From the NCBI GenBank assembly GCA_005502925.1, contig SCPD01000002.1:930001-994000 (forward strand): a stretch of DNA of 64,000 nucleotides, read 5' to 3'. Below the pieces are notes generated by a model. That model saw only the letters and a list, made by a program, of their open reading frames with translations, was not told where the DNA came from and did not search any database. The first letter of the stretch is position 1; each line of letters begins with the position of its first letter. The stretch is from Rhizobiales bacterium Y(2018) (GTDB lineage: Bacteria; Pseudomonadota; Alphaproteobacteria; Rhizobiales; Aestuariivirgaceae). Position numbers and translations under genes: made by a program. Of the stretch, positions 1 to 64,000 are shown in pieces.

Positions 1-910
1 ACTGCGGATAGATCGCTTCTTCCACGAGGAAGCGCGAGCCCGAGACGCAGGTCTGGCCGGCCGCGACGAAGGCCGAGAACAGGGCGCCGGCAACCGCTTC
101 GTCGAGCTGGCTGTCGGCGAAGATGACGACCGGTGTTTTGCCGCCGAGCTCCAGCGTGCAGGGCACCAGCCGTTCTGCGGCTGCGGCGGCGACACGTTTG
201 CCGGTGGTGGTGCCACCGGTGAGATCGATGCGGGCGACATGGGGATTGTTCACCAGCGCCGCGCCGGCGGTGGCCCCGCCGGTGACGACATTGACGGCGC
301 CGGCCGGCAGGCCGGCTTCGCGCGCCCATTCGGCGATGAGAAGGGGGGAAACCGGCGCCAGCTCCGATGGCTTGATGACCAGCGTATTGCCGGCGGCAAG
401 TGCCGCCGCGAGTTTCTTCACCAGGATGAGGACCGGGTGGTTCCACGGCGTCAGCAGAGCGCAGACGCCATAGGGGCGGTATTGCGTATAAGTGAGGAAA
501 CCGCCTTTGACGCGGTTCGCTTCGCCTTCGAGGCCGAGGATGATGCCGGCGAAATAATCGAGCCATTCCGGAATGCGGCCCATTTGCGCGCGCATCTCGC
601 GGATCGGCCTTCCGGTCACGGCGGATTCGAGCTCGGCCAGGCCGTCCATGCGCAGGGCGATGATCCGCGCCAGCCCACGCAGCAGGCGGGCGCGTTCCGC
701 CGTATCGGTGGCCACCCAGGCCGGAAAAGCCGCGGCCGCCGCATCACAGGCCGCCGCCACATCGTGGTCTGTTGCTTCGGCGACGGTGGCGATCAGCGTG
801 CCCGTGGCGGGACTGTGCACTTGCCGACGCTCGCCGGTGCCGGTCTGCCATTCGCCGGCGATATGAAGCTTGAAATCGCGAATGTCGGTCAAAGGCACGG
901 ACGCGCTCAC
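1..910 (-). CDS. NAD(P)-dependent aldehyde dehydrogenase, C-terminus cut by window edge
   Basis: Oxidises an aldehyde to the carboxylic acid in the cytoplasm. About 303 N-terminal residues are visible. They include the LTPWNHP-type cofactor stretch, the ELGGKTP motif with the general-base Glu, and GQTCVSGSR with the catalytic Cys just before the window edge, so the active site is intact. The gene starts with GTG, because the upstream ATG one base out of frame runs straight into TGA; a GGAGAAAGG-like ribosome site precedes the GTG. It is divergent from a GntR-type regulator, which may control it. The substrate cannot be told from sequence. Roughly 180 C-terminal residues lie outside the window. 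Confidence 0.9.
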   Translation of the reverse strand, partial: MSASVPLTDIRDFKLHIAGEWQTGTGERRQVHSPATGTLIATVAEATDHDVAAACDAAAAAFPAWVATDTAERARLLRGLARIIALRMDGLAELESAVTGRPIREMRAQMGRIPEWLDYFAGIILGLEGEANRVKGGFLTYTQYRPYGVCALLTPWNHPVLILVKKLAAALAAGNTLVIKPSELAPVSPLLIAEWAREAGLPAGAVNVVTGGATAGAALVNNPHVARIDLTGGTTTGKRVAAAAAERLVPCTLELGGKTPVVIFADSQLDEAVAGALFSAFVAAGQTCVSGSRFLVEEAIYPQ

Positions 911-1009
911 ATCCTTGGCCTTTCTCCAAGGCGGGCCGCGAGGTTTCTGTGCGGAGCGTCGGGAATGAATTGCATCAGGGCGGCGTTTCCGTCATAATTG
1001 GTGCGTACG

Positions 1010-1023
1010 TCGTGTATACACGA
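1010..1023. promoter_or_regulatory. Perfect 14-base palindrome, candidate GntR/FCD operator
   Basis: TCGTGTATACACGA is a perfect palindrome with a GTATAC core, in the intergenic region between the divergent aldehyde dehydrogenase and the FCD-type GntR regulator. FCD regulators often bind short palindromes with such a core, so it is a good candidate for shared auto- and cross-regulation. Binding is inferred. Confidence 0.5.
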
Positions 1024-1217
1024 AGCCTAATGACTCAGCGTAGCGATTGCAAGCCCATTGGAGCCGATCTCACCAGGAGTCTGGCCGCACCGCCCGGAGG
1101 GGCACCGGTCCCGGCATTGTGGGTGCGCTCCAACATATTGATTCGGCGCTATTCCTGCCGCGGGGTGTTTCCACTTCGCGGCAAAGCGCGCTACACAGGA
1201 AGAATACGGGGAATCAC

Positions 1218-1922
1218 ATGAAGAGTGTTCTTGCCGCAGCGCCGGGGCCCGCGAAGAAGGGAAGCACGCGTAAGAAGGGCTGGGCGCTCGGCAGTGATAT
1301 CGGCGCCGATCTCGAGACGCAGATCATCGAGGGCCGCCTGTCCCCCGGCGCCAAGCTCGACGAAGTCACCATCGGCAATCATTATTCCGTGTCGCGCACG
1401 CCGGTGCGCGAGGCCTTGCGGGCGCTGGCCGCCAAGGGTCTGGTCGAATTTCAGCCGCGCATCGGCGCCATCGTGGCGCGCCCGACGGTTGGTGAGGTGA
1501 TGGACCTGTTCGAGGTCGTCGCCGAGCTCGAAGGCGTCGCCGCCCGTCTCGCCTGCGAGCGCATGGATGAGGCGGATGAAAAGCTCATCGTCGAGACGCA
1601 CCATTCCTGCATCGAAGCCGCCTCATCGCTCGATCCGAAGAAATACTATCAGACCAACGGGCAGTTCCACGAGGCGATCCAGAAGGCTGCTCACAATCAG
1701 ATGCTGAGCGAGCAGATCGAGCATTTGAACAAGCGTCTGTCGCCTTATCGCCGCTTCATCACTTTCCGCCCCGGCCGCACCGAGACGGCGCTGCGCGAGC
1801 ATGAAGAAGTCTTCAGCGCGCTCCTCAAGCGCGACGGCGCCGCCGCTTCGACCGCCTTGCGCGATCATGTGCGTGTGCTGGCCGAGGACACGCTGGCGCT
1901 GGCGCGAAGCTTGAAGTTCTAG
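1218..1922 (+). CDS. GntR family (FCD subgroup) transcriptional regulator
   Basis: A 234-residue regulator. The winged helix spans about residues 25-90, with the recognition segment SRTPVREALRAL at about 59-70, and is followed by an all-helical FCD ligand domain (about 95-225). The ATG at 1218 is chosen because an AGGA-rich ribosome site lies just upstream and the protein then has the normal FCD length; the frame is open further upstream but codes for nothing recognisable. FCD regulators usually respond to organic acids or sugar acids and repress nearby catabolic genes. The divergent aldehyde dehydrogenase is the likely target, through the palindrome at 1010-1023. Confidence 0.9.
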   Translation: MKSVLAAAPGPAKKGSTRKKGWALGSDIGADLETQIIEGRLSPGAKLDEVTIGNHYSVSRTPVREALRALAAKGLVEFQPRIGAIVARPTVGEVMDLFEVVAELEGVAARLACERMDEADEKLIVETHHSCIEAASSLDPKKYYQTNGQFHEAIQKAAHNQMLSEQIEHLNKRLSPYRRFITFRPGRTETALREHEEVFSALLKRDGAAASTALRDHVRVLAEDTLALARSLKF

Positions 1923-1937
1923 ATTTACCGCGTCGTA

Positions 1938-2408
1938 TCAATGCGACACGGCGAGGCTCTGTTCGATGGCCAGCACCAGCCTGTCGAAACCCCATCCGGT
2001 GCCGCTGCTGCGGATCTCGGCATCGGCTTCATCCGCGAAGACCGCCTGCTCGGTATAGATCATGCGCGTCTGCTGGTTCGCCGGCGTGAATTCCACCGTG
2101 ACCAGTGACGCCGAGATCTGCCTTGTACCGCTGTTCATGGCGTAGCCATAGACGATCCGTTCGGCCGGCACGATGTCGAAATAGGTGGCGCGGAAACTGT
2201 TCTCGATGCCGTCCGGCGTCCGCCAGCGCACCCGTTCCGAGCCGTCGATGCGGAAATCGAAGTGGTCCTCCTCGACCGTCCAATCCGGATGGCAGCTGGT
2301 CCATTGCCGCTTGTTTTTGTGTTCCGCCCAGAAGCGGAAGGCATGGCGCGGGCTGCCCGGCAGGCCGCGCTCGATCACGAAACTCGTATGGTGGACAAGA
2401 ATACCCAT
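1938..2408 (-). CDS. SRPBCC/AHSA1-domain protein
   Basis: A 156-residue START-like (SRPBCC, AHSA1) helix-grip protein, recognisable from the N-terminal hydrophobic strand followed by PxxxFRFWAEH and the RATYFDIVPAERIVYGY segment. Such proteins bind small hydrophobic ligands in a deep cavity. It begins one base after the stop of an ArsR regulator, forming the common ArsR-AHSA1 pair, and is the last gene of a GST-ArsR-AHSA1 operon. The ligand is unknown. Confidence 0.85.
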   Translation of the reverse strand: MGILVHHTSFVIERGLPGSPRHAFRFWAEHKNKRQWTSCHPDWTVEEDHFDFRIDGSERVRWRTPDGIENSFRATYFDIVPAERIVYGYAMNSGTRQISASLVTVEFTPANQQTRMIYTEQAVFADEADAEIRSSGTGWGFDRLVLAIEQSLAVSH

Positions 2409-2409
2409 G

Positions 2410-2742
2410 TCAGTCGTCTTTCTCCGGTGTTTCGGTCATGGCCTCGACCAGGCGGTCGAAGGCTTTGTTCATCTGCGTTTCGCGTTGGCGCACCCACTGT
2501 GCGACGGCGGCGAGCGCATCGGGCCGCATCTGGTAGGTGCGCACCCGGCCTGATTTCTCCGAGCGCACCAGGCCGCCATCCTCGAGCACCTTGAGATGCT
2601 TGAGCGCCGAGGGCAGCGCAATGGCGATCGGTTCGGCCAGTTCGCTGACCGTGGCGGGCCCACGCGAAAGCTGCTCCACCATGCTGCGCCGATAGGGATC
2701 GGCGAGTGCATGGAAGAGGCGGTCGAATTGCTCGGCTTTCAT
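2410..2742 (-). CDS. ArsR family transcriptional regulator
   Basis: A 110-residue winged-helix repressor. It opens with the typical FHALADPYRRSMVEQL first helix; the recognition helix lies around SALKHLKVLEDGGLV (about residues 46-60), followed by the wing. No cysteine-type metal site is seen, so it belongs to the ArsR/SdpR-like group paired with AHSA1 proteins rather than to metal sensors. It lies 3 bases after the GST and 1 base before the AHSA1 gene. The palindrome upstream of the GST (3443-3464) is the most likely operator of the whole operon. Confidence 0.9.
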   Translation of the reverse strand: MKAEQFDRLFHALADPYRRSMVEQLSRGPATVSELAEPIAIALPSALKHLKVLEDGGLVRSEKSGRVRTYQMRPDALAAVAQWVRQRETQMNKAFDRLVEAMTETPEKDD

Positions 2743-2745
2743 GCT

Positions 2746-3426
2746 CTATCCATCCAGATAATGTGCCGGCATCGCCTCGCGATAGGGGAACATTGAAAAA
2801 TACGGCCGCGCTTCGGCGATGACGCGTGCGACCGACGGCCGTTCCAGCAATCGATCCCGATAGCCGGCAAGTTGATGCTGGCCGTCTTTGAACGGGTGGA
2901 CGAAAGCGGCGTAGAACAGGCTCGGCGCCGCGGCGCAGTCGGCGAGGGTGAAGTCATCGCCGGTCGCCCAGCGCTGCGCCGACATCTGCCCCTCGATCAT
3001 GCCATAGGCCGTATCGAGCAGGCGGCGCGCCTCGGCCACGCCATATGGATCGGACTGACCCTCGGGGCGGATACGGTCGGTGACGATCTTGCCCACCGGC
3101 ACATTCACATAAAGATCGAAGAAGCGGTCCCACAGCCGCGCCTGAAGCCGCGCTTCAGGGTCGGCGGGCAGCAAAGTGACCGGCCCCGGATAATGCTCCT
3201 GCAGATATTCGATGATGATGCTGGTCTCGGGGATGACGCGCTCCACCGCCGCATCGAACAGCACCGGCATCTTGCCCACCGGCCAGCGCTCTATGTGAGC
3301 GGCGGCCGATCCCGGGTCAGCGAGATCGACCGTCTCGGCGCGGAACGGCGTGCCGTTTTCATAAAGCGCGATCAGCACTTTGTGACAGAAGGAGGCGAGC
3401 GGGTGGCTGTAGAGCGTGAGCGACAT
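2746..3426 (-). CDS. Glutathione S-transferase family protein
   Basis: A 226-residue cytosolic GST. The thioredoxin-fold N-terminal domain begins LTLYSHPLASFCHKV, with the catalytic Ser/Cys region near residues 10-13, the cis-Pro at VGKMPVLFD and the glutathione-binding PETSIIIEYL segment. The helical C-terminal domain carries the N-capping motif DDFTLADCAAAP. The ATG at 3426 gives the canonical N-terminus. A TTG 15 bases upstream has a closer AAGGAA ribosome site and is a real alternative. It is the first gene of the GST-ArsR-AHSA1 operon and probably serves detoxification. Confidence 0.88.
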   Translation of the reverse strand: MSLTLYSHPLASFCHKVLIALYENGTPFRAETVDLADPGSAAAHIERWPVGKMPVLFDAAVERVIPETSIIIEYLQEHYPGPVTLLPADPEARLQARLWDRFFDLYVNVPVGKIVTDRIRPEGQSDPYGVAEARRLLDTAYGMIEGQMSAQRWATGDDFTLADCAAAPSLFYAAFVHPFKDGQHQLAGYRDRLLERPSVARVIAEARPYFSMFPYREAMPAHYLDG

Positions 3427-3442
3427 CGGCAGGCGCACCAAA

Positions 3443-3464
3443 TAGTTTCCTTGATTGGAAACTA
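3443..3464. promoter_or_regulatory. Inverted repeat operator upstream of the GST-ArsR-AHSA1 operon
   Basis: Perfect 8-base arms TAGTTTCC and GGAAACTA separated by 6 bases, overlapping the ribosome-site region of the GST gene. The same arm sequence recurs at 3496-3515. It is probably the site of the ArsR repressor encoded inside the operon. Binding is inferred. Confidence 0.6.
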
Positions 3465-3495
3465 ATATTCCAATATGAGTGCCGGCGCAATAGAT

Positions 3496-3515
3496 AGTTT
3501 CCGGATCAGGAAACT
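3496..3515. promoter_or_regulatory. Second copy of the AGTTTCC/GGAAACT inverted repeat
   Basis: Arms AGTTTCC and GGAAACT, again separated by exactly 6 bases; its centre is 52 bases from that of the copy at 3443-3464. It lies upstream of the divergent GFA-type gene and may bring that gene under the same repressor. Confidence 0.55.
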
Positions 3516-3602
3516 GTTTAGGACAAAGCGGTTAAACTATCTCGGGCTTGTCAAATCCGCTAAGACCCTGCCGCGATTGCGCATCCTGGACCGGAGCGAA
3601 CC

Positions 3603-4025
3603 ATGCGGACAGGCGGATGCCTATGCGGAGCCTGCAAATACGAAATCGACGGTGATCCGGTGGCCGTCGCCCACTGCCATTGCATCGACTGCCAGAAGCT
3701 GACGGGTGCGGGCCATGCGACCGGAGCGATGTTCGCCGAAGATCGAATTCGCCTGTCCGGCCCGAGCACGAGCTATTCGATGCCGGCGGAGAGCGGGAAC
3801 AAGGTCACGCGGGTCTTCTGCAGCACATGCGGCAGTCCGCTGTTCGGCAGGAACTCGGGCATGCCCGGATATATGACCGTGTCTCTGGGCACCCTCGACT
3901 CCTCCGATGATCTGACGCCGCAGGTCGTGCTGTTCGCACGGTCGCGTCGCCCATGGGACATCATGGATGAGGCGCTGCCTACCTACGCGACCCAGCCCGA
4001 TTGGAAGCCGAGCCGCGCCGACTGA
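3603..4025 (+). CDS. GFA/CENP-V family zinc protein
   Basis: A 140-residue glutathione-dependent formaldehyde-activating-like (GFA) fold protein. The paired zinc ligands are visible: C6 and C8 with C73 and C76 (structural site), and C25, C27 and C30 (second site). Family members are often annotated as S-(hydroxymethyl)glutathione synthase, but most have no proven function. It starts after a GGAG ribosome site and is divergent from a glutathione S-transferase operon with a shared operator type, which fits a glutathione-linked detoxification role by inference. Confidence 0.85.
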   Translation: MRTGGCLCGACKYEIDGDPVAVAHCHCIDCQKLTGAGHATGAMFAEDRIRLSGPSTSYSMPAESGNKVTRVFCSTCGSPLFGRNSGMPGYMTVSLGTLDSSDDLTPQVVLFARSRRPWDIMDEALPTYATQPDWKPSRAD

Positions 4026-4101
4026 AGGCGCTTCTTTGGTGCTGCTCCCGGACCCCGTTAGTGATTGATTTTGTTAATTTAATTACTCTTCTTGTCTGTT
4101 G

Positions 4102-4133
4102 TATAGTCAATGACTATATTGCAGTCACTGACT
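4102..4133. promoter_or_regulatory. Two adjacent palindromes, candidate FitA/VapB autoregulatory operator
   Basis: TATAGTCA-A-TGACTATA (4102-4118) is a perfect inverted repeat with a one-base centre. AGTCA-C-TGACT (4123-4133) repeats the same half-site. Four AGTCA/TGACT half-sites lie directly before the antitoxin ribosome site. This is typical of co-repression by an RHH antitoxin and PIN toxin complex. Binding is inferred. Confidence 0.6.
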
Positions 4134-4146
4134 TATGGAGGTGATC

Positions 4147-4395
4147 ATGGCCGTGATGACCATTCGCAACATCGACGATGCCATCAAGAAGAGGCTCAGA
4201 GTGCGTGCGGCGATGCATGGTAAGTCCATGGAGGATGAAGCGCGCGACATTCTTCGCGCCGCTCTCTCGACTGAGGCGCCGCGCCCTCGAAGCCTGGGTC
4301 GCGCAATACACGATCGCTTTGCCGCTCTTGGCGGGGTGGACGTACCGCAGGTGCCGCGCGAGGCCGTGCGGCCGCCGGTCGACTTTGAAGAATGA
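4147..4395 (+). CDS. FitA-like ribbon-helix-helix antitoxin
   Basis: An 82-residue antitoxin. The N-terminal ribbon-helix-helix (about residues 1-45, starting MAVMTIRNIDDAIKKRL) binds DNA. The proline-rich C-terminus (VPQVPREAVRPPVDFEE) is the usual tail that threads into the toxin active site. The start at 4147 is fixed by the near-perfect GGAGGTGATC ribosome site; an in-frame ATG 12 bases upstream would put the ribosome site inside the gene. It overlaps the PIN toxin by four bases (ATGA), so the two are translationally coupled. Confidence 0.88.
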   Translation: MAVMTIRNIDDAIKKRLRVRAAMHGKSMEDEARDILRAALSTEAPRPRSLGRAIHDRFAALGGVDVPQVPREAVRPPVDFEE

Positions 4396-4817
4396 TCGTC
4401 CTGGACACCAATGTCGTTTCCGAGCTCATGCGGGCGAAGCCGGATGCGCGGGTAATGGCTTGGTTCGAACAGCAGCCCTCCGCCGGACTGTTCACGACGT
4501 CGCTCACCCAGGCTGAGATCTTCTACGGCCTGGCCTTGCTCCCCGACGGCCAGCGCCGCCAAGCTCTGATGGCGGCCGCGCGTTTGATGTTCGATGAGGA
4601 TTTCGCCGGGCGCATCCTGCCTTTCGATGTCGAGGCGGCGTCGATCTATCCCGAGATCGCTGCCGGTCGACGCCAGATCGGCAAACCGATCAGCCAGTTC
4701 GATGCGCAGATAGCCGCCATCGTCCGCTCGCGTGGCGCGCGGCTTGCGACACGCAATATGCGCGACTTCTCGGATTGCGGAATTACGATCGCCGACCCCT
4801 GGACGGAAGCTACCTGA
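4392..4817 (+). CDS. FitB/VapC-like PIN domain RNase toxin
   Basis: A 141-residue PIN-domain ribonuclease, the toxin of the pair. The acidic metal-binding residues are visible at D5 (MIVLDTNVVSE), E42, D104 and D125. PIN toxins cleave RNA with Mg or Mn and are neutralised by the cognate antitoxin, whose gene overlaps this one at its start. Length and motifs are complete, so the toxin is probably functional. The gene is convergent with tex; the two stop codons abut. Confidence 0.9.
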   Translation: MIVLDTNVVSELMRAKPDARVMAWFEQQPSAGLFTTSLTQAEIFYGLALLPDGQRRQALMAAARLMFDEDFAGRILPFDVEAASIYPEIAAGRRQIGKPISQFDAQIAAIVRSRGARLATRNMRDFSDCGITIADPWTEAT

Positions 4818-7154
4818 TCACCGCTTCTCTTTGCCCGCTGTGAAGCCCGCCTGCCGCAAGGCATCCGCCAGGGCGCCACCGGCGGAGGAAGATGACTTGT
4901 CCTTGCCGCCTTGCGGGCCGGCATAGCCGCGCTTCGGCGCATTGCGGTCGCCGGCGCTCGAGTTGCGCGGCGGCTGGCTGCCCACTTCATCGTCGAGCCG
5001 CATCGTCAGGCTGATACGCTTGCGCGGCTTGTCGACTTCGAGAACCTTCACCCGCACGATATCGCCGGGTTTTACCACCTGGCGCGGGTCTTTCACGAAG
5101 GTCTTCGACAAAGCGGAAATATGCACGAGCCCGTCCTGATGCACGCCGATATCGACGAAGGCGCCAAAGGCGGCGACATTGGTGACCACGCCTTCCAGCA
5201 CCATGCCGGACTCGAGATCGTTCATCGTTTCGATGCCGGCCTTGAATTCCGCCGTCTTGAAGGCGGGGCGGGGATCGCGGCCGGGCTTTTCCAATTCGCG
5301 CAGGATGTCGGTGACGGTCGGCAGGCCGAATTTTTCGTCGACGAAGGACCTGGGGGCGAGGCCGCGCAGCACCGGCGCATTGCCGATCAGGAGCTTGATG
5401 TCGTTCTTGGTCGCCTCGATGATGCGGCGCACCACCGGATAGGATTCGGGATGCACGCCTGAGGCGTCGAGCGGATCGTCGCCGCCATTGATGCGCAGGA
5501 AGCCGGCGCATTGCTCGAAGGCCTTGGGACCGAGCCGCGGTACTTCTTTCAGCGACTGGCGCGAGGCGAAGCGGCCATGCGCGTCGCGATGGGTGATGAT
5601 ATTCTGCGCCAGCGACTCGCCGATGCCCGAGACGCGCGCCAGCAGGGGCGCGGAGGCGGTGTTGAGATCGACACCGACGCCGTTCACGCAATCCTCGACC
5701 ACCGCATCGAGCGAGCGCGACAGTTTGTATTCGCTGAGATCATGCTGATACTGGCCGACGCCGATCGATTTCGGATCGATCTTCACCAGCTCCGCCAGCG
5801 GGTCCTGCAGCCTGCGCGCGATCGACACGGCGCCGCGCAAGGTCACATCGAGGCCGGGGAGTTCTTCAGAAGCATAGGCCGAAGCCGAGTAGACCGAGGC
5901 GCCCGCTTCCGACACCACGATCTTGTTGAGCTTCGGATTGGCGAGCCTTTTCACGAGCTCCGTCGCGAGCTTGTCGGTCTCGCGCGAGGCCGTGCCATTG
6001 CCGATGGCGATCAGCTCGACCTTGTGCTCGAGCACCAGCTTGCCGAGGATCGCGAGCGACTCGTCCCAGCGCTGCTGCGGCTCATGCGGAAAGATGGCGG
6101 TCGTCGCCACGACCTTGCCGGTGGCATCGACCACCGCCACTTTGACGCCGGTGCGGAAGCCCGGATCGAGGCCGAGCGTCGGCCGGGCGCCGGCGGGAGC
6201 CGCCAGCAGGAGATCGCGCAGATTGGCGGCGAAGACGCGCACCGCTTCTTCCTCGGCCGCCGTCCACAGGCGCAGGCGCAGATCGATCGACAGAGTGATG
6301 AAGATCTTGGTGCGCCAAGCCCAGCGCACCGTTTCGGTGAGCCACTTGTCGCCGGGGCGGCCCTGGTCGATGATCGCGTAGCTGCGCATGATACGCTGCT
6401 CATAGGTGCTGACCGTCGGCCTCGTCGCCGGATCGTCCGGCTCGACGATGAGGCTCAGGATCTCCTCGCGCTCGCCGCGGAACAGCGCCAGCACGCGATG
6501 CGACGGCATCTTGGTGAAGGCTTCCGAGAACTCGAAATAGTCGCTGAACTTGGCGCCGGCTTCCTTCTTGCCGTCGCGCACTTCCGACTTGAGCCGCGCA
6601 TTGGCCCACAGCTCCTCGCGCAAGGTGCCGATGAGATCGGCGTTCTCGGCGAAGCGTTCGATGAGAATGGAACGCGCTCCATCGAGCGCCGCCGCCACGT
6701 CGGCGACATTCTTGTCGGCCGAGACATAAGGCTCGGCGGCGACCTTGGGATCGTTCGAAGGATCGCTCAACAGCAGGTCGGCGAGTGGCATCAGGCCCGC
6801 TTCCTTGGCGATCTCGGCTTTGGTGCGGCGCTTCGGCTTATAGGGAAGATAGATGTCTTCGAGGCGGCCTTTGCTGTCGGCGGCCATGATCTGGGCTTCG
6901 AGCGCCGTGTCGAGCTTGCCTTGCTCGCGCACCGACTCGAGGATGACCTTGCGCCGGTCCTCGAGCTCGCGCAGATAACGCAGCCTCTCTTCCAGCGTGC
7001 GCAATTGCGCATCGTCGAGCGAGCCGGTGATTTCCTTGCGGTAGCGCGCGATGAAGGGCACGGTGGCGCCGCCGTCGATCAGCTCGACCGTGGCGGTGAC
7101 CTGCTGCTCCCTCACATTGAGTTCTTGGGCGATGCGCGCGTGAATGGAAACCAC
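4818..7154 (-). CDS. tex: Tex, RNA-binding transcription accessory protein
   Basis: A protein of about 778 residues with the full Tex architecture: N-terminal helical domain with [13 protein letters not shown], YqgF/RNase-H-like domain (around [17 protein letters not shown]), two HhH motifs ([21 protein letters not shown]), and a C-terminal S1 RNA-binding domain ([21 protein letters not shown]). After S1 comes a short low-complexity basic tail. Tex affects transcription and RNA turnover. No ATG is available at the N-terminus; the GTG at 7154 has a well-spaced GAGG site, and the GTG at 7163 is the longer alternative. No operon partner is apparent. Confidence 0.95.
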
Positions 7155-7303
7155 TGATGACACCTCTTCGACTGGATGGGCGAGACTGCCGCCACATCAA
7201 GGCGCGGTTATGGACGCCGCCGCTTTGATTCTTCAAGGCGATCATTTTGCTGCCAACAGCTTGATCTTGGGCCCGAAATATGGGGTGGGAGCTGGGCTAG
7301 CCT

Positions 7304-7996
7304 TCAGGCATAGGCCACCCAGCCGCGCCAGGTAAAGGCGGCGTAGAACAGGCTGATCTTCGTGAAACCGGCGTCGCGCAGGATCGCTTCGTCCTCTTCC
7401 GGGTCGAGCGTTTCGAGACGGGCGGCGATGGCCGCCCGAGCAATTTCTGCCTTGTCGGGCGGGGCGCCGGCGGCGATCGCGAAAGCGGCGTAGCGTGACA
7501 GCCAGAGCGCCCGCTCATCCGTGTGCTGTGGAAAGCTCGAATGCGCGGCCACAAAGGGAGCGCCGGGCTTCAGGCGGCGATGGATCTGCGAGAGCGTGCG
7601 CCGTCTTTCGGCGGGCGCCAGGAAGTGCAAGGTCAACAGGCAGGCGGCCGCGTCGAACGGACCTTCCGGCGCATCGTCGATATATCCTTGATGCAGGCGC
7701 GTGCGTGCCGTGTGCGGTCCGAGCGTCTGCTCGGCGAGCTTCAGCATTTCGACGGCCGGGTCGACGCCATCGAAGGTCCACTGCGGCTGCGTCTCGGCGA
7801 AGGCTTTCAATTCCAGGCCGCCACCGGCGCCAAGCACCAGCACTCGGGCATGGCGTGGCGCCCGCTCGGCGATAAGGAGGCCCGACATGCGATGCAGATC
7901 GGCGAAACCCGGCACGAAACGCGGCGGCCCCTCGGCGTAACGCGCCACCGCATCGGGGTCGGAGAAATGGGCCAGCAGTTGCGTGTCGTTGTTCAT
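7304..7996 (-). CDS. Class I SAM-dependent methyltransferase
   Basis: A 230-residue Rossmann-fold methyltransferase. Motif I is [15 protein letters not shown] (about residues 43-57), the acidic ribose-binding residue follows in [11 protein letters not shown], and the LLTLHFL and LKPGAPFV motifs come later. The ATG at 7996 overlaps the stop of the upstream Rrf2 regulator by four bases, which fixes both the start and the operon. The upstream extension of this frame overlaps the Rrf2 gene and is not coding. The substrate is unknown. The Rrf2 regulator probably controls both genes. Confidence 0.85.
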
Positions 7997-8448
7997 GCGT
8001 GCGCCTTGGGCCGCGTGCGGCCGCGGGCAGCGAGGCGGCTGTGGAAGTCGGCGCTCAGCTGGGCAAGTGTTACATCGCCGAGACGCGCCAGGAGCATCGC
8101 TTCCACTTCGTGAAAGACCGGGCTCAGCGCGGCATTGACCGCCTGCTCGACAAGACAGCCGGGTTCCGCCGTGCGGTTGCCGATGGCGAGCAGCGGTGGG
8201 CTGTCGAGTGCGACATAGACATCGCGCAATGTCAGCTTCGTCAGATCGCAGGAAAGCGACCACCCGCCGCCATGTCCCTTCTCGGAGCGCACATAGCCTT
8301 GGTCTCTGAGGCCGGCCATGATCCGCCGGATCACCACCGGATTAGTGGCCATGGCCTTGGCCAGCATCTCGGATGTTGCGGCCTTCGGCGTCTCGGCCAT
8401 ATGCAGCAGAATGTGAAGTACGCCCGATAGTCGGCTGTCTCGTTTCAT
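7993..8448 (-). CDS. Rrf2 family transcriptional regulator
   Basis: A 151-residue Rrf2 winged-helix protein ([17 protein letters not shown] opening, recognition helix near [17 protein letters not shown], wing [13 protein letters not shown]). Only two cysteines are present, not the three-Cys cluster of IscR or NsrR, so iron-sulfur sensing of that kind is unlikely; it is closer to the YwnA/CymR-like branch. The start codon lies inside a perfect inverted repeat (8446-8468), pointing to autorepression. It is translationally coupled to the downstream methyltransferase. Confidence 0.9.
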
Positions 8449-8468
8449 GTAACTTCATATGTTACATG
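8446..8468. promoter_or_regulatory. Perfect inverted repeat over the Rrf2 start codon
   Basis: Arms CATGTAAC and GTTACATG separated by 7 bases. The outermost bases include the regulator's own ATG, so bound protein would block translation-start-proximal transcription. This is the probable autoregulatory operator of the Rrf2 gene. Confidence 0.6.
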
Positions 8469-8487
8469 ATGTCGCGAGAATCAAGCC

Positions 8488-9840
8488 CTAACGTTTGGCG
8501 CCCAGTTTCTCGAGCCTTTCGACGACATCCTGGTGCCGGTGAGTGCTGGCGAGTTTGAGCGGCGTCCAGCCGCTTTCGTCGGCGGCGTTCATTTCCGCCC
8601 CGCTTTGGATCAGGAAATCGACCATGCCGATGGCGCCTTTGTTCGCCGCATAGTGGAGCGCCGTGCTGCCATTGCCTTTGCCGGCGCCGTTGATGTCGAC
8701 GCCGGCCGCGAGCAGGAGGCGCATGGTCTCGATATCGCCCGAGCAGGCGGCATAATGCGCCGGCATGTCGCCCCATACGCCATCCTGTGCATTCGGATCC
8801 GCGCCCTTGGCCAGCAGCAGCTTGGCCATTTGAGGATGGAGGAAGCCCGCTGCCACCATCAGCGCCGTCCGCCCCGCGGCGTCGCGGGCGTCGACATTGG
8901 CGCCGCGCTCGATGAGGAGGGCGGCGACCTGTGCCTGCCCGTTCAGCGCCGCCGTGTGCAGCGGTAGCGCGCCCTCGGGTTCGCCCGGAGCTTTGATGTC
9001 GGCGCCGTGATCGATGAGGATGACCGCGATGCCGGTGCGTCCCTTGGCGGCCGCCAGATGCAATGGCGTGCCGAAGAGATCATGGGCGTTCACATCGGCG
9101 CCTTGCGCGATGAGCTCGATCACACGCGCCACATCGCCGGCATTCACCGCATCATGAAGCCCGTCTTCATGCGCGCCGAGCGCCCGAAGCCGTTCCGCGG
9201 CCTGTTTCTGGAGTCTGAGCCGCGCATATTGCAGCGGGGTTACGCCCTGATTGTCTTTCACGTCGATGTCGGCGCCGCGGGCTGCCAGGAGATCGATCGC
9301 TTTCAGGCGGCCATAAAGTGCTGCGAAATGGAGTGGAGTCTCGTCTTCATGCCGCGCGCGGATCGCGATGTCGGCGCCGTGATCGAGAAGGAGCCGCAGA
9401 ATATCGGCCTGGCCGGCGAGCGCGGCAATGTGGAGTGAGGTGTGACCGGCGGGATTGCGCGCGGTGATATCGGCGCCGAGCATGAGCAGCGCGTCGGCCA
9501 CTTCGACATTGCCGAAGGTCGCCGCCACCATCAGGGGCGTCAAGCCGGCTTCGTTGCGTGTGTCGACCGGGATGCCGCGACCGACCAGGAATTTTGCCGC
9601 TTTAGGCCGGTTGTAGATGGCTGCCGTATGGAGTGCATGGGCGCTGGTCACCTTGGCTGCGCCGTCGAGATTTGTCCCGGGCCCGGCCGCGGCGAGTTCG
9701 ATCGGGTAGCCGACACGATCCGTCAGCGCTGCGGTCGCGCTCAGGCCCAAAGCGAGTGCGCTCGTGAGGAGGGTGGGGATTGCCTTGTAGGCAAAGGCTT
9801 TCAGCCTTGACCAATTGATCTGGACGCGGGCCTTGCTCAT
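8488..9840 (-). CDS. Ankyrin-repeat protein with N-terminal membrane anchor
   Basis: A 450-residue protein. A hydrophobic segment near residues 15-40 (LLTSALALGLSATAAL) is a signal or anchor. It is followed by about ten ankyrin repeats, recognisable by recurring TPLHxAA, GHTSLHIAA and GADIxARD units to the C-terminus. Ankyrin arrays mediate protein-protein contacts; here they would face the periplasm or outside. The ATG at 9840 is chosen because GAGG lies a suitable distance upstream; a GTG 12 bases further is possible. It stands alone between a regulator pair and a divergent methyltransferase. The binding partner is unknown. Confidence 0.85.
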   Translation of the reverse strand: MSKARVQINWSRLKAFAYKAIPTLLTSALALGLSATAALTDRVGYPIELAAAGPGTNLDGAAKVTSAHALHTAAIYNRPKAAKFLVGRGIPVDTRNEAGLTPLMVAATFGNVEVADALLMLGADITARNPAGHTSLHIAALAGQADILRLLLDHGADIAIRARHEDETPLHFAALYGRLKAIDLLAARGADIDVKDNQGVTPLQYARLRLQKQAAERLRALGAHEDGLHDAVNAGDVARVIELIAQGADVNAHDLFGTPLHLAAAKGRTGIAVILIDHGADIKAPGEPEGALPLHTAALNGQAQVAALLIERGANVDARDAAGRTALMVAAGFLHPQMAKLLLAKGADPNAQDGVWGDMPAHYAACSGDIETMRLLLAAGVDINGAGKGNGSTALHYAANKGAIGMVDFLIQSGAEMNAADESGWTPLKLASTHRHQDVVERLEKLGAKR

Positions 9841-10014
9841 GGCGTGCCTCACGCATTTGAGAGGATCGCTCAGTCTGCGCCGGTACGGCGTGCGTGAAAA
9901 GTAAACGGCGGTTACGCAATTTTCCGCATGTCATCATTGCCCACGGATATCGGGAATATTGGCCGTCGCATGGGCAGCTGGACAGGCGGCATGGTGAAAA
10001 GCATAGTGCCTCTC

Positions 10015-10767
10015 ATGAAGCAGGATGACACTTGGAACGACGAGACCGCCGCCGCCTATGACACCGGGGACACCGGCATGTTCTCATCCGATGTGCTGGG
10101 ACCGACGATCGATCGCCTGGCCGATCTTGCGCAGGGCGGGCGCGTGCTTGAATTCGCGATCGGCACTGGCCGTGTCGCCGTGCCTTTGCGGGCCCGTGGC
10201 GTCGCCGTCGCGGGCATCGAAATGTCGCCCGCGATGGTTGCACAACTTCGGCGCAAGGCCGACGAAGCGACGATCTCGGTCATCCTCGGCGACATGGCGA
10301 CGACGCGCGTCCCTGGCGACTTCACGCTCGTCTATCTCGTCTACAACACGATCTCGAATCTCCTGACCCAGGCCGGGCAGGTCGCGTGTTTCCGCAACGC
10401 GGCGCGCCATCTGAAGCCCGGTGGTCGTTTCGTGATCGAGCTCGGTGTGCCCGAGTTGCACAAGCTCCCGCCTGGCCAGGATGCGGTCGTCTTCCGCTCG
10501 GACCCCGATTATATCGGCGTCGACACCTATGACGTGCTGAACCAGCATCTCACCTCTCATCATTTTCGCTTTGGCGCCGGTCGCGAAGCGCGCCTCTTGC
10601 GCTCGCATCACCGTTATATCTGGCCCGCCGAGCTGGATCTGATGGCCGAGCTTGCGGGGTTCAGGCTCGAAAGCCGGCACGCCGACTGGGTGAAGTCCCC
10701 CTTCACGGCTGAGTCGCCTTCGCATGTATCTGTTTACCGTCTGACGGAGCGCGCCGCCTCGGGATAA
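10015..10767 (+). CDS. Class I SAM-dependent methyltransferase
   Basis: A methyltransferase of about 250 residues. Motif I is VLEFAIGTGRVAVPL, followed by GIEMSPAMVAQLRRK, VILGDM and the LKPGGRFVIE strand. The start is uncertain: in-frame ATGs at 9970, 9991 and 10015 all lack a clear ribosome site, and the frame is open from 9928. The 10015 start gives a length and N-terminus (DDTWNDETAAAYD) like other members. The small-molecule substrate is unknown. It is convergent with the MarR gene. Confidence 0.8.
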   Translation: MKQDDTWNDETAAAYDTGDTGMFSSDVLGPTIDRLADLAQGGRVLEFAIGTGRVAVPLRARGVAVAGIEMSPAMVAQLRRKADEATISVILGDMATTRVPGDFTLVYLVYNTISNLLTQAGQVACFRNAARHLKPGGRFVIELGVPELHKLPPGQDAVVFRSDPDYIGVDTYDVLNQHLTSHHFRFGAGREARLLRSHHRYIWPAELDLMAELAGFRLESRHADWVKSPFTAESPSHVSVYRLTERAASG

Positions 10768-10773
10768 GTCCTG

Positions 10774-11298
10774 TCATATTCGCTTCGTCCGGCCTTTCAC
10801 ATCATCGCTCAGCTGCCGCACGATTTCGGTGGTCCGGCGGATTTCCGCTTCTCCGAGAGGGGCCACCAGCGTCGCGGCGATCGCCAGAAGCTCGGCATTC
10901 ATCTCGCCATACTGCGTCTCGCCTTTAGGCGTCAGCTTCACCAGCTTCGAGCGCAGATGCTGGGGATTGTCGATGAAGGTGACGAGGCCGTCAGCCGCCA
11001 GCTCATCCGCCAGCCGCTGCATGCGCTGCCGGCTGGTTGGGCGCATCCGGGCGATCTGCGGAATGGTGAGGGGGCCCAGCAAAGCGAGACTGCGCATGAA
11101 GCCGAAGGCGCCGCCGCCCCAGCTGGTGATGAGTCCCGTCTTCTGTCCGAGCGCCCTGATCCTGAAGAAACACTGGGCCACTTCGAGCATCAGCTCGGTG
11201 ACCGCCTCGGCCTTGCCGCCGCTTTCTACCTTGCGGCTCGCACCGCTTTTCTGTCGCGCCGGTATCATGGCCTCAATCTCCCCGATTGACAACCTCAT
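10774..11298 (-). CDS. MarR family transcriptional regulator
   Basis: A 174-residue MarR-type winged-helix protein. The dimerisation helix is at the N-terminus, the recognition region at LTIPQIARMRPTSRQRMQRLADELAADG-type sequence (about residues 80-105), and the wing around HLRSKLVKLTPKG. The ATG at 11298 sits inside a TTGACAA/TTGTCAA inverted repeat, so autorepression is likely. It is divergent from the membrane methyltransferase-like gene at 11348, the probable target. Confidence 0.85.
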   Translation of the reverse strand: MRLSIGEIEAMIPARQKSGASRKVESGGKAEAVTELMLEVAQCFFRIRALGQKTGLITSWGGGAFGFMRSLALLGPLTIPQIARMRPTSRQRMQRLADELAADGLVTFIDNPQHLRSKLVKLTPKGETQYGEMNAELLAIAATLVAPLGEAEIRRTTEIVRQLSDDVKGRTKRI

Positions 11299-11331
11299 TG
11301 TCAATTCTTAGATTGACACCTTAGTTGTCAT
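11285..11331. promoter_or_regulatory. Two TTGACA-type inverted repeats between MarR and its divergent gene
   Basis: The first site has perfect 8-base arms ATTGACAA and TTGTCAAT with a 5-base spacer (11285-11305). The second, weaker site has TGACA and TGTCA arms with a 7-base spacer (11314-11330). Both half-sites match each other. They cover the MarR start codon and the short intergenic region, a standard MarR arrangement. Confidence 0.6.
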
Positions 11332-11347
11332 ATCTGCGGAAGTGGAC

Positions 11348-11827
11348 ATGGAAACATCCGACAGCGAAACCGCCGGCGTTATCGGGCGGCCGATCCTCTT
11401 CGTTCCCGCCACGCTTCTGGCCGGTCTCGTCCTCGACCGTCTGCTGTCCTTGCCCTTCGCTGTTGCAGAGTTTGGCGGACTTCGCTGGCTGGTTGCCGGC
11501 TTTCTTATCCTGATTGGTGTCGCGCTGTTTGCGGCGGGCGTGCGCAACTTTTCAAACGCCGACACGCCTTTGCCCACCAACCAGCCCGCTCGCATGCTGG
11601 TGACGACCGGCATTCACCACCGGACCCGAAATCCCGTCTATCTCGGCTTTCTACTTATCTATATCGGCATCGGGATCGCGGCGTTAAGTCCATGGGTTCT
11701 GCTCCTGGCGCTCCCACTCGTTCTCGTCATTCATTATGGCGTCGTTTTACGCGAGGAGGCCTATCTCGAGCGACGCTTCGGCGAGGCCTATCGCGACTAC
11801 AAGGACCGTGTCCGCCGCTGGCTGTGA
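11348..11827 (+). CDS. Isoprenylcysteine carboxyl methyltransferase family (ICMT/PEMT-like) membrane protein
   Basis: A 159-residue integral membrane protein with about four transmembrane helices. The C-terminal signature is TGIHHRTRNPVYLGFLLIYIGIG, then EEAYLERRFGEAYRDYKDRVRRWL, typical of ICMT/PEMT methyltransferases, where the Glu-Glu and Arg-Arg-Trp region forms the SAM site. In bacteria the acceptor is mostly unknown (phospholipid or small molecule). The ATG at 11348 has a GGAAG site; a GTG two codons earlier is possible. It is divergent from the MarR regulator. Confidence 0.82.
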   Translation: METSDSETAGVIGRPILFVPATLLAGLVLDRLLSLPFAVAEFGGLRWLVAGFLILIGVALFAAGVRNFSNADTPLPTNQPARMLVTTGIHHRTRNPVYLGFLLIYIGIGIAALSPWVLLLALPLVLVIHYGVVLREEAYLERRFGEAYRDYKDRVRRWL

Positions 11828-11829
11828 GA

Positions 11830-11855
11830 CGGATGCGGCGATCTCACCGCATCCG
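11830..11855. terminator. Hairpin between convergent genes, candidate bidirectional terminator
   Basis: Perfect 9-base arms CGGATGCGG and CCGCATCCG with an 8-base loop, placed in the 40 bases between two converging stop codons. No strong T-run follows, so the terminator function is likely but not certain. Confidence 0.5.
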
Positions 11856-11867
11856 CTTCAGTGCAGG

Positions 11868-12947
11868 TCAGGCCGCGATGCCCCAATGAGTCTTCCGCTT
11901 CTGGCCATGGCGGCGCACATGCGCCTCCGCCAGCAGGCAGACAGTCTCGAAGCCGAGCGCTGCGCTGATATTGGCGGAGATGCCGTTGGGATCGTAGGGC
12001 GGGCAGAGCTCGACCATGTCGGCGCCGACGATATCCATGCCATGCATGCCGCGAATGATCTGCACCATCTCGCGCGTGGTGAAGCCGAAGGGTTCCGGCA
12101 GTTCGGTACCGGGCATGAAGGTGGCGTCGATGCCGTCGGTATCGAGCGTGAAGTAGAACGGCCCGTCGCCGATGACGCGGCGGATCTCCGCGATGACACC
12201 TTTGACGCCCAGCTCGTAGACCTCATGCATGGGAATGAGGCGCATGCCCGCCTCGCGTGAGAAATCCCAATAGGGGCTGAGCGAGCCGCGCATGCCGATC
12301 TGGATCGTGCGTTCGGGATCGATCGCCTCGTCGAGCACCGCATTGAGGAAGACGCTGCAGTCGTTGAAGCGGTTGCCCTGGAAAGTGCCGCGCGCCGTGT
12401 CGGCATGGGCGTCGATCTGCACGAGCCCGATCGGCTCGCCGGCTGCGAGCCCCGACAGGATCGGATGCGTCATCGTATGGACGCCGCCGACCGAATAGGG
12501 CGTGATCCCGCGCTTGCGGAACTCAGCGAAGGTCGCGCGGATGGTCTCTACACATGAATTGACATCATGCGGGCTCTCGAAGCTGATATCCCCGACATCG
12601 GCCATGCTCAGAAGCTCGAAGGGAATGGTCCGCCACACATCATGCACGGGACCACGCACTTTCGACCATTCGCGGAACGACCTCGGCCCCAGCCTTGTGC
12701 CGCCGCGCACCGGCGCGCTCGCCTCGAAGGGAATGCCGATGCAGGCGAGGTCCACGGCGTCGAGATTGGAGCGCCGCGGCGCGTTGAAGAAATTCATCTC
12801 GCCGGCATAAACATCGGCAAAGACCGGCGCCTTTTCCGCTTCCATGCGCTTGAGGAAGGCATCGATCCTGGGATCGCTGCTCTGCAGGAATTCTCCCTTG
12901 GCCAAAGCTTCCAGGCGCGCGCGTTTCTCGGGTGAAAAACCAGACAT
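11868..12947 (-). CDS. Ureohydrolase (arginase/agmatinase superfamily), second paralogue
   Basis: A 359-residue ureohydrolase, hydrolysing a guanidino compound to urea and an amine. All dinuclear-metal ligands are present: H157 (in GGVHTM, where the family usually has GGDHS), D179, H181 and D183 (DAHAD), D269 and D271 (LDTDGID), and E313. It has a longer N-terminus than its neighbour. It lies 14 bases after a second, clearly different ureohydrolase, and is the last gene of the operon with a Rieske oxygenase and an ABC importer. A heteromeric enzyme with the neighbour is possible. The GGVH variation may reflect a different substrate. Confidence 0.85.
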   Translation of the reverse strand: MSGFSPEKRARLEALAKGEFLQSSDPRIDAFLKRMEAEKAPVFADVYAGEMNFFNAPRRSNLDAVDLACIGIPFEASAPVRGGTRLGPRSFREWSKVRGPVHDVWRTIPFELLSMADVGDISFESPHDVNSCVETIRATFAEFRKRGITPYSVGGVHTMTHPILSGLAAGEPIGLVQIDAHADTARGTFQGNRFNDCSVFLNAVLDEAIDPERTIQIGMRGSLSPYWDFSREAGMRLIPMHEVYELGVKGVIAEIRRVIGDGPFYFTLDTDGIDATFMPGTELPEPFGFTTREMVQIIRGMHGMDIVGADMVELCPPYDPNGISANISAALGFETVCLLAEAHVRRHGQKRKTHWGIAA

Positions 12948-12961
12948 CAACTACTCTCTGT

Positions 12962-13948
12962 TTATTTCTTGAACTTTTTCGAATTGGCGTTGCCGGCGAG
13001 TGCTTCGAGGATCAGCCGCACTGCCAGCCGGCTGGTGATGCCGTCATGATCCCAGGAGGGCGACACTTCGACGAGATCGAAGCCGGCGATGCCCATGCGT
13101 CCCAGCTCATAGGCCATGGTGAGGGCTTCCCGCGAGCTCATGCCGCCGGGCGTCGGCACGCCGGTTCCCGGCGCATAGGCGGCATCGATGGCGTCGATAT
13201 CATAGGTCAGATAGACGCCGTCGGCGCCTTTGCTGGCGACCGCCGCCGCCTTTTTGGCGATCGTCTTGGCGCCTTGCGCCCAGATGTCCTCGATGGTGAA
13301 GAGCGTGATGCCCTGCTTCTTGATATAGGCCAGCTCGGATTTCGGGTTCATCCAGCCGCCGGTGCCGACGATCGCGATGCGCTTGGGATCGAAGCCGGCA
13401 TCGACGGCGCGGGTGATCGGGCAGCAATGGCTGAGCGTCTCGCCGCCGACATCGAGCGCCGTATCGAAATGTGTGTCGACCAGCACGAGGCCGGGCTTCT
13501 TATAGGCTTTGGCGAAGGCGCGGACGCAGGCGATGGTGATCGAATGATCGCCACCGATGGTCACCGGCATGGCGCCGCTTTGCAGGACCTGCGAGACCAT
13601 GGCCTGGGCCCGGTCCATTGTGGTGACGGCGGCACCCGGCACCACCGGCACGTCGCCGCAATCGGCGAAGCGATAGAGCTGGGTGAGGTCCATGCCGGTC
13701 GAGGCATTGTAGAAGGAGAACTGGTCGCTCGCCTCGCGGATGGCGCGGGGCCCATAATTCGTGCCGGTGCGGCTGATGCACATGGCATCCCAAGGAAAGC
13801 CCAGGAATGCCGCCGAGATCTTGGCGTCCTTGAGCTTCTTTGCGTCCGCCGCGATGGCCGGCAGCCGCATGAAGGTGCCATGGGTCCCGGCATGGAGAAG
13901 GCCGGCAAAGGCGTTCTCATTGAAGGTGACGGTGCTTGTGTTTCCCAT
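12962..13948 (-). CDS. Agmatinase-like ureohydrolase, first paralogue
   Basis: A 328-residue member of the arginase/agmatinase superfamily. Metal ligands are H135 (GGDHSI), D158, H160 and D162 (VDTHFD), D250 and D252 (YDIDAID), and E294. The family hydrolyses guanidino groups with a Mn pair, or Ni in guanidine and metformin hydrolases. The start at 13948 lies 2 bases before the Rieske gene stop; the upstream extension of this frame overlaps the Rieske gene and is spurious. With its paralogue and a Rieske oxygenase it probably breaks down a guanidino compound imported by the adjacent transporter; the exact substrate is unknown. Confidence 0.88.
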   Translation of the reverse strand: MGNTSTVTFNENAFAGLLHAGTHGTFMRLPAIAADAKKLKDAKISAAFLGFPWDAMCISRTGTNYGPRAIREASDQFSFYNASTGMDLTQLYRFADCGDVPVVPGAAVTTMDRAQAMVSQVLQSGAMPVTIGGDHSITIACVRAFAKAYKKPGLVLVDTHFDTALDVGGETLSHCCPITRAVDAGFDPKRIAIVGTGGWMNPKSELAYIKKQGITLFTIEDIWAQGAKTIAKKAAAVASKGADGVYLTYDIDAIDAAYAPGTGVPTPGGMSSREALTMAYELGRMGIAGFDLVEVSPSWDHDGITSRLAVRLILEALAGNANSKKFKK

Positions 13949-13950
13949 CT

Positions 13951-15093
13951 TCAATCTCTCTGTTGTGTGGTTGTCGGGCGACCCATCATGCGGTCGAGAT
14001 AATGGCGGAACTCGTCGACATAGATTTCGAGCGTCGAATGCAGATAGCCGGGTTCGGCGGCGTTGAACTGGACCCCCTGCTGCACCCAGGCCACGACGCG
14101 TTTGTCCTCGAGCGTCGCGGTGTGGATCACTTCGCGGACTTTCTCCGCGAAGGCATCGGGATCCTTCATCCCTTTCATCGCCTTGGGCGTGAAGGATAGT
14201 CCCCAGCGGCCATTGGTGCGGTCGACCGCCTGCGGCTCGAGCGTCATCCACCAGACGAAATTGGCATCGATGGCGACGAGCGCGTTCGGATAGATGCCGA
14301 TGACGAGAAGCCGCCGTCGCTCGTCGTCGTCGAGATCCTCATTGTGGACCTCAGGCAAATCTTCCGGCCGATAGGGATTGTAGTGGACCGAGAATTGCTG
14401 TTGGCCGCGCAGGCCGAGCTCTGCCAGCCGCGTCGGGTTGGTCGGCCCGATCGACTGCTTATGTGCATAGGTCACATGGTAGCATTCGACGAAATTCTCG
14501 TAGACGAGCTTCCAGTTGCCGGTCCAGATCTCCTCGTCGACCACATAGCGGTCCTCGTAGGAGGAGAGATCGTAACGGGCGAGATGGTCGGCGAGCGGCT
14601 TGAGCTTGCTCGCCATCGAGGGCAGATCATGGCGCAAGGCCACGAAGATGAAGCCCAGCCAGACCTCGCAGGCGAGCTCGCGCAAACCCATCTCGGATTT
14701 GCACGCATCGCCGAAGCCTTGCGGATTGGCAATGCCGATCAGCCGGCCGGTCATCTCATAGGTCCAGGCATGATAGGGACAGACGATCCGGCCCACTTTG
14801 CCGCGGCCCTCGAGCAGCTTGGCATAGCGATGCAGGCAGAAATTGGCGAAGGCCTTGATCGAGCCGTCCTTCTGGCGGATGCAGACGATGGGACGCTTGC
14901 CGATCGCCGCCGTCATATAGCTGCCGGGCTCAGGGATGCTGTTCTGGCGGCCGACCATCACCCAGTCATTGTCGAAGACGTCGCCGAGCTCCTGCTCGAA
15001 GATCTGGGGGGTGATATATTCACTCTGCTTGGCGCCCCGCAGCGCGGCCGGTGTTTCGCCGATTTGCGGCTTCGGCATTTTTCCATCATCCAT
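13951..15093 (-). CDS. Rieske non-heme iron oxygenase, large (alpha) subunit
   Basis: A 380-residue aromatic-ring-hydroxylating-type oxygenase. The Rieske [2Fe-2S] ligands are C86 and H88, C105 and H108. The mononuclear iron site is in the ENFVECYHVTYAH segment (H206 and H211), with the bridging acid nearby. Members close to choline, carnitine and stachydrine oxygenases often hydroxylate or N-dealkylate quaternary or methylated amines rather than rings. The ATG at 15093 has AGGAG seven bases upstream. No small subunit or reductase gene is nearby, so electrons must come from elsewhere. It lies between the permease and ureohydrolase genes of one operon. Confidence 0.88.
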   Translation of the reverse strand: MDDGKMPKPQIGETPAALRGAKQSEYITPQIFEQELGDVFDNDWVMVGRQNSIPEPGSYMTAAIGKRPIVCIRQKDGSIKAFANFCLHRYAKLLEGRGKVGRIVCPYHAWTYEMTGRLIGIANPQGFGDACKSEMGLRELACEVWLGFIFVALRHDLPSMASKLKPLADHLARYDLSSYEDRYVVDEEIWTGNWKLVYENFVECYHVTYAHKQSIGPTNPTRLAELGLRGQQQFSVHYNPYRPEDLPEVHNEDLDDDERRRLLVIGIYPNALVAIDANFVWWMTLEPQAVDRTNGRWGLSFTPKAMKGMKDPDAFAEKVREVIHTATLEDKRVVAWVQQGVQFNAAEPGYLHSTLEIYVDEFRHYLDRMMGRPTTTQQRD

Positions 15094-15103
15094 GGCCAAA
15101 CTC

Positions 15104-16126
15104 CTATTCTTTCAGCTTGGTTCGCGCCTTGTGCTTGCGCCGCGATACCCGCTCCCAGATCGAGGCAAGCCCTTGCGGCAGCAGAAGCAGGGTCAGGACC
15201 ACGAGGATTCCGAGGATCAGGAGCCGGTATGTTCCGGCGTCGCGCAGCAACTCATTGAGAATGGTGACGACGAAGGCGCCGAGCACCGCGCCGGGAAAGC
15301 GGCCGATGCCGCCGATGGCCAGCATTACGATCGCCAGCAGGATGAATTCGTTGCCGAGGATCTTCGGCGTGACGACCGAGGTGTAATGCGCATAGAGGGC
15401 GCCGGCGAAACCCGTCACCAGGGCCGACAGAACGAAGGCCAGCAGCTTGTATTTGAACTCGTTGATGCCGAGCGAGCGGGCGAAATTGGCCGAGTCGCGC
15501 AAGGCGACGAAAGCGCGTCCGGTACGGCTGCGCAGCACGACATAATAGATCACATAGACCGAGATCGCCGCGGCGGTCAGCGCCAGATAATACCAGCCGA
15601 TCTTGTTCAGCGGCCCGAAAGTGAGGCCGAAGAATTTGATCGGCGGCACGCCCATGAGGCCCATGGTCCCGCCGGTGCCGAGCCCCTTGGCGAGCTGGAT
15701 CAAGGGCGGCATGGCGAGGTGGATGGCGAAGGTGAACAGCGCCACATATTCGCCCTGGAGCCTGAGACACGGTAGCGCGATCGCGAGTCCCAGAACCGCC
15801 GTGATGGCGGTGGCCGCGATGATGGCGGCGACGGGCGGCACGCCGAATTTCAGGGTGAGCATCGCGGTCGCATAGGCCCCGGCCGCGAACAGCGCGATCT
15901 GCGCATAGTTGAAGATGCCGGCATAGCCGAGCGTCAGGTCCCAGGCGGCGGCGACCATGCACCACAGGAAACACAGGATCAGCACATGCTGCACATAGCT
16001 GTCGGTGATCAGCATGCCGGCGAGCGCCAGCACCCCCACCGCGGCCCAGTAGAGGGGCGCGCTCGTACCGGCGAGAAGCCGTCTGCCGCCGGCCTGGGCC
16101 GTCATCGTGGCGTCGCTCTGTGTCAT
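15104..16126 (-). CDS. Branched-chain-type ABC transporter permease (LivM family)
   Basis: A 340-residue inner-membrane permease with about ten hydrophobic helices and the LivM-type cytoplasmic coupling region (SRTGRAFVALRDSANFARSLGINEFKYKLLAF). The C-terminus is basic (RRKHKARTKLKE). Its ATG overlaps the LivH stop by four bases. It forms the channel with the adjacent LivH. Given the neighbouring ureohydrolases and Rieske oxygenase, the cargo is probably a guanidino or methylated amine compound rather than leucine; this is inference. Confidence 0.9.
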   Translation of the reverse strand: MTQSDATMTAQAGGRRLLAGTSAPLYWAAVGVLALAGMLITDSYVQHVLILCFLWCMVAAAWDLTLGYAGIFNYAQIALFAAGAYATAMLTLKFGVPPVAAIIAATAITAVLGLAIALPCLRLQGEYVALFTFAIHLAMPPLIQLAKGLGTGGTMGLMGVPPIKFFGLTFGPLNKIGWYYLALTAAAISVYVIYYVVLRSRTGRAFVALRDSANFARSLGINEFKYKLLAFVLSALVTGFAGALYAHYTSVVTPKILGNEFILLAIVMLAIGGIGRFPGAVLGAFVVTILNELLRDAGTYRLLILGILVVLTLLLLPQGLASIWERVSRRKHKARTKLKE

Positions 16127-17007
16127 CCGGCAGCCTCGCTCTGGCCTTTGCCCAGCAGTCCCTGCGGACGGATCATCAAAACCAGGAGTAGCGTCACCAG
16201 CCAGACCGGCATCGTCCAGCTGGCGCCGAGCTGATAGACCACCATCGCCTCCACCATTCCGAGAAAGAAAGCGGCGGCGATGGCGCCGCGCGTGCTGCCG
16301 AGACCGCCCAGCACCACGATCACGAAGGCTTTGAGGAACGGCTCCCAGCCGCCTTGTGGCGAGATCAGGAAGATGGGCGAGAGCAGCAGCCCGGCCATGC
16401 CGGTGAGCACTACAGAAAGTCCAAAGGTGAAGGCGAAGATGCGGTTGACGTCGATGCCGACCTGGCGGGCGCCCTGGATGTCCTGCGCTACCGCGCGCAC
16501 CGCCCAGCCGAAGCGGGTGCGGTTCAGGAACACTTCAAGCAGCGCCACGATGATGAGCGCGATGATGAGCACCGCGACCCGATAGGCCGAGACGGTGACA
16601 CCGAAGATCGAGACTGTGCCTTCGATGAAGGCCGGCATCGGTTTCGCCACCGCGCCGAACAGGATCAGATTGGCGTTGTCGAGCACGAAAGCGAGGCCGA
16701 GCGTGACCATCATGGCGGTCACCCGCCAGTTCTTGCCGCCCCGCAAGGGGCGCAGCATGAGCGTTTCGATGGCGACGCCGATGCCGAACAGGATCGGGAT
16801 GAGCACCAGGACGGCGAGCCATAGAGGCAGGCCCAGATAGCCGACAGTGAGGATCCAGGAAATATAGGCGCCGGTCGTATAGAGCGCGCCATGGGCGAAA
16901 TTGAGCGTGCGCGCTGTGCCATAGACGAGCGACAGGCCGACCGCGATGATGCTGTAGGCCGCCGCCTGGGCGATGCCGCCAAAGATCACTTCGAGAAACT
17001 GGGTCAT
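16123..17007 (-). CDS. Branched-chain-type ABC transporter permease (LivH family)
   Basis: A 294-residue LivH-type permease opening MTQFLEVIFGGIAQAAAYSI, with the VYGTARTLNFAHGALYTTGAY motif and the coupling loop NRTRFGWAVRAVAQDIQGARQVGIDVNRI. The start at 17007 overlaps the LivF stop by four bases; the frame is open further upstream but that part antisense-overlaps LivF and is not coding. It pairs with LivM to form the membrane channel of the importer. Confidence 0.9.
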   Translation of the reverse strand: MTQFLEVIFGGIAQAAAYSIIAVGLSLVYGTARTLNFAHGALYTTGAYISWILTVGYLGLPLWLAVLVLIPILFGIGVAIETLMLRPLRGGKNWRVTAMMVTLGLAFVLDNANLILFGAVAKPMPAFIEGTVSIFGVTVSAYRVAVLIIALIIVALLEVFLNRTRFGWAVRAVAQDIQGARQVGIDVNRIFAFTFGLSVVLTGMAGLLLSPIFLISPQGGWEPFLKAFVIVVLGGLGSTRGAIAAAFFLGMVEAMVVYQLGASWTMPVWLVTLLLVLMIRPQGLLGKGQSEAAG

Positions 17008-17687
17008 CGGTGATCCGCCATGGCCATGGCGGCGCGTGCCGCGCCGCCCGAAATGATGCCTTCCTCGAGCCGATAGACCCGGTCGACGATGCCGTCGATG
17101 AGCCCCAGGCTCTGCTCGACCAGCAGGATCGTCGTGCCGGTATTCTTCAACTCCGCGATTGTCTCCAGCATGGTGTCGACGAGCTTGGGCGCGAGGCCCA
17201 GCGACGGCTCGTCGATGGCGAGAAGCGCCGGGGCCGACATCAGGCCGCGGCCGAGCGCCAGCATCTGCGCCTCGCCGCCGCTCAAAGTGCGGGCGAGCTG
17301 CTCCTGCCGTTCGGCGAGCCGCGGATAGAGGTCGAAGACGCGTTTCAGCGAGGTTTGCTCGTGACCGCGTCCGCGCGCCAGGAAGGCGCCGAGCAGCAGG
17401 TTTTCCCTTACCGTCATGTCGGGGAACAGCCGGCGGTCCTCGGCGACATAGACGAGGCCGCGCTCGACGAGCTCGGATACGCTCCGGCGCCGGATGCTTT
17501 CGCCCGCATAGAGGATGTCGCCGGAAGCGACGGGGACCAGGCCGCACACGGCCTTGAGGAGCGTGCTTTTGCCATGCCCGTTGGCGCCGACGACGCCGAC
17601 GAGCTCGCCTTCGCCGACTTCGAGCGACACCCCATGCAGGATGTGGAGATCGTCATAGAAGACGTCGATATCGCACACGCTAAGCAA
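17004..17687 (-). CDS. ABC transporter ATP-binding protein (LivF family)
   Basis: A 227-residue ATPase with Walker A GANGHGKST, signature LSGGEAQML and Walker B LLAIDEPS, all intact. The start is the TTG at 17687, which gives the canonical N-terminus (M)LSVCDIDVFY, has GGAG at proper spacing and overlaps the LivG stop by eight bases; there is no suitable ATG. It is one of the two motor subunits of the importer and presumably pairs with the LivG-like subunit. Confidence 0.88.
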   Translation of the reverse strand: MLSVCDIDVFYDDLHILHGVSLEVGEGELVGVVGANGHGKSTLLKAVCGLVPVASGDILYAGESIRRRSVSELVERGLVYVAEDRRLFPDMTVRENLLLGAFLARGRGHEQTSLKRVFDLYPRLAERQEQLARTLSGGEAQMLALGRGLMSAPALLAIDEPSLGLAPKLVDTMLETIAELKNTGTTILLVEQSLGLIDGIVDRVYRLEEGIISGGAARAAMAMADHR

Positions 17688-18465
17688 AGTTCCGCGCTCC
17701 GAGATAGATATCGATGACGCGCGCATCGCGCAGCACCGCTTCCGGCTGGTCGAGGCAGAGCAGCGCTCCGGCATTGAGGATCAGTATCCGGTCGGAGAGA
17801 TCGGCGAGCGCGCGGACCTTGTGCTCGACGACGACCAGCGTGAGGCCAAGCGCGCTGTGCAGGCGCCGGAACAGCGCCACGAAGATCTCCACTTCCTCGG
17901 CATTAAGGCCGCTCAAGGGTTCGTCGAGGAAGACCAGCTTCGGTTCGGTGGCAAGTGCGGCGGCGAGCATGATACGCTTGCGGGTGAGGAGATCGGCCTG
18001 GCCGGCGGGCTGGCGCCGCTGTGCGGCCAGTCCGGTGATCGCGAGAGCCTCGTCGACCCGATCCTTGATCGCGTTGGTGCCGAGACGCTCGCCCGGGCCG
18101 AACAGCGCACCGGTCGCGACATTGTCCTCGACGGACATGGATGAGAAGACCTGCGGGATCTGGAAGGTGCGGGCGATGCCGAGGCCGCAATAACGATGGG
18201 CGGCGAGGCCCGCGACGGCCTGCCCCTCGAAGTTCAACGTGCCGCTCGTGGGCTTCAGCACCCCGGTGCAGACATTGAGGAGCGTGGATTTTCCCGCCCC
18301 GTTTGGCCCCGCTATGCCGAGGATCTCGCCGCTGCTTATATCGAAGCTCAAGCCATCGAGCGCCTTGAGGTTGCCGAACTGCTTGCTCACTTTATCGAGC
18401 GTCATGATCGGCACCGCCGCGACTTGCGCGGCGGTCCGTCCTGATTGCAGGGACTCTGCTTGCAT
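17680..18465 (-). CDS. ABC transporter ATP-binding protein (LivG family) with altered signature motif
   Basis: A 261-residue LivG-type ATPase. Walker A GPNGAGKS (about residues 53-60) and Walker B LVFLDEP (about 177-183) are intact. The ABC signature, normally LSxGQ, reads ADLLTRK at about 157-163, so the LSGGQ glycines are missing. A degenerate signature in one subunit would leave one of the two ATP sites weak, as in asymmetric ABC systems; the LivF partner is canonical. It lies 15 bases after the binding-protein gene. Confidence 0.88.
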   Translation of the reverse strand: MQAESLQSGRTAAQVAAVPIMTLDKVSKQFGNLKALDGLSFDISSGEILGIAGPNGAGKSTLLNVCTGVLKPTSGTLNFEGQAVAGLAAHRYCGLGIARTFQIPQVFSSMSVEDNVATGALFGPGERLGTNAIKDRVDEALAITGLAAQRRQPAGQADLLTRKRIMLAAALATEPKLVFLDEPLSGLNAEEVEIFVALFRRLHSALGLTLVVVEHKVRALADLSDRILILNAGALLCLDQPEAVLRDARVIDIYLGARNFA

Positions 18466-18480
18466 CGGCCGCGTACCGGC

Positions 18481-19710
18481 TTACTTCGCCCAATCCGGCA
18501 TCGCAAAGTCGCCGGTCTTGCGCGTGCCGATCATCAAAGGCTTCAGGGCCTTGTCATGGACCTGGAAGAGGAAGGCCGGCTGGCTCGCATCGCTGGTCGG
18601 GATCTTGAACTTGTCGTCGAATTTGAGCGTGCCGGTGAGGCCTTTGAAGCTCATTTCCTTGAGCGCCTTGACGACGGCGGCGTGATCGGAGGCGCTGCCC
18701 GCGGTCTTGACCGCCGCCGCCCACATGTTCACTTCGTCATAAAGCTGCGCGGCGAGGCTCCAGGGTGGCGTTTCGTTATAGGCGGCCTGCCATCTCTTGA
18801 CGAAGGCATCGCCTTCGGGGCCGGGCAATTGCGCCGACAATGTCATGCCGAGTACGCCCTCGACCTTGCCCTGCGCGACCACGTCGCCGAAAGCCGGCAC
18901 GCTCGCGGCATAGCCGGCATTCACCACCGCGCCTTTGACCGGATTGTCGAAATATTGCTGCAGGAATGTATAGGTCAGCCCGGCATCCAGCACTTCGATA
19001 TGGACGAGGGCCGGCTGTGCTTCGCGGATCTTGCTGAGGATGCCTTGCCACTGCACGCTTTCATACGGCACCTCTTCATTCATCACGACTTCCCAGCCCT
19101 GCGCCGTGGCAGCGTCGGCCATCGCCTTGGTGAGGCCCGATTCCCATTCATAGGGACCGTGCACGATGGCGATTTTCTTGTTGGGGAACTGGTGGCCGAG
19201 CGCATTCAGCTGGTCGAACATGACCTTGCCATAGGAGGCTTCGACGTCGGACGCGTTGAAGATGCTGGTGCAGCCCATGCTGTTCATCATCTCCACCACG
19301 CTGGTGAAGGCGTCATTGTGAATGAAAGGCACGCCTTGCGGGCAGAAGGCCGGAATATCGGGGCCGAAGCCGCCATAGCCGGTGACGATGAAATCGGACT
19401 TGCCGCGGTCGATGAGATTGGCGGCGGCGGCCTGCAGCTTGTCGGGAGACAGGTCGCCGATATCGAAGAAGGTCACTTCCACTTGCTGGCCGAGTACGCC
19501 GCCGGCCTTGTTCAGGTCTTCCACGGCGAGCTTGATGGCCTTTTCCATGACGCCGCCGTCGCTGGCGAAGGGGCCGGTCTGCGGAATGGGGGCGCCGATC
19601 TTGATCGTATCGGCTTGCGCGGTCATGGCCGCGGTTGAGGCGACAGTCGTCGCCAGCGCCACGCCGGCAAGCTCACGGGCTGCCTTGCGCAGCAGTGATT
19701 GGAGGTTCAT
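18481..19710 (-). CDS. Branched-chain-type ABC transporter substrate-binding protein
   Basis: A 409-residue periplasmic type I binding protein. The N-terminal signal peptide (hydrophobic stretch ending near TAQADT) is followed by IKIGAPIPQTGPFASDGGVMEKAIKLAVEDLN, characteristic of Peripla_BP_6. The ATG at 19710 has a strong GGAGG ribosome site. It is the first gene of the operon binding protein-LivG-LivF-LivH-LivM-Rieske-ureohydrolases. The ligand is unknown; context suggests a guanidino or methylated nitrogen compound. A LuxR regulator lies just upstream on the same strand. Confidence 0.9.
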   Translation of the reverse strand: MNLQSLLRKAARELAGVALATTVASTAAMTAQADTIKIGAPIPQTGPFASDGGVMEKAIKLAVEDLNKAGGVLGQQVEVTFFDIGDLSPDKLQAAAANLIDRGKSDFIVTGYGGFGPDIPAFCPQGVPFIHNDAFTSVVEMMNSMGCTSIFNASDVEASYGKVMFDQLNALGHQFPNKKIAIVHGPYEWESGLTKAMADAATAQGWEVVMNEEVPYESVQWQGILSKIREAQPALVHIEVLDAGLTYTFLQQYFDNPVKGAVVNAGYAASVPAFGDVVAQGKVEGVLGMTLSAQLPGPEGDAFVKRWQAAYNETPPWSLAAQLYDEVNMWAAAVKTAGSASDHAAVVKALKEMSFKGLTGTLKFDDKFKIPTSDASQPAFLFQVHDKALKPLMIGTRKTGDFAMPDWAK

Positions 19711-19829
19711 CGAGGTTTTCCTTCCCTATCGACGTATGAATTCCCAGCTCTGGCGGCTGGTGCTCAACGTTCGGGAAGCAAGTAGATCATCGGCCTTTGG
19801 CACTGACAATGGTGACAACTGATACCATA

Positions 19830-19873
19830 GCATCGGCCCGAGAAGTGTACGCGGTTCTCGGAAAAGCCGATGC
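19830..19873. repeat. 44-base palindromic repeat, copy 1
   Basis: Hairpin with outer arms GCATCGGC and GCCGATGC and inner arms CCGAGAA and TTCTCGG around a ten-base loop. An almost identical copy lies at 21037-21080, so the two copies frame the LuxR gene. The layout matches the palindromic repeats common in Hyphomicrobiales. It may also act as a terminator after luxR. Confidence 0.75.
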
Positions 19874-19884
19874 GCATAAAGTCC

Positions 19885-20949
19885 TCACGCGCCGTTCAGC
19901 TGGTCCTTGAAAATACGGTCAAAAATCAGCGAGGTGATCTCGCGTTCAGAGGTCACGTCGAGCTTGCTGTAGAGCCGGTGCTTGTGGTTGCGCACCGTTC
20001 CGGCGCCGATATCGAGACGCTTGGCGATCGCCGCCGTCGACATGCCGCGCAAGCCATGCCGGAGGATCTCGCACTCGCGCGGCGTCAGCTGGTAGTCCGT
20101 GATCATCTGGCTGAACAGATTGTCGATGGCGAGATAGCCCGGCGAGCGGCGCTCGACGACGAAGACGCGGCCGCCCGGCGCCACCGCATTGCCGTCCTCG
20201 AGCTTTTCCCAATGCACGACATCGAGCTCGTCGAGCGAATGCACGCCTTCGCTCGAATCCTGCGAGACCGCGCAGATGGCGTCTTCCGCCGCTGCGGTCA
20301 CCTTGCCGCTCCACACCCCGTTGCGGAAGCAGGGCTTGCCCTCGTCGTCGACCACCATCACGGCGAGCTGGCTGTCATTGAGATAGCCGCCGCGATGGCC
20401 GGAGAGGCTGCTTACAATGTGCAGCCGGTGCAGATTTTCGAGGAGCGGATAGATGTGCCTGATGAACTCCACTTCGCCGGGCTCGAAAGGCCGGTCGTCG
20501 AGATCGAGGCAGAGCGCCACCCAGACGCCGCCCACCGCCGGCAGGAGGACGACGATCTCGTCATAGATGCGGGCCGAGTGATAGAGATTCTCGAAATAGA
20601 GGTTGTCGTTGCCTTCGCGACGCATCTGCAGCGCCGTCATCACGCGGTCGGGAACCTGGGTGCGCACCAGATGCAGCAACGGGTCGATGCGGTAGAGCTC
20701 CCGCATATAGGTGACTTCGGCTTCGGCGGTGAGCGAGTAATTGGCCAGGAACTGCGGCTTGGCGAATTGCGCATAACGCACCGCGATCTGCCGTTCGCAA
20801 CCGAGGAGGCGGCCGAGGACCGCCAAAGCGGCGCTGTAGAAGTTCCGCGCCCCGATAACCTCCACGAGTCCCGCCATCTCGGTCATGAGCTGTGGCAGGT
20901 CGAGCCTGTTGTCCGCTGGCAGGGGAAGCGATGAATTCTGCGCGAGCAC
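19885..20949 (-). CDS. LuxR family transcriptional regulator
   Basis: A 354-residue regulator with a long N-terminal sensory region (no clear PAS or acyl-homoserine-lactone signature by eye) and a C-terminal LuxR-type HTH of about 65 residues (LTPRECEILRHGLRGMSTAAIAKRL, then GTVRNHKHRLYSKL). The only early start is GTG at 20949 without a good ribosome site; an internal ATG (MTEMAGL) about 21 codons in is an alternative. It sits directly upstream of the ABC/Rieske/ureohydrolase operon on the same strand, so it is the likely regulator of that operon. Confidence 0.85.
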   Translation of the reverse strand: MLAQNSSLPLPADNRLDLPQLMTEMAGLVEVIGARNFYSAALAVLGRLLGCERQIAVRYAQFAKPQFLANYSLTAEAEVTYMRELYRIDPLLHLVRTQVPDRVMTALQMRREGNDNLYFENLYHSARIYDEIVVLLPAVGGVWVALCLDLDDRPFEPGEVEFIRHIYPLLENLHRLHIVSSLSGHRGGYLNDSQLAVMVVDDEGKPCFRNGVWSGKVTAAAEDAICAVSQDSSEGVHSLDELDVVHWEKLEDGNAVAPGGRVFVVERRSPGYLAIDNLFSQMITDYQLTPRECEILRHGLRGMSTAAIAKRLDIGAGTVRNHKHRLYSKLDVTSEREITSLIFDRIFKDQLNGA

Positions 20950-21036
20950 GAAAATATCCGGTATCGACGTATGACCCTTCAGGAGCGAAAGCCTAGGAAA
21001 ATTATATACTCAAATCAATGTCTTTGCGCCTTTAGA

Positions 21037-21080
21037 GCATCGGCCCGAGAAGTGCGTGCGGTTCTCGGATAAGCCGATGC
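21037..21080. repeat. 44-base palindromic repeat, copy 2
   Basis: Same hairpin as at 19830-19873, differing only in three loop bases and one spacer base. It is preceded by TTTAGA and followed by a purine-rich stretch. It lies in the otherwise empty region between luxR and otnK. Confidence 0.75.
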
Positions 21081-21189
21081 GCAAAAGCAAAAAGATAGAC
21101 CGTTGCCGCTCCGGTTGACGGTTAGGCGGGCCGTCCCTATCGTGACCTAGGAATTTCGCGAAGAAGCCGGCAAAGGACGATCGCTTTTA

Positions 21190-22461
21190 ATGCTGCTCGG
21201 GGTTGTAGCGGACGACTTTACCGGCGCCAGTGACATCGCCAACACGCTGGCGAAGGGCTTGGCCGGCCAGGGCGGTCTGAAGACCGCGCAATTTCTGAAT
21301 GTGCCGAGCACGAGGGCGCCGGCCGATATCGAAGCCGGCGTGGTCGCCCTGAAGAGCCGGTCCATTGCCGCCGCCGATGCCGTCGCCCAGTCGCTCGCGG
21401 CGCTGCGCTGGCTCAAGGACCAAGGCTGCCGGCAGATCGTCTTCAAATATTGCTCCACCTTCGATTCGACGCCCGACGGGAATATCGGACCGGTGGCCGA
21501 GGCGCTGGCGGCCGCGCTCGATCAGCAGGGTGTGGTCGTATGTCCGGCTTTTCCGGGGGCGGGACGCACCATCTATCAGGGGCATCTCTTCGTTCATGAC
21601 CGCCTCCTCAGCGAGTCCGGTCTCGAGAAGCATCCGCTCAATCCGATGACCGACCCCGACATCCGCCGCTGGCTCGCCCGCCAGGCGAAACATCCGGTCG
21701 GCCTCGTTGCCTGGCCTTCGGTGCGCCAGGGGCCCGAGCGGATTGCCGCGGAATTGCAACAGGCGGTGCTACGTGGTGAGCACCTGGTCGTCGTGGACGC
21801 CATCACCGACGACGATCTGGTCGCCATTGGCCGCGCTGCCGCAACGGCGCCGCTTTTGACCGGCGGCTCGGGCATCGCGCTCGGCCTGCCGGGGAATTTC
21901 ATCGCCGCCGGTCTCGCGAAAGGAGCGCGGCCGCAAGTCGCTGGCGTGAGCGGGCCCGAGGCCGTACTCGCCGGCAGCTGCTCGGGGGCCACGCGCGGCC
22001 AGATCGAGCATCACAGGCGCCGGCATCCCGTGCTCGCGATCGATGTCGACAAGGTGATGCGCGGCGCGTCCGGCGCCGATGACATCGTGACATTCGTCCT
22101 CGCTAATGCGGGCAAGGCGCCGCTCGTTTATTCATCGGGAGCGCCCGAGGACGTGAAGGCGCTTCAGGACCGTTACGGCCGCGAGAAGGTCGCCCATAGG
22201 CTGGATCGGCTCTTCGCCGATGCGGCGCAGGGCCTCGTGGCGAAAGGTATTCGCCGTCTCGTCGTCGCCGGTGGCGAGACGTCGGGCGCGGTCGTGTCCG
22301 CCCTGGATCTCGGCGCCCTGACAGTCGGACCGGAGATCGACCCGGGCGTTCCCGTGCTGGTCGCCGAGGGAAAGTCTCCGATCGCGCTGGCGCTCAAATC
22401 AGGCAATTTCGGTGCGTCGGACTTCTTCGCCAAGGCCCTTGCGCGGCTGGCAGGCGCATGA
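21190..22461 (+). CDS. otnK: 3-oxo-tetronate kinase OtnK
   Basis: A 423-residue four-carbon acid sugar kinase (formerly DUF1537). The N-terminal domain starts LLGVVADDFTGASDIANTLAK with the substrate-binding DDFTG motif, and the C-terminal nucleotide-binding domain carries the GGETSGAVVSALD and GPEIDPGVPV motifs. It phosphorylates 3-oxo-tetronate during D-threonate, L-threonate or D-erythronate breakdown. It overlaps the start of otnC by four bases, the usual pairing. Because otnC is broken here, the pathway may not be complete from this locus. Confidence 0.93.
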   Translation: MLLGVVADDFTGASDIANTLAKGLAGQGGLKTAQFLNVPSTRAPADIEAGVVALKSRSIAAADAVAQSLAALRWLKDQGCRQIVFKYCSTFDSTPDGNIGPVAEALAAALDQQGVVVCPAFPGAGRTIYQGHLFVHDRLLSESGLEKHPLNPMTDPDIRRWLARQAKHPVGLVAWPSVRQGPERIAAELQQAVLRGEHLVVVDAITDDDLVAIGRAAATAPLLTGGSGIALGLPGNFIAAGLAKGARPQVAGVSGPEAVLAGSCSGATRGQIEHHRRRHPVLAIDVDKVMRGASGADDIVTFVLANAGKAPLVYSSGAPEDVKALQDRYGREKVAHRLDRLFADAAQGLVAKGIRRLVVAGGETSGAVVSALDLGALTVGPEIDPGVPVLVAEGKSPIALALKSGNFGASDFFAKALARLAGA

Positions 22462-23215
22462 CGGCGGAAATCCAGATCCGCGAGGACATCGCCCGGCTCG
22501 CGAAGTCGCTTTATGATCGCGGCTTCTCGGTGGGCTCGGCCGGCAATATCAGCGCCGCCGTCGCCGACGGGCTGCTCATCACGCCGACCATTCCTGTCTG
22601 GGCTTCCTCGACCCGGCACGTATCTCCAAGTTCGACACGGACGGGCACCACATTTCCGGCGACAAACCGTCGAAGGAGATTTTCCTCCACCGCGCCTTCT
22701 AGAGCGCTTCCCGCCAAAGTTGCTCGACTTTGGCGATAAGGAAGCGCTCCAGACTATATGTATTTCGAGCCCTTTTTACCCGTTTTGATCGAATCGGAAC
22801 GATTCGATCAAAACGGGAAGGGCTCTATGAGACACGGCCCGCGACCGGCGCCGTGGTCCATCTGCACTCGACCTATGCCACGGCACTTTCCTGCCTTGCG
22901 GACATAGATGCGGAGGACTGCGTTCCTCCGCTCACCCCCTATGCGATCATGCGCGTTGGACAGGTGAGGCTGGTGCCCTATGTCAGGCCCGGCGATGCAA
23001 AGGCGGGCGACCTCATTCGCGCCCTCGGTGGTTGCCATTCCGCCGTTCTGCTCGCCAATCATGGGCCCGTGGTGGCGGGCAAGGACATCGCGTCCGCGGT
23101 CTATGCCGCCGAGGAGTTGGAGGAAACGGCGAAGCTCCTGCTTTTCCTACGCGGCATGCGGACGCGTCTGCTGACGGTGGAACAGGTGAACGAGCTGAAA
23201 TCAGTGTTCGGCTGA
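22458..23215 (+). pseudogene. otnC: Broken 3-oxo-tetronate 4-phosphate decarboxylase (otnC), class II aldolase family
   Basis: The intact protein would be about 210 residues. Frame 1 gives the N-terminus to about LLITPT. Near 22590 one base appears to be lost (ACCATTCC where ACCAATTCC would keep frame), and the reading continues one frame over as CLGFLDPARISKFDTDG to HRAF. There a 124-base hairpin element interrupts the gene (22702-22825), after which the coding resumes as YETRPATGAVVHLHST with the metal-binding HLHS and later NHGPVVAG motifs intact to the end. Two independent lesions make a functional product unlikely. Confidence 0.88.
22702..22825. mobile_element. 124-base double-hairpin MITE-like element inserted in otnC
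   Basis: Ends are GAGCGCTT and AAGGGCTC (inverted, 7 of 8 matching), flanked on both sides by TA. Removing the element plus one TA restores the reading HRAF-YETRP, so TA is a target-site duplication. Inside are two hairpins: GAGCGCTTCC-CGCCAAAG with their complements, and an 18-base perfect stem starting CCCGTTTTGATC. There is no coding capacity. TA duplication is typical of IS630/Tc1-type transposition, so a non-autonomous element moved by such a transposase is the best guess. Confidence 0.8.
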
Positions 23216-23248
23216 TCCGATGGGAAAACGCCATCGGGCGCCCAGCTT

Positions 23249-23725
23249 CTATTTCAGGGCGGCGAAATTCGCATGAGCGGAGATGAGCCACTGGCCATCC
23301 ACCCGCCGGAACACCGATAGCCGTGGCGAGTTTGCTTCGACGGTTTTCCCCTCGATGGACTGATCCGTCTCGATCCGGTAGCGCAGGACCATGACGTCGC
23401 CCGCTCCCCTGGCCACGATATCGCTGAATTTGGAGCGGATCTTCTGGTTCGGGAGAGATTTGAGGTAGCTCGTCTTGTCATGGCCGGTGCCGTCCGATCG
23501 CAGGATCTGGTATTCCGGTGCCAGGACTTTTTCGACCTTGGCGGGATCGCCGGAAAAAAGCGCATCCGCCCAGGGATCGAGAGCCTTCAGGGCTTCTTCC
23601 TCGGAGACTTCTACCGCTGCAGCGGCGCTTCCCGCTCCCACTGCGAGGGCGGAGATCGTCGCCAATGCGGCAATCGAAAAATCCCTGCGGGTGGATGTCT
23701 TCCTGTCCTGCGCTTGCTCGATCAT
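23249..23725 (-). CDS. Exported NTF2-like (SnoaL/DUF4440) protein, copy A
   Basis: A 158-residue protein. The N-terminus has a twin-arginine motif (STRRDFSIAALA) and hydrophobic stretch ending in ASAAAA-type residues, so Tat export is expected. The mature part is an NTF2-like cone fold (EEEALKALDPWADALFSGD, then QWLISAHANFAAL). NTF2-like proteins can bind small ligands or be enzymes; no catalytic motif is clear. It is a close duplicate of the next gene, sharing the leader and most core residues. Confidence 0.82.
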   Translation of the reverse strand: MIEQAQDRKTSTRRDFSIAALATISALAVGAGSAAAAVEVSEEEALKALDPWADALFSGDPAKVEKVLAPEYQILRSDGTGHDKTSYLKSLPNQKIRSKFSDIVARGAGDVMVLRYRIETDQSIEGKTVEANSPRLSVFRRVDGQWLISAHANFAALK

Positions 23726-23819
23726 GAAACCCTCATTGATTGCCGCCGCCGGCGCGGATCGGATTTCGATAACCTAGCGTCAATGCGGGTGTGGCGACAA
23801 GATGCTCGATCTGACTTCA

Positions 23820-24293
23820 TCATCCCAGGGCGGCAAAATTCGCATGCGCTGAGATCAGCCAGTGACCAGCCTCCCGTCGAAACACCGACAGGCGGGGCGA
23901 GATTCCCTTGACCGCCTTGCCGTCAATGGTCTGGTCCGTCTCTATGCGATAGCGCACGACCATGACATCGCCAGTGCCGGTTGCGATAATGTCGCTGAAT
24001 TTGGAACGGATCTGATGGCGTGGCAGCGCCTTGAGGTAGCTAGCCTTGTCATGGCCGCGCCCATCGGACCGCAAAATCTGGAATTCCGGCGCCAGGACCT
24101 TGTCGACCACTGCGGGATCGCCGGTGAAGACCGCCTCTATCCACGGATCGAGCGCCTTCAGGGCTTCTTCCGGCGAGATTTCTTCCGCCGCAGCGGCACC
24201 CGCGCCCAGCGCGAGCGCGGACAGGCCGGCCAGCGCGGCCAATGAAAAATCCCTGCGTGTGGATGTTTTTCCGTCCTGCGCCTGCGTGTTCAT
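23820..24293 (-). CDS. Exported NTF2-like (SnoaL/DUF4440) protein, copy B
   Basis: A 157-residue paralogue of the protein at 23249-23725, with the same STRRDFSLAALAG Tat leader, the same EEALKALDPW start of the mature domain and the same HWLISAHANFAAL end. The tandem arrangement with about 95 bases between copies shows a local duplication. Substitutions are spread over the whole length, so the duplication is not recent and both copies seem maintained. Confidence 0.82.
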   Translation of the reverse strand: MNTQAQDGKTSTRRDFSLAALAGLSALALGAGAAAAEEISPEEALKALDPWIEAVFTGDPAVVDKVLAPEFQILRSDGRGHDKASYLKALPRHQIRSKFSDIIATGTGDVMVVRYRIETDQTIDGKAVKGISPRLSVFRREAGHWLISAHANFAALG

Positions 24294-24370
24294 AGGATCC
24301 CCTTCATGGATGCCGCAACCATTGATGCCCCGACGCGATTTTCTACGCTAACGCAACGAGGCGGTCCCGG

Positions 24371-26116
24371 CTAGGCGCCATTTGCCTGGATCGGCTCGCC
24401 GTCGGCGCCGCCCAATAGCCTTATGTTCAGCCGACCTCCGGAAAATACCATGTCGTTCAGCGCCTCGGCGATATCTTCGGAGGTTGCCACCGACCCTCCG
24501 CGCATCAGACTCGACTGAGCCGTTCGCCGCATCAATTCCTTGATGAATGCGGCGCTGACTCCCTTGGTGCGGTCGACGGCTTCTCCCACGAGAGCATCTG
24601 AGAGCTCCAATTTCGCGCCATAGAGGCGAATGAGTTTCTCGCGGCCGATTTCGCCGGGAAGCGGTACCTCGATCGCCTGATCGATACGCCCCGGCCTGCC
24701 GGCCAATGCGGCTTCGAGCTGTTCGGGTCGGTTGGTGGTGAGGACGAAGATGATGTCGGCATCTTCCTTCAATCCGTCCATCTCGTTCAGCAGTGAGTTG
24801 AGAAGCGGCTCCTCGCAGCCCCGCATGGTCTCACGGCTTCGGGCGATGAGATCGACATCCTCGATCACCACCATGGCGGGCTGCAGCAGGCGGGCCAGGG
24901 TCATATATTGGGTGAGGAGCCCCATTTGCCCGGCCGTGATGAGGAACGTCGTATGGCCGGGCAGATTGCTCGCGAGATAGCGGATCGTATGCGTCTTGCC
25001 CGTGCCGGGCGGACCATAAAGAAGCACGCCCTTTCGTGTCGACTGGCCGAGCCGGCGCAGCATCTCGCGGCTGTCGACGAACTTCAGAACGTTCCGCTCC
25101 AGAAGCCTGAGTGTCTCCTCCGGCAGGATGACCGCCTCGCGCTGCACATCAGGCAGACGATGCACGAGCAGGCCTTTGCTCCGCCCGCGATAGTCCTCTT
25201 CACCTTCGAACGACAGGACCTTGCCGCGATATGATCTGGAATTGTGGACGGCTGTCTCGAGCGTGGTGAAGCAGCGTCGGACAAAGGTCGCACCCGCTTC
25301 ACCGACTGGAACGGCAATCTCCACGCAGGAGCCCGCTTCATGACCGAATTCGCGATGAGAGGAGAGAACGATGGCGAAACGTAGGTCTTCCTCGCGGCGC
25401 AGCCACAGTCCGTTATTGAGGCATCGGACCGGCTCATCCTCGCCTATGTCGACATCTTGAAACTGCGCCGCGGCCAGCGTCGCCGCATGTTGGCCGTCTT
25501 GAGTCAGTGTCGTAAAGGTCAGGGTTTCATAACGATACGGCTCGTGAATGCCGAAGAAACGGATGGGCGCGGTTGAAAAGAGACTGTCGAGTGCCCGTTG
25601 CAGATCGGCGCGCATATGTCCTGGAAACCGGCGCATCGTGGTAACGATCTCATCCTGGGCCAAGCCCGAAAAGTGCCAGGCAATGGCCTCATGCGCGCAT
25701 CTGAAAGGTTTCTGGCGCGCGATCTCTGAAAGATGGCTCGCGGCTGTCTGAACACAGGCATCGCAAATGAACGCCGTCTTGCCTCGAATGAGTGTGCGTT
25801 CCGGCGTTGCCACGTTGAAGCAGAAGGCGCAATGCGCCTCGCCCGCCGTCGAAACGGGCTCAACGCTGATGCGCAGCGGATGACCGGCTGCCTGAATGCG
25901 CTCCCGGGCTTTGGTCAGCAGGGCGTCCGCGGCGGCGGGCGTGTGAACCGCGCACACGGCCCGGTTTTCGGTGGTAATCGCCGCGACCAAAGCCTTCGCT
26001 TCGATCCGCGACTTGCCAAAAGTGCTGGCGAGGAGATCGACGACGAAGTCTTCCGGTGTTTCATCGTCATTGTGGAGTATGATCAGCTGATCGACGACTT
26101 CCGTGGCTGTGCTCAT
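24371..26116 (-). CDS. ClpS-like / ClpX-zinc-finger / AAA+ ATPase fusion protein
   Basis: A 581-residue protein with an unusual order of domains. Residues about 7-88 match ClpS (LHNDDETPEDFVVDLL, then NRAVCAVHT), the N-degron adaptor, but the position of the ClpS His that holds the substrate amino group is T48. Residues 96-121 form a ClpX-type zinc finger (C96, C99, C118, C121). About 140-330 is an unassigned region. About 331-545 is a classical AAA+ ATPase: Walker A GPPGTGKT at 368-375, Walker B VVIED near 416-420, sensor N462, arginine fingers in AGRPGRID (R474, R477). No protease domain and no ClpP-docking loop was recognised. It is monocistronic. It is probably an unfoldase or remodeller with a built-in substrate receptor. 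Confidence 0.85.
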   Translation of the reverse strand: MSTATEVVDQLIILHNDDETPEDFVVDLLASTFGKSRIEAKALVAAITTENRAVCAVHTPAAADALLTKARERIQAAGHPLRISVEPVSTAGEAHCAFCFNVATPERTLIRGKTAFICDACVQTAASHLSEIARQKPFRCAHEAIAWHFSGLAQDEIVTTMRRFPGHMRADLQRALDSLFSTAPIRFFGIHEPYRYETLTFTTLTQDGQHAATLAAAQFQDVDIGEDEPVRCLNNGLWLRREEDLRFAIVLSSHREFGHEAGSCVEIAVPVGEAGATFVRRCFTTLETAVHNSRSYRGKVLSFEGEEDYRGRSKGLLVHRLPDVQREAVILPEETLRLLERNVLKFVDSREMLRRLGQSTRKGVLLYGPPGTGKTHTIRYLASNLPGHTTFLITAGQMGLLTQYMTLARLLQPAMVVIEDVDLIARSRETMRGCEEPLLNSLLNEMDGLKEDADIIFVLTTNRPEQLEAALAGRPGRIDQAIEVPLPGEIGREKLIRLYGAKLELSDALVGEAVDRTKGVSAAFIKELMRRTAQSSLMRGGSVATSEDIAEALNDMVFSGGRLNIRLLGGADGEPIQANGA

Positions 26117-26255
26117 ATGGCCCGTCGCTGGTGAGGTCGACGGCCATCGTAGCTATCCCGCCTGGCCGGTCAATGGTCTGCTAGGGTTCCGGATGGTTAA
26201 TCTCGAGAAAAAAGCGGTGGTGGATTAGCAACGCACACATTGGTGCTGGTCGCCA

Positions 26256-27134
26256 TCAGTTCCGCCGCAGCGGCCGCTTGAGCTCGCTCAAGGTCCCGCC
26301 CATCGCCTGGGTGATGCGGCTGGCGGCCTGATGCGCCATGCGGGCGGCCTCCTCGAAGGGAATGACGACCTGGTAGCTGGTGAGAAACGGCATGGTCAGT
26401 GCGGCTAGCGAGCGGCCCTCGGCATTGAGGATCGGGAAGCTGATGTCGATGACGCCATGCACGACTTCACCCTCGATCAGCTCGTAGCCGCGCGCCTGGA
26501 TGTCGGCGACGCGTTTGCGGCAGGAGGCCAGCCAGTCGGCCGGGTTGAGAGCGACGGCCTCGCTGAAGAACCACTCCTGCACAGCGGCCGGCTGGAACGC
26601 AATGAGGGTGCGCCCGGACGCGCCATGGACGGCGGGGCTCGCGGCGCCGACACGCAGGCGGATGGCGATCGGCGCGGGACTGTCGACCTGCGCCACGATG
26701 CGCTGGTTGAGGCCGTCCAGCACCGCCATGTGGCAGGCCTGCGAGGCTTCCAGCGCCAGCGCATTCAGGATCGGCTGCGCCGCGTCCACCAGCCGCCGGA
26801 AAGGCGGAAACATCGTCGCCAGTCCGAAGAGCTGCGTCGACAGCACCAGTGCTTCCTCGCCGGGCGGCCTGACGATATAGCCGCGCCGCTCGAGCGCCAG
26901 CACCACGCGATAGATCTCCTGCAGCGACCGGTCTAGGCGCTGCGCGATCTGGCTCGGTGTGATCGGCGCATAGAGCGACGCCATCAGCTCCAGCACGTCG
27001 AGACCCTTTTCGAGCGCCGGCACGGCATAGCCGCGCTTGCCGTCACCGTCCCCCAGGCCCGCGAGTGTTTCGATCGCCTTTTTGGCTGCGGGTTTACGCT
27101 TCTTGGCGCCTGGATTTTGGGTTGCCTTCGCCAT
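26256..27134 (-). CDS. IclR family transcriptional regulator
   Basis: A 292-residue regulator. After a basic, alanine-rich N-terminus comes the IclR winged helix (about residues 33-95, ALEKGLDVLELMASLYAPITPSQIAQRL), then the GAF-like effector domain ending in FEEAARMAHQAASRITQAMGG. It is the last gene of a seven-gene minus-strand operon with an N-acyl-D-amino-acid deacylase, a DSD1-like enzyme, a lactonase and a CUT2-type importer, which it probably controls. Confidence 0.9.
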   Translation of the reverse strand: MAKATQNPGAKKRKPAAKKAIETLAGLGDGDGKRGYAVPALEKGLDVLELMASLYAPITPSQIAQRLDRSLQEIYRVVLALERRGYIVRPPGEEALVLSTQLFGLATMFPPFRRLVDAAQPILNALALEASQACHMAVLDGLNQRIVAQVDSPAPIAIRLRVGAASPAVHGASGRTLIAFQPAAVQEWFFSEAVALNPADWLASCRKRVADIQARGYELIEGEVVHGVIDISFPILNAEGRSLAALTMPFLTSYQVVIPFEEAARMAHQAASRITQAMGGTLSELKRPLRRN

Positions 27135-27143
27135 TCCGGCTTC

Positions 27144-28184
27144 TCACCACAGCAGCAGCCAGCCAGCGCCGGCGCAGTCGAACAGGGGACGCGCGTCCGA
27201 CGGACGGCCGCCATCGAGCGGCAACACGCGCACCGCCGATGAGTCCCATCCGGCGACGAGGACAAAATCGGCGCTGGCCAGGAGATGCTGCGGCCAGGCG
27301 ACCGTGGCGTCGATCTCGGAGACGAGCGTTGGTATCTTGCCGCTGACATCGAAAGTGCTGATCGTGTCATAGCCGCGATTGGCGAAATAGACATGGCGGC
27401 CGTCGGGCGAGAGCTGGATGTCGCCCGGATAATTCCTGGTATGGCGGGTCTTGGCCGGGCCGGTGCGTTTTGTGCTCGGCACATGCGCCCAAGCCTCGGG
27501 CCGATCGCCGGGACGCCCGACGAGCAGATTGGAGCCGAGCTCGCCGCTGATCGCCAGCCTGCCATCGGGGAGCACCACGCCGTGGCGCGGACCGGCGCCT
27601 GCGGGAACGGCGGTCTGGCGTGTCTCGCGGAGCGCGGCTGCACCGGCACGGCCCGGATCGATGGCGAATTCGCGCACCAGATCGGCGCCGAGATCGATGA
27701 CGAACAGCGTATCGTCGACGAAGAAGAGTTGATGCGGGTGCGCATCCTCCTGCCGCTCGATCTCGGGTCCGCTGCCGGTGAGGCGCACGAGATCGACCGG
27801 GCCGTCGAAGGAGCCTTGTGGATCGAGCCGCTGCACGCCGATGGTGGAACTGGTGTAATTGGCGAAGAGCAGTAGGCGTCCGGTGGGATCGACCACGATG
27901 TGGCAGGGCTCGGCACCGGCGCTCGATTTTTCGCCGAGTGTTACGGCGGTCTCGCCCTCGATGCGCCAGGCATGGATGTCGCCGTCGTCGTCGACACGCG
28001 ACGTGCCATAGACGACGGGAAGCGACGGGTGCCGCGACAGGCTCGACAGCTGGTTCACCGTCGCGAGCCGTGTTCCCTGCCACGCGCCGTCCTTCTGCAC
28101 CCAGCGCGTCAGCCCGTGCTCGGGGCCAGTGCCGCGCGAGGCGACGAGAAGCGCCTGGCCGGGCGCGAGTGTGAAGTCCGACAT
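27144..28184 (-). CDS. Lactonase-like seven-bladed beta-propeller protein
   Basis: A 346-residue propeller of the lactonase (6-phosphogluconolactonase-like, Pgl) family. Recurrent blade motifs are EPCHIVVDPTGRLLLFANY, HPHQLFFVDD, GPRHGVVLPDGRLAISGE and YPGDIQLSPDGRHVYFANRGYDTI. Members hydrolyse sugar or other lactones; the substrate here is unknown. It has no signal peptide. It is separated from the IclR gene by 9 bases and from the DSD1-like gene by 11, so the three form an operon. Confidence 0.82.
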   Translation of the reverse strand: MSDFTLAPGQALLVASRGTGPEHGLTRWVQKDGAWQGTRLATVNQLSSLSRHPSLPVVYGTSRVDDDGDIHAWRIEGETAVTLGEKSSAGAEPCHIVVDPTGRLLLFANYTSSTIGVQRLDPQGSFDGPVDLVRLTGSGPEIERQEDAHPHQLFFVDDTLFVIDLGADLVREFAIDPGRAGAAALRETRQTAVPAGAGPRHGVVLPDGRLAISGELGSNLLVGRPGDRPEAWAHVPSTKRTGPAKTRHTRNYPGDIQLSPDGRHVYFANRGYDTISTFDVSGKIPTLVSEIDATVAWPQHLLASADFVLVAGWDSSAVRVLPLDGGRPSDARPLFDCAGAGWLLLW

Positions 28185-28195
28185 GTATTCCTCCG

Positions 28196-29317
28196 CTATT
28201 CGGATGAGCCGGGCCCGAATCCGTCCCAGCGATCGATGACGACACCATCGCGCACAATACTGGCCCGCCGCAACATGGCAAAAGCCATGCAGACGTGATT
28301 GGGAACGATTTCGACCCGTGTGCCGACCGGCAATGGTGTCGGCGCGCCGGCGCCGGACCAGCGCAGCCAGCCATGCTCCTCCGACATCCGCTCGATCACC
28401 CAGCCAGGTGCGTTGACGAGAAAGCCCATGCCCGGATAGTCGCTCCGTCGCGCCACGGCGGGAACGAGGTCGGTGCTCAGCGATTTCGAGCCGGCATCGA
28501 TGCAGGCGCGCCCTGCTTCCGGGTGGCTGACGACCGTCGCCATGACGCGGATCGCCGTCGTGGCGAGCGTCGCATTGCCCAGCGCGATCTGCCCGACATC
28601 GTTGAAGGCATAGATGCCCGGCCTGATCTGGGTGACACCTTTCACCTGCGCGACTGCGCGCGCCGAAGCCGAGGCACCGAGCGACACGACCGGCAAAGCG
28701 ATACCTCTGGCTCGGATCGCCTCGGCGACGGAGACCATCAGGCTTCCGGCGGCCTCGGCCTGGCGCACCAGATCGGCCGCATCCTTGGCGGCATAGGTCG
28801 ATCCCTCATGTGTATAGATGCCGGTGAGGTCGATGCCGGGGAGGGCGGCGATCGCCGCAGCAATGTCGGGCGCGGCATCAGGCGGAACGCCCTCACGCCC
28901 GAGCCCTGAATCGATCGCCAGCATGAGCCGCGCTCTCTCGCCTGCTGCGGCGAAGACATCACCGATGCTGGCGGCGCCAGCGACACTGTCGGTGGCGAGC
29001 ACGAGGTCGACCTTGCGCGCCAAAGCGAGTGCCCGCGCAGCTTTCGCTTTTCCGACGATCGGATTGGCGACGAAGATGCGCTTTATCCCGGCGGCCGCGA
29101 AAGCCTCGGCCTCGCCCAATTTGGCGACGCACAGGCCATGCGCGCCCCGCGCGATCTGGCGCAGTCCGGCCTCGGCCATCCGATGCGTCTTGGCATGCGG
29201 GAAGAGCTCGATGCCGGCCGCCGCCACGATCCCGGCCATCTCGTCGAGATTGCGATCGAGAATATCGAGGTCGATAACGAGACCCGGCGTTGCGATATCG
29301 AGATCGATCCAGCTCAT
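28196..29317 (-). CDS. D-threonine aldolase / D-serine dehydratase-like PLP enzyme (DSD1 family)
   Basis: A 373-residue PLP enzyme with an alanine-racemase-type barrel. The PLP lysine is K43 in FPHAKTHRM. The C-terminal metal site of this family is visible as IVPNHVCMAF (His and Cys). The start at 29317 gives the typical MSWIDLDIATPGLVIDLDIL N-terminus; the open frame upstream runs into a REP-like repeat. Substrates are D-amino acids with a 3-hydroxy group, and members range from D-threonine aldolase to D-serine or 3-hydroxy-D-aspartate lyases. It follows the N-acyl-D-amino-acid deacylase in the same operon and may use its product. Confidence 0.85.
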   Translation of the reverse strand: MSWIDLDIATPGLVIDLDILDRNLDEMAGIVAAAGIELFPHAKTHRMAEAGLRQIARGAHGLCVAKLGEAEAFAAAGIKRIFVANPIVGKAKAARALALARKVDLVLATDSVAGAASIGDVFAAAGERARLMLAIDSGLGREGVPPDAAPDIAAAIAALPGIDLTGIYTHEGSTYAAKDAADLVRQAEAAGSLMVSVAEAIRARGIALPVVSLGASASARAVAQVKGVTQIRPGIYAFNDVGQIALGNATLATTAIRVMATVVSHPEAGRACIDAGSKSLSTDLVPAVARRSDYPGMGFLVNAPGWVIERMSEEHGWLRWSGAGAPTPLPVGTRVEIVPNHVCMAFAMLRRASIVRDGVVIDRWDGFGPGSSE

Positions 29318-29337
29318 TGTAAACACTTCCCCTATTC

Positions 29338-29417
29338 CGTCATCCCGGCGAAAGCCGGGACCCATAAAAGCCCATCCACGCGAACACCGCCACCCGCTTC
29401 GTTGCGCCGGGATGACG
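29338..29417. repeat. REP-like palindromic repeat inside the D-amino-acid operon
   Basis: Outer arms CGTCATCCCGGCG (29338-29350) and CGCCGGGATGACG (29405-29417) are perfect complements. An inner hairpin CCCGGC-GAAA-GCCGGG lies at 29344-29359. The sequence type (GTCATCCCGGCGAAAGCCGGGA) is widespread between genes of alphaproteobacteria. It fills the gap between two genes of the operon. Confidence 0.75.
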
Positions 29418-29425
29418 ATGTAAAG

Positions 29426-31027
29426 TCACGACCGTCCACCCAATCTCAGCACGCGCCCGGCGCGCTTGCCGGCGATGACGCCATCCTCCACCGCGAATTG
29501 GCCATTCACCAGCACATGGCGGATGCCGGTCGCCGCCTGGCGTGGCTTTTCATAGGTGGCATTGGCCTTGACCTTATCCTTGTCGAAGACGACCAGATCG
29601 GCAATGGCGCCTTCAATGATGCGGCCGCGATCGGCGAGTCTCAGCCGGTCGGCAGCGGCGCTCGTCATGTGGCGTACGCATTCCTCGAGGCTCAGCACCT
29701 TCTCTTCGCGCACATAAGTCTCGAGCATGCGCGGGAAAGTGCCCCAGGAGCGCGGATGCGGACGTTCGCCGACCAGGATGCCGTCGCTGCCCACGGTGTG
29801 TTCCTCACGCTGCATCAAGATGCGCACATGCTCCTCGATGCCGATGAAGAACACGCAAGGCGCCGCCCGGTCGGTGGCGAGCAGAATGTCGAGACAGAGC
29901 TCGGCCGGGCGTTTCCCGATCTTGGCCGCCGCCTCCGCAAGGCTCACCTGCATGATCCAGTCGAGCTCCGGCGCGCCGGGAAGCCCTGCGATATAGACGC
30001 CGCTCCAGTCGACCGTCAGCCCTTGATGGCCGTCGGAGCCGTCGACATCGAGAGCGGCGATGATCCGTTCGCGATCCTGAGGATCCCTGAGCCGCGCCAT
30101 CTGCTCGGCGCCGCTGCCGGCCTGGGCCCAGCCAGGAAGCTGTGAATGCAGCGTCGTCATGGCGGCGAGATAGGGGTAGCTGTCGAAGCTGAGATCGACG
30201 CCATCCGCCAGCGCTTCGTCGAACATGCGCAGAAGCTCGGGCAGCTTGCCGCGATTGGCCTCGAAGCTCAAATGTGTATGGGCGAGATGCAGCGCCACGC
30301 CCGAGCGCCGCGCGATCTCGAAACATTCGCGATAGCCGCCCAAGGCGTCGGCGCCGTAATTGCGATGATGCGGGCAATAGAAGCCGCCGAACTCGGCGAC
30401 GACCTCGCACAGCGCCACCAGCTCATCGGTGTCGGAATACATCGCCGGCACATAAGTGAGGCCGGTCGACAGGCCGACGCCGCCTTCCTCCATCGCCTGG
30501 CGGAGCAAAGCCTTCATCCGCGCGAGCTCATCCGCCCGCGCATGTCGCGGCTCATTGCCCATGACCAGGAGCCGCAGATTGCCATGCGGAACGAGATAGG
30601 CGGTGTTGACCGCGGTATTGCCGTCGAGCCGTTTCAGATACTCGGCGACACTGCGCCAGTTCCAGTCGAAACCCGGCGGATCGTCGTTCCATCCCTTGAG
30701 CTGGCTCCTCAGCTCACGCAACGTCTCGTCATCGACCGGTGCATAGCTCAAGCCATCCTGGCCCAGCACCTCGGTGGTGACGCCCTGGCTCAGCTTCGAG
30801 GTGTGATCCGGGTTGCACAGCATCTGCAGATCGGAATGTGTATGCATGTCGATGAAGCCGGGCGCGATGACGAGACCGTCTATGGCGACGACGCGATCGG
30901 CATCGCTACGTGCCGAGCCCACCGAGACGATGCGGCCGTCCTCGACCAGCACATCGGCGCGGAAGGGGGCGCTGCCCAGGCCGTCGACGACGATGCCTCC
31001 CGTGAAGAGGATGGATCCGTTTGTCAT
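29426..31027 (-). CDS. N-acyl-D-amino-acid deacylase family amidohydrolase
   Basis: A 533-residue metal-dependent amidohydrolase of the D-aminoacylase group. The N-terminal beta-sandwich is followed by the metal-binding DMHTHSD motif and GVTTEVLGQDGLS, where classical D-aminoacylases have a cysteine (GNCG) that is absent here. Later histidines are in APHHRN-like PHHRNYG and LHLAHTHLSFE. The C-terminal returns to the sandwich. It removes the acyl group from N-acyl-D-amino acids or related D-amides. The ATG at 31027 gives the usual N-terminus. It lies downstream of a CUT2 importer, which may supply its substrate. Confidence 0.87.
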   Translation of the reverse strand: MTNGSILFTGGIVVDGLGSAPFRADVLVEDGRIVSVGSARSDADRVVAIDGLVIAPGFIDMHTHSDLQMLCNPDHTSKLSQGVTTEVLGQDGLSYAPVDDETLRELRSQLKGWNDDPPGFDWNWRSVAEYLKRLDGNTAVNTAYLVPHGNLRLLVMGNEPRHARADELARMKALLRQAMEEGGVGLSTGLTYVPAMYSDTDELVALCEVVAEFGGFYCPHHRNYGADALGGYRECFEIARRSGVALHLAHTHLSFEANRGKLPELLRMFDEALADGVDLSFDSYPYLAAMTTLHSQLPGWAQAGSGAEQMARLRDPQDRERIIAALDVDGSDGHQGLTVDWSGVYIAGLPGAPELDWIMQVSLAEAAAKIGKRPAELCLDILLATDRAAPCVFFIGIEEHVRILMQREEHTVGSDGILVGERPHPRSWGTFPRMLETYVREEKVLSLEECVRHMTSAAADRLRLADRGRIIEGAIADLVVFDKDKVKANATYEKPRQAATGIRHVLVNGQFAVEDGVIAGKRAGRVLRLGGRS

Positions 31028-31040
31028 TCTGTTGATCTTT

Positions 31041-31802
31041 CTATTGGGCCGCGGTGGCCGCACCCGTCATCAGCGCGACGAGATCGGTGCCGGAGAGTTT
31101 CGACATCGGCCCGTCATGGACTTTGCGCCCGAGCCTGAGCACGCAGACGCGGTCGGCGACGCGCATCACATGTTGCATATTGTGGCTGATGAAGATCACC
31201 GCGACCTTGTGGCTGCGCAGTCTTTCGATGAAGGACAGGACCAGCTCGGTCTGCTTGACGCCGAGCGCCGCGGTCGGCTCGTCGAGCACCACCACGCCGC
31301 TGCCCCAGAGAACCGCGCGGGCGATCGCCACGACCTGGCGCTGTCCGCCGGACAAAGCGGCGACCTTCGTGCGCATGTCGGGCAGGTTGAGGCCGAAGCG
31401 CTGATAGCCTTCCTCGACGCGCTGGCGCATGGCGGCGACATCCATCGTCCGCGTGGCGCGTCCGGTGGCGCCGGGAAGGAGCAATTCGCGGCCGAGAAAG
31501 ATGTTCTCGACGATATCGAGCCCGGGCACCAGCGCGAGCGTCTGGAACACCGTCTCGATGCCGGCGCGCCGCGCATCCTGCGCCGTCTCGAAATGTTCCT
31601 TCCGGCCGTTGACGATGATGTCGCCCTGATCGGGGCGGATCGCGCCGGCGATCATGCGGGTGAGGGTGCTTTTGCCGGCGCCATTGTCGCCGATGAGGCC
31701 GATCACTTCGCCCGCATGCGCCGCAAGGCTCACCGTCTTCACGGCATGGACCGGCCCGAAGGACTTGCTTAAAGATCGCAATTCGAGGACGGGCGCGCTC
31801 AT
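31041..31802 (-). CDS. ABC transporter ATP-binding protein, ribose/CUT2 type (single domain)
   Basis: A 253-residue ATPase with Walker A GDNGAGKST, signature LSGGQRQVV and Walker B VVVLDEPT. It is closest to the one-domain sugar ATPases that pair with RbsC-type permeases, rather than the double-domain RbsA. Its start overlaps the permease stop by four bases. Together with the permease at 31799 and the binding protein at 32938 it forms an importer linked to D-amino-acid enzymes; the cargo is unproven. Confidence 0.9.
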   Translation of the reverse strand: MSAPVLELRSLSKSFGPVHAVKTVSLAAHAGEVIGLIGDNGAGKSTLTRMIAGAIRPDQGDIIVNGRKEHFETAQDARRAGIETVFQTLALVPGLDIVENIFLGRELLLPGATGRATRTMDVAAMRQRVEEGYQRFGLNLPDMRTKVAALSGGQRQVVAIARAVLWGSGVVVLDEPTAALGVKQTELVLSFIERLRSHKVAVIFISHNMQHVMRVADRVCVLRLGRKVHDGPMSKLSGTDLVALMTGAATAAQ

Positions 31803-32800
31803 CGGGCTTCTCCGGCTTGCGGGGCCTCGATGGGTTCATTCTCGACCGGCACATTGAGACGTTCGAGGCGCTGATAGAGCATGTCGAGCGCCGCCGCCCC
31901 GCACAAAGCCGCGCCGATGGCGACCTGCTCGAAATAGGGGCTGACATTGACCTGGACGAGGCCATTCGACAACACGCCGACGAAGAGCAGCCCGAACAAC
32001 ACGCCGAACAGCGACCCGCGCCCGCCGGTGAAAGAGACGCCGCCGAGCAGGATGGCGGTCAGCACTTCGAGCTCCATGCCGGTGCCGATGGTGACGGCGG
32101 CGCCGTCGAGCTGCGACGCGATGATGAGCCCGCCCAAGGCCGCCGCCAGGCCTGAGGCCACATAGAGCCAGAAGGGAATGAGCTTGACCTTGATGCCGAT
32201 CTCGGCGGCCGTGTCCTTGGCACCGCCGACGGCGATCATGTGCCGGCCCAGGGGGGCGCGGTACCACAGATGCAGGCCGATGAGAAAGACGATGGCGAAC
32301 AGGATGATCGGCACCGGCACGCCGAGCAGCTTGCCATTGCCGAGAAACGCGAATTCGCGGCCATAGCCATAGGTCGTGTAGCCCTGCGTGACGAATTCGG
32401 CGAGACCGCGGGCGCCGGCGAGTCCGCCCAGCGTGATGATGATGGGCGAGAAGCCCTGGATGGCGATGAGATAGCCGTTGAAGGCGCCCCAGGCGGCGCC
32501 GACCGCGAGGCCGATCAGCAATGAGACGGGGAGGCCCAGGCCGCTCGCCATCGCCTGGCCGAATACCACCGCGGAGAGCACCGCGACGGATCCCACCGAC
32601 AGATCGACGAGGCCGCACAGGATCAGCATCGCGCCCGGCACGACGATGAGCCCGATGACCGCGTTCTGCAGCAGGATGACGGTGAAATTGGGCACCGTCA
32701 GGAAGCGGCTGCTCAGGATGGAAAAGATGGCGATGAGGATGGCCAGCGCAAAGAACAAGCCGTTGCGCTGGGTCCAGCCGAGGATCTGCTGACGTGTCAC
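31799..32800 (-). CDS. ABC transporter permease, ribose/CUT2 type
   Basis: A 333-residue RbsC-like permease with about nine hydrophobic helices. Family features are the LVDLSVGSVAVLSAVVFG and GGISSF-like LLGGVSFTGGRGSLFGVLFG segments. The C-terminal tail (NEPIEAPQAGEAR) is hydrophilic. It overlaps the ATPase gene and follows the binding-protein gene after a hairpin-containing gap. Confidence 0.9.
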   Translation of the reverse strand: MTRQQILGWTQRNGLFFALAILIAIFSILSSRFLTVPNFTVILLQNAVIGLIVVPGAMLILCGLVDLSVGSVAVLSAVVFGQAMASGLGLPVSLLIGLAVGAAWGAFNGYLIAIQGFSPIIITLGGLAGARGLAEFVTQGYTTYGYGREFAFLGNGKLLGVPVPIILFAIVFLIGLHLWYRAPLGRHMIAVGGAKDTAAEIGIKVKLIPFWLYVASGLAAALGGLIIASQLDGAAVTIGTGMELEVLTAILLGGVSFTGGRGSLFGVLFGLLFVGVLSNGLVQVNVSPYFEQVAIGAALCGAAALDMLYQRLERLNVPVENEPIEAPQAGEAR

Positions 32801-32844
32801 GGGAGAAATGCTTTCATCTTCATCATTCCCCCTTGCGGGGAAGG

Positions 32845-32873
32845 CGGTTTCCCGGCGATCAGCCGGGAAACCG
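32845..32873. repeat. Stable hairpin between binding-protein and permease genes
   Basis: Perfect 12-base arms CGGTTTCCCGGC and GCCGGGAAACCG with a five-base loop, inside a longer repeat-like block (CCCCCTTGCGGGG upstream, GGGGGTC downstream). It lies after the stop of the periplasmic binding protein gene and before the permease gene, where such stems protect the upstream mRNA and raise binding-protein output relative to the membrane parts. Confidence 0.65.
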
Positions 32874-32937
32874 GATGGGGGTCGGGTGCTTTGGCAGGAA
32901 CTGCGGAGAAATAGCCTCCATCATCTCCGCCCCGCCA

Positions 32938-33924
32938 TCACGCATAGACGCTCAGAATGACGTCGATGTCCTCAGTCGGCGTCTCATGGCCGACCAGCTT
33001 GTATTGCTGCAGCACATGCGTCTCGGACTGAGGCCCGCCATTCCACAGCTGATAAGGGATGTCGATGACGCGCCGGCCGATATCGCCGATGTCGAGCGCC
33101 ATCGAGACCTGCAGATAGGAATCGCGCGCCTTGATGAGATTGAGATTCTGCTTGGCGCCGTCGAAGCCGGCGATCAGCAGATTATCGGCGGCCAGCCCGC
33201 TGTTCTGATAGGCCGAGCGGGCACCGAGCGCGCCATCATCGGTGCAGCAGATGAGGACCTTCATCTCCGGATGCGCCTGTAAGAGCGACTGCGTCGCCTT
33301 TAGGCCATCCGGCGCATTGAGGGCCGTTGCCTCGAAGAACTTGGTGCCGGGCAGTTCTTTCAGGATCGCCTCGCGCGTCGACTCGATCCGGTCGGTGACG
33401 ACCTGGATGTTGGTCGCCGTCAGGAAGCCGACATCACCCTTGCCGCCGAGCTTCTCCTTGATGTGTTTGGCGGCATAGGCACCGAGCAGCGCGCCAGCGT
33501 CGCGGTCGGCCCATTTGATGAAACCGTCTTCGCCGTCGATGCGGTTGGCATAGGAAATGAAGAGCGCCTTCTGCTCATGCACCTTGGCGACCGTCGGCGC
33601 CATCGCATTGGCGTCGAGCGCCAGCACGACCAGCGCGTCGATGCCGGAGGCGAGCCAGGTATTCACTTCGGCGAGCTGCTTCTGCGGATCCATGCCGGAG
33701 AAGCTCTGCAGCACTTCATAGCCGCGTTTCTCGGCTTCCTTGAGAGCGGCATTCATGAAGCCTTGATAATAGTCGGCGGCGCGGTCCGGATGCGCGATCG
33801 CGATGCGCTTCTTCTCTTGCGCCAGGACCGGCAGGCCCATCCAGGCGATGCCGGCGCCGGCGATACCCGCCCCCGACAGCTTCATCAGATTACGGCGATT
33901 CACGGCACGCAGTTTGGTCACCAT
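32938..33924 (-). CDS. ABC transporter substrate-binding protein, ribose type
   Basis: A 328-residue periplasmic binding protein (Peripla_BP_4, RbsB/LsrB-like). The leader carries two arginines (VNRRNLMKLSGAGIAG) and ends near LPVLAQEKK, so Tat or Sec export is expected. The mature domain begins KRIAIAHPDRAADYYQGFM, and contains ALDANAMAP and CCTDDGALGARSAYQ ligand loops. The ATG at 33924 is used; the longer open frame upstream runs over the divergent SDR gene. It is the first gene of the D-amino-acid operon. Confidence 0.88.
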   Translation of the reverse strand: MVTKLRAVNRRNLMKLSGAGIAGAGIAWMGLPVLAQEKKRIAIAHPDRAADYYQGFMNAALKEAEKRGYEVLQSFSGMDPQKQLAEVNTWLASGIDALVVLALDANAMAPTVAKVHEQKALFISYANRIDGEDGFIKWADRDAGALLGAYAAKHIKEKLGGKGDVGFLTATNIQVVTDRIESTREAILKELPGTKFFEATALNAPDGLKATQSLLQAHPEMKVLICCTDDGALGARSAYQNSGLAADNLLIAGFDGAKQNLNLIKARDSYLQVSMALDIGDIGRRVIDIPYQLWNGGPQSETHVLQQYKLVGHETPTEDIDVILSVYA

Positions 33925-34060
33925 CGCACATCCCCATGCATCAGGCTGGCCGATCCCAGCGGACGTAACGCTAGATCGATGAATTTCAAATATCAACATA
34001 AAGTTTTCTATATGATAGTATGGCTCAGGGGCTGGGAGTTGAGGGGAAGAGAGGAAGTCC

Positions 34061-34849
34061 ATGAAACTTCGGGATAAAATCGCCGTGGTAACCGGGGCCG
34101 GCCGTGGCCTCGGCCGCCACACGGCTTTGCGACTCGCTTCTCTCGGGGCGTCGGTGGCGTTGATCGCCAGGAGCGAAGAGCAACTGCGCGAGACGGCGGA
34201 TCTCATCACGGCTGCGGGTGGCCGCGCCGTTCTTCTGCCGATGGATCTCACACGCGAGCTGTCGCCCGATCGTTTGCGGGGCGCCGTCGAAAGCGTGCTC
34301 GGACCACCCGCCATTCTCGTCAATGCCGCCGGGCTCTTCGGGCCCTTGGCGCTGCTGCGCGACAGTGATCCTGAAACCTGGATCGGAGCGCTGATGGTCA
34401 ACACGGTGGCGCCTTATGTGACCTGCCGCGCCTTTGTCGGCGGCATGATCGAGGCCGGATGGGGCCGCATCATCAATGTCTCTTCCGCCGCCACGCTCCT
34501 GGAGCCTGGTCCCGTCGACAGCGCCTATGGCACGAGCAAGGCGGCGCTCAACCAGTTCACCCGCCATCTCGCCGCCGAGCTCGACGGCACCGGCGTCACC
34601 GCCAATGTCATCCACCCGGGCGATGTGAAGACCGGCATGTGGGCCGATATCAGCGCGAAGGCCGACAGGCTCGGCCCCGAAGCCGCCGCCTATAAGAACT
34701 GGGCCGCCTGGGTCGAAGCGACAGGCGGTGATGATCCCGAAAGGGCGGCCGACCTCATCGCGCGGATCGTCGGCGAAGAATCCGCCGCCATCAACGGGCA
34801 ATTCCTCTGGATCGATCAGGGCCTGCGCAATCCGCTTCCAAGCTGGTGA
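34061..34849 (+). CDS. Short-chain dehydrogenase/reductase (SDR)
   Basis: A 262-residue classical SDR. The NAD(P) motif TGAGRGLGR is at about residues 11-19, NAAG in the middle, and the catalytic Ser (NVSSAAT) and YGTSK (Tyr and Lys) follow. The start is supported by GAGAGGAAG upstream. It is divergent from the CUT2-type operon, with about 136 bases between, and may belong to the same pathway. The substrate is unknown. Confidence 0.88.
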   Translation: MKLRDKIAVVTGAGRGLGRHTALRLASLGASVALIARSEEQLRETADLITAAGGRAVLLPMDLTRELSPDRLRGAVESVLGPPAILVNAAGLFGPLALLRDSDPETWIGALMVNTVAPYVTCRAFVGGMIEAGWGRIINVSSAATLLEPGPVDSAYGTSKAALNQFTRHLAAELDGTGVTANVIHPGDVKTGMWADISAKADRLGPEAAAYKNWAAWVEATGGDDPERAADLIARIVGEESAAINGQFLWIDQGLRNPLPSW

Positions 34850-34914
34850 TATCCGGTTGACCAACTCATGGCCCAATAGTTATGTCTTCTTTGCGGTTCT
34901 CGGGAGATGTGAGC

Positions 34915-35397
34915 ATGACAGAGAAGAAGTCCAAGAAGACGCCGGCGAAATCCGTCGCAAAAAGCAAACCCCCGGCGACCGCGAAGACGGGTGATGGTGT
35001 CGTCCTCCTCTCGGGCGGCAACCCGCAGATCGCCAAGGCCTATGGCGACGAGCCCGTCCAGAGATACATCGCGGCGATGCCGGGCTGGAAGAACCGTGTC
35101 GGCAAGGAGCTCGACCGGCTGGTCGTCAAGGCGTTCCCCAAGGTCGAGAAGGCGGTCAAATGGAACTCGCCCTTCTACGGCACGGAAAAGGATGTCTGGT
35201 TCCTCGGCTACCACTGCATGACGAAATACGTGAAGGTCGCCTTCTTCCGTGGCGCGCATCTGAAACCTCTGCCGCCGGGAACCTCCAAGCAGAAGGATGT
35301 GCGTTATCTCGACATCTATGAAGACGACGAGATCGACACGGCGCAGTTCATCGACTGGGTCAAGCAGGCGAGCAAGCTGCCGGGCGAACGGATGTGA
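34915..35397 (+). CDS. DUF1801 (YdhG-like) domain protein
   Basis: A 160-residue protein with a lysine-rich N-terminus (MTEKKSKKTPAKSVAKSKPP) and a DUF1801 core (VQRYIAAMPGWKNRVGKELD, VKWNSPFYG, then YVKVAFFRGAHLKPLPPG). The function of the family is not established; some members bind iron or act in stress. The ATG at 34915 has GGGAG at good spacing; an in-frame ATG at 34882 lacks one. The lysine/alanine/proline head resembles histone-like tails. Confidence 0.82.
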   Translation: MTEKKSKKTPAKSVAKSKPPATAKTGDGVVLLSGGNPQIAKAYGDEPVQRYIAAMPGWKNRVGKELDRLVVKAFPKVEKAVKWNSPFYGTEKDVWFLGYHCMTKYVKVAFFRGAHLKPLPPGTSKQKDVRYLDIYEDDEIDTAQFIDWVKQASKLPGERM

Positions 35398-35441
35398 GTG
35401 AATAAGCGTCCTCGTCGTTGAGCCGATCACTTTCCAAATTT

Positions 35442-35628
35442 CCCTTCTCCCGCTTGCGGGAGAACGTGCTCGATAGGGCGGATGAGGGTGTTGGTTCAGC
35501 TCACGACAGCTCTTCCGGAAATCAAGATGACGAAGCTTCAGCACTTCCCAAGCTTGCGGTTGTATAGGGGCTGAGAGAACACCCTCATCCGGCCTTCGGC
35601 CACCTTCTCCCGCAGGCGGGAGAAGGGG
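35442..35628. repeat. Inverted pair of REP-type repeats
   Basis: Copy 1 (35442-35500) and copy 2 (35570-35628) are inverted versions of the same 59-base unit. Each begins CCCTTCTCCCGC...GCGGGAGAA and runs through GGATGAGGGTGTT to a TCAGC end. About 70 non-coding bases lie between them. This unit is a very common intergenic repeat in Hyphomicrobiales. The large inverted structure lies between convergent genes and can act as a terminator. Confidence 0.75.
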
Positions 35629-35652
35629 AAGCCTGGGAACAGCCTTGCCTCT

Positions 35653-36552
35653 TTACTCCAGACGGGCCGGAAAACCCGGCGCCCGGAGATCGGTACCGAC
35701 GGCGTCCTCGAGCAGCTTGACGATCTGCGTCGACTGCGCGTCGCCGCCATAGGCTTCCTTGCCCTTGATGAAGGTCTGCTGGGTCAAATTCGCCAGATCG
35801 AGCGGCACGTCGAATTCGCGGCCGAACTTCATCGCGAAGCCGAGGTCCTTGAGGGCGAGATCCATGGTGAAGGCGATATCATAGCTGCCATTGAGGATGA
35901 GCTGGCCTTCGGTCTCATGGACGAAGCTGGTACCGGAGCTGGCTTTGATCGCCGCCCAGGCCTGGCCGAGATCGAGCCCGCCGCGCTTCGCCAGCATCAG
36001 CGCCTCGCCATCGGCCACGAGATGGATGAAAGCCAGCATGTTGGTGATGACCTTGATCACCGCGGCGCTGCCTAAGGGCCCCATATGAAAGATCTTGTCG
36101 CCCATCGCTTCGAGCGCCGGCCGGTGCAGCTCGAACAGATCCTTGTCGCCGCCCGCCAGCATGGTGATCCTGCCCTGGGCGGCCAGATGGACGCCGCCGG
36201 TCACCGGCAGCTCCATCACGCGCACGCCGTTCTCCGCGGCAAGTGCGGCCAGACGCAGGATCTCGTCGCGGCCAAGCGTCGACATCTCGATCCATGTCGT
36301 TCTAGGCCTCATGGTCGTGAGCATCTGGCGCAGAACCAACTCCGAGACCGTCGGCGAGGGCAGGCAGGTGATGACGGCGTCACAGCTCCCGGCAAGGGCG
36401 GCCGGCGTATCCGCCCATGCCGCGCCCAGATCGAGGACCCGGCTCGCCGCCGCGCGGTCCTTGTCATGGACCGTGACCGTGAAGCCGGCTTTGAGCAGGC
36501 TCGCCGCCAGATGCCCACCCAGATTGCCGAGGCCGATATAACCGTACCGCAC
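35653..36552 (-). CDS. 3-hydroxyisobutyrate dehydrogenase-family NAD(P)-dependent oxidoreductase
   Basis: A 299-residue beta-hydroxyacid dehydrogenase. The Rossmann motif GLGNLGGHLAASL is at residues 7-19, the substrate motif PVTGGVHLAAQG is near 120, and the catalytic lysine lies in AVIKVITNM. It oxidises a 3-hydroxy acid or reduces the semialdehyde. The start is GTG, supported by AGGAG seven bases upstream. It lies 14 bases after the M2 peptidase gene on the same strand. A role as a threonate-type dehydrogenase is possible but not shown. Confidence 0.87.
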   Translation of the reverse strand: MRYGYIGLGNLGGHLAASLLKAGFTVTVHDKDRAAASRVLDLGAAWADTPAALAGSCDAVITCLPSPTVSELVLRQMLTTMRPRTTWIEMSTLGRDEILRLAALAAENGVRVMELPVTGGVHLAAQGRITMLAGGDKDLFELHRPALEAMGDKIFHMGPLGSAAVIKVITNMLAFIHLVADGEALMLAKRGGLDLGQAWAAIKASSGTSFVHETEGQLILNGSYDIAFTMDLALKDLGFAMKFGREFDVPLDLANLTQQTFIKGKEAYGGDAQSTQIVKLLEDAVGTDLRAPGFPARLE

Positions 36553-36566
36553 GCGCGTGCTCCTGC

Positions 36567-38381
36567 CTACCAGCCGCAGCTCTTGCCCTTGTTCTGCTCC
36601 TTCAGCCAGCTTTGCAATGGTGCGAAATAAGCGATGATCGCATCACCCGAAATCTCGCGTTTGCCGGTGAAGGCTTCTAGCGCATCGGGCCATGGTTTGG
36701 ACGCGCCCATTTCCAGCATGGCGTTGAATTTCCGACCCACCTCCTTGTTGCCATAGAAGGAGCAGCGATGCAGCGGGCCTGTCCAGCCGCTCTGCTCGCA
36801 GGCCGCCTTGTAGAACTGGAACTGCAGGACATTCGCCAGGAAATACCGCAAATAGGGCGTCGTGGCCGGGATATGATATTTGGCGCCGGCATCGAAATTG
36901 GCCTCGCTGCGCGCCACCGGCGGCGTGATGCCTTGATATTTCAGCCGAAGGTCGTTCCATGCCGCATTGTAGCCGTCGCTTGGCACCGAGCCGTCAAAGA
37001 CGCCCCAGCGCCATTTGTCGACCAGGAGACCGAAAGGCATGAAGGCGATCTTGTCCATCGCCTGGCGCAGCAGGAGACCGATATCCTTGTCGGCGCTCGG
37101 CACCTTGTCCTTGGGCAACAGGCCGATCTGAACAAGATATTCCGGCGTGATCGACAGCGCGATGGTGTCGCCGATGGCTTCATGGAAGCCGTCATTGGCG
37201 CCGTTCATATGCAGGAAGTCCTGCGCCTTGTAGGCGCGCTGATAATAATTATGCCCGAGCTCGTGATGGATGGTGGTGAAATCCTGCGCATTGACCTTGA
37301 TGCACATCTTGATGCGCAGATCGTCCTGGTTGTCGATGTCCCAGGCCGACGCGTGGCACACGACCTCGCGGTCGGCGGGTTTGAGGAACATCGAGCGGGT
37401 CCAGAAGGTGGCGGGCAGCTTTTCGAGGCCGAGCGAGGTGAAGAAGCCTTCGCCGGCTTCCACCATCTTCTTCTCGTCATATCCGGCCGTCTGCAGAAGC
37501 TCGGTCGTGTCGAAGCCGATATCGCCGGCGCCGGCCGGCGCCACGATGTCATAGATGCCGGCCCATTCCTGCGCCCACATATTGCCGAGCAGGTCGGCAC
37601 GGATCGGCCCCGTCTTGGCCTGGACGGCGTCGCCATATTTTTCGTTGAGCTTGCCGCGCACATAGCAGTGCAAATCGTCATAAAGCGGCTTCACATCCGA
37701 CCAGATCCTGTCGGCCAGCTTGCCGACGTCCTCAGGCCTCATGTCATATTGCGACCGCCACATGGCGCCGACATCCGTGTAGCCGAGCTCCTTGGCGCCT
37801 TGATTGGCGATCTCGACCAGCCGTCTATAGTCGGCCCGCATCGGCGCGCCGACCTTGTCGTGCCAGCTCGTCCACATCTCCTTCAGCTGCTCGGGGTCGC
37901 GGTTGAGCGACATCTGCTCCTCGATGTCGGACCCGTTGATCGGCTTCCCCAACAACGTGCCTTCGCCCTTGCCATAGTCCGACTGCAGCTTGGTGGAGAT
38001 GTTGCTCAATTCATCCGCCGCACCCGCCGTGGTCGGCGCCGGCAGCACGATGCCGCCGGTCAGGATGGTGAGCTTGCGTTTGATCTCATCCGGCAGGCCC
38101 GGCACCTTGTCGAACTTGGCCGCCTCGATGGCGAGCCGGACCCCAAGCTCGGTCTGCCGCGCGCCGGCTTCCGCCGCCAGCGCATCGGTATCCTCGGTGA
38201 GATAGGTGCTGTTCACCCACTGGACCCGGTTGACCCTGACCGACTCCGCCGCGAGCTGCGCTTCCGCGCCTTTCAGGAACTTCTCCACATCCGCGACCGT
38301 CGGGCTGTCGGCCCGCGCAAAAGCCGTCGCCTGCAACATCAGGCCGACCACCGTCGTGGTCACCAGAAGGGCGCATCTCAT
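36567..38381 (-). CDS. M2 family peptidyl-dipeptidase (ACE-like), secreted
   Basis: A 604-residue zinc peptidase of the angiotensin-converting-enzyme family. A Sec signal peptide covers about residues 1-25 (hydrophobic, ending AFARA). The zinc site is HHELGH (H373, E374, H377) with third ligand E401 in NDGFHEAIGDT. It removes dipeptides from the C-terminus of peptides in the periplasm or outside. The second of two near ATGs (38381) is chosen because GAGGAG lies six bases before it and abuts the first. Full length, no lesion. Confidence 0.92.
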   Translation of the reverse strand: MRCALLVTTTVVGLMLQATAFARADSPTVADVEKFLKGAEAQLAAESVRVNRVQWVNSTYLTEDTDALAAEAGARQTELGVRLAIEAAKFDKVPGLPDEIKRKLTILTGGIVLPAPTTAGAADELSNISTKLQSDYGKGEGTLLGKPINGSDIEEQMSLNRDPEQLKEMWTSWHDKVGAPMRADYRRLVEIANQGAKELGYTDVGAMWRSQYDMRPEDVGKLADRIWSDVKPLYDDLHCYVRGKLNEKYGDAVQAKTGPIRADLLGNMWAQEWAGIYDIVAPAGAGDIGFDTTELLQTAGYDEKKMVEAGEGFFTSLGLEKLPATFWTRSMFLKPADREVVCHASAWDIDNQDDLRIKMCIKVNAQDFTTIHHELGHNYYQRAYKAQDFLHMNGANDGFHEAIGDTIALSITPEYLVQIGLLPKDKVPSADKDIGLLLRQAMDKIAFMPFGLLVDKWRWGVFDGSVPSDGYNAAWNDLRLKYQGITPPVARSEANFDAGAKYHIPATTPYLRYFLANVLQFQFYKAACEQSGWTGPLHRCSFYGNKEVGRKFNAMLEMGASKPWPDALEAFTGKREISGDAIIAYFAPLQSWLKEQNKGKSCGW

Positions 38382-38548
38382 GGGCATCTCCTCATGCGGG
38401 CTGTGGCGGACGGGGAAGCATACTGATTGACCAGCCCCGCTTCCAACTATTTTGGGCGGTGACCCCTTATCGTTGGAAAATGGAACAAAGGCCGCGCATG
38501 GCGGTTTGCTCTCATATTGAGGTACCCCCTTCCATGCAGGAGATAACC

Positions 38549-38914
38549 ATGCCCACCGCAACAGGCCATACCGACGCGATCCGCGCCAGCCGCGTCATCG
38601 GAACGGAAGTTTACAACCCCGCCGGCGATCATATCGGCGAAATTAAGGATGTGATGCTCGAGAAGACCTCGAACGGCATCATGTTCGCCGTCGTCGGCTT
38701 CGGCGGTTTCCTCGGGATGGGCGAGAAGTATCACGCCATACCGTGGGCTGCGCTGGACTATGACGAAAAAAAAGGCGGCTATGTCGTGCCCTACAGCAAG
38801 GACGAGCTGAAAGCAGCGCCGTCCTATTCGGTCGACGAGCTGACGGAAAATGACGGCATGAAGGCGCGCGACGCTTCATACGACTACTATAAGGTCGACC
38901 CGTACTGGCACTAG
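38549..38914 (+). CDS. PRC-barrel domain protein
   Basis: A 121-residue protein with one PRC-barrel (about residues 10-80: RASRVIGTEVYNPAGDHIGEIKDVML, then YHAIPWAAL). PRC-barrels occur in RimM, the photosynthetic reaction centre H subunit and many small stress proteins of rhizobia. The ATG at 38549 has GCAGGAGATAACC upstream; the longer frame lacks a ribosome site. It appears monocistronic. The partner is unknown. Confidence 0.85.
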   Translation: MPTATGHTDAIRASRVIGTEVYNPAGDHIGEIKDVMLEKTSNGIMFAVVGFGGFLGMGEKYHAIPWAALDYDEKKGGYVVPYSKDELKAAPSYSVDELTENDGMKARDASYDYYKVDPYWH

Positions 38915-39153
38915 CAATCGCTCTGGGTGCTGGCGACCGGCAGATCTGCCGTGTCGCCGGTACCTTGGCGTGACACTCGCCCTGGCCGCTGCCGGGGTTC
39001 CGTTTCCAGATCGATGAGCGCAATGCCAAGGTCCTTTCGCTTGCGGCGCCGAAGATGCGCTGGCGAGCTTCGCTCGGTCTCGCTTTCACTGAGAAGGATC
39101 GATTTCATAGTCTCACCGTGGCAAAGGGTTTCCGGGGCGATACTTGCGGCCTT

Positions 39154-39570
39154 CTATTTCTCCAGCCCGAGGACCAGCCAAGGCACGCCGAACTTGTCCG
39201 TCACCATGCCGAATTGAGCGGCCCAATCGACTTTGCTCAGCGGTGTGGTCACCTTGCCGCCTTCGCTCAGCGCATCGAATATCCGCGGTGCGTCATCCGC
39301 GTTTTCGATGTGCAGCGAAACATTGAAGCCTTTCATCGGCGTGTATTGATCCTTGGGAACATCGTTGCCTCTCAGCAGCGAGTCGCCGATACGGATCTCG
39401 GCAAATCTGATCTGATCGGCCTCACCTGCCGTCGAACCAGGCGGCAAGGCTCTGTCTCCATTGCCTCCGAACGTATTCATGATGACGATCTTGCCGCCCA
39501 GCAATTGTGCGTAGAACTCAAATGCCTGTCGACATTGCCCTGAAAAGGCCAATTGCGGTGCGATGTTCAT
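39154..39570 (-). CDS. VOC family (PhnB-like glyoxalase fold) protein
   Basis: A 138-residue PhnB-like protein of the vicinal-oxygen-chelate superfamily (MNIAPQLAFSGQCRQAFEFYAQLLGGK opening, then FNVSLHIENADDAPRIFDALSEGGKVTTPL and FGMVTDKFGVPWLV). Function of this branch is unassigned; many are annotated as putative demethylubiquinone methyltransferases without proof. The ATG at 39570 gives the family N-terminus. Confidence 0.85.
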   Translation of the reverse strand: MNIAPQLAFSGQCRQAFEFYAQLLGGKIVIMNTFGGNGDRALPPGSTAGEADQIRFAEIRIGDSLLRGNDVPKDQYTPMKGFNVSLHIENADDAPRIFDALSEGGKVTTPLSKVDWAAQFGMVTDKFGVPWLVLGLEK

Positions 39571-39725
39571 CCGAGTTCTCCATCTACAGACGCGCAGGAA
39601 AGAATTTGTGGTAGGTAAATAACGCCTCGGCCGCTGGGAGTGTTCCCGCATTCAATCACCGGAACTGCCCGAATCTCCAAACGTGCGCTCTTGACCCGCA
39701 AGCCGGCATCAGGCGACCATACGAT

Positions 39726-40403
39726 ATGAGGAAATCTGACGCGAACGCGACTGCGCCCCGAAGCACGACTGGCCTGCGCCGATTTCTCGATCTCGGGCAG
39801 CAGCGCAAATGGCTCGAAGGCAAGGCAACTCTGCGCGACGCCGGCGAGCGCCCGGAGTCGCCGGAGCTGCGGCTCAAATATGTCGAGAAATATCAGAAGC
39901 TGCTCCGCCGGCCGCAGGCGCAACAGGTTCTGGAAGTTCTCGGGCTTTACGGCCGCGACTGTATACCGATCCCCTGGACGACCGAACGGCATTATTGGTC
40001 GGTTTCCTGTCTGCCGTCGACCCCGGGCAAGGCGCTCATCCGCATCAATGCGAGTTGGATGGAGCTTTTCTCGCTCAATGCGGAAGATGACGGCATCTGC
40101 GCGCTGTTCCTGGTGCATCTTTCGGATTTCACCAAGGACCATTCGACAGAGTCGGGCCAGGTTGACGAGGCTCTTTTCGAGCGGTGCGTCATAACGCCGG
40201 AAGACGTCAGCCATATCTTCCCGCGCGGTGAGGATATTTTCGGCATCAAGGTCCGCGGCATCTCCTCGATCCGCAAATTCATCGCGATGCGCCACTCATT
40301 GCGCGCCATCCGGGCCTTCAATCTGACACATATGAACCGGGGCCGGAATGCCTATCAGGCGAGCCACTGTTACAGCCTGGCGGATCACATGCTGGCCCGC
40401 TGA
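39726..40403 (+). CDS. Hypothetical protein, 225 residues
   Basis: Not recognised. A soluble protein with no signal peptide or membrane segment. Charged helical N-terminal third (KYVEKYQKLLRRPQAQQVLEVLG), a mixed central part with two Trp (IPWTTERHYWSVSCLP) and a basic C-terminus (RNAYQASHCYSLADHMLAR). Codon use matches the neighbours, so it is probably a real gene. Its 3' end overlaps a small convergent gene by 19 bases. Confidence 0.65.
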   Translation: MRKSDANATAPRSTTGLRRFLDLGQQRKWLEGKATLRDAGERPESPELRLKYVEKYQKLLRRPQAQQVLEVLGLYGRDCIPIPWTTERHYWSVSCLPSTPGKALIRINASWMELFSLNAEDDGICALFLVHLSDFTKDHSTESGQVDEALFERCVITPEDVSHIFPRGEDIFGIKVRGISSIRKFIAMRHSLRAIRAFNLTHMNRGRNAYQASHCYSLADHMLAR

Positions 40404-40624
40404 GAGACTGACAGTTCTTGATCAGTCACTGCGTCGCGTGCAACCGGCGCCGGCGTCCCATAGTTATTGGGCCCGTCTCCCGATATGTCCATGACGCTCC
40501 TCGTCGCTTGAAATTCGTTTGCGCCGATGAGACGCCGCAATTCGAGATCGACAGTGATATCTTCGGCGCCGGCCGGTTTCACGAGAAGGGCCAGCATGAA
40601 AGACAAGGCGACAAGGCCGGTCAT
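40385..40624 (-). CDS. Small exported hypothetical protein
   Basis: A 79-residue protein with a convincing Sec signal peptide (MTGLVALSFMLALLVKPAGA, cleavage before EDITVD). The mature part is short and polar with no known domain. The ATG at 40624 has a GGGA site nearby. It overlaps the 3' end of the convergent gene at 39726 by 19 bases. No function can be assigned. Confidence 0.5.
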   Translation of the reverse strand: MTGLVALSFMLALLVKPAGAEDITVDLELRRLIGANEFQATRSVMDISGDGPNNYGTPAPVARDAVTDQELSVSQRASM

Positions 40625-40683
40625 GCCAGATCCCACGAAGCCGCTCCTTCCGTCAGCTCGAAACCGCCGGATTCTTTTAGCCT

Positions 40684-41304
40684 ATGAAGGGGCGGGGCGC
40701 AGGGAAAATTCCCGGCTATCGCCAAGCGCCGCCGGAGCTGGCAAAGCTAAGGGCAGCCGATCTGGAGACGCTCGTGACGGTTACGGTCCATACATTCGAG
40801 GTCGTGGAAGGCCAGGAATGGATTTTTCCGGTCGACGAAGATCGCTTCGAGATGTTCTACGCCCTGGACGGGAGGGTGATCTCCGACTGGGATCCACCTG
40901 TCATGGAAATCGACCGCGACGAGAAAACCTATTCCGACTTCCCCTGGCTTGGCGAACACGCGCCTTTCTTGCGAAAGCCGGCGGTCGATGCTCTGGGGCC
41001 TATCTTGCTGAATCATGGGCAGCTTCTCCCTGTCCGCGGGCCGGACGTCTGGCTTTTCAACGCAACGACAGTGCTCGACGCGCTCGATCTTGAGCGCTCC
41101 CGGATCGTGTATTTCGACGACGGGAGCATCCTGGCGATCGAACGCCATGTCTTTGACGAAAGCAGAATAGGAACGGCGGAGGTCTTCAAGCTCCCGATGC
41201 GGGCGTCCTCCGTCTATGTGACCGATCATTTTGTCAAACGGGTACGCCATGCCGGGCTTCGCGGCGTCTCGTTCAAGGCGTTGTGGAATTCCGCCGATCC
41301 ATGA
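40684..41304 (+). CDS. Imm11-family (DUF1629) immunity-like protein
   Basis: A 206-residue protein matching the Imm11/DUF1629 family of polymorphic-toxin immunity proteins. The typical C-terminal half is visible: FLRKPAVDALGPILLNHGQLLPV, then LFNATTVLDALD, SILAIERHVFDESRIG and VYVTDHFVKRVRHAGLRGVSF. No toxin gene with a recognisable delivery domain is adjacent, so this is an orphan immunity gene or a homologue with another role. It has no signal peptide, as expected for protection in the cytoplasm. Confidence 0.75.
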   Translation: MKGRGAGKIPGYRQAPPELAKLRAADLETLVTVTVHTFEVVEGQEWIFPVDEDRFEMFYALDGRVISDWDPPVMEIDRDEKTYSDFPWLGEHAPFLRKPAVDALGPILLNHGQLLPVRGPDVWLFNATTVLDALDLERSRIVYFDDGSILAIERHVFDESRIGTAEVFKLPMRASSVYVTDHFVKRVRHAGLRGVSFKALWNSADP

Positions 41305-41373
41305 GCGTGGTCACAATTACTGTGACAGCGCAATTGACTGACGCGTCGATCATCGGCGCTCGGGCCTAAGGCC

Positions 41374-41682
41374 TCATTTGCTGCATATCCAGCTTAACTC
41401 GCCCTTGTTGTCGAACGCTCCCGACAAGGCACGCCCATGCTCCCTGCAGCTTGCCTCACCAGATTGCAGGACCTCGCGTGCGCCTGCGGCGCTGTTGCTC
41501 TTGATGCATTTGAGTTGATCCTTCTTGGTCAGCTCGACGCCCAGATAGAGCTTTCCAAGCTTGGCGCGGCATTCGACGAATTTCTTGTTGATCTGTTGCG
41601 TGGTCGCTGCGTCGGCGGAGACAACCGCACCTGCCAGCAAAAGTGCCGCAGTCAAGACAAGGAACCAGCGATCGTACCGCAA
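41374..41682 (-). CDS. Small exported cysteine-containing hypothetical protein
   Basis: A 102-residue protein with a Sec signal peptide (hydrophobic core LVLTAALLLAGAVV, cleavage near ADA). The mature domain has four cysteines (C38, C59, C79, C100 approximately), which could form two disulfides in the periplasm. The start is TTG, chosen because AAGGAGAG precedes it at ideal distance and no ATG is available before the signal core. Function unknown. Confidence 0.7.
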   Translation of the reverse strand: MRYDRWFLVLTAALLLAGAVVSADAATTQQINKKFVECRAKLGKLYLGVELTKKDQLKCIKSNSAAGAREVLQSGEASCREHGRALSGAFDNKGELSWICSK

Positions 41683-41785
41683 GATCTCTCCTTCGCTTTG
41701 GGGCCTCTTGCAGGCTCAGGAGTATCTCACTCGGCCGGCGGCGACGTGACCCATTTGGGCTACGCCGTCGTCGAACCTCGAATGC

Positions 41786-43888
41786 TCAATCGCGATTCTT
41801 GTTTTTCTTCTTCTTCGGCTTCTTGCCGAATTTGGGCTTGCCAAACGGGGCGGCGGGGTCATGCTGCGGCCGCGCCCCATCGGCAGGCTTGTTTTTGTGC
41901 CACGGCTTCTTGCCGAATGCCGGCTTGGCCCCGGCATTGGCTTTGCCCTTGTAGGGTTTGCCGTAGCCCGCCGGCTTTTCGAAGGCCGCCTCGCCTTGCG
42001 GGCCGGCCGGCATCCCGGCATCGGCGGGCTTGTTTTTATGCCACGGCTTCTTGCCGAATTCCGGCTTGGAAGCGCCGTCGCCAGGGGCCTCGTCACGATG
42101 CTTCGAATACGGCTTGTGACGCGGCTTGTCGTCGTGACGCGGCTTGCCCTTATAGGGCTTGCCGTAGCCCGCCGGTTTATCGGCAGGCTTGTCGAAGGAC
42201 GCTTCGCCTTGCGGGCCGGCCGGCATCGCCTCGATGCGGATGTTCTCTTCCTGGTCGGGGCGTTTCAGGTTCTCTGAAAACCGTTCCGCGGCCTCGGCCG
42301 AGATCTCGACTTCGCTGTGCGTCCCATAGACCTTGATCGCACCGATATCCTGCTTGCCGATATCGCCGCGCCGGCAGATCATCGGAATCAGCCAGCGGGC
42401 CTCGGCATTCGTCTTGCGTCCGACGCTCAGGCGAAACCAGACGCTGCCCGCCATGTTCTGGCGGAATTCCGGCTTCTTCCGTCGCGATTCCGTGCCCATG
42501 TGGCCGTCATCGCCGCGCGCAGTACGTTCGTCGCGCCGGTCGCCGCGCTCGTGACGCGGCCGGTCCTTGCCGGGGCCTGGATCGATGATGTCTTCGGGCG
42601 CCGGCAGCCGCGCGCGATAAAGCCGGGCCAGCGCCGCCGCGATTTCCTCTGGGCTCCGCTCGGAGATCAACGTGCGCGCCAGGATCAGATCATCCTCGCT
42701 CGACTCCTCGGTGAAGAGCGGCCCCTCGAGCATGCGCTGATGATCGAGCTTGCGGATGTCTTCCGCTTGCGGCGCGGTGCCCCATATGGCCTCGATACCG
42801 GCCTGGGCGAATGTCGATTCCGTGCGCCGGACGCGCGACGGCGGCACCAGCAACACGCTCACTCCCTTGCGCCCCGCGCGGCCGGTGCGGCCGGAGCGAT
42901 GCTGCAGGGTCGCCGGGTCATTCGGCAGATCGGCGTGGATGACGAGGCCGACATTCGGCAGATCGATGCCGCGCGCCGCGACGTCGGTGGCGACGCAGAC
43001 GCGGGCGCGCCCGTCGCGCAAGGACTGCAGCGCGTTTGTCCGCTCGTTCTGCGTCAATTCTCCCGACAGGGCGACGACGGAAAATCCGCGCTCCAGAAGT
43101 GCCGCCTGCAGATGCCGGACGGTATTGCGCGTGTTGCAGAAAACGATGGCCGCGGGCGATTCGAAATAGCGCAGCACATTGACGACCGCATGCTCGATAT
43201 CGCGCGCGACGACCCTGACGGCGCGGTACTCGATGTCGGCATGGCCGCCTTCGTCGCCGGTGACTTCGATGCGGAACGCGTCTTTCTGATATTGCCTGGC
43301 CAGCGCCACGATGCCGCGCGGCAGCGTCGCCGAGAACAGCAAGCTGCGGCGGCTGTCCGGCATGGTTTCCAGGATGGCTTCGAGGTCCTCGCGAAAGCCC
43401 AGATCGAGCATCTCATCGGCCTCGTCGAGCACCACGGCTTTCAGTTCCGAGACGTCGAGATGGCCGCGCCGCAGATGGTCGCACAGCCGCCCCGGCGTGC
43501 CGACGACGATATGCGCGCCCTGGCTGAGGTCGCGCTGCTCGCGGCGCGGATCCATGCCGCCGACGCAGGAAACGATGCGGGCGCCGGCATATTGATAGAG
43601 CCAGGTGAGCTCGCGCTGCACCTGCAGGGCCAGCTCGCGCGTCGGCGCCACGATCAGGGCCAGCGGCTTGCCGGCGCCTCTTTCGAAACGCTCAGTATCG
43701 CCGAGCAGGTTCTTGGCGATCGACAGCCCATAGGCCACCGTCTTGCCGGAGCCGGTCTGCGCCGAGACCAGGAGATCGCGGCCGGCAGCCTCATCGGCGA
43801 GCACCGCCGCCTGCACGGGCGTCGGGTCGGTGTAGTTGCGCTCGGCCAAAGCGCGGGCGAGCGGCGGGCTTGTCGGCAAGAATGTCAC
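41786..43888 (-). CDS. DEAD-box RNA helicase with DbpA-type RNA-binding domain and repetitive basic tail
   Basis: A 700-residue DeaD/CsdA-like helicase. Motif I AQTGSGKT at about 43-50, PTRELA near 82, DEAD at 155-158, SAT in FSATLP, DVAARGID and HRSGRTGRAG in the second RecA domain. A DbpA-type RNA-binding domain follows (about 480-560). The last 130 residues are a lysine/glycine/proline tail built of repeats of YGKPYKGK and FGKKPWHKNKPAD. Such helicases act in cold adaptation and ribosome assembly. The start is GTG without a clear ribosome site. Confidence 0.92.
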   Translation of the reverse strand: MTFLPTSPPLARALAERNYTDPTPVQAAVLADEAAGRDLLVSAQTGSGKTVAYGLSIAKNLLGDTERFERGAGKPLALIVAPTRELALQVQRELTWLYQYAGARIVSCVGGMDPRREQRDLSQGAHIVVGTPGRLCDHLRRGHLDVSELKAVVLDEADEMLDLGFREDLEAILETMPDSRRSLLFSATLPRGIVALARQYQKDAFRIEVTGDEGGHADIEYRAVRVVARDIEHAVVNVLRYFESPAAIVFCNTRNTVRHLQAALLERGFSVVALSGELTQNERTNALQSLRDGRARVCVATDVAARGIDLPNVGLVIHADLPNDPATLQHRSGRTGRAGRKGVSVLLVPPSRVRRTESTFAQAGIEAIWGTAPQAEDIRKLDHQRMLEGPLFTEESSEDDLILARTLISERSPEEIAAALARLYRARLPAPEDIIDPGPGKDRPRHERGDRRDERTARGDDGHMGTESRRKKPEFRQNMAGSVWFRLSVGRKTNAEARWLIPMICRRGDIGKQDIGAIKVYGTHSEVEISAEAAERFSENLKRPDQEENIRIEAMPAGPQGEASFDKPADKPAGYGKPYKGKPRHDDKPRHKPYSKHRDEAPGDGASKPEFGKKPWHKNKPADAGMPAGPQGEAAFEKPAGYGKPYKGKANAGAKPAFGKKPWHKNKPADGARPQHDPAAPFGKPKFGKKPKKKKNKNRD

Positions 43889-44031
43889 GAGATGTCAGAC
43901 CTTGATGAGGGCCGTAAAAAACAGCGAATGGGACGGAATAGGTTGCCGGTGCGTCATGACCGGGCAAACGAGTGAGGGTGGTAAAGCTTTGCGCGGCGAC
44001 AAGCAACAGTGGCGAATGATCGCTGGCAATA

Positions 44032-44670
44032 TTATCCTGAACCGGGCTCCAGCTTGCATAGATAGGCGCAGACCATGTCGGCCAGCGCGTCGGCATAGGC
44101 GTGGGTCTCGGCTTCCGTCCGGGGTGTTTCCGAGAACTCCTTTCCGACCGCCGTGATCGTGGTGATGATCAGGTCACCGGTCAGCTCGCGGGTTTCATCC
44201 GACGCCGCGGGAAGCGCCTCGCGCATGAAGCTTTTGATGATGCGGTCGCCTTCGCCATGAATCTCCAGGGTTTCCGGGGCATCGCGATAAAGCGGCGCCG
44301 CATCGTCGAGAGCCATGCGCAGCGCCGCTTCCGCGCATTCCGAGCGGACGAAGGCGTGCACAAGGATACGCAGCCTCTCGGGCGGTGATCGCGTGGTATC
44401 GCCCAGGATCTCCGCCCACTGCGCGGTCGTCTGCCGCCATTCATCGCTCTGCAGCCGGAACAGGATGGCCGCCTTGTTGGGGAAATACTGATAGAGCGAC
44501 CCGACGCTGACACCGGCTTTCTCGGCCACCCGTGCCGAGGTGAAACGCTGCGCGCCCTCCGCCGCCAGAACCTGAACAGCCGCCTCGAGAATGGCCGAAA
44601 CGAGCTCCGCCGAGCGGGCCTGTTTGGGCTGTTTTCGTGAGGAAATCCAGGGTGTTGGGCGGTTCGGCAT
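44032..44670 (-). CDS. TetR family transcriptional regulator
   Basis: A 212-residue TetR-type repressor. The HTH is at about residues 18-65 (ARSAELVSAILEAAVQVLAAEG, then VSVGSLYQYFPNKAAILF). The C-terminal ligand domain is helical and unassigned. The ATG at 44670 gives the normal N-terminus. It is divergent from the O-methyltransferase at 44748, with an imperfect inverted repeat between them. Confidence 0.9.
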   Translation of the reverse strand: MPNRPTPWISSRKQPKQARSAELVSAILEAAVQVLAAEGAQRFTSARVAEKAGVSVGSLYQYFPNKAAILFRLQSDEWRQTTAQWAEILGDTTRSPPERLRILVHAFVRSECAEAALRMALDDAAPLYRDAPETLEIHGEGDRIIKSFMREALPAASDETRELTGDLIITTITAVGKEFSETPRTEAETHAYADALADMVCAYLCKLEPGSG

Positions 44671-44689
44671 AGGGCTTTCCGGGAATGCG

Positions 44690-44724
44690 ATTAGAAAATG
44701 CGACGAATTAATCGTATTTCTAAT
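44690..44724. promoter_or_regulatory. Imperfect inverted repeat, candidate TetR operator
   Basis: ATTAGAAAATGCGA (44690-44703) faces TCGTATTTCTAAT (44712-44724); the complements agree except for one extra A and one transition. It lies in the short space between the divergent TetR and methyltransferase genes. Binding is inferred. Confidence 0.45.
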
Positions 44725-44747
44725 TCCAGCCCGAAGCAACCTTTCTC

Positions 44748-45416
44748 ATGGATATCCCGATGACCACTCTCACCACCGCCCCCATGGCGCCGCTCCTCGA
44801 TCGCCTGTTCCAGGAAGCCGACGCCGCGACCAGCCCGGCCATGGCCGTCCTCACCCGCGACGAGCGCGAGAGGCTGATGCGCAGCAAGACCGAATATCTG
44901 GGCCTCTACAGGCTGATGAAGGATGTGTGGCTCCCGGTATCGCGCGAGACCGGCGTCCTGCTCTACATGCTGGCGCGCAGCTCAGCCGCCCGCAACATCG
45001 TCGAGTTCGGCACGTCCTTCGGCATTTCGACCCTGCATCTGGCGGCGGCGCTGCGCGACAATGGCGGCGGCTGGCTGATCACCAGCGAGTTCGAGCCGTC
45101 CAAGGTCGCCCGCGCCCGCCGGCATCTGAGCGAGGGCGGCGTCATCGACCTGGTCGAGATCCGCGAGGGCGACGCCCTCAAGACGCTCGATGCCGATCTT
45201 CCCGAGGCCATCGATCTCGTGCTGCTCGACGGCGCGAAGTCGCTCTATCCCGAAATCCTGAGCTTGCTGGAAAGCCGTCTCAGGCCCGGTGCGCTCATCG
45301 TCGCCGACAATGCCGATTATTGCCCGGACTATCTGGAGCGCGTGCGCAAGCCGGACGGCGGCTACCTGTCCGTCCCCTTCGCCGAGGATGTCGAGCTGTC
45401 GTTGCGGCTCGGCTGA
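44748..45416 (+). CDS. O-methyltransferase (caffeoyl-CoA/MdmC type)
   Basis: A 222-residue SAM-dependent O-methyltransferase. The motifs are NIVEFGTSFGISTLHLAAAL (motif I), VEIREGDALKTL, DLVLLDGAKSLY with the metal-binding acid, and GALIVADNADY. Members methylate catechols and related phenols with a divalent metal. It is probably repressed by the divergent TetR regulator. The ATG at 44748 has no strong ribosome site; an ATG four codons later is possible. Confidence 0.87.
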   Translation: MDIPMTTLTTAPMAPLLDRLFQEADAATSPAMAVLTRDERERLMRSKTEYLGLYRLMKDVWLPVSRETGVLLYMLARSSAARNIVEFGTSFGISTLHLAAALRDNGGGWLITSEFEPSKVARARRHLSEGGVIDLVEIREGDALKTLDADLPEAIDLVLLDGAKSLYPEILSLLESRLRPGALIVADNADYCPDYLERVRKPDGGYLSVPFAEDVELSLRLG

Positions 45417-45506
45417 AGCCCCTGCGTGTCAATCTGAAAACGCCGCGCGAGCGGCCGTAAGCGTTCAACGTCATTCAACGCACTCATTCACCTTGAGAGC
45501 GTGAAC

Positions 45507-46676
45507 ATGCCCGCCATTGAACCATCGAATCTCGCTTTTCGCCGCGTCGTCGCTTTGACGGTCGCTTTGTTTCTGTCCTACCTCACCGTCGCCATGGCGC
45601 TGCCGGCGGTGCCGGTCCATGTCGTGCAGGGGCTCGGCCTCGGCAATGCCTGGGGCGGCCTGGCCGTCGGCATCGCGTTTCTGTCGACGATCCTGACCCG
45701 CGGCTGGGCCGGCGCCTGGTCGGACCGGATCGGCGGCAAGCGCGCCATGCAGCAGGGCTTGCTTCTTTATGCGGCGGCGGGAGGGGTCTGCGTTGTTGCA
45801 GGCTGGTCCGGGCTTTCCACTCAGGGAAGCTACGCCGTGCTCATCATCGGCCGCCTTCTGCTCGGCCTTGGCGAGAGCGTCGCCATGGTCGGCATGGTCG
45901 CCTGGGCCATCGGCCTGATGGGGCAGGCGCGCTCAGGGCAAGTCATCTCGCTGGTCGGCATGGGCATCTATGGCGCCTTCGCCGCCGGCGGGCCGCTGGG
46001 CCTGATGCTGCTGGACCGGCTGGGCTTCGCCGGGCTGATGATCGTCTGCACATTGCTGCCGCTCGCCGGGATGATGGCTATTCACTGGATTCCAGCGGTC
46101 GAAACTCATGCCGGCAAACGCGAATCCTTCTGGAAGATCATCGGGCGTATCTGGAAACCGGGCGCCGCGGTAGGGTTGCAGGGCGTCGGCTTTGCCGGGC
46201 TCGGCGCCTTCTTCTCCCTCTATTTCCTGAGCAAAGGCTGGCCGCATGCGGGCCTCGGCCTCACCTGCTTCGGCGTCGGTTTCGTTCTGGTGCGTCTGTG
46301 CTGCGGCCACCTGCCGGACCGGATCGGCGGTAAGCGTGTCGCGATCGTCTCGCTGATCGTCGAGGCCTGCGGGCAATATCTGCTGTGGCTCACGCCAGGG
46401 CCTGAGGCAGCGCTCGCCGGCGCGTTGTTGACCGGCATCGGCTGCTCGATGGTGTTTCCGGCGATGGGATCGGAAGTGGTCAAGCGCGTGCCGGCGCATC
46501 TGCGTGGCACCGCGGTCGGCGGCTTCGCAGCCTTCCAGGATCTGGCTTACGGCGCCACGGGCCCGGTCGTCGGCGTGTTGGCCGATCACTGGGGTTATTC
46601 TTCCGTCTTCCTCATCGGCGGGCTCGCCGCGACGCTGGGTCTCTGGGTCGTGCTGTCATTCCGCACGACATCCTGA
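45507..46676 (+). CDS. MFS transporter (YfcJ/YhhS-like, 12 TM)
   Basis: A 389-residue major-facilitator transporter with twelve hydrophobic helices and the loop 2-3 motif GWAGAWSDRIGGKRAM (residues about 70-85), repeated in the second half as GHLPDRIGGKRVA. It is similar to the YfcJ/YhhS arabinose-efflux-like group. The ATG at 45507 is used; a GTG at 45501 is in frame. It lies 90 bases after the O-methyltransferase on the same strand and could be co-transcribed. A short fragment of a related MFS gene is found at 49857-49928. Confidence 0.9.
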   Translation: MPAIEPSNLAFRRVVALTVALFLSYLTVAMALPAVPVHVVQGLGLGNAWGGLAVGIAFLSTILTRGWAGAWSDRIGGKRAMQQGLLLYAAAGGVCVVAGWSGLSTQGSYAVLIIGRLLLGLGESVAMVGMVAWAIGLMGQARSGQVISLVGMGIYGAFAAGGPLGLMLLDRLGFAGLMIVCTLLPLAGMMAIHWIPAVETHAGKRESFWKIIGRIWKPGAAVGLQGVGFAGLGAFFSLYFLSKGWPHAGLGLTCFGVGFVLVRLCCGHLPDRIGGKRVAIVSLIVEACGQYLLWLTPGPEAALAGALLTGIGCSMVFPAMGSEVVKRVPAHLRGTAVGGFAAFQDLAYGATGPVVGVLADHWGYSSVFLIGGLAATLGLWVVLSFRTTS

Positions 46677-46766
46677 CTTGTGACATTCGACACAGACACG
46701 CGGTGCGCCCGGTAAATATGGTCTCATCCGCACCCTGTATTGTCTGGAACGAGATGGAGAATGGCC

Positions 46767-47396
46767 ATGAAGAAAGCTCTTCAGCATTCCGTGCTCACCT
46801 CGACGACGGCCCGCCGACTGATCGGCGTGACATTTCTTTCCGCCTTTGTCGCGCTCTCGGCTGTCGATGCGGCGGCGGCAGACCCCGTCAGCTTCGGCAA
46901 GGCGTTGAGTTTCTCGAGCGAGCAGAATACGAGTTACGCGCCGTCCGACGACAAGCGCGCCTTCAGCATCGATTTCAACGGTCTCGAGATCGGTCTGGGC
47001 CGCAATCCGGTGGCTTCCCCCATCGTCACGCGCAGCTATTCGATGGTCATTCCATTGTCCGATGCCGACAAGGGGGCCGAGATCCCCTTCAATTTTCAAG
47101 GCTATTCGCTGTGTCTGGAGGGCGTGAACGCCTATGCGGTGTTCAGCGTCAACGGCCAGACCTCAGCCATCAGTTTCCCGCCGGGGCATGACGACAGTTT
47201 CGTGCATTCAATGAAATTCAAGGCGCCCTATGCGAACGACCTCAGGATCACGATCTTCCTGTCGCTCGAGCGCGACGCCAATCATGCCGATGCCGAGGGT
47301 TATCTGAATGTTTCGCAGGTCGACTCGGAGACGAACCCGGTGCCGGCCGAGCCGCGTGTCCCCGACACCGTCAAGACCCTGAAGAAGAAACCTTGA
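46767..47396 (+). CDS. Exported hypothetical protein, 209 residues
   Basis: Not recognised. A signal peptide covers about residues 1-36 (hydrophobic LIGVTFLSAFVALSAV, cleavage near AAA). The mature protein is rich in beta-type sequence (FSIDFNGLEIGLG, SYSMVIPLSD, YAVFSVNGQTSAISFP) and probably periplasmic. It ends in a Pro/Lys tail. The ATG at 46767 is favoured because GGAG lies at good spacing; an ATG six bases earlier abuts the ribosome site. Confidence 0.7.
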   Translation: MKKALQHSVLTSTTARRLIGVTFLSAFVALSAVDAAAADPVSFGKALSFSSEQNTSYAPSDDKRAFSIDFNGLEIGLGRNPVASPIVTRSYSMVIPLSDADKGAEIPFNFQGYSLCLEGVNAYAVFSVNGQTSAISFPPGHDDSFVHSMKFKAPYANDLRITIFLSLERDANHADAEGYLNVSQVDSETNPVPAEPRVPDTVKTLKKKP

Positions 47397-47412
47397 ACAC
47401 CGTGACTGCGGC

Positions 47413-47943
<531 letters not shown>

Positions 47944-48031
47944 GTCACGCCCTTTCCTCGCGGCACATCCTGATCTCATTGAACTTTAGCGCACCCTTGC
48001 GAGTTCTCCTATTCGTGGAAGGAGAATGGCC

Positions 48032-48922
48032 GTGCTCGACACACACAGGACCAGGCATCGCACGCTCGACGTGAGCGGGGTGAGTCTGTTCTACCGTGAG
48101 GCGGGACAGCCCGGCGCGCCCGGCCTGCTGCTGCTCCATGGTCAGCCCAGCTCTTCCTATAGCTTCCGCGATGTCATCAGCCCCTTGGCGGAGGTGGCGC
48201 GGGTCGTTGCGCCCGATCTGCCCGGCTTCGGCTTCACCGAGGCGCCCGGCGATTACCCATACACGTTCGACGCGATGGCGCGGACGATCGATGATCTGAC
48301 GCGGCAGATCGGGCTGGAGCGCTTCTTTCTCTACGTCCACGACTTCGGTGCGCCCGTCGCTTATGACTTGGCGATGGCACGGCCGGATCGTGTGCTGGGG
48401 CTCATCATCCAGAACGGCAATGCCCATGAGGAGGGGCTGGGCCCGGACTGGGAGCCGAACAAGGCCTACTGGGCCGATCCCACCCCGGAGAACCGCGCCA
48501 GGCTGCCGGAATGGCTGAACTTCAAGGGGATCAAGGACACCTATGTCGGCAAGATTCCGGATCGGCTCAAGCCGTTCTTCGCGCCCGAGGGTTGGCATCT
48601 CGACTGGGAGCGGATGAGCCGGCCGGGCCTCGTCGAGATCCAGTTCCGCATCTTTGAAGACTATGGCCGCTATGTCGCCCGCTTCCCGGAAATCTCGGCC
48701 TATCATCGTAAACATCAGCCGCCCGCGCTGATGCTTTGGGGGCGGCACGACCCGTATTTCGAGATCGAGGAAGTGCTGGCCTATGCCCGCGAGCTCGACC
48801 GTCTGGACATGCACATCTATGATGGGGCGCATCTCCTGCTCGAGACACATCATCAGGAATGCGCGGCGCTCATGCGCGCGTTCATTCTGAACACCCTTCA
48901 TTCCCGCTCGACCGGCGCGTAG
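48032..48922 (+). CDS. Alpha/beta hydrolase (epoxide hydrolase/haloalkane dehalogenase-like)
   Basis: A protein of about 296 residues. The oxyanion segment HGQPSSSYSFRDV is followed by the nucleophile Asp in VHDFGAPVAYDLA (about residue 104), an acid around WGRHDPYFE and the His in YDGAHLLLETH. An aspartate nucleophile points to epoxide hydrolases or haloalkane dehalogenases rather than esterases. The GTG at 48032 is favoured since AGGAG lies seven bases upstream; the ATG at 48026 abuts it. Confidence 0.85.
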   Translation: MLDTHRTRHRTLDVSGVSLFYREAGQPGAPGLLLLHGQPSSSYSFRDVISPLAEVARVVAPDLPGFGFTEAPGDYPYTFDAMARTIDDLTRQIGLERFFLYVHDFGAPVAYDLAMARPDRVLGLIIQNGNAHEEGLGPDWEPNKAYWADPTPENRARLPEWLNFKGIKDTYVGKIPDRLKPFFAPEGWHLDWERMSRPGLVEIQFRIFEDYGRYVARFPEISAYHRKHQPPALMLWGRHDPYFEIEEVLAYARELDRLDMHIYDGAHLLLETHHQECAALMRAFILNTLHSRSTGA

Positions 48923-48955
48923 CTCGGCCCTTGCATGCCGCCGATCCATGCTCTA

Positions 48956-48981
48956 TATACTGAACCACATGGTTCAGTATA
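48956..48981. promoter_or_regulatory. 26-base perfect palindrome over the ArsR start codon
   Basis: Perfect 12-base arms TATACTGAACCA and TGGTTCAGTATA separated by two bases. The ArsR start ATG (48969) lies in its centre, so the repressor dimer would sit on its own translation start. This is the clearest operator in the window. Confidence 0.7.
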
Positions 48982-49334
48982 GTACAGCTCGTCTCGATTC
49001 CTCCTTCGCCGCGCTCTCGGACGCCACCCGGCGCGGCGTCCTGGAGCAGCTCGGGCGTTCGGACGCGTCGATCACCGAGCTTGCCAAAAAATTCCACATG
49101 ACCCTCACGGGCATGAAGAAGCATGTCGGCGTCTTGGAGCAGGCCGGTTTCGTCATCACCGAGAAGATCGGGCGGGTGCGGACCTGCAAGCTCGGCCTGC
49201 GCCGGCTGGAGGAAGAGGCGGCCTGGATCGAGGGATACCGCCAGCTCTGGGACGCACGCTTCGACGCGTTGGATCAGGTTGTCGAGGAATTGAAGCGGAA
49301 GGAAAAAGCCGATGGTCGAAAGAAGAGAGAATGA
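48969..49334 (+). CDS. ArsR family transcriptional regulator
   Basis: A 121-residue winged-helix repressor (FAALSDATRRGVLEQL first helix, MTLTGMKKHVGVLEQAGFV recognition helix, EKIGRVRTCKL wing). No metal-binding cysteines. It overlaps the AHSA1 gene by 23 bases, so they are co-translated. The ATG at 48969 within the palindrome is chosen; an ATG seven codons earlier would place the operator inside the coding region. Confidence 0.88.
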   Translation: MVQYSTARLDSSFAALSDATRRGVLEQLGRSDASITELAKKFHMTLTGMKKHVGVLEQAGFVITEKIGRVRTCKLGLRRLEEEAAWIEGYRQLWDARFDALDQVVEELKRKEKADGRKKRE

Positions 49335-49821
49335 GTCCGCCCCGAAGAAGAACCGAACGGCGGCGGAACGGAAGTCCGACCGGGAGCTGGTCGTCACGCG
49401 GACCTTCGACGCCCCGGCGCGCATCGTCTACGAAGCCTGGACCAGGCCCGACTTGTTCAAGCGCTGGTGGGTGCCGAAGTCGATGGGCGTCCCCTTGCTT
49501 TCCTGCGAGATGGATGCCCGTGCCGGGGGCAGTTACCGCCTCGAATTCGGACACGACGCCTCGGACGCCATGGCCTTCTTCGGCAAGTATCTCGAAGCGA
49601 CCCCGCCTTCGCGCCTCGTCTGGACCAATGAGGAAGCTGATGACGGCCCCATCACCACGGCGACCTTCGAGGAGAAAGACGGGAAGACGCTGCTGGTCCT
49701 GAGCGAGCTCTATCCCTCGAAGGAAGCGCTCGACAAAGCCCATTCCGGGATGGCGGACGGGATGCCCGAGCAGTTCGCGCAGCTGGACGAGCTTCTCGTC
49801 ACGCTGGGGGCGAGTAGGTGA
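49312..49821 (+). CDS. SRPBCC/AHSA1-domain protein
   Basis: A 169-residue START-like protein. A basic N-terminus precedes the AHSA1 core (LVVTRTFDAPARIVYEAWTRPDLFKRWW, GSYRLEFG, PPSRLVWTNE). The pairing with an overlapping ArsR gene is conserved in many bacteria and suggests the two proteins sense or bind the same ligand. The first residues are coded inside the ArsR gene; a later start near MRW-type codons is not available. Confidence 0.86.
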   Translation: MVERRENESAPKKNRTAAERKSDRELVVTRTFDAPARIVYEAWTRPDLFKRWWVPKSMGVPLLSCEMDARAGGSYRLEFGHDASDAMAFFGKYLEATPPSRLVWTNEEADDGPITTATFEEKDGKTLLVLSELYPSKEALDKAHSGMADGMPEQFAQLDELLVTLGASR

Positions 49822-49856
49822 GGGTCATGAAAGCGTCGATCTCGTGGCCCGCGCTT

Positions 49857-49928
49857 TCTCTCGCCTATTTCCTCAGCCAGGGTTGGCGGCATGTCGGGCT
49901 CGGTCTGACCTGCTTCGTTCTGGTGCGC
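49857..49928 (+). pseudogene. MFS transporter gene fragment
   Basis: Only 24 codons, SLAYFLSQGWRHVGLGLTCF then VLVR, match the transporter at 45507-46676 (SLYFLSKGWPHAGLGLTCF, GVGF, VLVR), with four residues missing in frame. The flanking sequence has no similarity. It is a remnant left between an AHSA1 gene and the metallo-beta-lactamase gene, suggesting rearrangement. Confidence 0.6.
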
Positions 49929-49957
49929 AATACCCGCCCGCCCAGAGAGCGCCGGCG

Positions 49958-50593
49958 TCATGACGTCAAGGTGCGGGGGCGCCATGGTTCGCGCTCATGC
50001 GTGAGCCAGACCAGCTCGGGGTCGAGCGCGCGCACCCGTAGCTGGCCTTCGGTGGTCGGCTCGTCAAGCTCGCCAAACCAAACCGCCACGTCGCCGCCGA
50101 CGACCATCGGGCGCCCGCCGGTCTCGACGACGACCACCTGCATGCCGGCCGTGTGGCCCGGCGCCGGGACGAGCCGGAGCCCGGGAAGCAGCTCGAATTC
50201 GCCGTCGACCGGCACATACCAGACGCCCGGGGCATCGACCCACGCGCGAATGGGGTATTCGTCCCCGTCGCTGTGGGCATCGTCGAGCTCGCGACGCTGG
50301 ACATAGATCGGCTTGCCGGCGAAGAGGTGGTTGCCGCCGCAATGGTCGGCGTGCAGGTGCGTGTTGACGACGATGTCGATGCCGGCGAGGTCGAAGTCCT
50401 GCTCGCTCAGGGGATAGAGGCGGGGATTGAATGCGGCCACCACCGCCTGGTGCAGCTCCGTCATGCCGGTGTCGACGAGTATGCGTGCATCGGGATGGTC
50501 GATGACATGCACATAGACCGGCATCACCTCGCCTTCGACATGCAGGTCGGCAACGAGGATTGGCGTGATGGTGATTGAGGCGGGGGCGTTCAT
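49958..50593 (-). CDS. Metallo-beta-lactamase fold hydrolase
   Basis: A 211-residue MBL-fold enzyme. The zinc motif is THLHADH (H79, H81, D83, H84), with further ligands in PAPGHTAGM (His) and GGDVAVW (Asp). It resembles the N-acyl-homoserine-lactone lactonase/quorum-quenching and related hydrolases, which cannot be told apart by eye. The start at 50593 is used. A GATTGCA inverted repeat lies about 70 bases upstream. Confidence 0.85.
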   Translation of the reverse strand: MNAPASITITPILVADLHVEGEVMPVYVHVIDHPDARILVDTGMTELHQAVVAAFNPRLYPLSEQDFDLAGIDIVVNTHLHADHCGGNHLFAGKPIYVQRRELDDAHSDGDEYPIRAWVDAPGVWYVPVDGEFELLPGLRLVPAPGHTAGMQVVVVETGGRPMVVGGDVAVWFGELDEPTTEGQLRVRALDPELVWLTHEREPWRPRTLTS

Positions 50594-50662
50594 CCTCTCA
50601 TCTCCTGACGACGGTCTATTCCGGCAACGGCCGAAAGAGCTTGGCCTTGTATCCGCGTTTCT

Positions 50663-50679
50663 GATTGCAAGATGCAATC
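50663..50679. promoter_or_regulatory. Inverted repeat upstream of the MBL gene
   Basis: GATTGCA-AGA-TGCAATC is a perfect 7-base-arm repeat with three-base centre. A second short palindrome GATCA-AAC-TGATC lies at 50692-50704. They lie between the MBL gene (minus) and the toxin-antitoxin pair (plus), so either could be the target. Confidence 0.45.
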
Positions 50680-50741
50680 GGTCGTAAGTTAGATCAAACT
50701 GATCCTGTCTTACAACCGGTTTACGCTCGCGGGGCTGTGTG

Positions 50742-50909
50742 GTGAAACAGGCACTCGCCGCCTGGGTCGATCAGGAGGAGGAGCGTCATCGGATGACGCT
50801 CGAAGCGCTGGGAGATGTGGACGCCGGCCGCGTCATAGATCATCAGGCCGTGCAGGCCTGGGCCGATAGCCTCGACACGAATAAGCCTTTGCCGCCACCG
50901 GCGGCATGA
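50742..50909 (+). CDS. Small antitoxin (ParD/CopG-type)
   Basis: A 55-residue protein read from GTG at 50742 (a GTG at 50739 is in frame): KQALAAWVDQEEERHRMTLE, then DVDAGRVIDHQAVQAWADSL and a proline-rich end. The VIDHxAVxAWADSL end is typical of short ParD-type antitoxins. It overlaps the toxin ATG by four bases (ATGA), as in most such pairs. It is short and has no ATG start, so it is easily overlooked. Confidence 0.75.
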   Translation: MKQALAAWVDQEEERHRMTLEALGDVDAGRVIDHQAVQAWADSLDTNKPLPPPAA

Positions 50910-51199
50910 GGATCAGGTGGACGGCCAAGGCGTCATCAGATCTCGTGCGGTTGCACGAGCATCTGCGTCCAGTTGTCCCTGAGGCTGCGGCGCGGGTCGT
51001 GCAGCAGCTCGCCCGCGCGCCGGACAGTCTCTTCGACCATCCGCGGATCGGCGAGAAGCTGCACGCCTATGCGCCGCGAGAGGTACGGCGGATCATCGTC
51101 GGCACCTGCGAGCTGCGCTACGACATCGCCGACGCCACGATTTTCATCCTGCGGCTCTGGCATTGCCGCGAGACCCGCAGCATCGAGGCGGATGACTGA
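50906..51199 (+). CDS. ParE/RelE-family toxin
   Basis: A 97-residue RelE/ParE fold toxin (MRIRWTAKASSDLVRLHEHL opening, LFDHPRIGEKLHAYAPREVRRIIVG, then YDIADATIFILRLWHCRETR). ParE-type members poison gyrase; RelE-type cleave mRNA. The RLWHCRE end favours ParE. The gene follows and overlaps its antitoxin. Full length without lesion. Confidence 0.85.
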   Translation: MRIRWTAKASSDLVRLHEHLRPVVPEAAARVVQQLARAPDSLFDHPRIGEKLHAYAPREVRRIIVGTCELRYDIADATIFILRLWHCRETRSIEADD

Positions 51200-51303
51200 T
51201 GCTGCGGAGCGCGGCCTCGATCTCGCGCAAGCAATGTGGAGTTTCTTGCAGAATGAGGCGCCTGCCTCGGCGGCTCCGGTCATTCGGTCCATCGGCGCAT
51301 CCT

Positions 51304-52413
51304 TCATTTTCGCTCGGCCAGCGAGTAGCTGGTGCTCCGTCCTCCACCGGTATCGCGCACCAGGATGCCGCGTCCCACCAGATCAGTGATGTCGCGCAGC
51401 GCAGTGTCCTGCGACGACTTCGTGATCGTCGCCCACTTTGAGGATGTGAGCTTGCCCTCGAAGCCGTCGAGCAGGCGATTGATCATGTCGCGCTGGCGCT
51501 CGTTCAAGGTCTGGTTCTTGATTGTATCCCAGAGCCGCGCCTTGCGAAGCACGTTTGAGAGCGTGCGCTCCGCGCCATCGATGGCGCGATCAAAGCAGTC
51601 CAGAAACCATTTCAGCCACGCGGTGATGTCCAGATCACCCTTCTGCGTGGCTTCCAGGACGTCGTAATAGGCTTTGCGCTCCAGACGGATTTGCGCCGAC
51701 ATGCTGTAGAAGCGCTGGGGGCTTTGCTCGGACCGTGCCAGCGCCATATCGGCAATGGCGCGCGCAATGCGCCCGTTTCCATCGTCAAACGGGTGGATGG
51801 TTACAAACCACAAATGCGCTAGAGCGGCCTTGAGGACCGGATCGTGCGAGGTGTCTTCGCTGAACCATTTCAGGAACGCCGCCATCTCAGAATTTAGGCG
51901 AGGTGCTTTTGGTGCTTCGTAGTGTACGCGCTCGCGCCCGATTGGGCCGGATACTATTTGCATGGGGCCTGAGCTGTCGTCACGCCATGCGCCGACTATG
52001 ATTTTGCTCATGCCGCTGCGCCCGGTTGGGAACAGTGCGGCGTGCCATGCAGATAGACGGTCGTTCGTCAGCGGCATTTGAAACTTCTGGGTGGCGTCGA
52101 GCATCATTTCCACGACGCCTTCGACGTGCCGGTCAGCCTGGGCAAGCCCGCCGATATCCATCCCGAGCCGTCGCGCGATGGAAGATCGAACTTGTTGCCT
52201 GTCGAGAATCTCGCCCTCGATCTCACTGGACTTGAGGACATCCTCGGTAAGTATGGCGAGAACCGCCTCCGCGCGAAGATTGAATCCCAGTGCCTCCATG
52301 CGCCCGATGAGCCGTCCCTGCCGATGGCGGACCGGTGCAAGGCGTTGGGCCAGCACCCCTTCGTCCCATCGAAAAGTTGGCCAGTTTTTCAGTTCGTGGA
52401 TGTATCTCGACAT
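51304..52413 (-). CDS. Fic/DOC family protein with DUF4172 head and C-terminal winged helix
   Basis: A 369-residue Fic enzyme, transferring AMP (or another nucleotide part) to a target hydroxyl. The N-terminus is DUF4172-type (YIHELKNWPTFRWD). The class II inhibitory motif SSEIEG (S62 to G67) precedes the Fic core HPFDDGNGRIAR with H207. The C-terminus (about 300-369) resembles a winged helix that may bind DNA. The start at 52413 lies next to repeated GCGGAGA motifs, so autoregulation is likely. The inhibitory Glu is intact, so activity would be restrained in the resting state. Confidence 0.88.
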   Translation of the reverse strand: MSRYIHELKNWPTFRWDEGVLAQRLAPVRHRQGRLIGRMEALGFNLRAEAVLAILTEDVLKSSEIEGEILDRQQVRSSIARRLGMDIGGLAQADRHVEGVVEMMLDATQKFQMPLTNDRLSAWHAALFPTGRSGMSKIIVGAWRDDSSGPMQIVSGPIGRERVHYEAPKAPRLNSEMAAFLKWFSEDTSHDPVLKAALAHLWFVTIHPFDDGNGRIARAIADMALARSEQSPQRFYSMSAQIRLERKAYYDVLEATQKGDLDITAWLKWFLDCFDRAIDGAERTLSNVLRKARLWDTIKNQTLNERQRDMINRLLDGFEGKLTSSKWATITKSSQDTALRDITDLVGRGILVRDTGGGRSTSYSLAERK

Positions 52414-52510
52414 TCTCCGCATTTCCTGCGGAGATTGTAGTCGCCTTTCGCCACGAAATGCAAGAATAATCACCGCAAAGAATGCGGAGATTAGTGCCGG
52501 TATTCTCCGC
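52414..52510. promoter_or_regulatory. Repeated TCTCCGC/GCGGAGA motifs upstream of fic
   Basis: TCTCCGC at 52414-52420 faces GCGGAGA at 52428-52434 (7-base spacer). GCGGAGA at 52484-52490 faces TCTCCGC at 52504-52510 (13-base spacer). All four are embedded in AT-rich flanks (ATTCTCCGC/GCGGAGATT). The set covers the whole fic promoter region and is a candidate operator array for the Fic winged helix. Confidence 0.55.
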
Positions 52511-52565
52511 GTACTTCACGCTTTAGAGGTGTTTTCGGATATCAACGCTTAGCTAGTTAGAGCAA

Positions 52566-52660
52566 GATCCGGAAAAGTGCGACGCGGTTTTCCGGAAGGA
52601 TCATCCGCAAGCAAAAGGATAAAGCGTGATGACGACTCTTCCTAACGTCATCACGCTTTA
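52566..52660. repeat. Double-hairpin palindromic repeat
   Basis: Hairpin 1: GATCC-GGAAAA with TTTTCC and GGATC around GTGCGACGCGG (52566-52602). Hairpin 2: perfect 15-base arms TAAAGCGTGATGACG (52620-52634) and CGTCATCACGCTTTA (52646-52660). The layout resembles the element inside otnC and the well-known Hyphomicrobiales repeats with a GAAAAGTG loop. Hairpin 2 ends five bases from the stop of the RibD-like gene and can serve as its terminator. Confidence 0.75.
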
Positions 52661-52664
52661 GCGG

Positions 52665-53306
52665 CTAACGTTGGAATATAATATGGACGATGCCGCTCTC
52701 TGCGGTCTCGGCCTTCACCATGTAGCCCGCTTCAAGGCCGCGCAGATCGTCCCAGAGGCGGATGCCGCGGCCAAGCAGGATCGGGGCGACGGCGACGTGC
52801 AGGCGATCGACGAGTCCTGCCTTGATGAAGTCGCGCGCGACACTGGCGCCGCCGCCAATCCGCACGTCCTTTCCATCGGCAACGGCAACAGCCTGACGAA
52901 GCGCATCTTCTGGTGTCGTGTTGATGAAATGAAACACCGTGCCGCCGGCCATTTCGATGGAGGGGCGCGACTGGTGAGTCAGGACGAAGACCGGGACCCG
53001 GAACGGCGGCTCCTCTCCCCACCATCCGCGCCAGTTGGGATCGTCGGGAAAGTTGTGGAGCCCGAACATTCCGGCGCCCATGATTTCCGCACCGATATTT
53101 GCGAAGTAATCCCGTGCATATTTGTCGTCGATGCCGGTCGTGCCTTTGCCGCTGGTGTCCTTGAACACGCGCTCGCGGAATGTCCTTGTCGCGGCATACG
53201 CGGCGACGAGGCGCGGCCAGTCCTCACCGAACGGTTTTTCGGGCGTCTGGTCCGTCGTTGTCGCGAAACCATCGAGTGAAATATTGAGATCGATACGAAC
53301 TGCCAC
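52665..53306 (-). CDS. Dihydrofolate reductase-fold (RibD C-terminal family) protein
   Basis: A 213-residue RibD_C/DHFR-like protein (VRIDLNISLDGFATTTDQ, then FVLTHQSRPSIEMAGGTVFHF, IGGGASVARDFIKAGLVDRLHVAVAP-type and LLGRGIRLWDDL). Start is GTG with AAGGACC just upstream. It is divergent from an ArsR-AHSA1 pair with a strong inverted repeat between, so this ArsR is the probable repressor. Such triads are common; the substrate is unknown. Confidence 0.88.
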   Translation of the reverse strand: MAVRIDLNISLDGFATTTDQTPEKPFGEDWPRLVAAYAATRTFRERVFKDTSGKGTTGIDDKYARDYFANIGAEIMGAGMFGLHNFPDDPNWRGWWGEEPPFRVPVFVLTHQSRPSIEMAGGTVFHFINTTPEDALRQAVAVADGKDVRIGGGASVARDFIKAGLVDRLHVAVAPILLGRGIRLWDDLRGLEAGYMVKAETAESGIVHIIFQR

Positions 53307-53321
53307 TGAAGGTCCTTTCAG

Positions 53322-53379
53322 ATACTAAGGTATATGCCTTAGTATATTGGGCCGAATACTAAGGCAAGTACCTTTTTGT
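53322..53379. promoter_or_regulatory. ATACTAAGG inverted repeat and degenerate second copy
   Basis: Perfect 9-base arms ATACTAAGG and CCTTAGTAT with a 6-base spacer (53322-53345). A second ATACTAAGG at 53356-53364 with a weaker partner follows. They lie between the RibD-like gene and the ArsR gene. Candidate ArsR operator. Confidence 0.6.
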
Positions 53380-53417
53380 CCTTGACCACCGTCGCCGGCC
53401 CCCCTTTACTGACGCAC

Positions 53418-53750
53418 ATGCCCCACCATTCGACTCCCCTCGATCTCGCCTTTCACGCTCTCAGCGACCCGACCCGCCGCGCCGTCGTCTCGCGGCTTGC
53501 CGAGGGCGAGGTGCCGGTCAGCGTCCTGGCCGAGCCTTTCGACATGGCGCTGCCCTCCTTCGCCCAGCACCTCAAGGTCCTGGAGGATTGCGGGCTGATC
53601 GCCAGCGAGAAGCGCGGGCGCAGCCGCTGGTGCCGGCTGGTGCAAACGCGCTTCAACGAGGCGGCGGACTGGATGGAGACGGAGCGTCGGAGCTGGGCCG
53701 GGCGCTTGGATCGGCTGGAAGTCTACCTGGACAAGGCGGAGAGAAAATAA
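53418..53750 (+). CDS. ArsR family transcriptional regulator
   Basis: A 110-residue winged-helix repressor (FHALSDPTRRAVVSRL, recognition helix LPSFAQHLKVLEDCGL, wing EKRGRSRWCRL). Third ArsR of this kind in the window. The ATG at 53418 gives the normal N-terminus; a TTG at 53376 is in frame but unlikely. It lies five bases before the AHSA1 gene and is divergent from a RibD-like reductase, which it probably represses together with itself. Confidence 0.88.
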   Translation: MPHHSTPLDLAFHALSDPTRRAVVSRLAEGEVPVSVLAEPFDMALPSFAQHLKVLEDCGLIASEKRGRSRWCRLVQTRFNEAADWMETERRSWAGRLDRLEVYLDKAERK

Positions 53751-53755
53751 AGCTC

Positions 53756-54235
53756 ATGGCAAATCTGTTTGAGACCTGGTCGCTCGATCGCGAGATCGTG
53801 CTCGTCAAGCTGCTGAACCACCCACGCGAGAAGGTCTTTGCCGCCTGGATGGACCCCGAGGCCCTGGCGCAATGGTACGGCCCGGCCGGCATGAGCATCG
53901 AGAGCCACGAGGCCGATATCCGCGCGGGTGGGGTCTGGCGCTTCGACATGGTGGGCGTGTTCGAGGGCCGGGAGCAGCGCTTCCCGAATCTCATGCGCTT
54001 TCTGGAGATCGTGCCGAACGAGCGGATCGTGATCGACTATGGCACCCCAGAACCAAACGACCCTGACCGTTTCCGCGTCACGGTGACCTTCGATGAGCAG
54101 GCCGATGGCAAGACTGTGCTGACCATGCGCCAGCTCCACCCCAGCCGCGAGCGGCGACAGGTGGTCATCGGCTTCGGCGCAGTCGAATACGGGCTGCAGA
54201 CACTGGACGGCCTCGCCGCCTGGCTGGAGAACTGA
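53756..54235 (+). CDS. SRPBCC/AHSA1-domain protein
   Basis: A 159-residue START-like protein (REIVLVKLLNHPREKVFAAWMDPEALAQWYGP, then GGVWRFDMVG, NERIVIDYG and LQTLDGLAAWL). The ATG at 53756 is used; the longer open frame overlaps the ArsR gene and is not coding. Partner of the ArsR gene five bases upstream. Confidence 0.87.
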   Translation: MANLFETWSLDREIVLVKLLNHPREKVFAAWMDPEALAQWYGPAGMSIESHEADIRAGGVWRFDMVGVFEGREQRFPNLMRFLEIVPNERIVIDYGTPEPNDPDRFRVTVTFDEQADGKTVLTMRQLHPSRERRQVVIGFGAVEYGLQTLDGLAAWLEN

Positions 54236-54451
54236 GCCATTGGCCGCTCGGTGCCGCGCCGGTTGGCGATGGCCGAGGCGGCGCGCTGATCGAGCTGCAT
54301 CATTCAGCCCTCCTTACCCGCAGGTAACCACTAACACCGGCGTGCGTATTGGCACAGCACTTCTCCGATCATAGCTCTTCCGCGAACGACAAGGGGCCCG
54401 CGCGCTGCTCCAAGCGGATATCGCACGGCGATCCGAAACGGGAGAAGAACC

Positions 54452-55423
54452 ATGACGAATGCAAGGCCGGATACAATGCGGGCGGCCGCCATCGACCGCT
54501 TCGGTGGCGCCGAGCTGATTACTGTGCGCGCCGTTCCGGTGCCGGAGGCCGGGCCGCGCGATGTCCTGATCCAGGTCGAGGTGGCGGGGGTGGCCTCGTG
54601 GGACGCGGTCGAGCGCGAGGGGCACTATGACGGGGCTTTCGGAATGCCATCGACATTCCCCTATGTGCTCGGCTGGGACTGCGCCGGCACGGTCGTCGCC
54701 CTGGGCAGCGAGGTTCGCCGCTTCAGGAAAGGCGACCGGGTGTACGCTGCCACCATGCCGCTTCCCAAGGGGGGAACCTACGCCACCTATGCAGCGACGG
54801 ATGCGGACAACGTGTCGCTCATCCCCGCCAAGCTCACGATCGAGCAGGCGGGTGTCATGGGCTGGGATGCGTTGACCGCGCTCAGTGGCCTGGAAGAGAT
54901 GGGCCTGAAGCCGGGCGACACGATGATGATCTTCGGCGCCAGCGGCGGTGTCGGGCACCTGGCCGTCCAACTCGCAAAACGAAAGGGCGTCCGCGCCTTC
55001 GCGGTGGCTTCGGGCGCCGACGGCGTGGCGCTGTCGCAACGGCTGGGCGCCGACGCTATCGTCGATGGGCGCGCGGACGACGTGATGGCGGCCGCTCGTG
55101 AATTCGCCCCTGGCGGCCTCGACGCTGCTCTTGTCACCGCCGGCGGTGAGGCGGCTGACCAGGCGCTGTCGTCGGTGCGCGACGGCGGCCGGGTCGCCTG
55201 TCCTCACGGCGTGGTGCCCGATCCAAATGTCCGGCCCGGCGTGGAGCTCATTCGCTACAACGGTGCCCGCAGCCAGCACGCCACCGACAAGCTTAACCGC
55301 CTGATAGACTCCGGCCCGTTCGATGTTCATGTCGCCCGTACATTCCCATTCGACCAGGTTGTCGATGCGCACAGGATGCTTGCCACCCACTATCTCGGCA
55401 AGCTCGCTTTGCGGGTACGTTGA
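54452..55423 (+). CDS. Zinc-independent quinone oxidoreductase-like MDR dehydrogenase
   Basis: A 323-residue medium-chain dehydrogenase/reductase of the quinone oxidoreductase group. The GroES-like N-terminal domain (MRAAAIDRFGGAELITVRAVP, then FPYVLGWDCAGTVVALG) is followed by the NADPH-binding motif IFGASGGVGHLAVQLAKRKG near residue 165. No structural zinc cysteines are visible. It reduces quinones or enones. Monocistronic with an upstream GGAG. Confidence 0.87.
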   Translation: MTNARPDTMRAAAIDRFGGAELITVRAVPVPEAGPRDVLIQVEVAGVASWDAVEREGHYDGAFGMPSTFPYVLGWDCAGTVVALGSEVRRFRKGDRVYAATMPLPKGGTYATYAATDADNVSLIPAKLTIEQAGVMGWDALTALSGLEEMGLKPGDTMMIFGASGGVGHLAVQLAKRKGVRAFAVASGADGVALSQRLGADAIVDGRADDVMAAAREFAPGGLDAALVTAGGEAADQALSSVRDGGRVACPHGVVPDPNVRPGVELIRYNGARSQHATDKLNRLIDSGPFDVHVARTFPFDQVVDAHRMLATHYLGKLALRVR

Positions 55424-55628
55424 TGGCCCAGCCTGATGGTCGCGCGCGCCCAATGATGTGCGCTCGCGCATGCTTCGATACCGACCAGGCAACCCCCGCG
55501 CTAGGCGAAAAACGCCAGGACCTGCCCGCGCTTCAACTCCTTCTTCAGAACCGTCCTGCCGTGTTCAACAAATCCATGCGCCCCGATCCGCGCTTGCCCG
55601 CGCGGCACGGACAGGATTATCTAAAGGG

Positions 55629-56437
55629 ATGGACTCGAAGATACTGACCTTCACGACGGCCTGGGCACCGGAGTTCGACAGCTCCAACAGCCAGTTGAAT
55701 TCATCTCTCGTCATTTTTGGCACGCCGCGGACGGGCAGTCAGACCATATGCCGCCTGCTGTATGAGGTTGGGCTGGGGGTGCCCGCTGAATATTTCCTTC
55801 CCCGTCTCATCAAGCAATATTGCGAAAGGTTCCTCGTTGGACCGCCGCCTGATGCTGCATCTTTCATGAAAGACTATGTGCAGGCCGTTCGTGCCTCAAT
55901 GGCGTCCTGTCGTGCAAGATGCAGGCAGATCAACACCGGGGACTTACCGCCAATCTGGGATATGCATGGGAGGACACGCTCCCCGGCCTCACGGTCATCC
56001 GCCTCCGCCGGCACGATCATGTCGGACAGATTGTCAGTATGGGTGCGGCTTTGCAGACGGGGATATGGGATGATTTTTCCCCTCAGCTGTCGAGAAAATT
56101 CGCCGGGATCAGCGATCTCGCGGCGCGAAGGTGGACAGATGCCATCTTTCTCTCCGACCTTTATTGGACGCGGCATGTTGAGGGCCGTAAGTTGCGGATC
56201 GTCGACTTCTACTGGGAGGACCTTGCAAGTCTGGAGAAACTTGAGAAGCTGCTTCAGTCGGTCGGCGTCGATCGTTCAAGATCGGATATCCGTGACATGA
56301 TGGGCAAATGGCCGCGCTATTCCCGCAACAAGCCCCTCATTCGCGACCTATCACAGCGGTTTGGTACCCAGATCGCGCGCCGGTGGGCAGAATTGTCGAT
56401 CAATCCGGCATTAGCCGAGAGTATTTTTCACTCCTGA
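55629..56437 (+). pseudogene. Frameshifted Stf0-type sulfotransferase
   Basis: The first part (SSLVIFGTPRTGSQTICRLLYEVGLGVPAEYF, with the PAPS-binding TPRTGSQT motif) ends in frame 1 near 55895. The rest continues one frame over (NGVLSCKMQADQHRGL, then LPGLTVIRLRRHDHVGQIVS) to the natural end. The junction fits the loss of one C in GCCTCAATGG. Stf0 enzymes sulfate trehalose and other glycans using PAPS. Unless sequencing is at fault, the gene is inactive. Confidence 0.72.
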
Positions 56438-56525
56438 GCGCGGTAAATGCGATCGTGCGGGCCCCCTTTCCCCGGCTTCGGGTAATCCCACGTCGGTAAC
56501 GGATCTATTTCGTATCACGCTGAAT

Positions 56526-57578
56526 TTAGCACCCGATCCGTTGGTCTCCGATGATGATGCACTGGCCTTGCGGAGGAGGACCCAACGGACTGACCCGGGG
56601 CGCGCCTGGAGTTGAAGGGGGGCCGGGTGCGCCGCCGGCGAGCCGCAGGGCGAGCGTATAATCCACGTAGTAATCATGCACAAATGCTTGAAAGCCGATA
56701 TGTCCCACGCCGACGGCCAACTGGCCGCCAGGGTGATCGAAGCCGCCTCCCTGTATGGGAACCCATCCAATCCCGAGCTGGTTTGCATCCCATCGGTAGA
56801 GTCCGACGGCTTGGCCGGCCGGCAGTCCACCGAATTGCAGATTGATCGTCATATCGACATTTACACGTCCCGGCAGTGCATCGCCGCGGTATATATCGAG
56901 GGAATCCACCATGCCGGTGCCTTGCGTGGGGCAGGGAATCACACTCTGACGCAGAGGCGGAACGGACGGCGGTGTGGGAAATGAATAGGGGAATTCGCGC
57001 CCGGTCAGGTGCACCAGTGTTCCGCGCTGTGTCACCTGCGCGTTCGACAAGGTGCCGATCGACATAGGGTCGCTCTCAGCCGCCAGCATGTTGATAGGCG
57101 CGGCCCGGAAGGTAATCTGGCCATGATTGGACCCGTCAGGTTCTCTGGACTGAGACCCATCGGTCAGCAACTGCAGATAATAGTCTCCTCGTTCTATCTC
57201 ATATTCAACCAGCTGATCGTCTCCTCCCCTGAATTCCTCGATGAAGCGCAGCTGAGAGTCCAGGAGATGGAACCAGAGGCTTGCGTCAGGTGTTTCCACC
57301 ATCTTCACCTGCAGCAGCGAACGCTCGGCGCCGATTGAAAATCGATAGTAGCGCGTGTTGAAATGCGGCTTGCCGAAAAAGATTCTCTGATCATGCGCGA
57401 AGCAGGCGAAATAGCCCTGCTGCGACGGCGGAATGGGCTGCAGGACAACGTCCAGCATTCCAAGCTGGACCGCTGCTTGCGGGTCGCTGGGCGGCAGCGA
57501 GCTATCCGCGTTTGCCAGGCCGCCCAGGCTGGCCAGTTCCACAATTGCGCCCATAAGCGCTAGCTTCCACCTGTCCAT
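56526..57578 (-). CDS. Exported hypothetical protein, 350 residues
   Basis: Not recognised. The N-terminus (MDRWKLALMGAIVELASLGGLANA) is a signal peptide. The mature part contains beta-rich stretches (YYRFSIGAERSLLQVKMVE, YEIERGDYYLQLLTDGS) that resemble a prepeptidase-like jelly roll, followed by a Pro-rich segment and a C-terminal part ending in two cysteines (CIIIGDQRIGC). Probably secreted or at the cell surface. The ATG at 57578 is chosen for the signal peptide. Confidence 0.65.
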   Translation of the reverse strand: MDRWKLALMGAIVELASLGGLANADSSLPPSDPQAAVQLGMLDVVLQPIPPSQQGYFACFAHDQRIFFGKPHFNTRYYRFSIGAERSLLQVKMVETPDASLWFHLLDSQLRFIEEFRGGDDQLVEYEIERGDYYLQLLTDGSQSREPDGSNHGQITFRAAPINMLAAESDPMSIGTLSNAQVTQRGTLVHLTGREFPYSFPTPPSVPPLRQSVIPCPTQGTGMVDSLDIYRGDALPGRVNVDMTINLQFGGLPAGQAVGLYRWDANQLGIGWVPIQGGGFDHPGGQLAVGVGHIGFQAFVHDYYVDYTLALRLAGGAPGPPSTPGAPRVSPLGPPPQGQCIIIGDQRIGC

Positions 57579-57925
57579 GGGATTTCCCGCTTTCAACTGA
57601 AGTTCATCGCCTGGCTCTTGATTGTCCCTATGCCGCCGGACTATGTCGTGCCGCAATTCTCCGCCTTCTCGCGCAAGTCTGTCCTGATAAGGCCCAGCGT
57701 GCAAAAGCATGAACTTTCCGTCACTCGCGGGGGACGCTCCGTTCGGTGCCGCTACTGGCGATCAAAATGCTGGCGAGGCAACGATGCGTGGTTTGCTCGC
57801 TACGATAAGATGCTCGTTTTAGTAATCAAACTATCGTAACGTCATGATGGACTCGATTTTACAATGGTGTCAATGTTTTTTGCATTGGCCCGTAAAAACA
57901 AGGTCCCGTCGGATCAGGGCCACGG
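57579..57925. other. Intergenic region without recognised gene
   Basis: About 350 bases. A small open frame is present on the plus strand but it has no ribosome site and no sequence character of a protein. AT-rich stretch near 57810-57860. Nothing else was seen. Confidence 0.5.
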
Positions 57926-58825
57926 CTAAACGGTCGCCGGCCTGCTCGCTGCGAATGTCCTTGGCGCGCGATCGTGATTGGGACGGTGTTCACGAAAGGC
58001 AGCCGCAAGCGTTCGAAGCGCTGCGCGGGATCTCGCATCCGAAAGTGTTGAAAGCAGCACGATCTCTGATGAAGGAAGGGCAGGAAGCCCGAGCCGCCGG
58101 CTGACCTCGACCGTGCCCGGCGGCGCAAGCCGGTAAGAGAATACCGAGATGGCCAGGCCGGCCGAGACGGCATCGGCAACGGCAAAGGAACCGCAACCGA
58201 GGAAAACCTCCGTCCACGGTATTCCCGCGGCGTCGAGCGCCCGCGTGGTGATGTTCCGGATGCCGCATGAGGGTGAGGATGCAGCCAGGCGCAGGGGCTC
58301 GCCCGCGCGATGCATAAAGTCCGGCGTGGCGAACCAGCCGAAATGCTCCGGCGCGAGGACCTCGCCATCTCGTCGGTCGTCTTCCCGGCGGATGATCGCG
58401 GCATCGATTTCACCGCGCTCAAAAGCGTCGAGAAGGTCACGGGAATCGTTCAGCCGCACGTCGATGGTGAGCGCCGGGTCATGCGCACTCAGCCGCGCCA
58501 GCAATGTCGGAACTTCCGGCCCGCCGACATGGGTGGCAATACCCAGCACGAAGCGGCGCCGGACTGAAGACAGCCCAGTTAAGGCGCGGTCATGTGCGGC
58601 GAGGAAGTCTCGCGCGGACTCGAGGAACACCGCGCCCTGCGCCGACAGACGCACCAGCCGCGGCGTCCGCTCGATCAATTTCTTGCCGATCTGGTCTTCC
58701 AGCCTCTTCAGCTTCACGCTGATCGCACCTTGCGTGGTGCCGAGCGCTTCGGCCGCGCGCGTGAAATTCTGGAGATCGGCGATGGTCACGAAGGCCTTCA
58801 CGGCATCGACGTCCAACGTGGTCAT
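57926..58825 (-). CDS. LysR family transcriptional regulator
   Basis: A 299-residue LysR regulator. HTH at residues 5-60 (VDAVKAFVTIADLQNFTRAAEALGTTQGAISVKLKRLE-type), followed by a type 2 periplasmic-like effector domain (FVLGIATHVGGPEVPTLLARL onward). It is divergent from a DHA2 drug transporter with about 100 bases between, so it is the probable activator of that gene. Confidence 0.92.
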   Translation of the reverse strand: MTTLDVDAVKAFVTIADLQNFTRAAEALGTTQGAISVKLKRLEDQIGKKLIERTPRLVRLSAQGAVFLESARDFLAAHDRALTGLSSVRRRFVLGIATHVGGPEVPTLLARLSAHDPALTIDVRLNDSRDLLDAFERGEIDAAIIRREDDRRDGEVLAPEHFGWFATPDFMHRAGEPLRLAASSPSCGIRNITTRALDAAGIPWTEVFLGCGSFAVADAVSAGLAISVFSYRLAPPGTVEVSRRLGLPALPSSEIVLLSTLSDARSRAALRTLAAAFREHRPNHDRAPRTFAASRPATV

Positions 58826-58928
58826 GGTGAACCATCCTGATTTGTTGTCTCAGATATACTCAATCATCCAATTCTAAAATGATCAAGCGGAGCCTAGTTT
58901 CACTCCATTATGTTGAAAGGCCGAAACT

Positions 58929-60434
58929 ATGCACTCTGCCCTGAGCCGTCGAGGCGTCGTCGTTTTGTTCGCCGTATGCCTGGCGTGCCTGATGTTTGGA
59001 CTGGAGATTTCCAGTATCCCTTCGATCCTGCCGACGCTGGAGCGGGTGTTGCACGCGGACTTCAAGCAGCTCCAGTGGATCATGAACGCCTACACCATCG
59101 CGGTGACGACCGTGTTGATGGCGACCGGCACGCTGGCCGATCGTTACGGGCGCAAGCGCATTTTCATGATCTCCATCGCCGCGTTCGGCCTGACGTCACT
59201 GATCTGCGGCGTGGCTGAGGACGTCTCGACGCTGATCATCGCCCGGTTTCTGCAAGGCATGAGTGGTGGCGCGATGCTGATCTGTCAGATTGCCGTGCTC
59301 TCACATGAATTCCAGGGCGGACGGGAGCGCGCGATTGCATGGGGCTGGTGGGGGATCGTCTTCGGAATTGGTCTGGGCTTCGGGCCGATCATCGGCGGCG
59401 CGATCGTCGCGGTTTCGAGCTGGGAGTGGGTGTTTCTCATCCACGTGCTGTTTGCGGTCGTAGCATTCGTGCTCACCGTGAGCGGCGTTCATGAATCGAA
59501 GGACCCGAAGGCCGGCAGCCTCGATATCGCTGGTATCCTGACGCTGTCGCTGTCCGTCTTCTGTCTGGCTTTCTACATCACGCAGGGACCGGATCTCGGC
59601 TTCGCCAGCCCGGGAGCCCTGGCGATCCTCGGCGCCTCCATAGCGAGCTTTGTCGCCTTCCTCATCGCCGAGAAGGTCAGCCGGCGACCGATGTTCGACT
59701 TCTCGGTATTCCGTGTCCGTCCTTTTTCGGGTGCGATCATCGGCTCGGCCGCGATGAACCTCAGTTACTGGCCTTTCATGATCTATCTCCCGATCTGGTT
59801 CCAGGCCGGGCTTGGTTATGACAGCGTTTCCGCTGGTCTCGCATTGCTCGCCTATACGCTGCCGACCCTTGTGATGCCGCCCTTGGGAGAACGGCTTTCG
59901 CTGCGCTACCGGCCCGGTCTCGTCATTCCCGCCGGACTGTTCACGATCGGCCTCGGCTTCATTCTGATGGAGTTTGGCAGCGCTGCTGCGCAAGCAGATT
60001 GGTTGACGATGCTGCCTGGGTGCCTGCTCGCCGGGATTGGCCTCGGCCTCACCAATACCCCTGTCACCAATACGACGACCGGCTCGGTTTCAAGCGACCG
60101 CGCGGGTATGGCGTCCGGCATCGATATGAGCGCGCGGATGGTCTCACTCACGGTCAACATCGCGCTTATGGGGTTCATTCTGGTCGAAGGCGTTCAAGCC
60201 TCGCTGAGAGGTGCGCTTCCGGGCGCGGTCGACGTCGCAGTGTTGCGGCCGTTGGCGGAAAAGATCGCGGCCGGCGCGGTCATGTCGCCCGAGCAGAACA
60301 TATCCGGCGCCATCATTCATACAGCCCTTGTGGACGGTTTCGGATGGGTCTTGCTGTATGGCGGAATAGGCGTCTGGGTTCTGGCCGGGATCAGCTTCTT
60401 GATATTCGGCTTTGCAAAGTCGGCGCGTGCTTGA
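58929..60434 (+). CDS. DHA2 family MFS drug transporter (14 TM, EmrB/QacA-like)
   Basis: A 501-residue transporter with about fourteen hydrophobic helices. Motif A reads GTLADRYGRKRIF in loop 2-3, and RFLQGMSGGAMLICQIAVL is the usual helix-4 motif. It exports drugs or natural products with proton exchange. A GAAAGG site precedes the ATG. No periplasmic adaptor gene (EmrA) is adjacent. Probably controlled by the divergent LysR regulator. Confidence 0.92.
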   Translation: MHSALSRRGVVVLFAVCLACLMFGLEISSIPSILPTLERVLHADFKQLQWIMNAYTIAVTTVLMATGTLADRYGRKRIFMISIAAFGLTSLICGVAEDVSTLIIARFLQGMSGGAMLICQIAVLSHEFQGGRERAIAWGWWGIVFGIGLGFGPIIGGAIVAVSSWEWVFLIHVLFAVVAFVLTVSGVHESKDPKAGSLDIAGILTLSLSVFCLAFYITQGPDLGFASPGALAILGASIASFVAFLIAEKVSRRPMFDFSVFRVRPFSGAIIGSAAMNLSYWPFMIYLPIWFQAGLGYDSVSAGLALLAYTLPTLVMPPLGERLSLRYRPGLVIPAGLFTIGLGFILMEFGSAAAQADWLTMLPGCLLAGIGLGLTNTPVTNTTTGSVSSDRAGMASGIDMSARMVSLTVNIALMGFILVEGVQASLRGALPGAVDVAVLRPLAEKIAAGAVMSPEQNISGAIIHTALVDGFGWVLLYGGIGVWVLAGISFLIFGFAKSARA

Positions 60435-60508
60435 CGCGTTGCCTTGGGTATTCACACTGCGGCGTGCCAAGTAACTGCGCTGTCACAAAAATCTTCTGCG
60501 TGGCAGTT

Positions 60509-60705
60509 ACGGTCGAGCTATGCCGAGGCACTCGATCGCCTCGGCAACCTGCTCGAACACCTCAAGGAGACACGATAATGCAGACCATCACCTCCGCCGA
60601 CGGCACCACGATCGCTTACGAGAAGACCGGCTCCGGCCCGGCGATCATCGTGATCAGCAACGTCGCCGAGGATCACACTGGTGTCGCCGGCCTGGTCAAG
60701 AAATG
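60509..60705 (+). pseudogene. Two gene-end remnants: AHSA1-like tail and alpha/beta hydrolase head
   Basis: 60509-60577 codes in frame for SSYAEALDRLGNLLEHLKETR-like tail then stop, resembling the end of an AHSA1-type protein. 60580-60705 starts with ATG and reads MQTITSADGTTIAYEKTGSG then PAIIVISNVAEDHTG and stops after 41 residues. The opening is the usual head of alpha/beta hydrolases, but no catalytic part follows. Both look like leftovers of deletion. Confidence 0.45.
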
Positions 60706-61205
60706 AGCCTGGATGCCGTTGCGAGACACCTCAGGGCTTTGCGCAAGAACCATCTCGCGGAGCTGGCCGGAAAAACTGTGTAGTCAACTGACCAGCCGTG
60801 GGGCGGATTACCCGACGCGCGGTGGCGGACATTCGCATAGAAATTGTACCAGCCGCTTGCTTTCGCACGAGTTTGCAGTCACACCATTCTCAGTGGGACA
60901 GGTTGTTGGGGCAATCGCCCCTCAGGGGTCATTTTGACCACGAGAGCTGGTGGCCGCTAGCGGCATCACCACCGCACTGCCGAGAAAATGCATCCAGGTT
61001 TCGCTGAGTTTTCGGATTCCAGCACTTCCGAAAAAATCGATCACCCGCGATTGCGGATGGTGGGGCCTGCTATTGATTCCCTCAAACAACGGTGCCCGCC
61101 ACCCATGGGAATCGGGGGGCGATTTTCTGGATGGCGGGCCATCTCCAATTGAAGGGTTCTACAACTGGAGAAGGGGCAGCGCGCAGGTCTGCGCGTCCAT
61201 CATTG
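60706..61205. other. 500-base region without recognised gene
   Basis: No open frame here has both a ribosome site and protein-like sequence. It follows the gene remnants at 60509-60705 and precedes the DUF1236 gene. Probably decayed sequence. No repeat or RNA gene was recognised. Confidence 0.5.
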
Positions 61206-61523
61206 TTATTCAACAACCGCAATGATCTTGTGGTGGCTGTCAACGAGGTAGACGCGGTCATTGATGTAGGCATACTTGTAGGTCTTGTATGTCGGCTGGG
61301 CTACGATGACCTTCTCGGGAACATCGTAATATTCGACATCGTCGCCGAGAACGACGCCGACCTTGACATCGCCGTCATACTTCCGCACTTTGTACTTCTT
61401 CACCTTGACGTCGTCATGGAAATGGATGCCGAGGTCCGGTGCGAACACGAAGTCGTCGGCAAATGCCATCGGTACGCTTACCATCAGCGCGCCTGCAAAA
61501 AGAGCAGCGGTCAATTTACGCAT
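61206..61523 (-). CDS. DUF1236 exported protein
   Basis: A 105-residue protein with a Sec signal peptide (MRKLTAALFAGALMVSVPMAFA). The mature part contains the DUF1236 pattern (VGVVLGDDVEYYDVP, then YKYAYINDRVYLVDSHHKIIAVV), which is common in multiple copies in Hyphomicrobiales. Function unknown; probably periplasmic. The ATG at 61523 has CTAGGAGAG upstream. Confidence 0.82.
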   Translation of the reverse strand: MRKLTAALFAGALMVSVPMAFADDFVFAPDLGIHFHDDVKVKKYKVRKYDGDVKVGVVLGDDVEYYDVPEKVIVAQPTYKTYKYAYINDRVYLVDSHHKIIAVVE

Positions 61524-61770
61524 TTTCTTCTCTCCTAGCCCTCGCTGTTGAGTTGTCCACAGCCGTCGTGGTCTTCTGGAGCTGGCCCGAGGGCGTCGGC
61601 AAGCCATTGGCATAATTCCTGTCAACTTGCCGGGTTCCTAACCAAAAGTAAGATATGGAATTTAACGGCAAGCCAGAAGTAAACTCGTGATCAAACCTAC
61701 AAACCGGAACCTTTTACATCGCGTAAAATTAATGCTCCACGAGCCCATTGCTCGGCAAAGGAGTGGAGTG

Positions 61771-62109
61771 ATGCACAGGAGACTGTTTGTAACAGGCCTG
61801 TTTGGTGTCGCTGGTACAGCCGCCCTCGCGGCCCTCATACCTCCGGCCGCACAGGCAGCCCTCGATGAGAACTTGTCGTCGAACGCCAGTATCCTCGCGA
61901 CAGCAGAAGATCTGAAGCCAGAGCTAGACGACGGGCAGTCCGATGAGGCCGGCCAGGAACTCGCATGGCATGAGGGTCATTCTCACAAGCGCCGCCGGCG
62001 TCGTCGCCGTCGGGGATGGCGTAGAATTTGCCGGCGCGAATGGTGGAACGGCGTTTATCGTCGCCGTTGCCGTCGTCGGCCGCACTGGATCTGGATAACA
62101 ATCGGCTAG
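61771..62109 (+). CDS. Arginine-rich, protamine-like exported protein
   Basis: A 112-residue protein. The leader has a twin-arginine-like start (MHRRLFVTGLFGVAGTAALAAL) ending near AQA. An acidic middle (ENLSSNASILATAEDLKPEL) is followed by an extremely basic C-terminus with an eight-Arg run after HSHK and many Arg, Trp and Cys residues. Similar proteins in rhizobia are annotated as protamine-like; the function is unknown. The AAGGAG upstream fixes the ATG at 61771. Confidence 0.75.
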   Translation: MHRRLFVTGLFGVAGTAALAALIPPAAQAALDENLSSNASILATAEDLKPELDDGQSDEAGQELAWHEGHSHKRRRRRRRRGWRRICRREWWNGVYRRRCRRRPHWIWITIG

Positions 62110-62165
62110 AGACTTTAGCTGAGGGCCGCTTCAACGGACGATGGTGGTTCTAAGCTAGAGCAGAG

Positions 62166-62189
62166 CTCGCAGGGAACGGCACCTGCGAG
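62166..62189 (+). terminator. Hairpin, candidate terminator
   Basis: Arms CTCGCAGG and CCTGCGAG with an eight-base loop, followed by TTCTCTTGTTG. It lies about 55 bases after the stop of the arginine-rich protein gene. Fits a factor-independent terminator of moderate strength. Confidence 0.5.
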
Positions 62190-62226
62190 TTCTCTTGTTG
62201 CTCGCTGCCGAGACCGGAGTTGTTGC

Positions 62227-62445
62227 ATGGCTCGATACCAAATTGAAATAAAGCAAGGTGCCTTAACTCAGGTCGTTGAAGTCGAGTGTGAAGGAATAGA
62301 AGACATCCGCTTCGAGGCTATGAAACTGGCTCGGGCTTACATCAACGCTCTGCCTGTTGACTTTTGGGAGGCGCCTCTTTGGGCTCTGCGAGTTACCGAT
62401 GAGAGTAACATGTCAATACTCACACTTACACTGAGCGGAGACTGA
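62227..62445 (+). CDS. Small DUF6894-like protein
   Basis: A 72-residue soluble protein (MARYQIEIKQGALTQVVEVE, then FEAMKLARAYINALP and WALRVTDESNMSILTLTLS). The pattern resembles the DUF6894 family, common in several copies in Hyphomicrobiales. No function is known. Ribosome site is weak. Codon use is less GC-biased than in most neighbours. Confidence 0.6.
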   Translation: MARYQIEIKQGALTQVVEVECEGIEDIRFEAMKLARAYINALPVDFWEAPLWALRVTDESNMSILTLTLSGD

Positions 62446-62492
62446 AGTCTGGCTAGTGATCTCAGGATTATAGAGCCGTTCGGTCGGATACT

Positions 62493-62612
62493 CTACGAAA
62501 CGATGGCGCCAATAAGAACGCCACAAGCCGCTGCACCTAGGACAATGAAGATCGCCGTCAAGATATTGTGCAATGCGCCCTGTTTGGTGCGCCTCGGTTT
62601 TTGATTATGCAT
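62493..62612 (-). CDS. 39-residue single-span membrane protein
   Basis: Reads MHNQKPRRTKQGALHNI then a hydrophobic segment LTAIFIVLGAAACGVLIGAIV to the stop. The positive N-terminus and one membrane helix fit a small inner-membrane protein. It is short and lacks database-type support here. Probably part of a run of minus-strand small genes. Confidence 0.4.
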   Translation of the reverse strand: MHNQKPRRTKQGALHNILTAIFIVLGAAACGVLIGAIVS

Positions 62613-62692
62613 GGTAATAACTTGCCCGCCGCAGTGGTCCGCGACGGGCAAAAAATGCTGGAGTTATCGCTTTCATTCCAAATCTCATGCGC

Positions 62693-62833
62693 TCAAGACG
62701 CTCCGGTGCTCGCCAAGGCGACAGCCATGGCTGTGGCACCTGAGGCTATCGTTGCAGCGATCAGGCCCGCCAGGATCCACAGAAGGAACTGCCGATCTGG
62801 GCCTGCTCGCACAACGCGTGCGATCGGACGCAT
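62693..62833 (-). CDS. 46-residue single-span membrane protein
   Basis: Reads MRPIARVVRAGPDRQ then FLLWILAGLIAATIASGATA to the stop. A basic head and a single hydrophobic helix. It starts 10 bases after the stop of the 62844-63512 gene and may be co-transcribed with it. Coding status is likely but unproven. Confidence 0.4.
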   Translation of the reverse strand: MRPIARVVRAGPDRQFLLWILAGLIAATIASGATAMAVALASTGAS

Positions 62834-62843
62834 TGTCGAGGCC

Positions 62844-63512
62844 TCAGATCAGGGCACGGCCGACGATGCGGCCGGTGCGTGAATTCAGCAGGACACGGTA
62901 GGTGTCCCCGTGGCGACGGCCGAGATAGGTGTAGGTGCCACCTCTGCATTCCACGACACGGACGCGATTGAACCGGGCAGCCACAATGGCTCGGCCTTCA
63001 CCGCAACTCACACGGCCGCCGACGCTGTAGACTTCCCAATAAGGCTGCGGATAGTAGTACCCGCCAAAATAGAAGCGGAAGGTGGCGTCCTTGCTGCGCC
63101 GACGCTGATGGCGGTTAGAATCGAATTTCCAGTCGCCCCGGCGCGCATTCTGCTGCGTGCCGACACGGACATCCGCATCAACATTCACATCGACATCATT
63201 GTCCTGCTGTGATGCCCGAGCACGCTTTTTGCGCTGCAGCTGACCGACGTCGCCCTCATTGTTCTCTTGCTCAGCACCCTGAGCGCGCTTCTTGCGAGGC
63301 TGATCCGTCGATTCATTCTGGTTATCGATCTGTTCGTTCTGATCGATCCCCTTCAGGCGCTTTTTGCCCCCACCCTGATCTGGCATGTTGGAACCGGGAC
63401 AGTTCTCGCCGACGCAGGGCTGGTTGTCCTGGGCAAAGGAAGGGGTAGTGACGAATAGCCCGCTCACGACGATCATCGAGGCTAAAGCGGTAGTTGATAG
63501 AATAGCTTTCAT
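62844..63512 (-). CDS. Exported hypothetical protein with charged repeats
   Basis: A 222-residue protein. Sec signal peptide at residues 1-27 (MKAILSTTALASMIVVSGLF, ending SFAQ). A long low-complexity charged middle (RKKRAQGAEQE, QRKKRARASQQD, DVDVNVDADVRV) is followed by a folded C-terminal domain (FYFGGYYYPQPYWEVYSVGGR then VRVVECRGGTYTYLGRRHGD). The C-terminal type recurs in Hyphomicrobiales envelope proteins. Start at 63512 by signal peptide. Confidence 0.7.
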   Translation of the reverse strand: MKAILSTTALASMIVVSGLFVTTPSFAQDNQPCVGENCPGSNMPDQGGGKKRLKGIDQNEQIDNQNESTDQPRKKRAQGAEQENNEGDVGQLQRKKRARASQQDNDVDVNVDADVRVGTQQNARRGDWKFDSNRHQRRRSKDATFRFYFGGYYYPQPYWEVYSVGGRVSCGEGRAIVAARFNRVRVVECRGGTYTYLGRRHGDTYRVLLNSRTGRIVGRALI

Positions 63513-63723
63513 TGATTCCTCCATTTCAAAAGGAACTAACCTCAAGTAACTCCAATGGTTCCTAAACAAAGTATTTCAGAAAATTACCGTAATCGCCGCT
63601 TGAGCACTCCCCTCCCAAAAATGCCGCCCGGGGCAATCGCCGGAGAAAAGAGAGGGTCACGCCGGCACGGAACATTCGCAATAAGTTTGAGTTCTCGCTT
63701 CACCACGGGCGAAGGAAAGACAA

Positions 63724-63930
63724 ATGCGATTTCGTCTAATGACTGTGGCTTTCATCTTGTCGCTTGCCGGACCAGCATGGGCTGGGCAAGTCGTGATTTC
63801 AGTCAACGAGAATAGCCAGGAAATGACCGTCACGCTTAACGGTCAGCAACAATATGTTTGGCCTGTGTTGACGCCTGCAAGGCTGAGTTGCTGTTCAACG
63901 GACCGGAGGAAATCGCGCTTGAGGCAATAA
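63724..63930 (+). pseudogene. Truncated L,D-transpeptidase (YkuD) head
   Basis: 68 codons. The signal peptide (MRFRLMTVAFILSLAGPAWA) and the start of a YkuD domain (QVVISVNENSQEMTVTLNGQ then QYVWPV) are clear. The sequence then changes to unrelated residues (LTPARLSCCSTDRRKSRLRQ) and stops before the catalytic HxxxxxxxxxxCxR region. It looks like a deletion or recombination remnant. A further open frame runs from the same place to the window end. Confidence 0.55.
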
Positions 63931-64000
63931 AGATGCCGTGGATGGGCCAAACGAGATGGTATCGGTCTTGCAAATCCGCGCAGCTAATGCGCGGGTGTGG

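Follow-up and report, generated by a model that had tools for sequence, protein, structure and literature searches.

A ClpS-like domain, a ClpX-type zinc finger, and an AAA motor in one chain: an apparently undescribed bacterial protein family

The window analyzed here, a stretch of DNA of 64,000 nucleotides, contains at 24371..26116 on the minus strand a gene whose product of 581 amino acids consists of a ClpS-like domain, a zinc finger, a middle domain, and an AAA module (open reading frame and Pfam). The earlier note had placed this gene correctly and had read a ClpS-like domain, a ClpX-type finger, and an AAA module in a single chain. Pfam confirmed all three, each above its curated cut-off: ClpS with 50.9 bits (cut-off 23), zf-C4_ClpX with a marginal 28.2 bits (cut-off 27), and AAA with 77.4 bits. 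The protein had also been described as lacking a protease, which agrees with the Pfam search: of its 26 matches, 25 were listed, and none of these is a protease domain. A full-length model built from 26 rows (mean pLDDT 75.6, pTM 0.44) was confident for the ClpS part and for the bulk of the middle domain, moderate for the finger, and low for residues 294–317 and the C-terminus; because of the pTM of 0.44, the placement of the domains relative to each other is unsure. The motif LNxxLLGGA (residues 563–571, 24404..24430, minus strand) is near-invariant at the C-terminus in an alignment of 26 rows, yet disorder begins at residue 569 in the model. The motif was absent, as judged by eye, from those core-only relatives, i.e., relatives without ClpS and without the finger, that were read.

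Downstream, the fusion gene is followed after 77 bp by two tandem genes of the same strand (23249–23725 and 23820–24293), which encode DUF4440 proteins that are 76% alike and have twin-arginine-like N-termini as judged by eye. Neither had a match in the other loci compared, and the ORFs flanking the fusion gene match almost only the nearest relative, L006. A shared partner gene was considered for the family and rejected, as flank clusters of at least ten loci (the gene itself and shadow frames aside) never include L006–L015.

The 80 best of 122 relatives returned by a search of genome contigs were retained, and a one-off fusion or assembly chimera was thereby ruled out. The alignment discussed below holds 78 distinct rows, namely the window's protein, 75 of the 80 fetched loci, and L088 and L089 from two more genomes. 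Loci with broken or cut frames (L022, L057, L071, L072, and L079) were left out; L086 and L087 equal L006 and L007 and were counted once, and L001, L094, and L101 correspond to the window itself. ClpS was present in all 78 rows, with L018 starting only at residue 20. Fusion copies with stops or frame changes, due to either decay or sequencing error, were seen in several Bradyrhizobium-type genomes (L022, L057, L072, L079, L090, and L128). Another copy, typical of Bradyrhizobium, stands in a record titled Frankia sp. RB7 (L038), and this title may be a misnomer or reflect contamination.

We analyzed the distribution of the fusion at several taxonomic levels. It was detected in three of five genomes of the window's genus (the window's own included) and in 2 of 55 other genomes of its family at E ≤ 1e-100; a further genome of the order (G093) matched over the middle domain and the AAA module, preceded by a stop. 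Across the phylum, 369 of 398 genomes matched a ClpS-plus-finger profile at E ≤ 1e-10. Among the top matches listed, the match runs into the finger in five genomes, all from the window's order and one with a stop, and a sixth genome among the matches listed has ClpS without the finger. The fusion is thus confined to one order in this sample. The host genome also has two other, ordinary ClpS genes and one other finger gene (75.9 bits) with a 440-residue frame as expected of ClpX. A phage origin was rejected: viral contigs yielded one relative, matching in the AAA part only. In phage records, coverage begins at residue 263 or later among the best 20 of 169 matches, and a query with the ClpS part gave three stand-alone ClpS proteins.

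In a core tree of 57 rows with midpoint root, finger-bearing forms occur in a main clade (97/96) as well as outside it (L088 and L089), and finger-less rows appear at about five places. A core-only clade from plasmids was placed tentatively outside the main clade with L088 and L089. An ancestral full form with repeated loss would fit these sequence comparisons, which do not prove it. Estimates of dN/dS, several from pairs with dS >1, were 0.10–0.44 for the ClpS part in six of seven pairs (one saturated), 0.23–0.62 for the zinc finger in six pairs, and 0.06–0.17 for the middle and AAA parts in seven pairs. By these ratios, the ClpS part and the finger are under constraint, but less so than the middle and AAA parts. 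Because they evolve faster and are absent from some relatives, both modules may be accessory.

The ClpS-like domain (PF02617) occupies residues 12–83 (25868..26083, minus strand; E-value 1.3e-13). Residues 1–123 alone matched solved ClpS chains in a PDB sequence search (E 3e-7), a profile from 18 family N-termini matched ClpS at E 8e-15, and PF02617 was found at E ≤ 0.001 in all 26 family members scanned. The model of residues 10–87 has the strand-helix-helix-strand-helix-strand order of ClpS (pLDDT 80–92 in ten-residue blocks), so that the claim of an N-terminal ClpS-like domain is upheld by both Pfam and predicted structure.

The ligand site of this domain is altered. The window's protein retains N16, D17, and D18, and T48 aligns, as had been claimed, with the His of E. 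coli ClpS, which we take to be residue 66 and to hold the amino group; the Asn/Asp-plus-His site is therefore incomplete. Thr at this position does not characterize the family, being found in three of 78 rows (Glu 47, Leu 10, Ser 7, Asp 7, and Phe, Trp, Asn, and His one each). The His itself is gone in 77 of the 78, which supports the earlier suggestion of an unusual ligand: the ligand of this domain is probably not a standard N-degron. The sole row with the His, L089, lies outside the main clade of the core tree, as if an ordinary ClpS ligand site had been present early and lost later.

These residues also bear on another explanation, in which the domain would bind N-terminal residues via Glu or Asp at position 48 and feed them into the AAA ring, possibly for a separate protease. 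Binding of an amine by acidic residues is conceivable, given Asn or Asp at position 16 in 76 of 78 rows, Asp at position 17 in 75, and Glu or Asp at position 48 in 54; positions 25 and 47 remain hydrophobic, and L089, outside the main clade, retains the His. However, position 48 also accommodates Leu, Ser, Thr, and Phe, and position 22, presumably the gate Met of ClpS, is variable. Together with the lack of a protease domain among the listed Pfam matches and with the motor anatomy described below, this makes the explanation unlikely.

The second module, a ClpX-type C4 zinc finger (PF06689; residues 95–129, 25730..25834, minus strand), has its cysteines at C96, C99, C118, and C121, exactly where they had been placed. 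Solved ClpX zinc-finger chains were matched weakly by residues 1–123 (E 0.05), and the profile from 18 N-termini matched ClpX at E 8e-4. The model shows two strands and a helix at this position (pLDDT 64–72 in ten-residue blocks). All four cysteines are present in 56 of the 78 rows and none of the four in the other 22, suggesting that the finger is dispensable in the family. The finger model reached E 0.001 in only 2 of 26 members, though 18 of these carry the four cysteines.

Loss of modules is relevant to a further proposal, namely that ClpS and the finger have no role in substrate recognition and only dock the ATPase on another complex, such as the ClpA N-domain, the ribosome, or a partner protein. 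It would agree with the loss of the ligand His, with the 22 finger-less rows, and with the absence of both modules from the core-only clade. Docking on ClpA, at least, is unlikely: the contact residues of E. coli ClpS, which we take to be E79 and K84, align with A61 and L66 in the window's protein, and across the 78 rows position 61 is mostly Ser, Ala, Pro, or Thr and position 66 Leu, Met, or Ile. In the accessible text of a study of another NTPase-dependent system, an "L12/ClpS domain" is called multimerizing (PMC7159879), which would be compatible with docking. Overall, we consider a pure docking role doubtful.

The region of about 190 residues that follows had been left unassigned. No Pfam family was indeed detected for it, but it is a folded domain in the models (pTM 0.78 for the isolated model), with alpha/beta structure at residues 137–318 (25163..25708, minus strand). 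Sequence searches of Pfam and PDB gave no relatives at useful E-values, and a profile comparison with outside relatives was equally unproductive (pairwise E 0.018, probability 2.5%). In a fold search, all 50 matches listed were helix-grip proteins by name, including START, PR-10, and Rieske oxygenase catalytic domains. With one match below E 0.001 among these 50 and a TM of about 0.3, the helix-grip label is a weak one.

The AAA module comprises residues 319–566 (24419..25162, minus strand; Pfam AAA at 364–486, E 1.8e-21). It contains the Walker A motif GPPGTGKT (residues 368–375, 24992..25015), the Walker B motif MVVIED (residues 415–420, 24857..24874), and the motif R474-x-x-R477 (24686..24697), which we take to be the arginine finger; all three lie on the minus strand and were assigned by alignment, the last in the 78 rows. 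Walker A, N462, R474, and R477 are invariant in these rows. The earlier reading of intact Walker residues is nevertheless not supported: Walker B reads IEDVD, and in each of the 78 rows its acidic pair is E-D (E419-D420), compared with D-E in the host's two FtsH-like proteins. That the motor falls outside the ClpX clade was borne out by the NCBIfam ClpX models, which cover residues 93–135 only.

In addition, Walker A and Walker B are separated by 51 residues in 77 of the 78 rows, the exception being L020, which has no IEDVD string. Three outside relatives share this spacing, whereas it is 59 residues in the two FtsH-like proteins of the host. The gap coincides in the alignment with a loop of p97-type chains that is presumably pore loop 1, so that in 77 of 78 rows this stretch lacks 8 residues relative to the host FtsH-like proteins. 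The reversed acidic pair and the shortened stretch make a threading unfoldase less likely, which further weakens the proposal that N-terminal residues are fed into the ring. Over the same Walker A–B stretch, YjoB of Bacillus aligns 65 residues to 67 and p97-type chains align 75 to 83, YjoB being the last of 60 matches listed in that search.

We then compared the motor with known AAA proteins. In a PDB fold search, the first rank was a 26S proteasome chain, with Bcs1 at ranks 2 and 4 and YjoB at ranks 9 and 15. The first 50 E-values, mostly for p97, FtsH, and proteasome chains, lie within only about 20-fold of each other, and superposition was poor for Bcs1 and YjoB (rmsd 10.5–14.9). The best sequence scores were those of Cdc48, PAN, and FtsH rather than Bcs1. 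FtsH models match the AAA part only, and the 25 listed Pfam matches (of 26) of the window's protein include neither a peptidase, such as the zinc metalloprotease domain of FtsH, nor a Bcs1 N-terminal domain. In a viral library, BCS1 was named in 5 of 50 matches listed. The AAA part also scored 74.4 bits with the PADLOC model IetA and 68.4 bits with the NCBIfam anti-phage ATPase NF042959, so a defense ATPase of the IetA kind was considered. This is highly improbable, since the cut-off of NF042959 is 510 bits and its match begins at residue 321.

Considering these features, our preferred reading, to which we assign a probability of about 45%, is that the family forms a protease-free, self-contained AAA ring that acts on folded clients, remodeling or releasing them, and carries its own altered ClpS receptor. 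The retained residues (Walker A, the acidic pair, N462, R474, and R477) suggest an active ATPase. Since the usual pore-loop-1 stretch is missing, the ring would probably act in a Bcs1/YjoB-like manner, by changes of its shape on a folded client rather than by threading. The middle domain may lie above the ring, where it would form a chamber for the client or serve in coupling, and the N-terminal ClpS-like domain would serve as a receptor in cis. With the His lost, this receptor could have another ligand than ClpS, or it could recognize a partner protein rather than a free N-terminus. In ClpX, the zinc finger is a dimerizing and partner-docking module, and it might be an optional module of this type here. 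Remodeling of folded proteins without a protease is thus the likely mode, as judged from motor anatomy.

Some relatives are linked to nitrogen fixation. A core-only query against 72,556 plasmid records gave 47 matches at E ≤ 1e-60 (Rhizobium 25, Sinorhizobium 19, Mesorhizobium 2, and Paraburkholderia 1). From the top matches, 14 places in 13 records were inspected with flanks of 4 kb (L102–L106), 10 kb (L111–L114), or 9 kb (L120–L124), and with an incomplete plasmid gene table. nif or fix genes were present in the flank at 6 of the 14: the AAA gene is flanked by nifHDK and nifENX at L102, adjoins fdxB and a NifX-associated gene at L103 and L111, lies upstream of fixA and fixB at L105 and L113, and is almost 9 kb from fixL at L123. 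None were found in the flanks of the other eight (L104, L106, L112, L114, L120, L121, L122, and L124). At L102, on a Paraburkholderia sprentiae plasmid, the AAA gene (3944–5351) is split into two overlapping annotated frames, and at L120, L121, and L122 core-only copies on accessory plasmids lie near cytochrome P450s, polyprenyl synthetase, and omptin or pitrilysin-type peptidases. Among five regions with finger-less ClpS forms from Bradyrhizobium, L115 and L116, chosen because nif and the fusion share a contig, adjoin nifN and fdxB, and L117–L119 do not. nif genes were found at one (L077) of the 80 ClpS loci with flanks of up to 6 kb. The nif link is therefore not general.

A sigma-54 type site (at most one mismatch, within 450 bp upstream) precedes the gene at 5 of the 14 plasmid places, compared with 2.25% of random stretches from the loci under study; because L103/L111 and L105/L113 are close relatives, these five represent about three lineages. 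At L105 and L113, a NifA-type TGT-N10-ACA is located about 80 bp above the site, before the core-only AAA genes. Such a site was present at 2 of the 80 ClpS loci, whose start positions are approximate, and none was found upstream of the window's fusion gene. A query that detected nifD in 24 of 28 other genomes gave no match in the window's genome, and therefore the nif link concerns relatives, not the window's protein. The M. loti NifA-regulon paper (PMC3538637) makes no mention of ATPase, AAA, or Clp in its main text, as accessible. It is conceivable, though improbable, that the family is a new Hyphomicrobiales branch of folded-protein remodelers with a ClpS-derived receptor, stripped copies of which were recruited to the root-nodule NifA regulon and assemble or rescue iron-sulfur or nitrogenase proteins, much as Bcs1 does for Rieske protein.

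The fusion of ClpS, zinc finger, and AAA module is real and apparently constitutes an undescribed bacterial family. No description of it was found in the accessible open-licence literature on such fusions, nif-linked AAA proteins, Bcs1, and YjoB, subscription papers and preprints being outside the scope. If our preferred reading is true, a ClpS receptor that otherwise belongs to a diffusible adaptor has become part of the motor chain itself. As this motor seems incapable of ordinary substrate threading, recognition of the ClpS kind would then have been separated from proteolysis. The nif-linked relatives provide a testable phenotype, nitrogenase activity in nodules.

Comparison with known systems shows both likeness and difference. 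The family shares with ClpS, the N-degron adaptor of ClpAP, the fold order and the NDDxTPxxFV motif (E 1.3e-13), whereas its domain is covalently fused to an AAA module, lacks the presumed amino-group His in 77 of 78 rows, and has changed at the presumed ClpA-contact positions. Its finger resembles the N-terminal zinc-binding domain of ClpX in its four cysteines (C-x2-C twice) and the helix that follows, but it sits on a non-Clp AAA module, barely passes the Pfam cut-off, and is absent in 22 of 78 rows. With Cdc48/p97, PAN, and FtsH, the motor shares its best sequence matches, the arginine-finger motif, and the Asn; it differs in the E-D of Walker B, the shortened pore-loop-1 stretch, and the lack of a protease domain. 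In Bcs1, whose client is the folded Rieske protein, Walker B is likewise ED, and a classical pore loop is not known. The family resembles Bcs1 and YjoB in the fold search (ranks 2 and 9) and, by alignment, YjoB in its short Walker A–B stretch, although it has no listed Bcs1 N-domain, carries ClpS and the finger in front, and is closer to Cdc48-like chains in sequence. Bcs1 is described as moving folded proteins in the accessible text of two papers (PMC7824862, PMC10672213). Finally, vWA components with inserted L12/ClpS domains occur beside MoxR ATPases (PMC7159879, accessible text). In that system, too, a ClpS-like domain is fused into part of an NTPase-dependent machinery; it resides in the vWA partner rather than in the ATPase chain, and the same text mentions no ClpX finger, whereas in the present family receptor, finger, and motor are joined in one protein.
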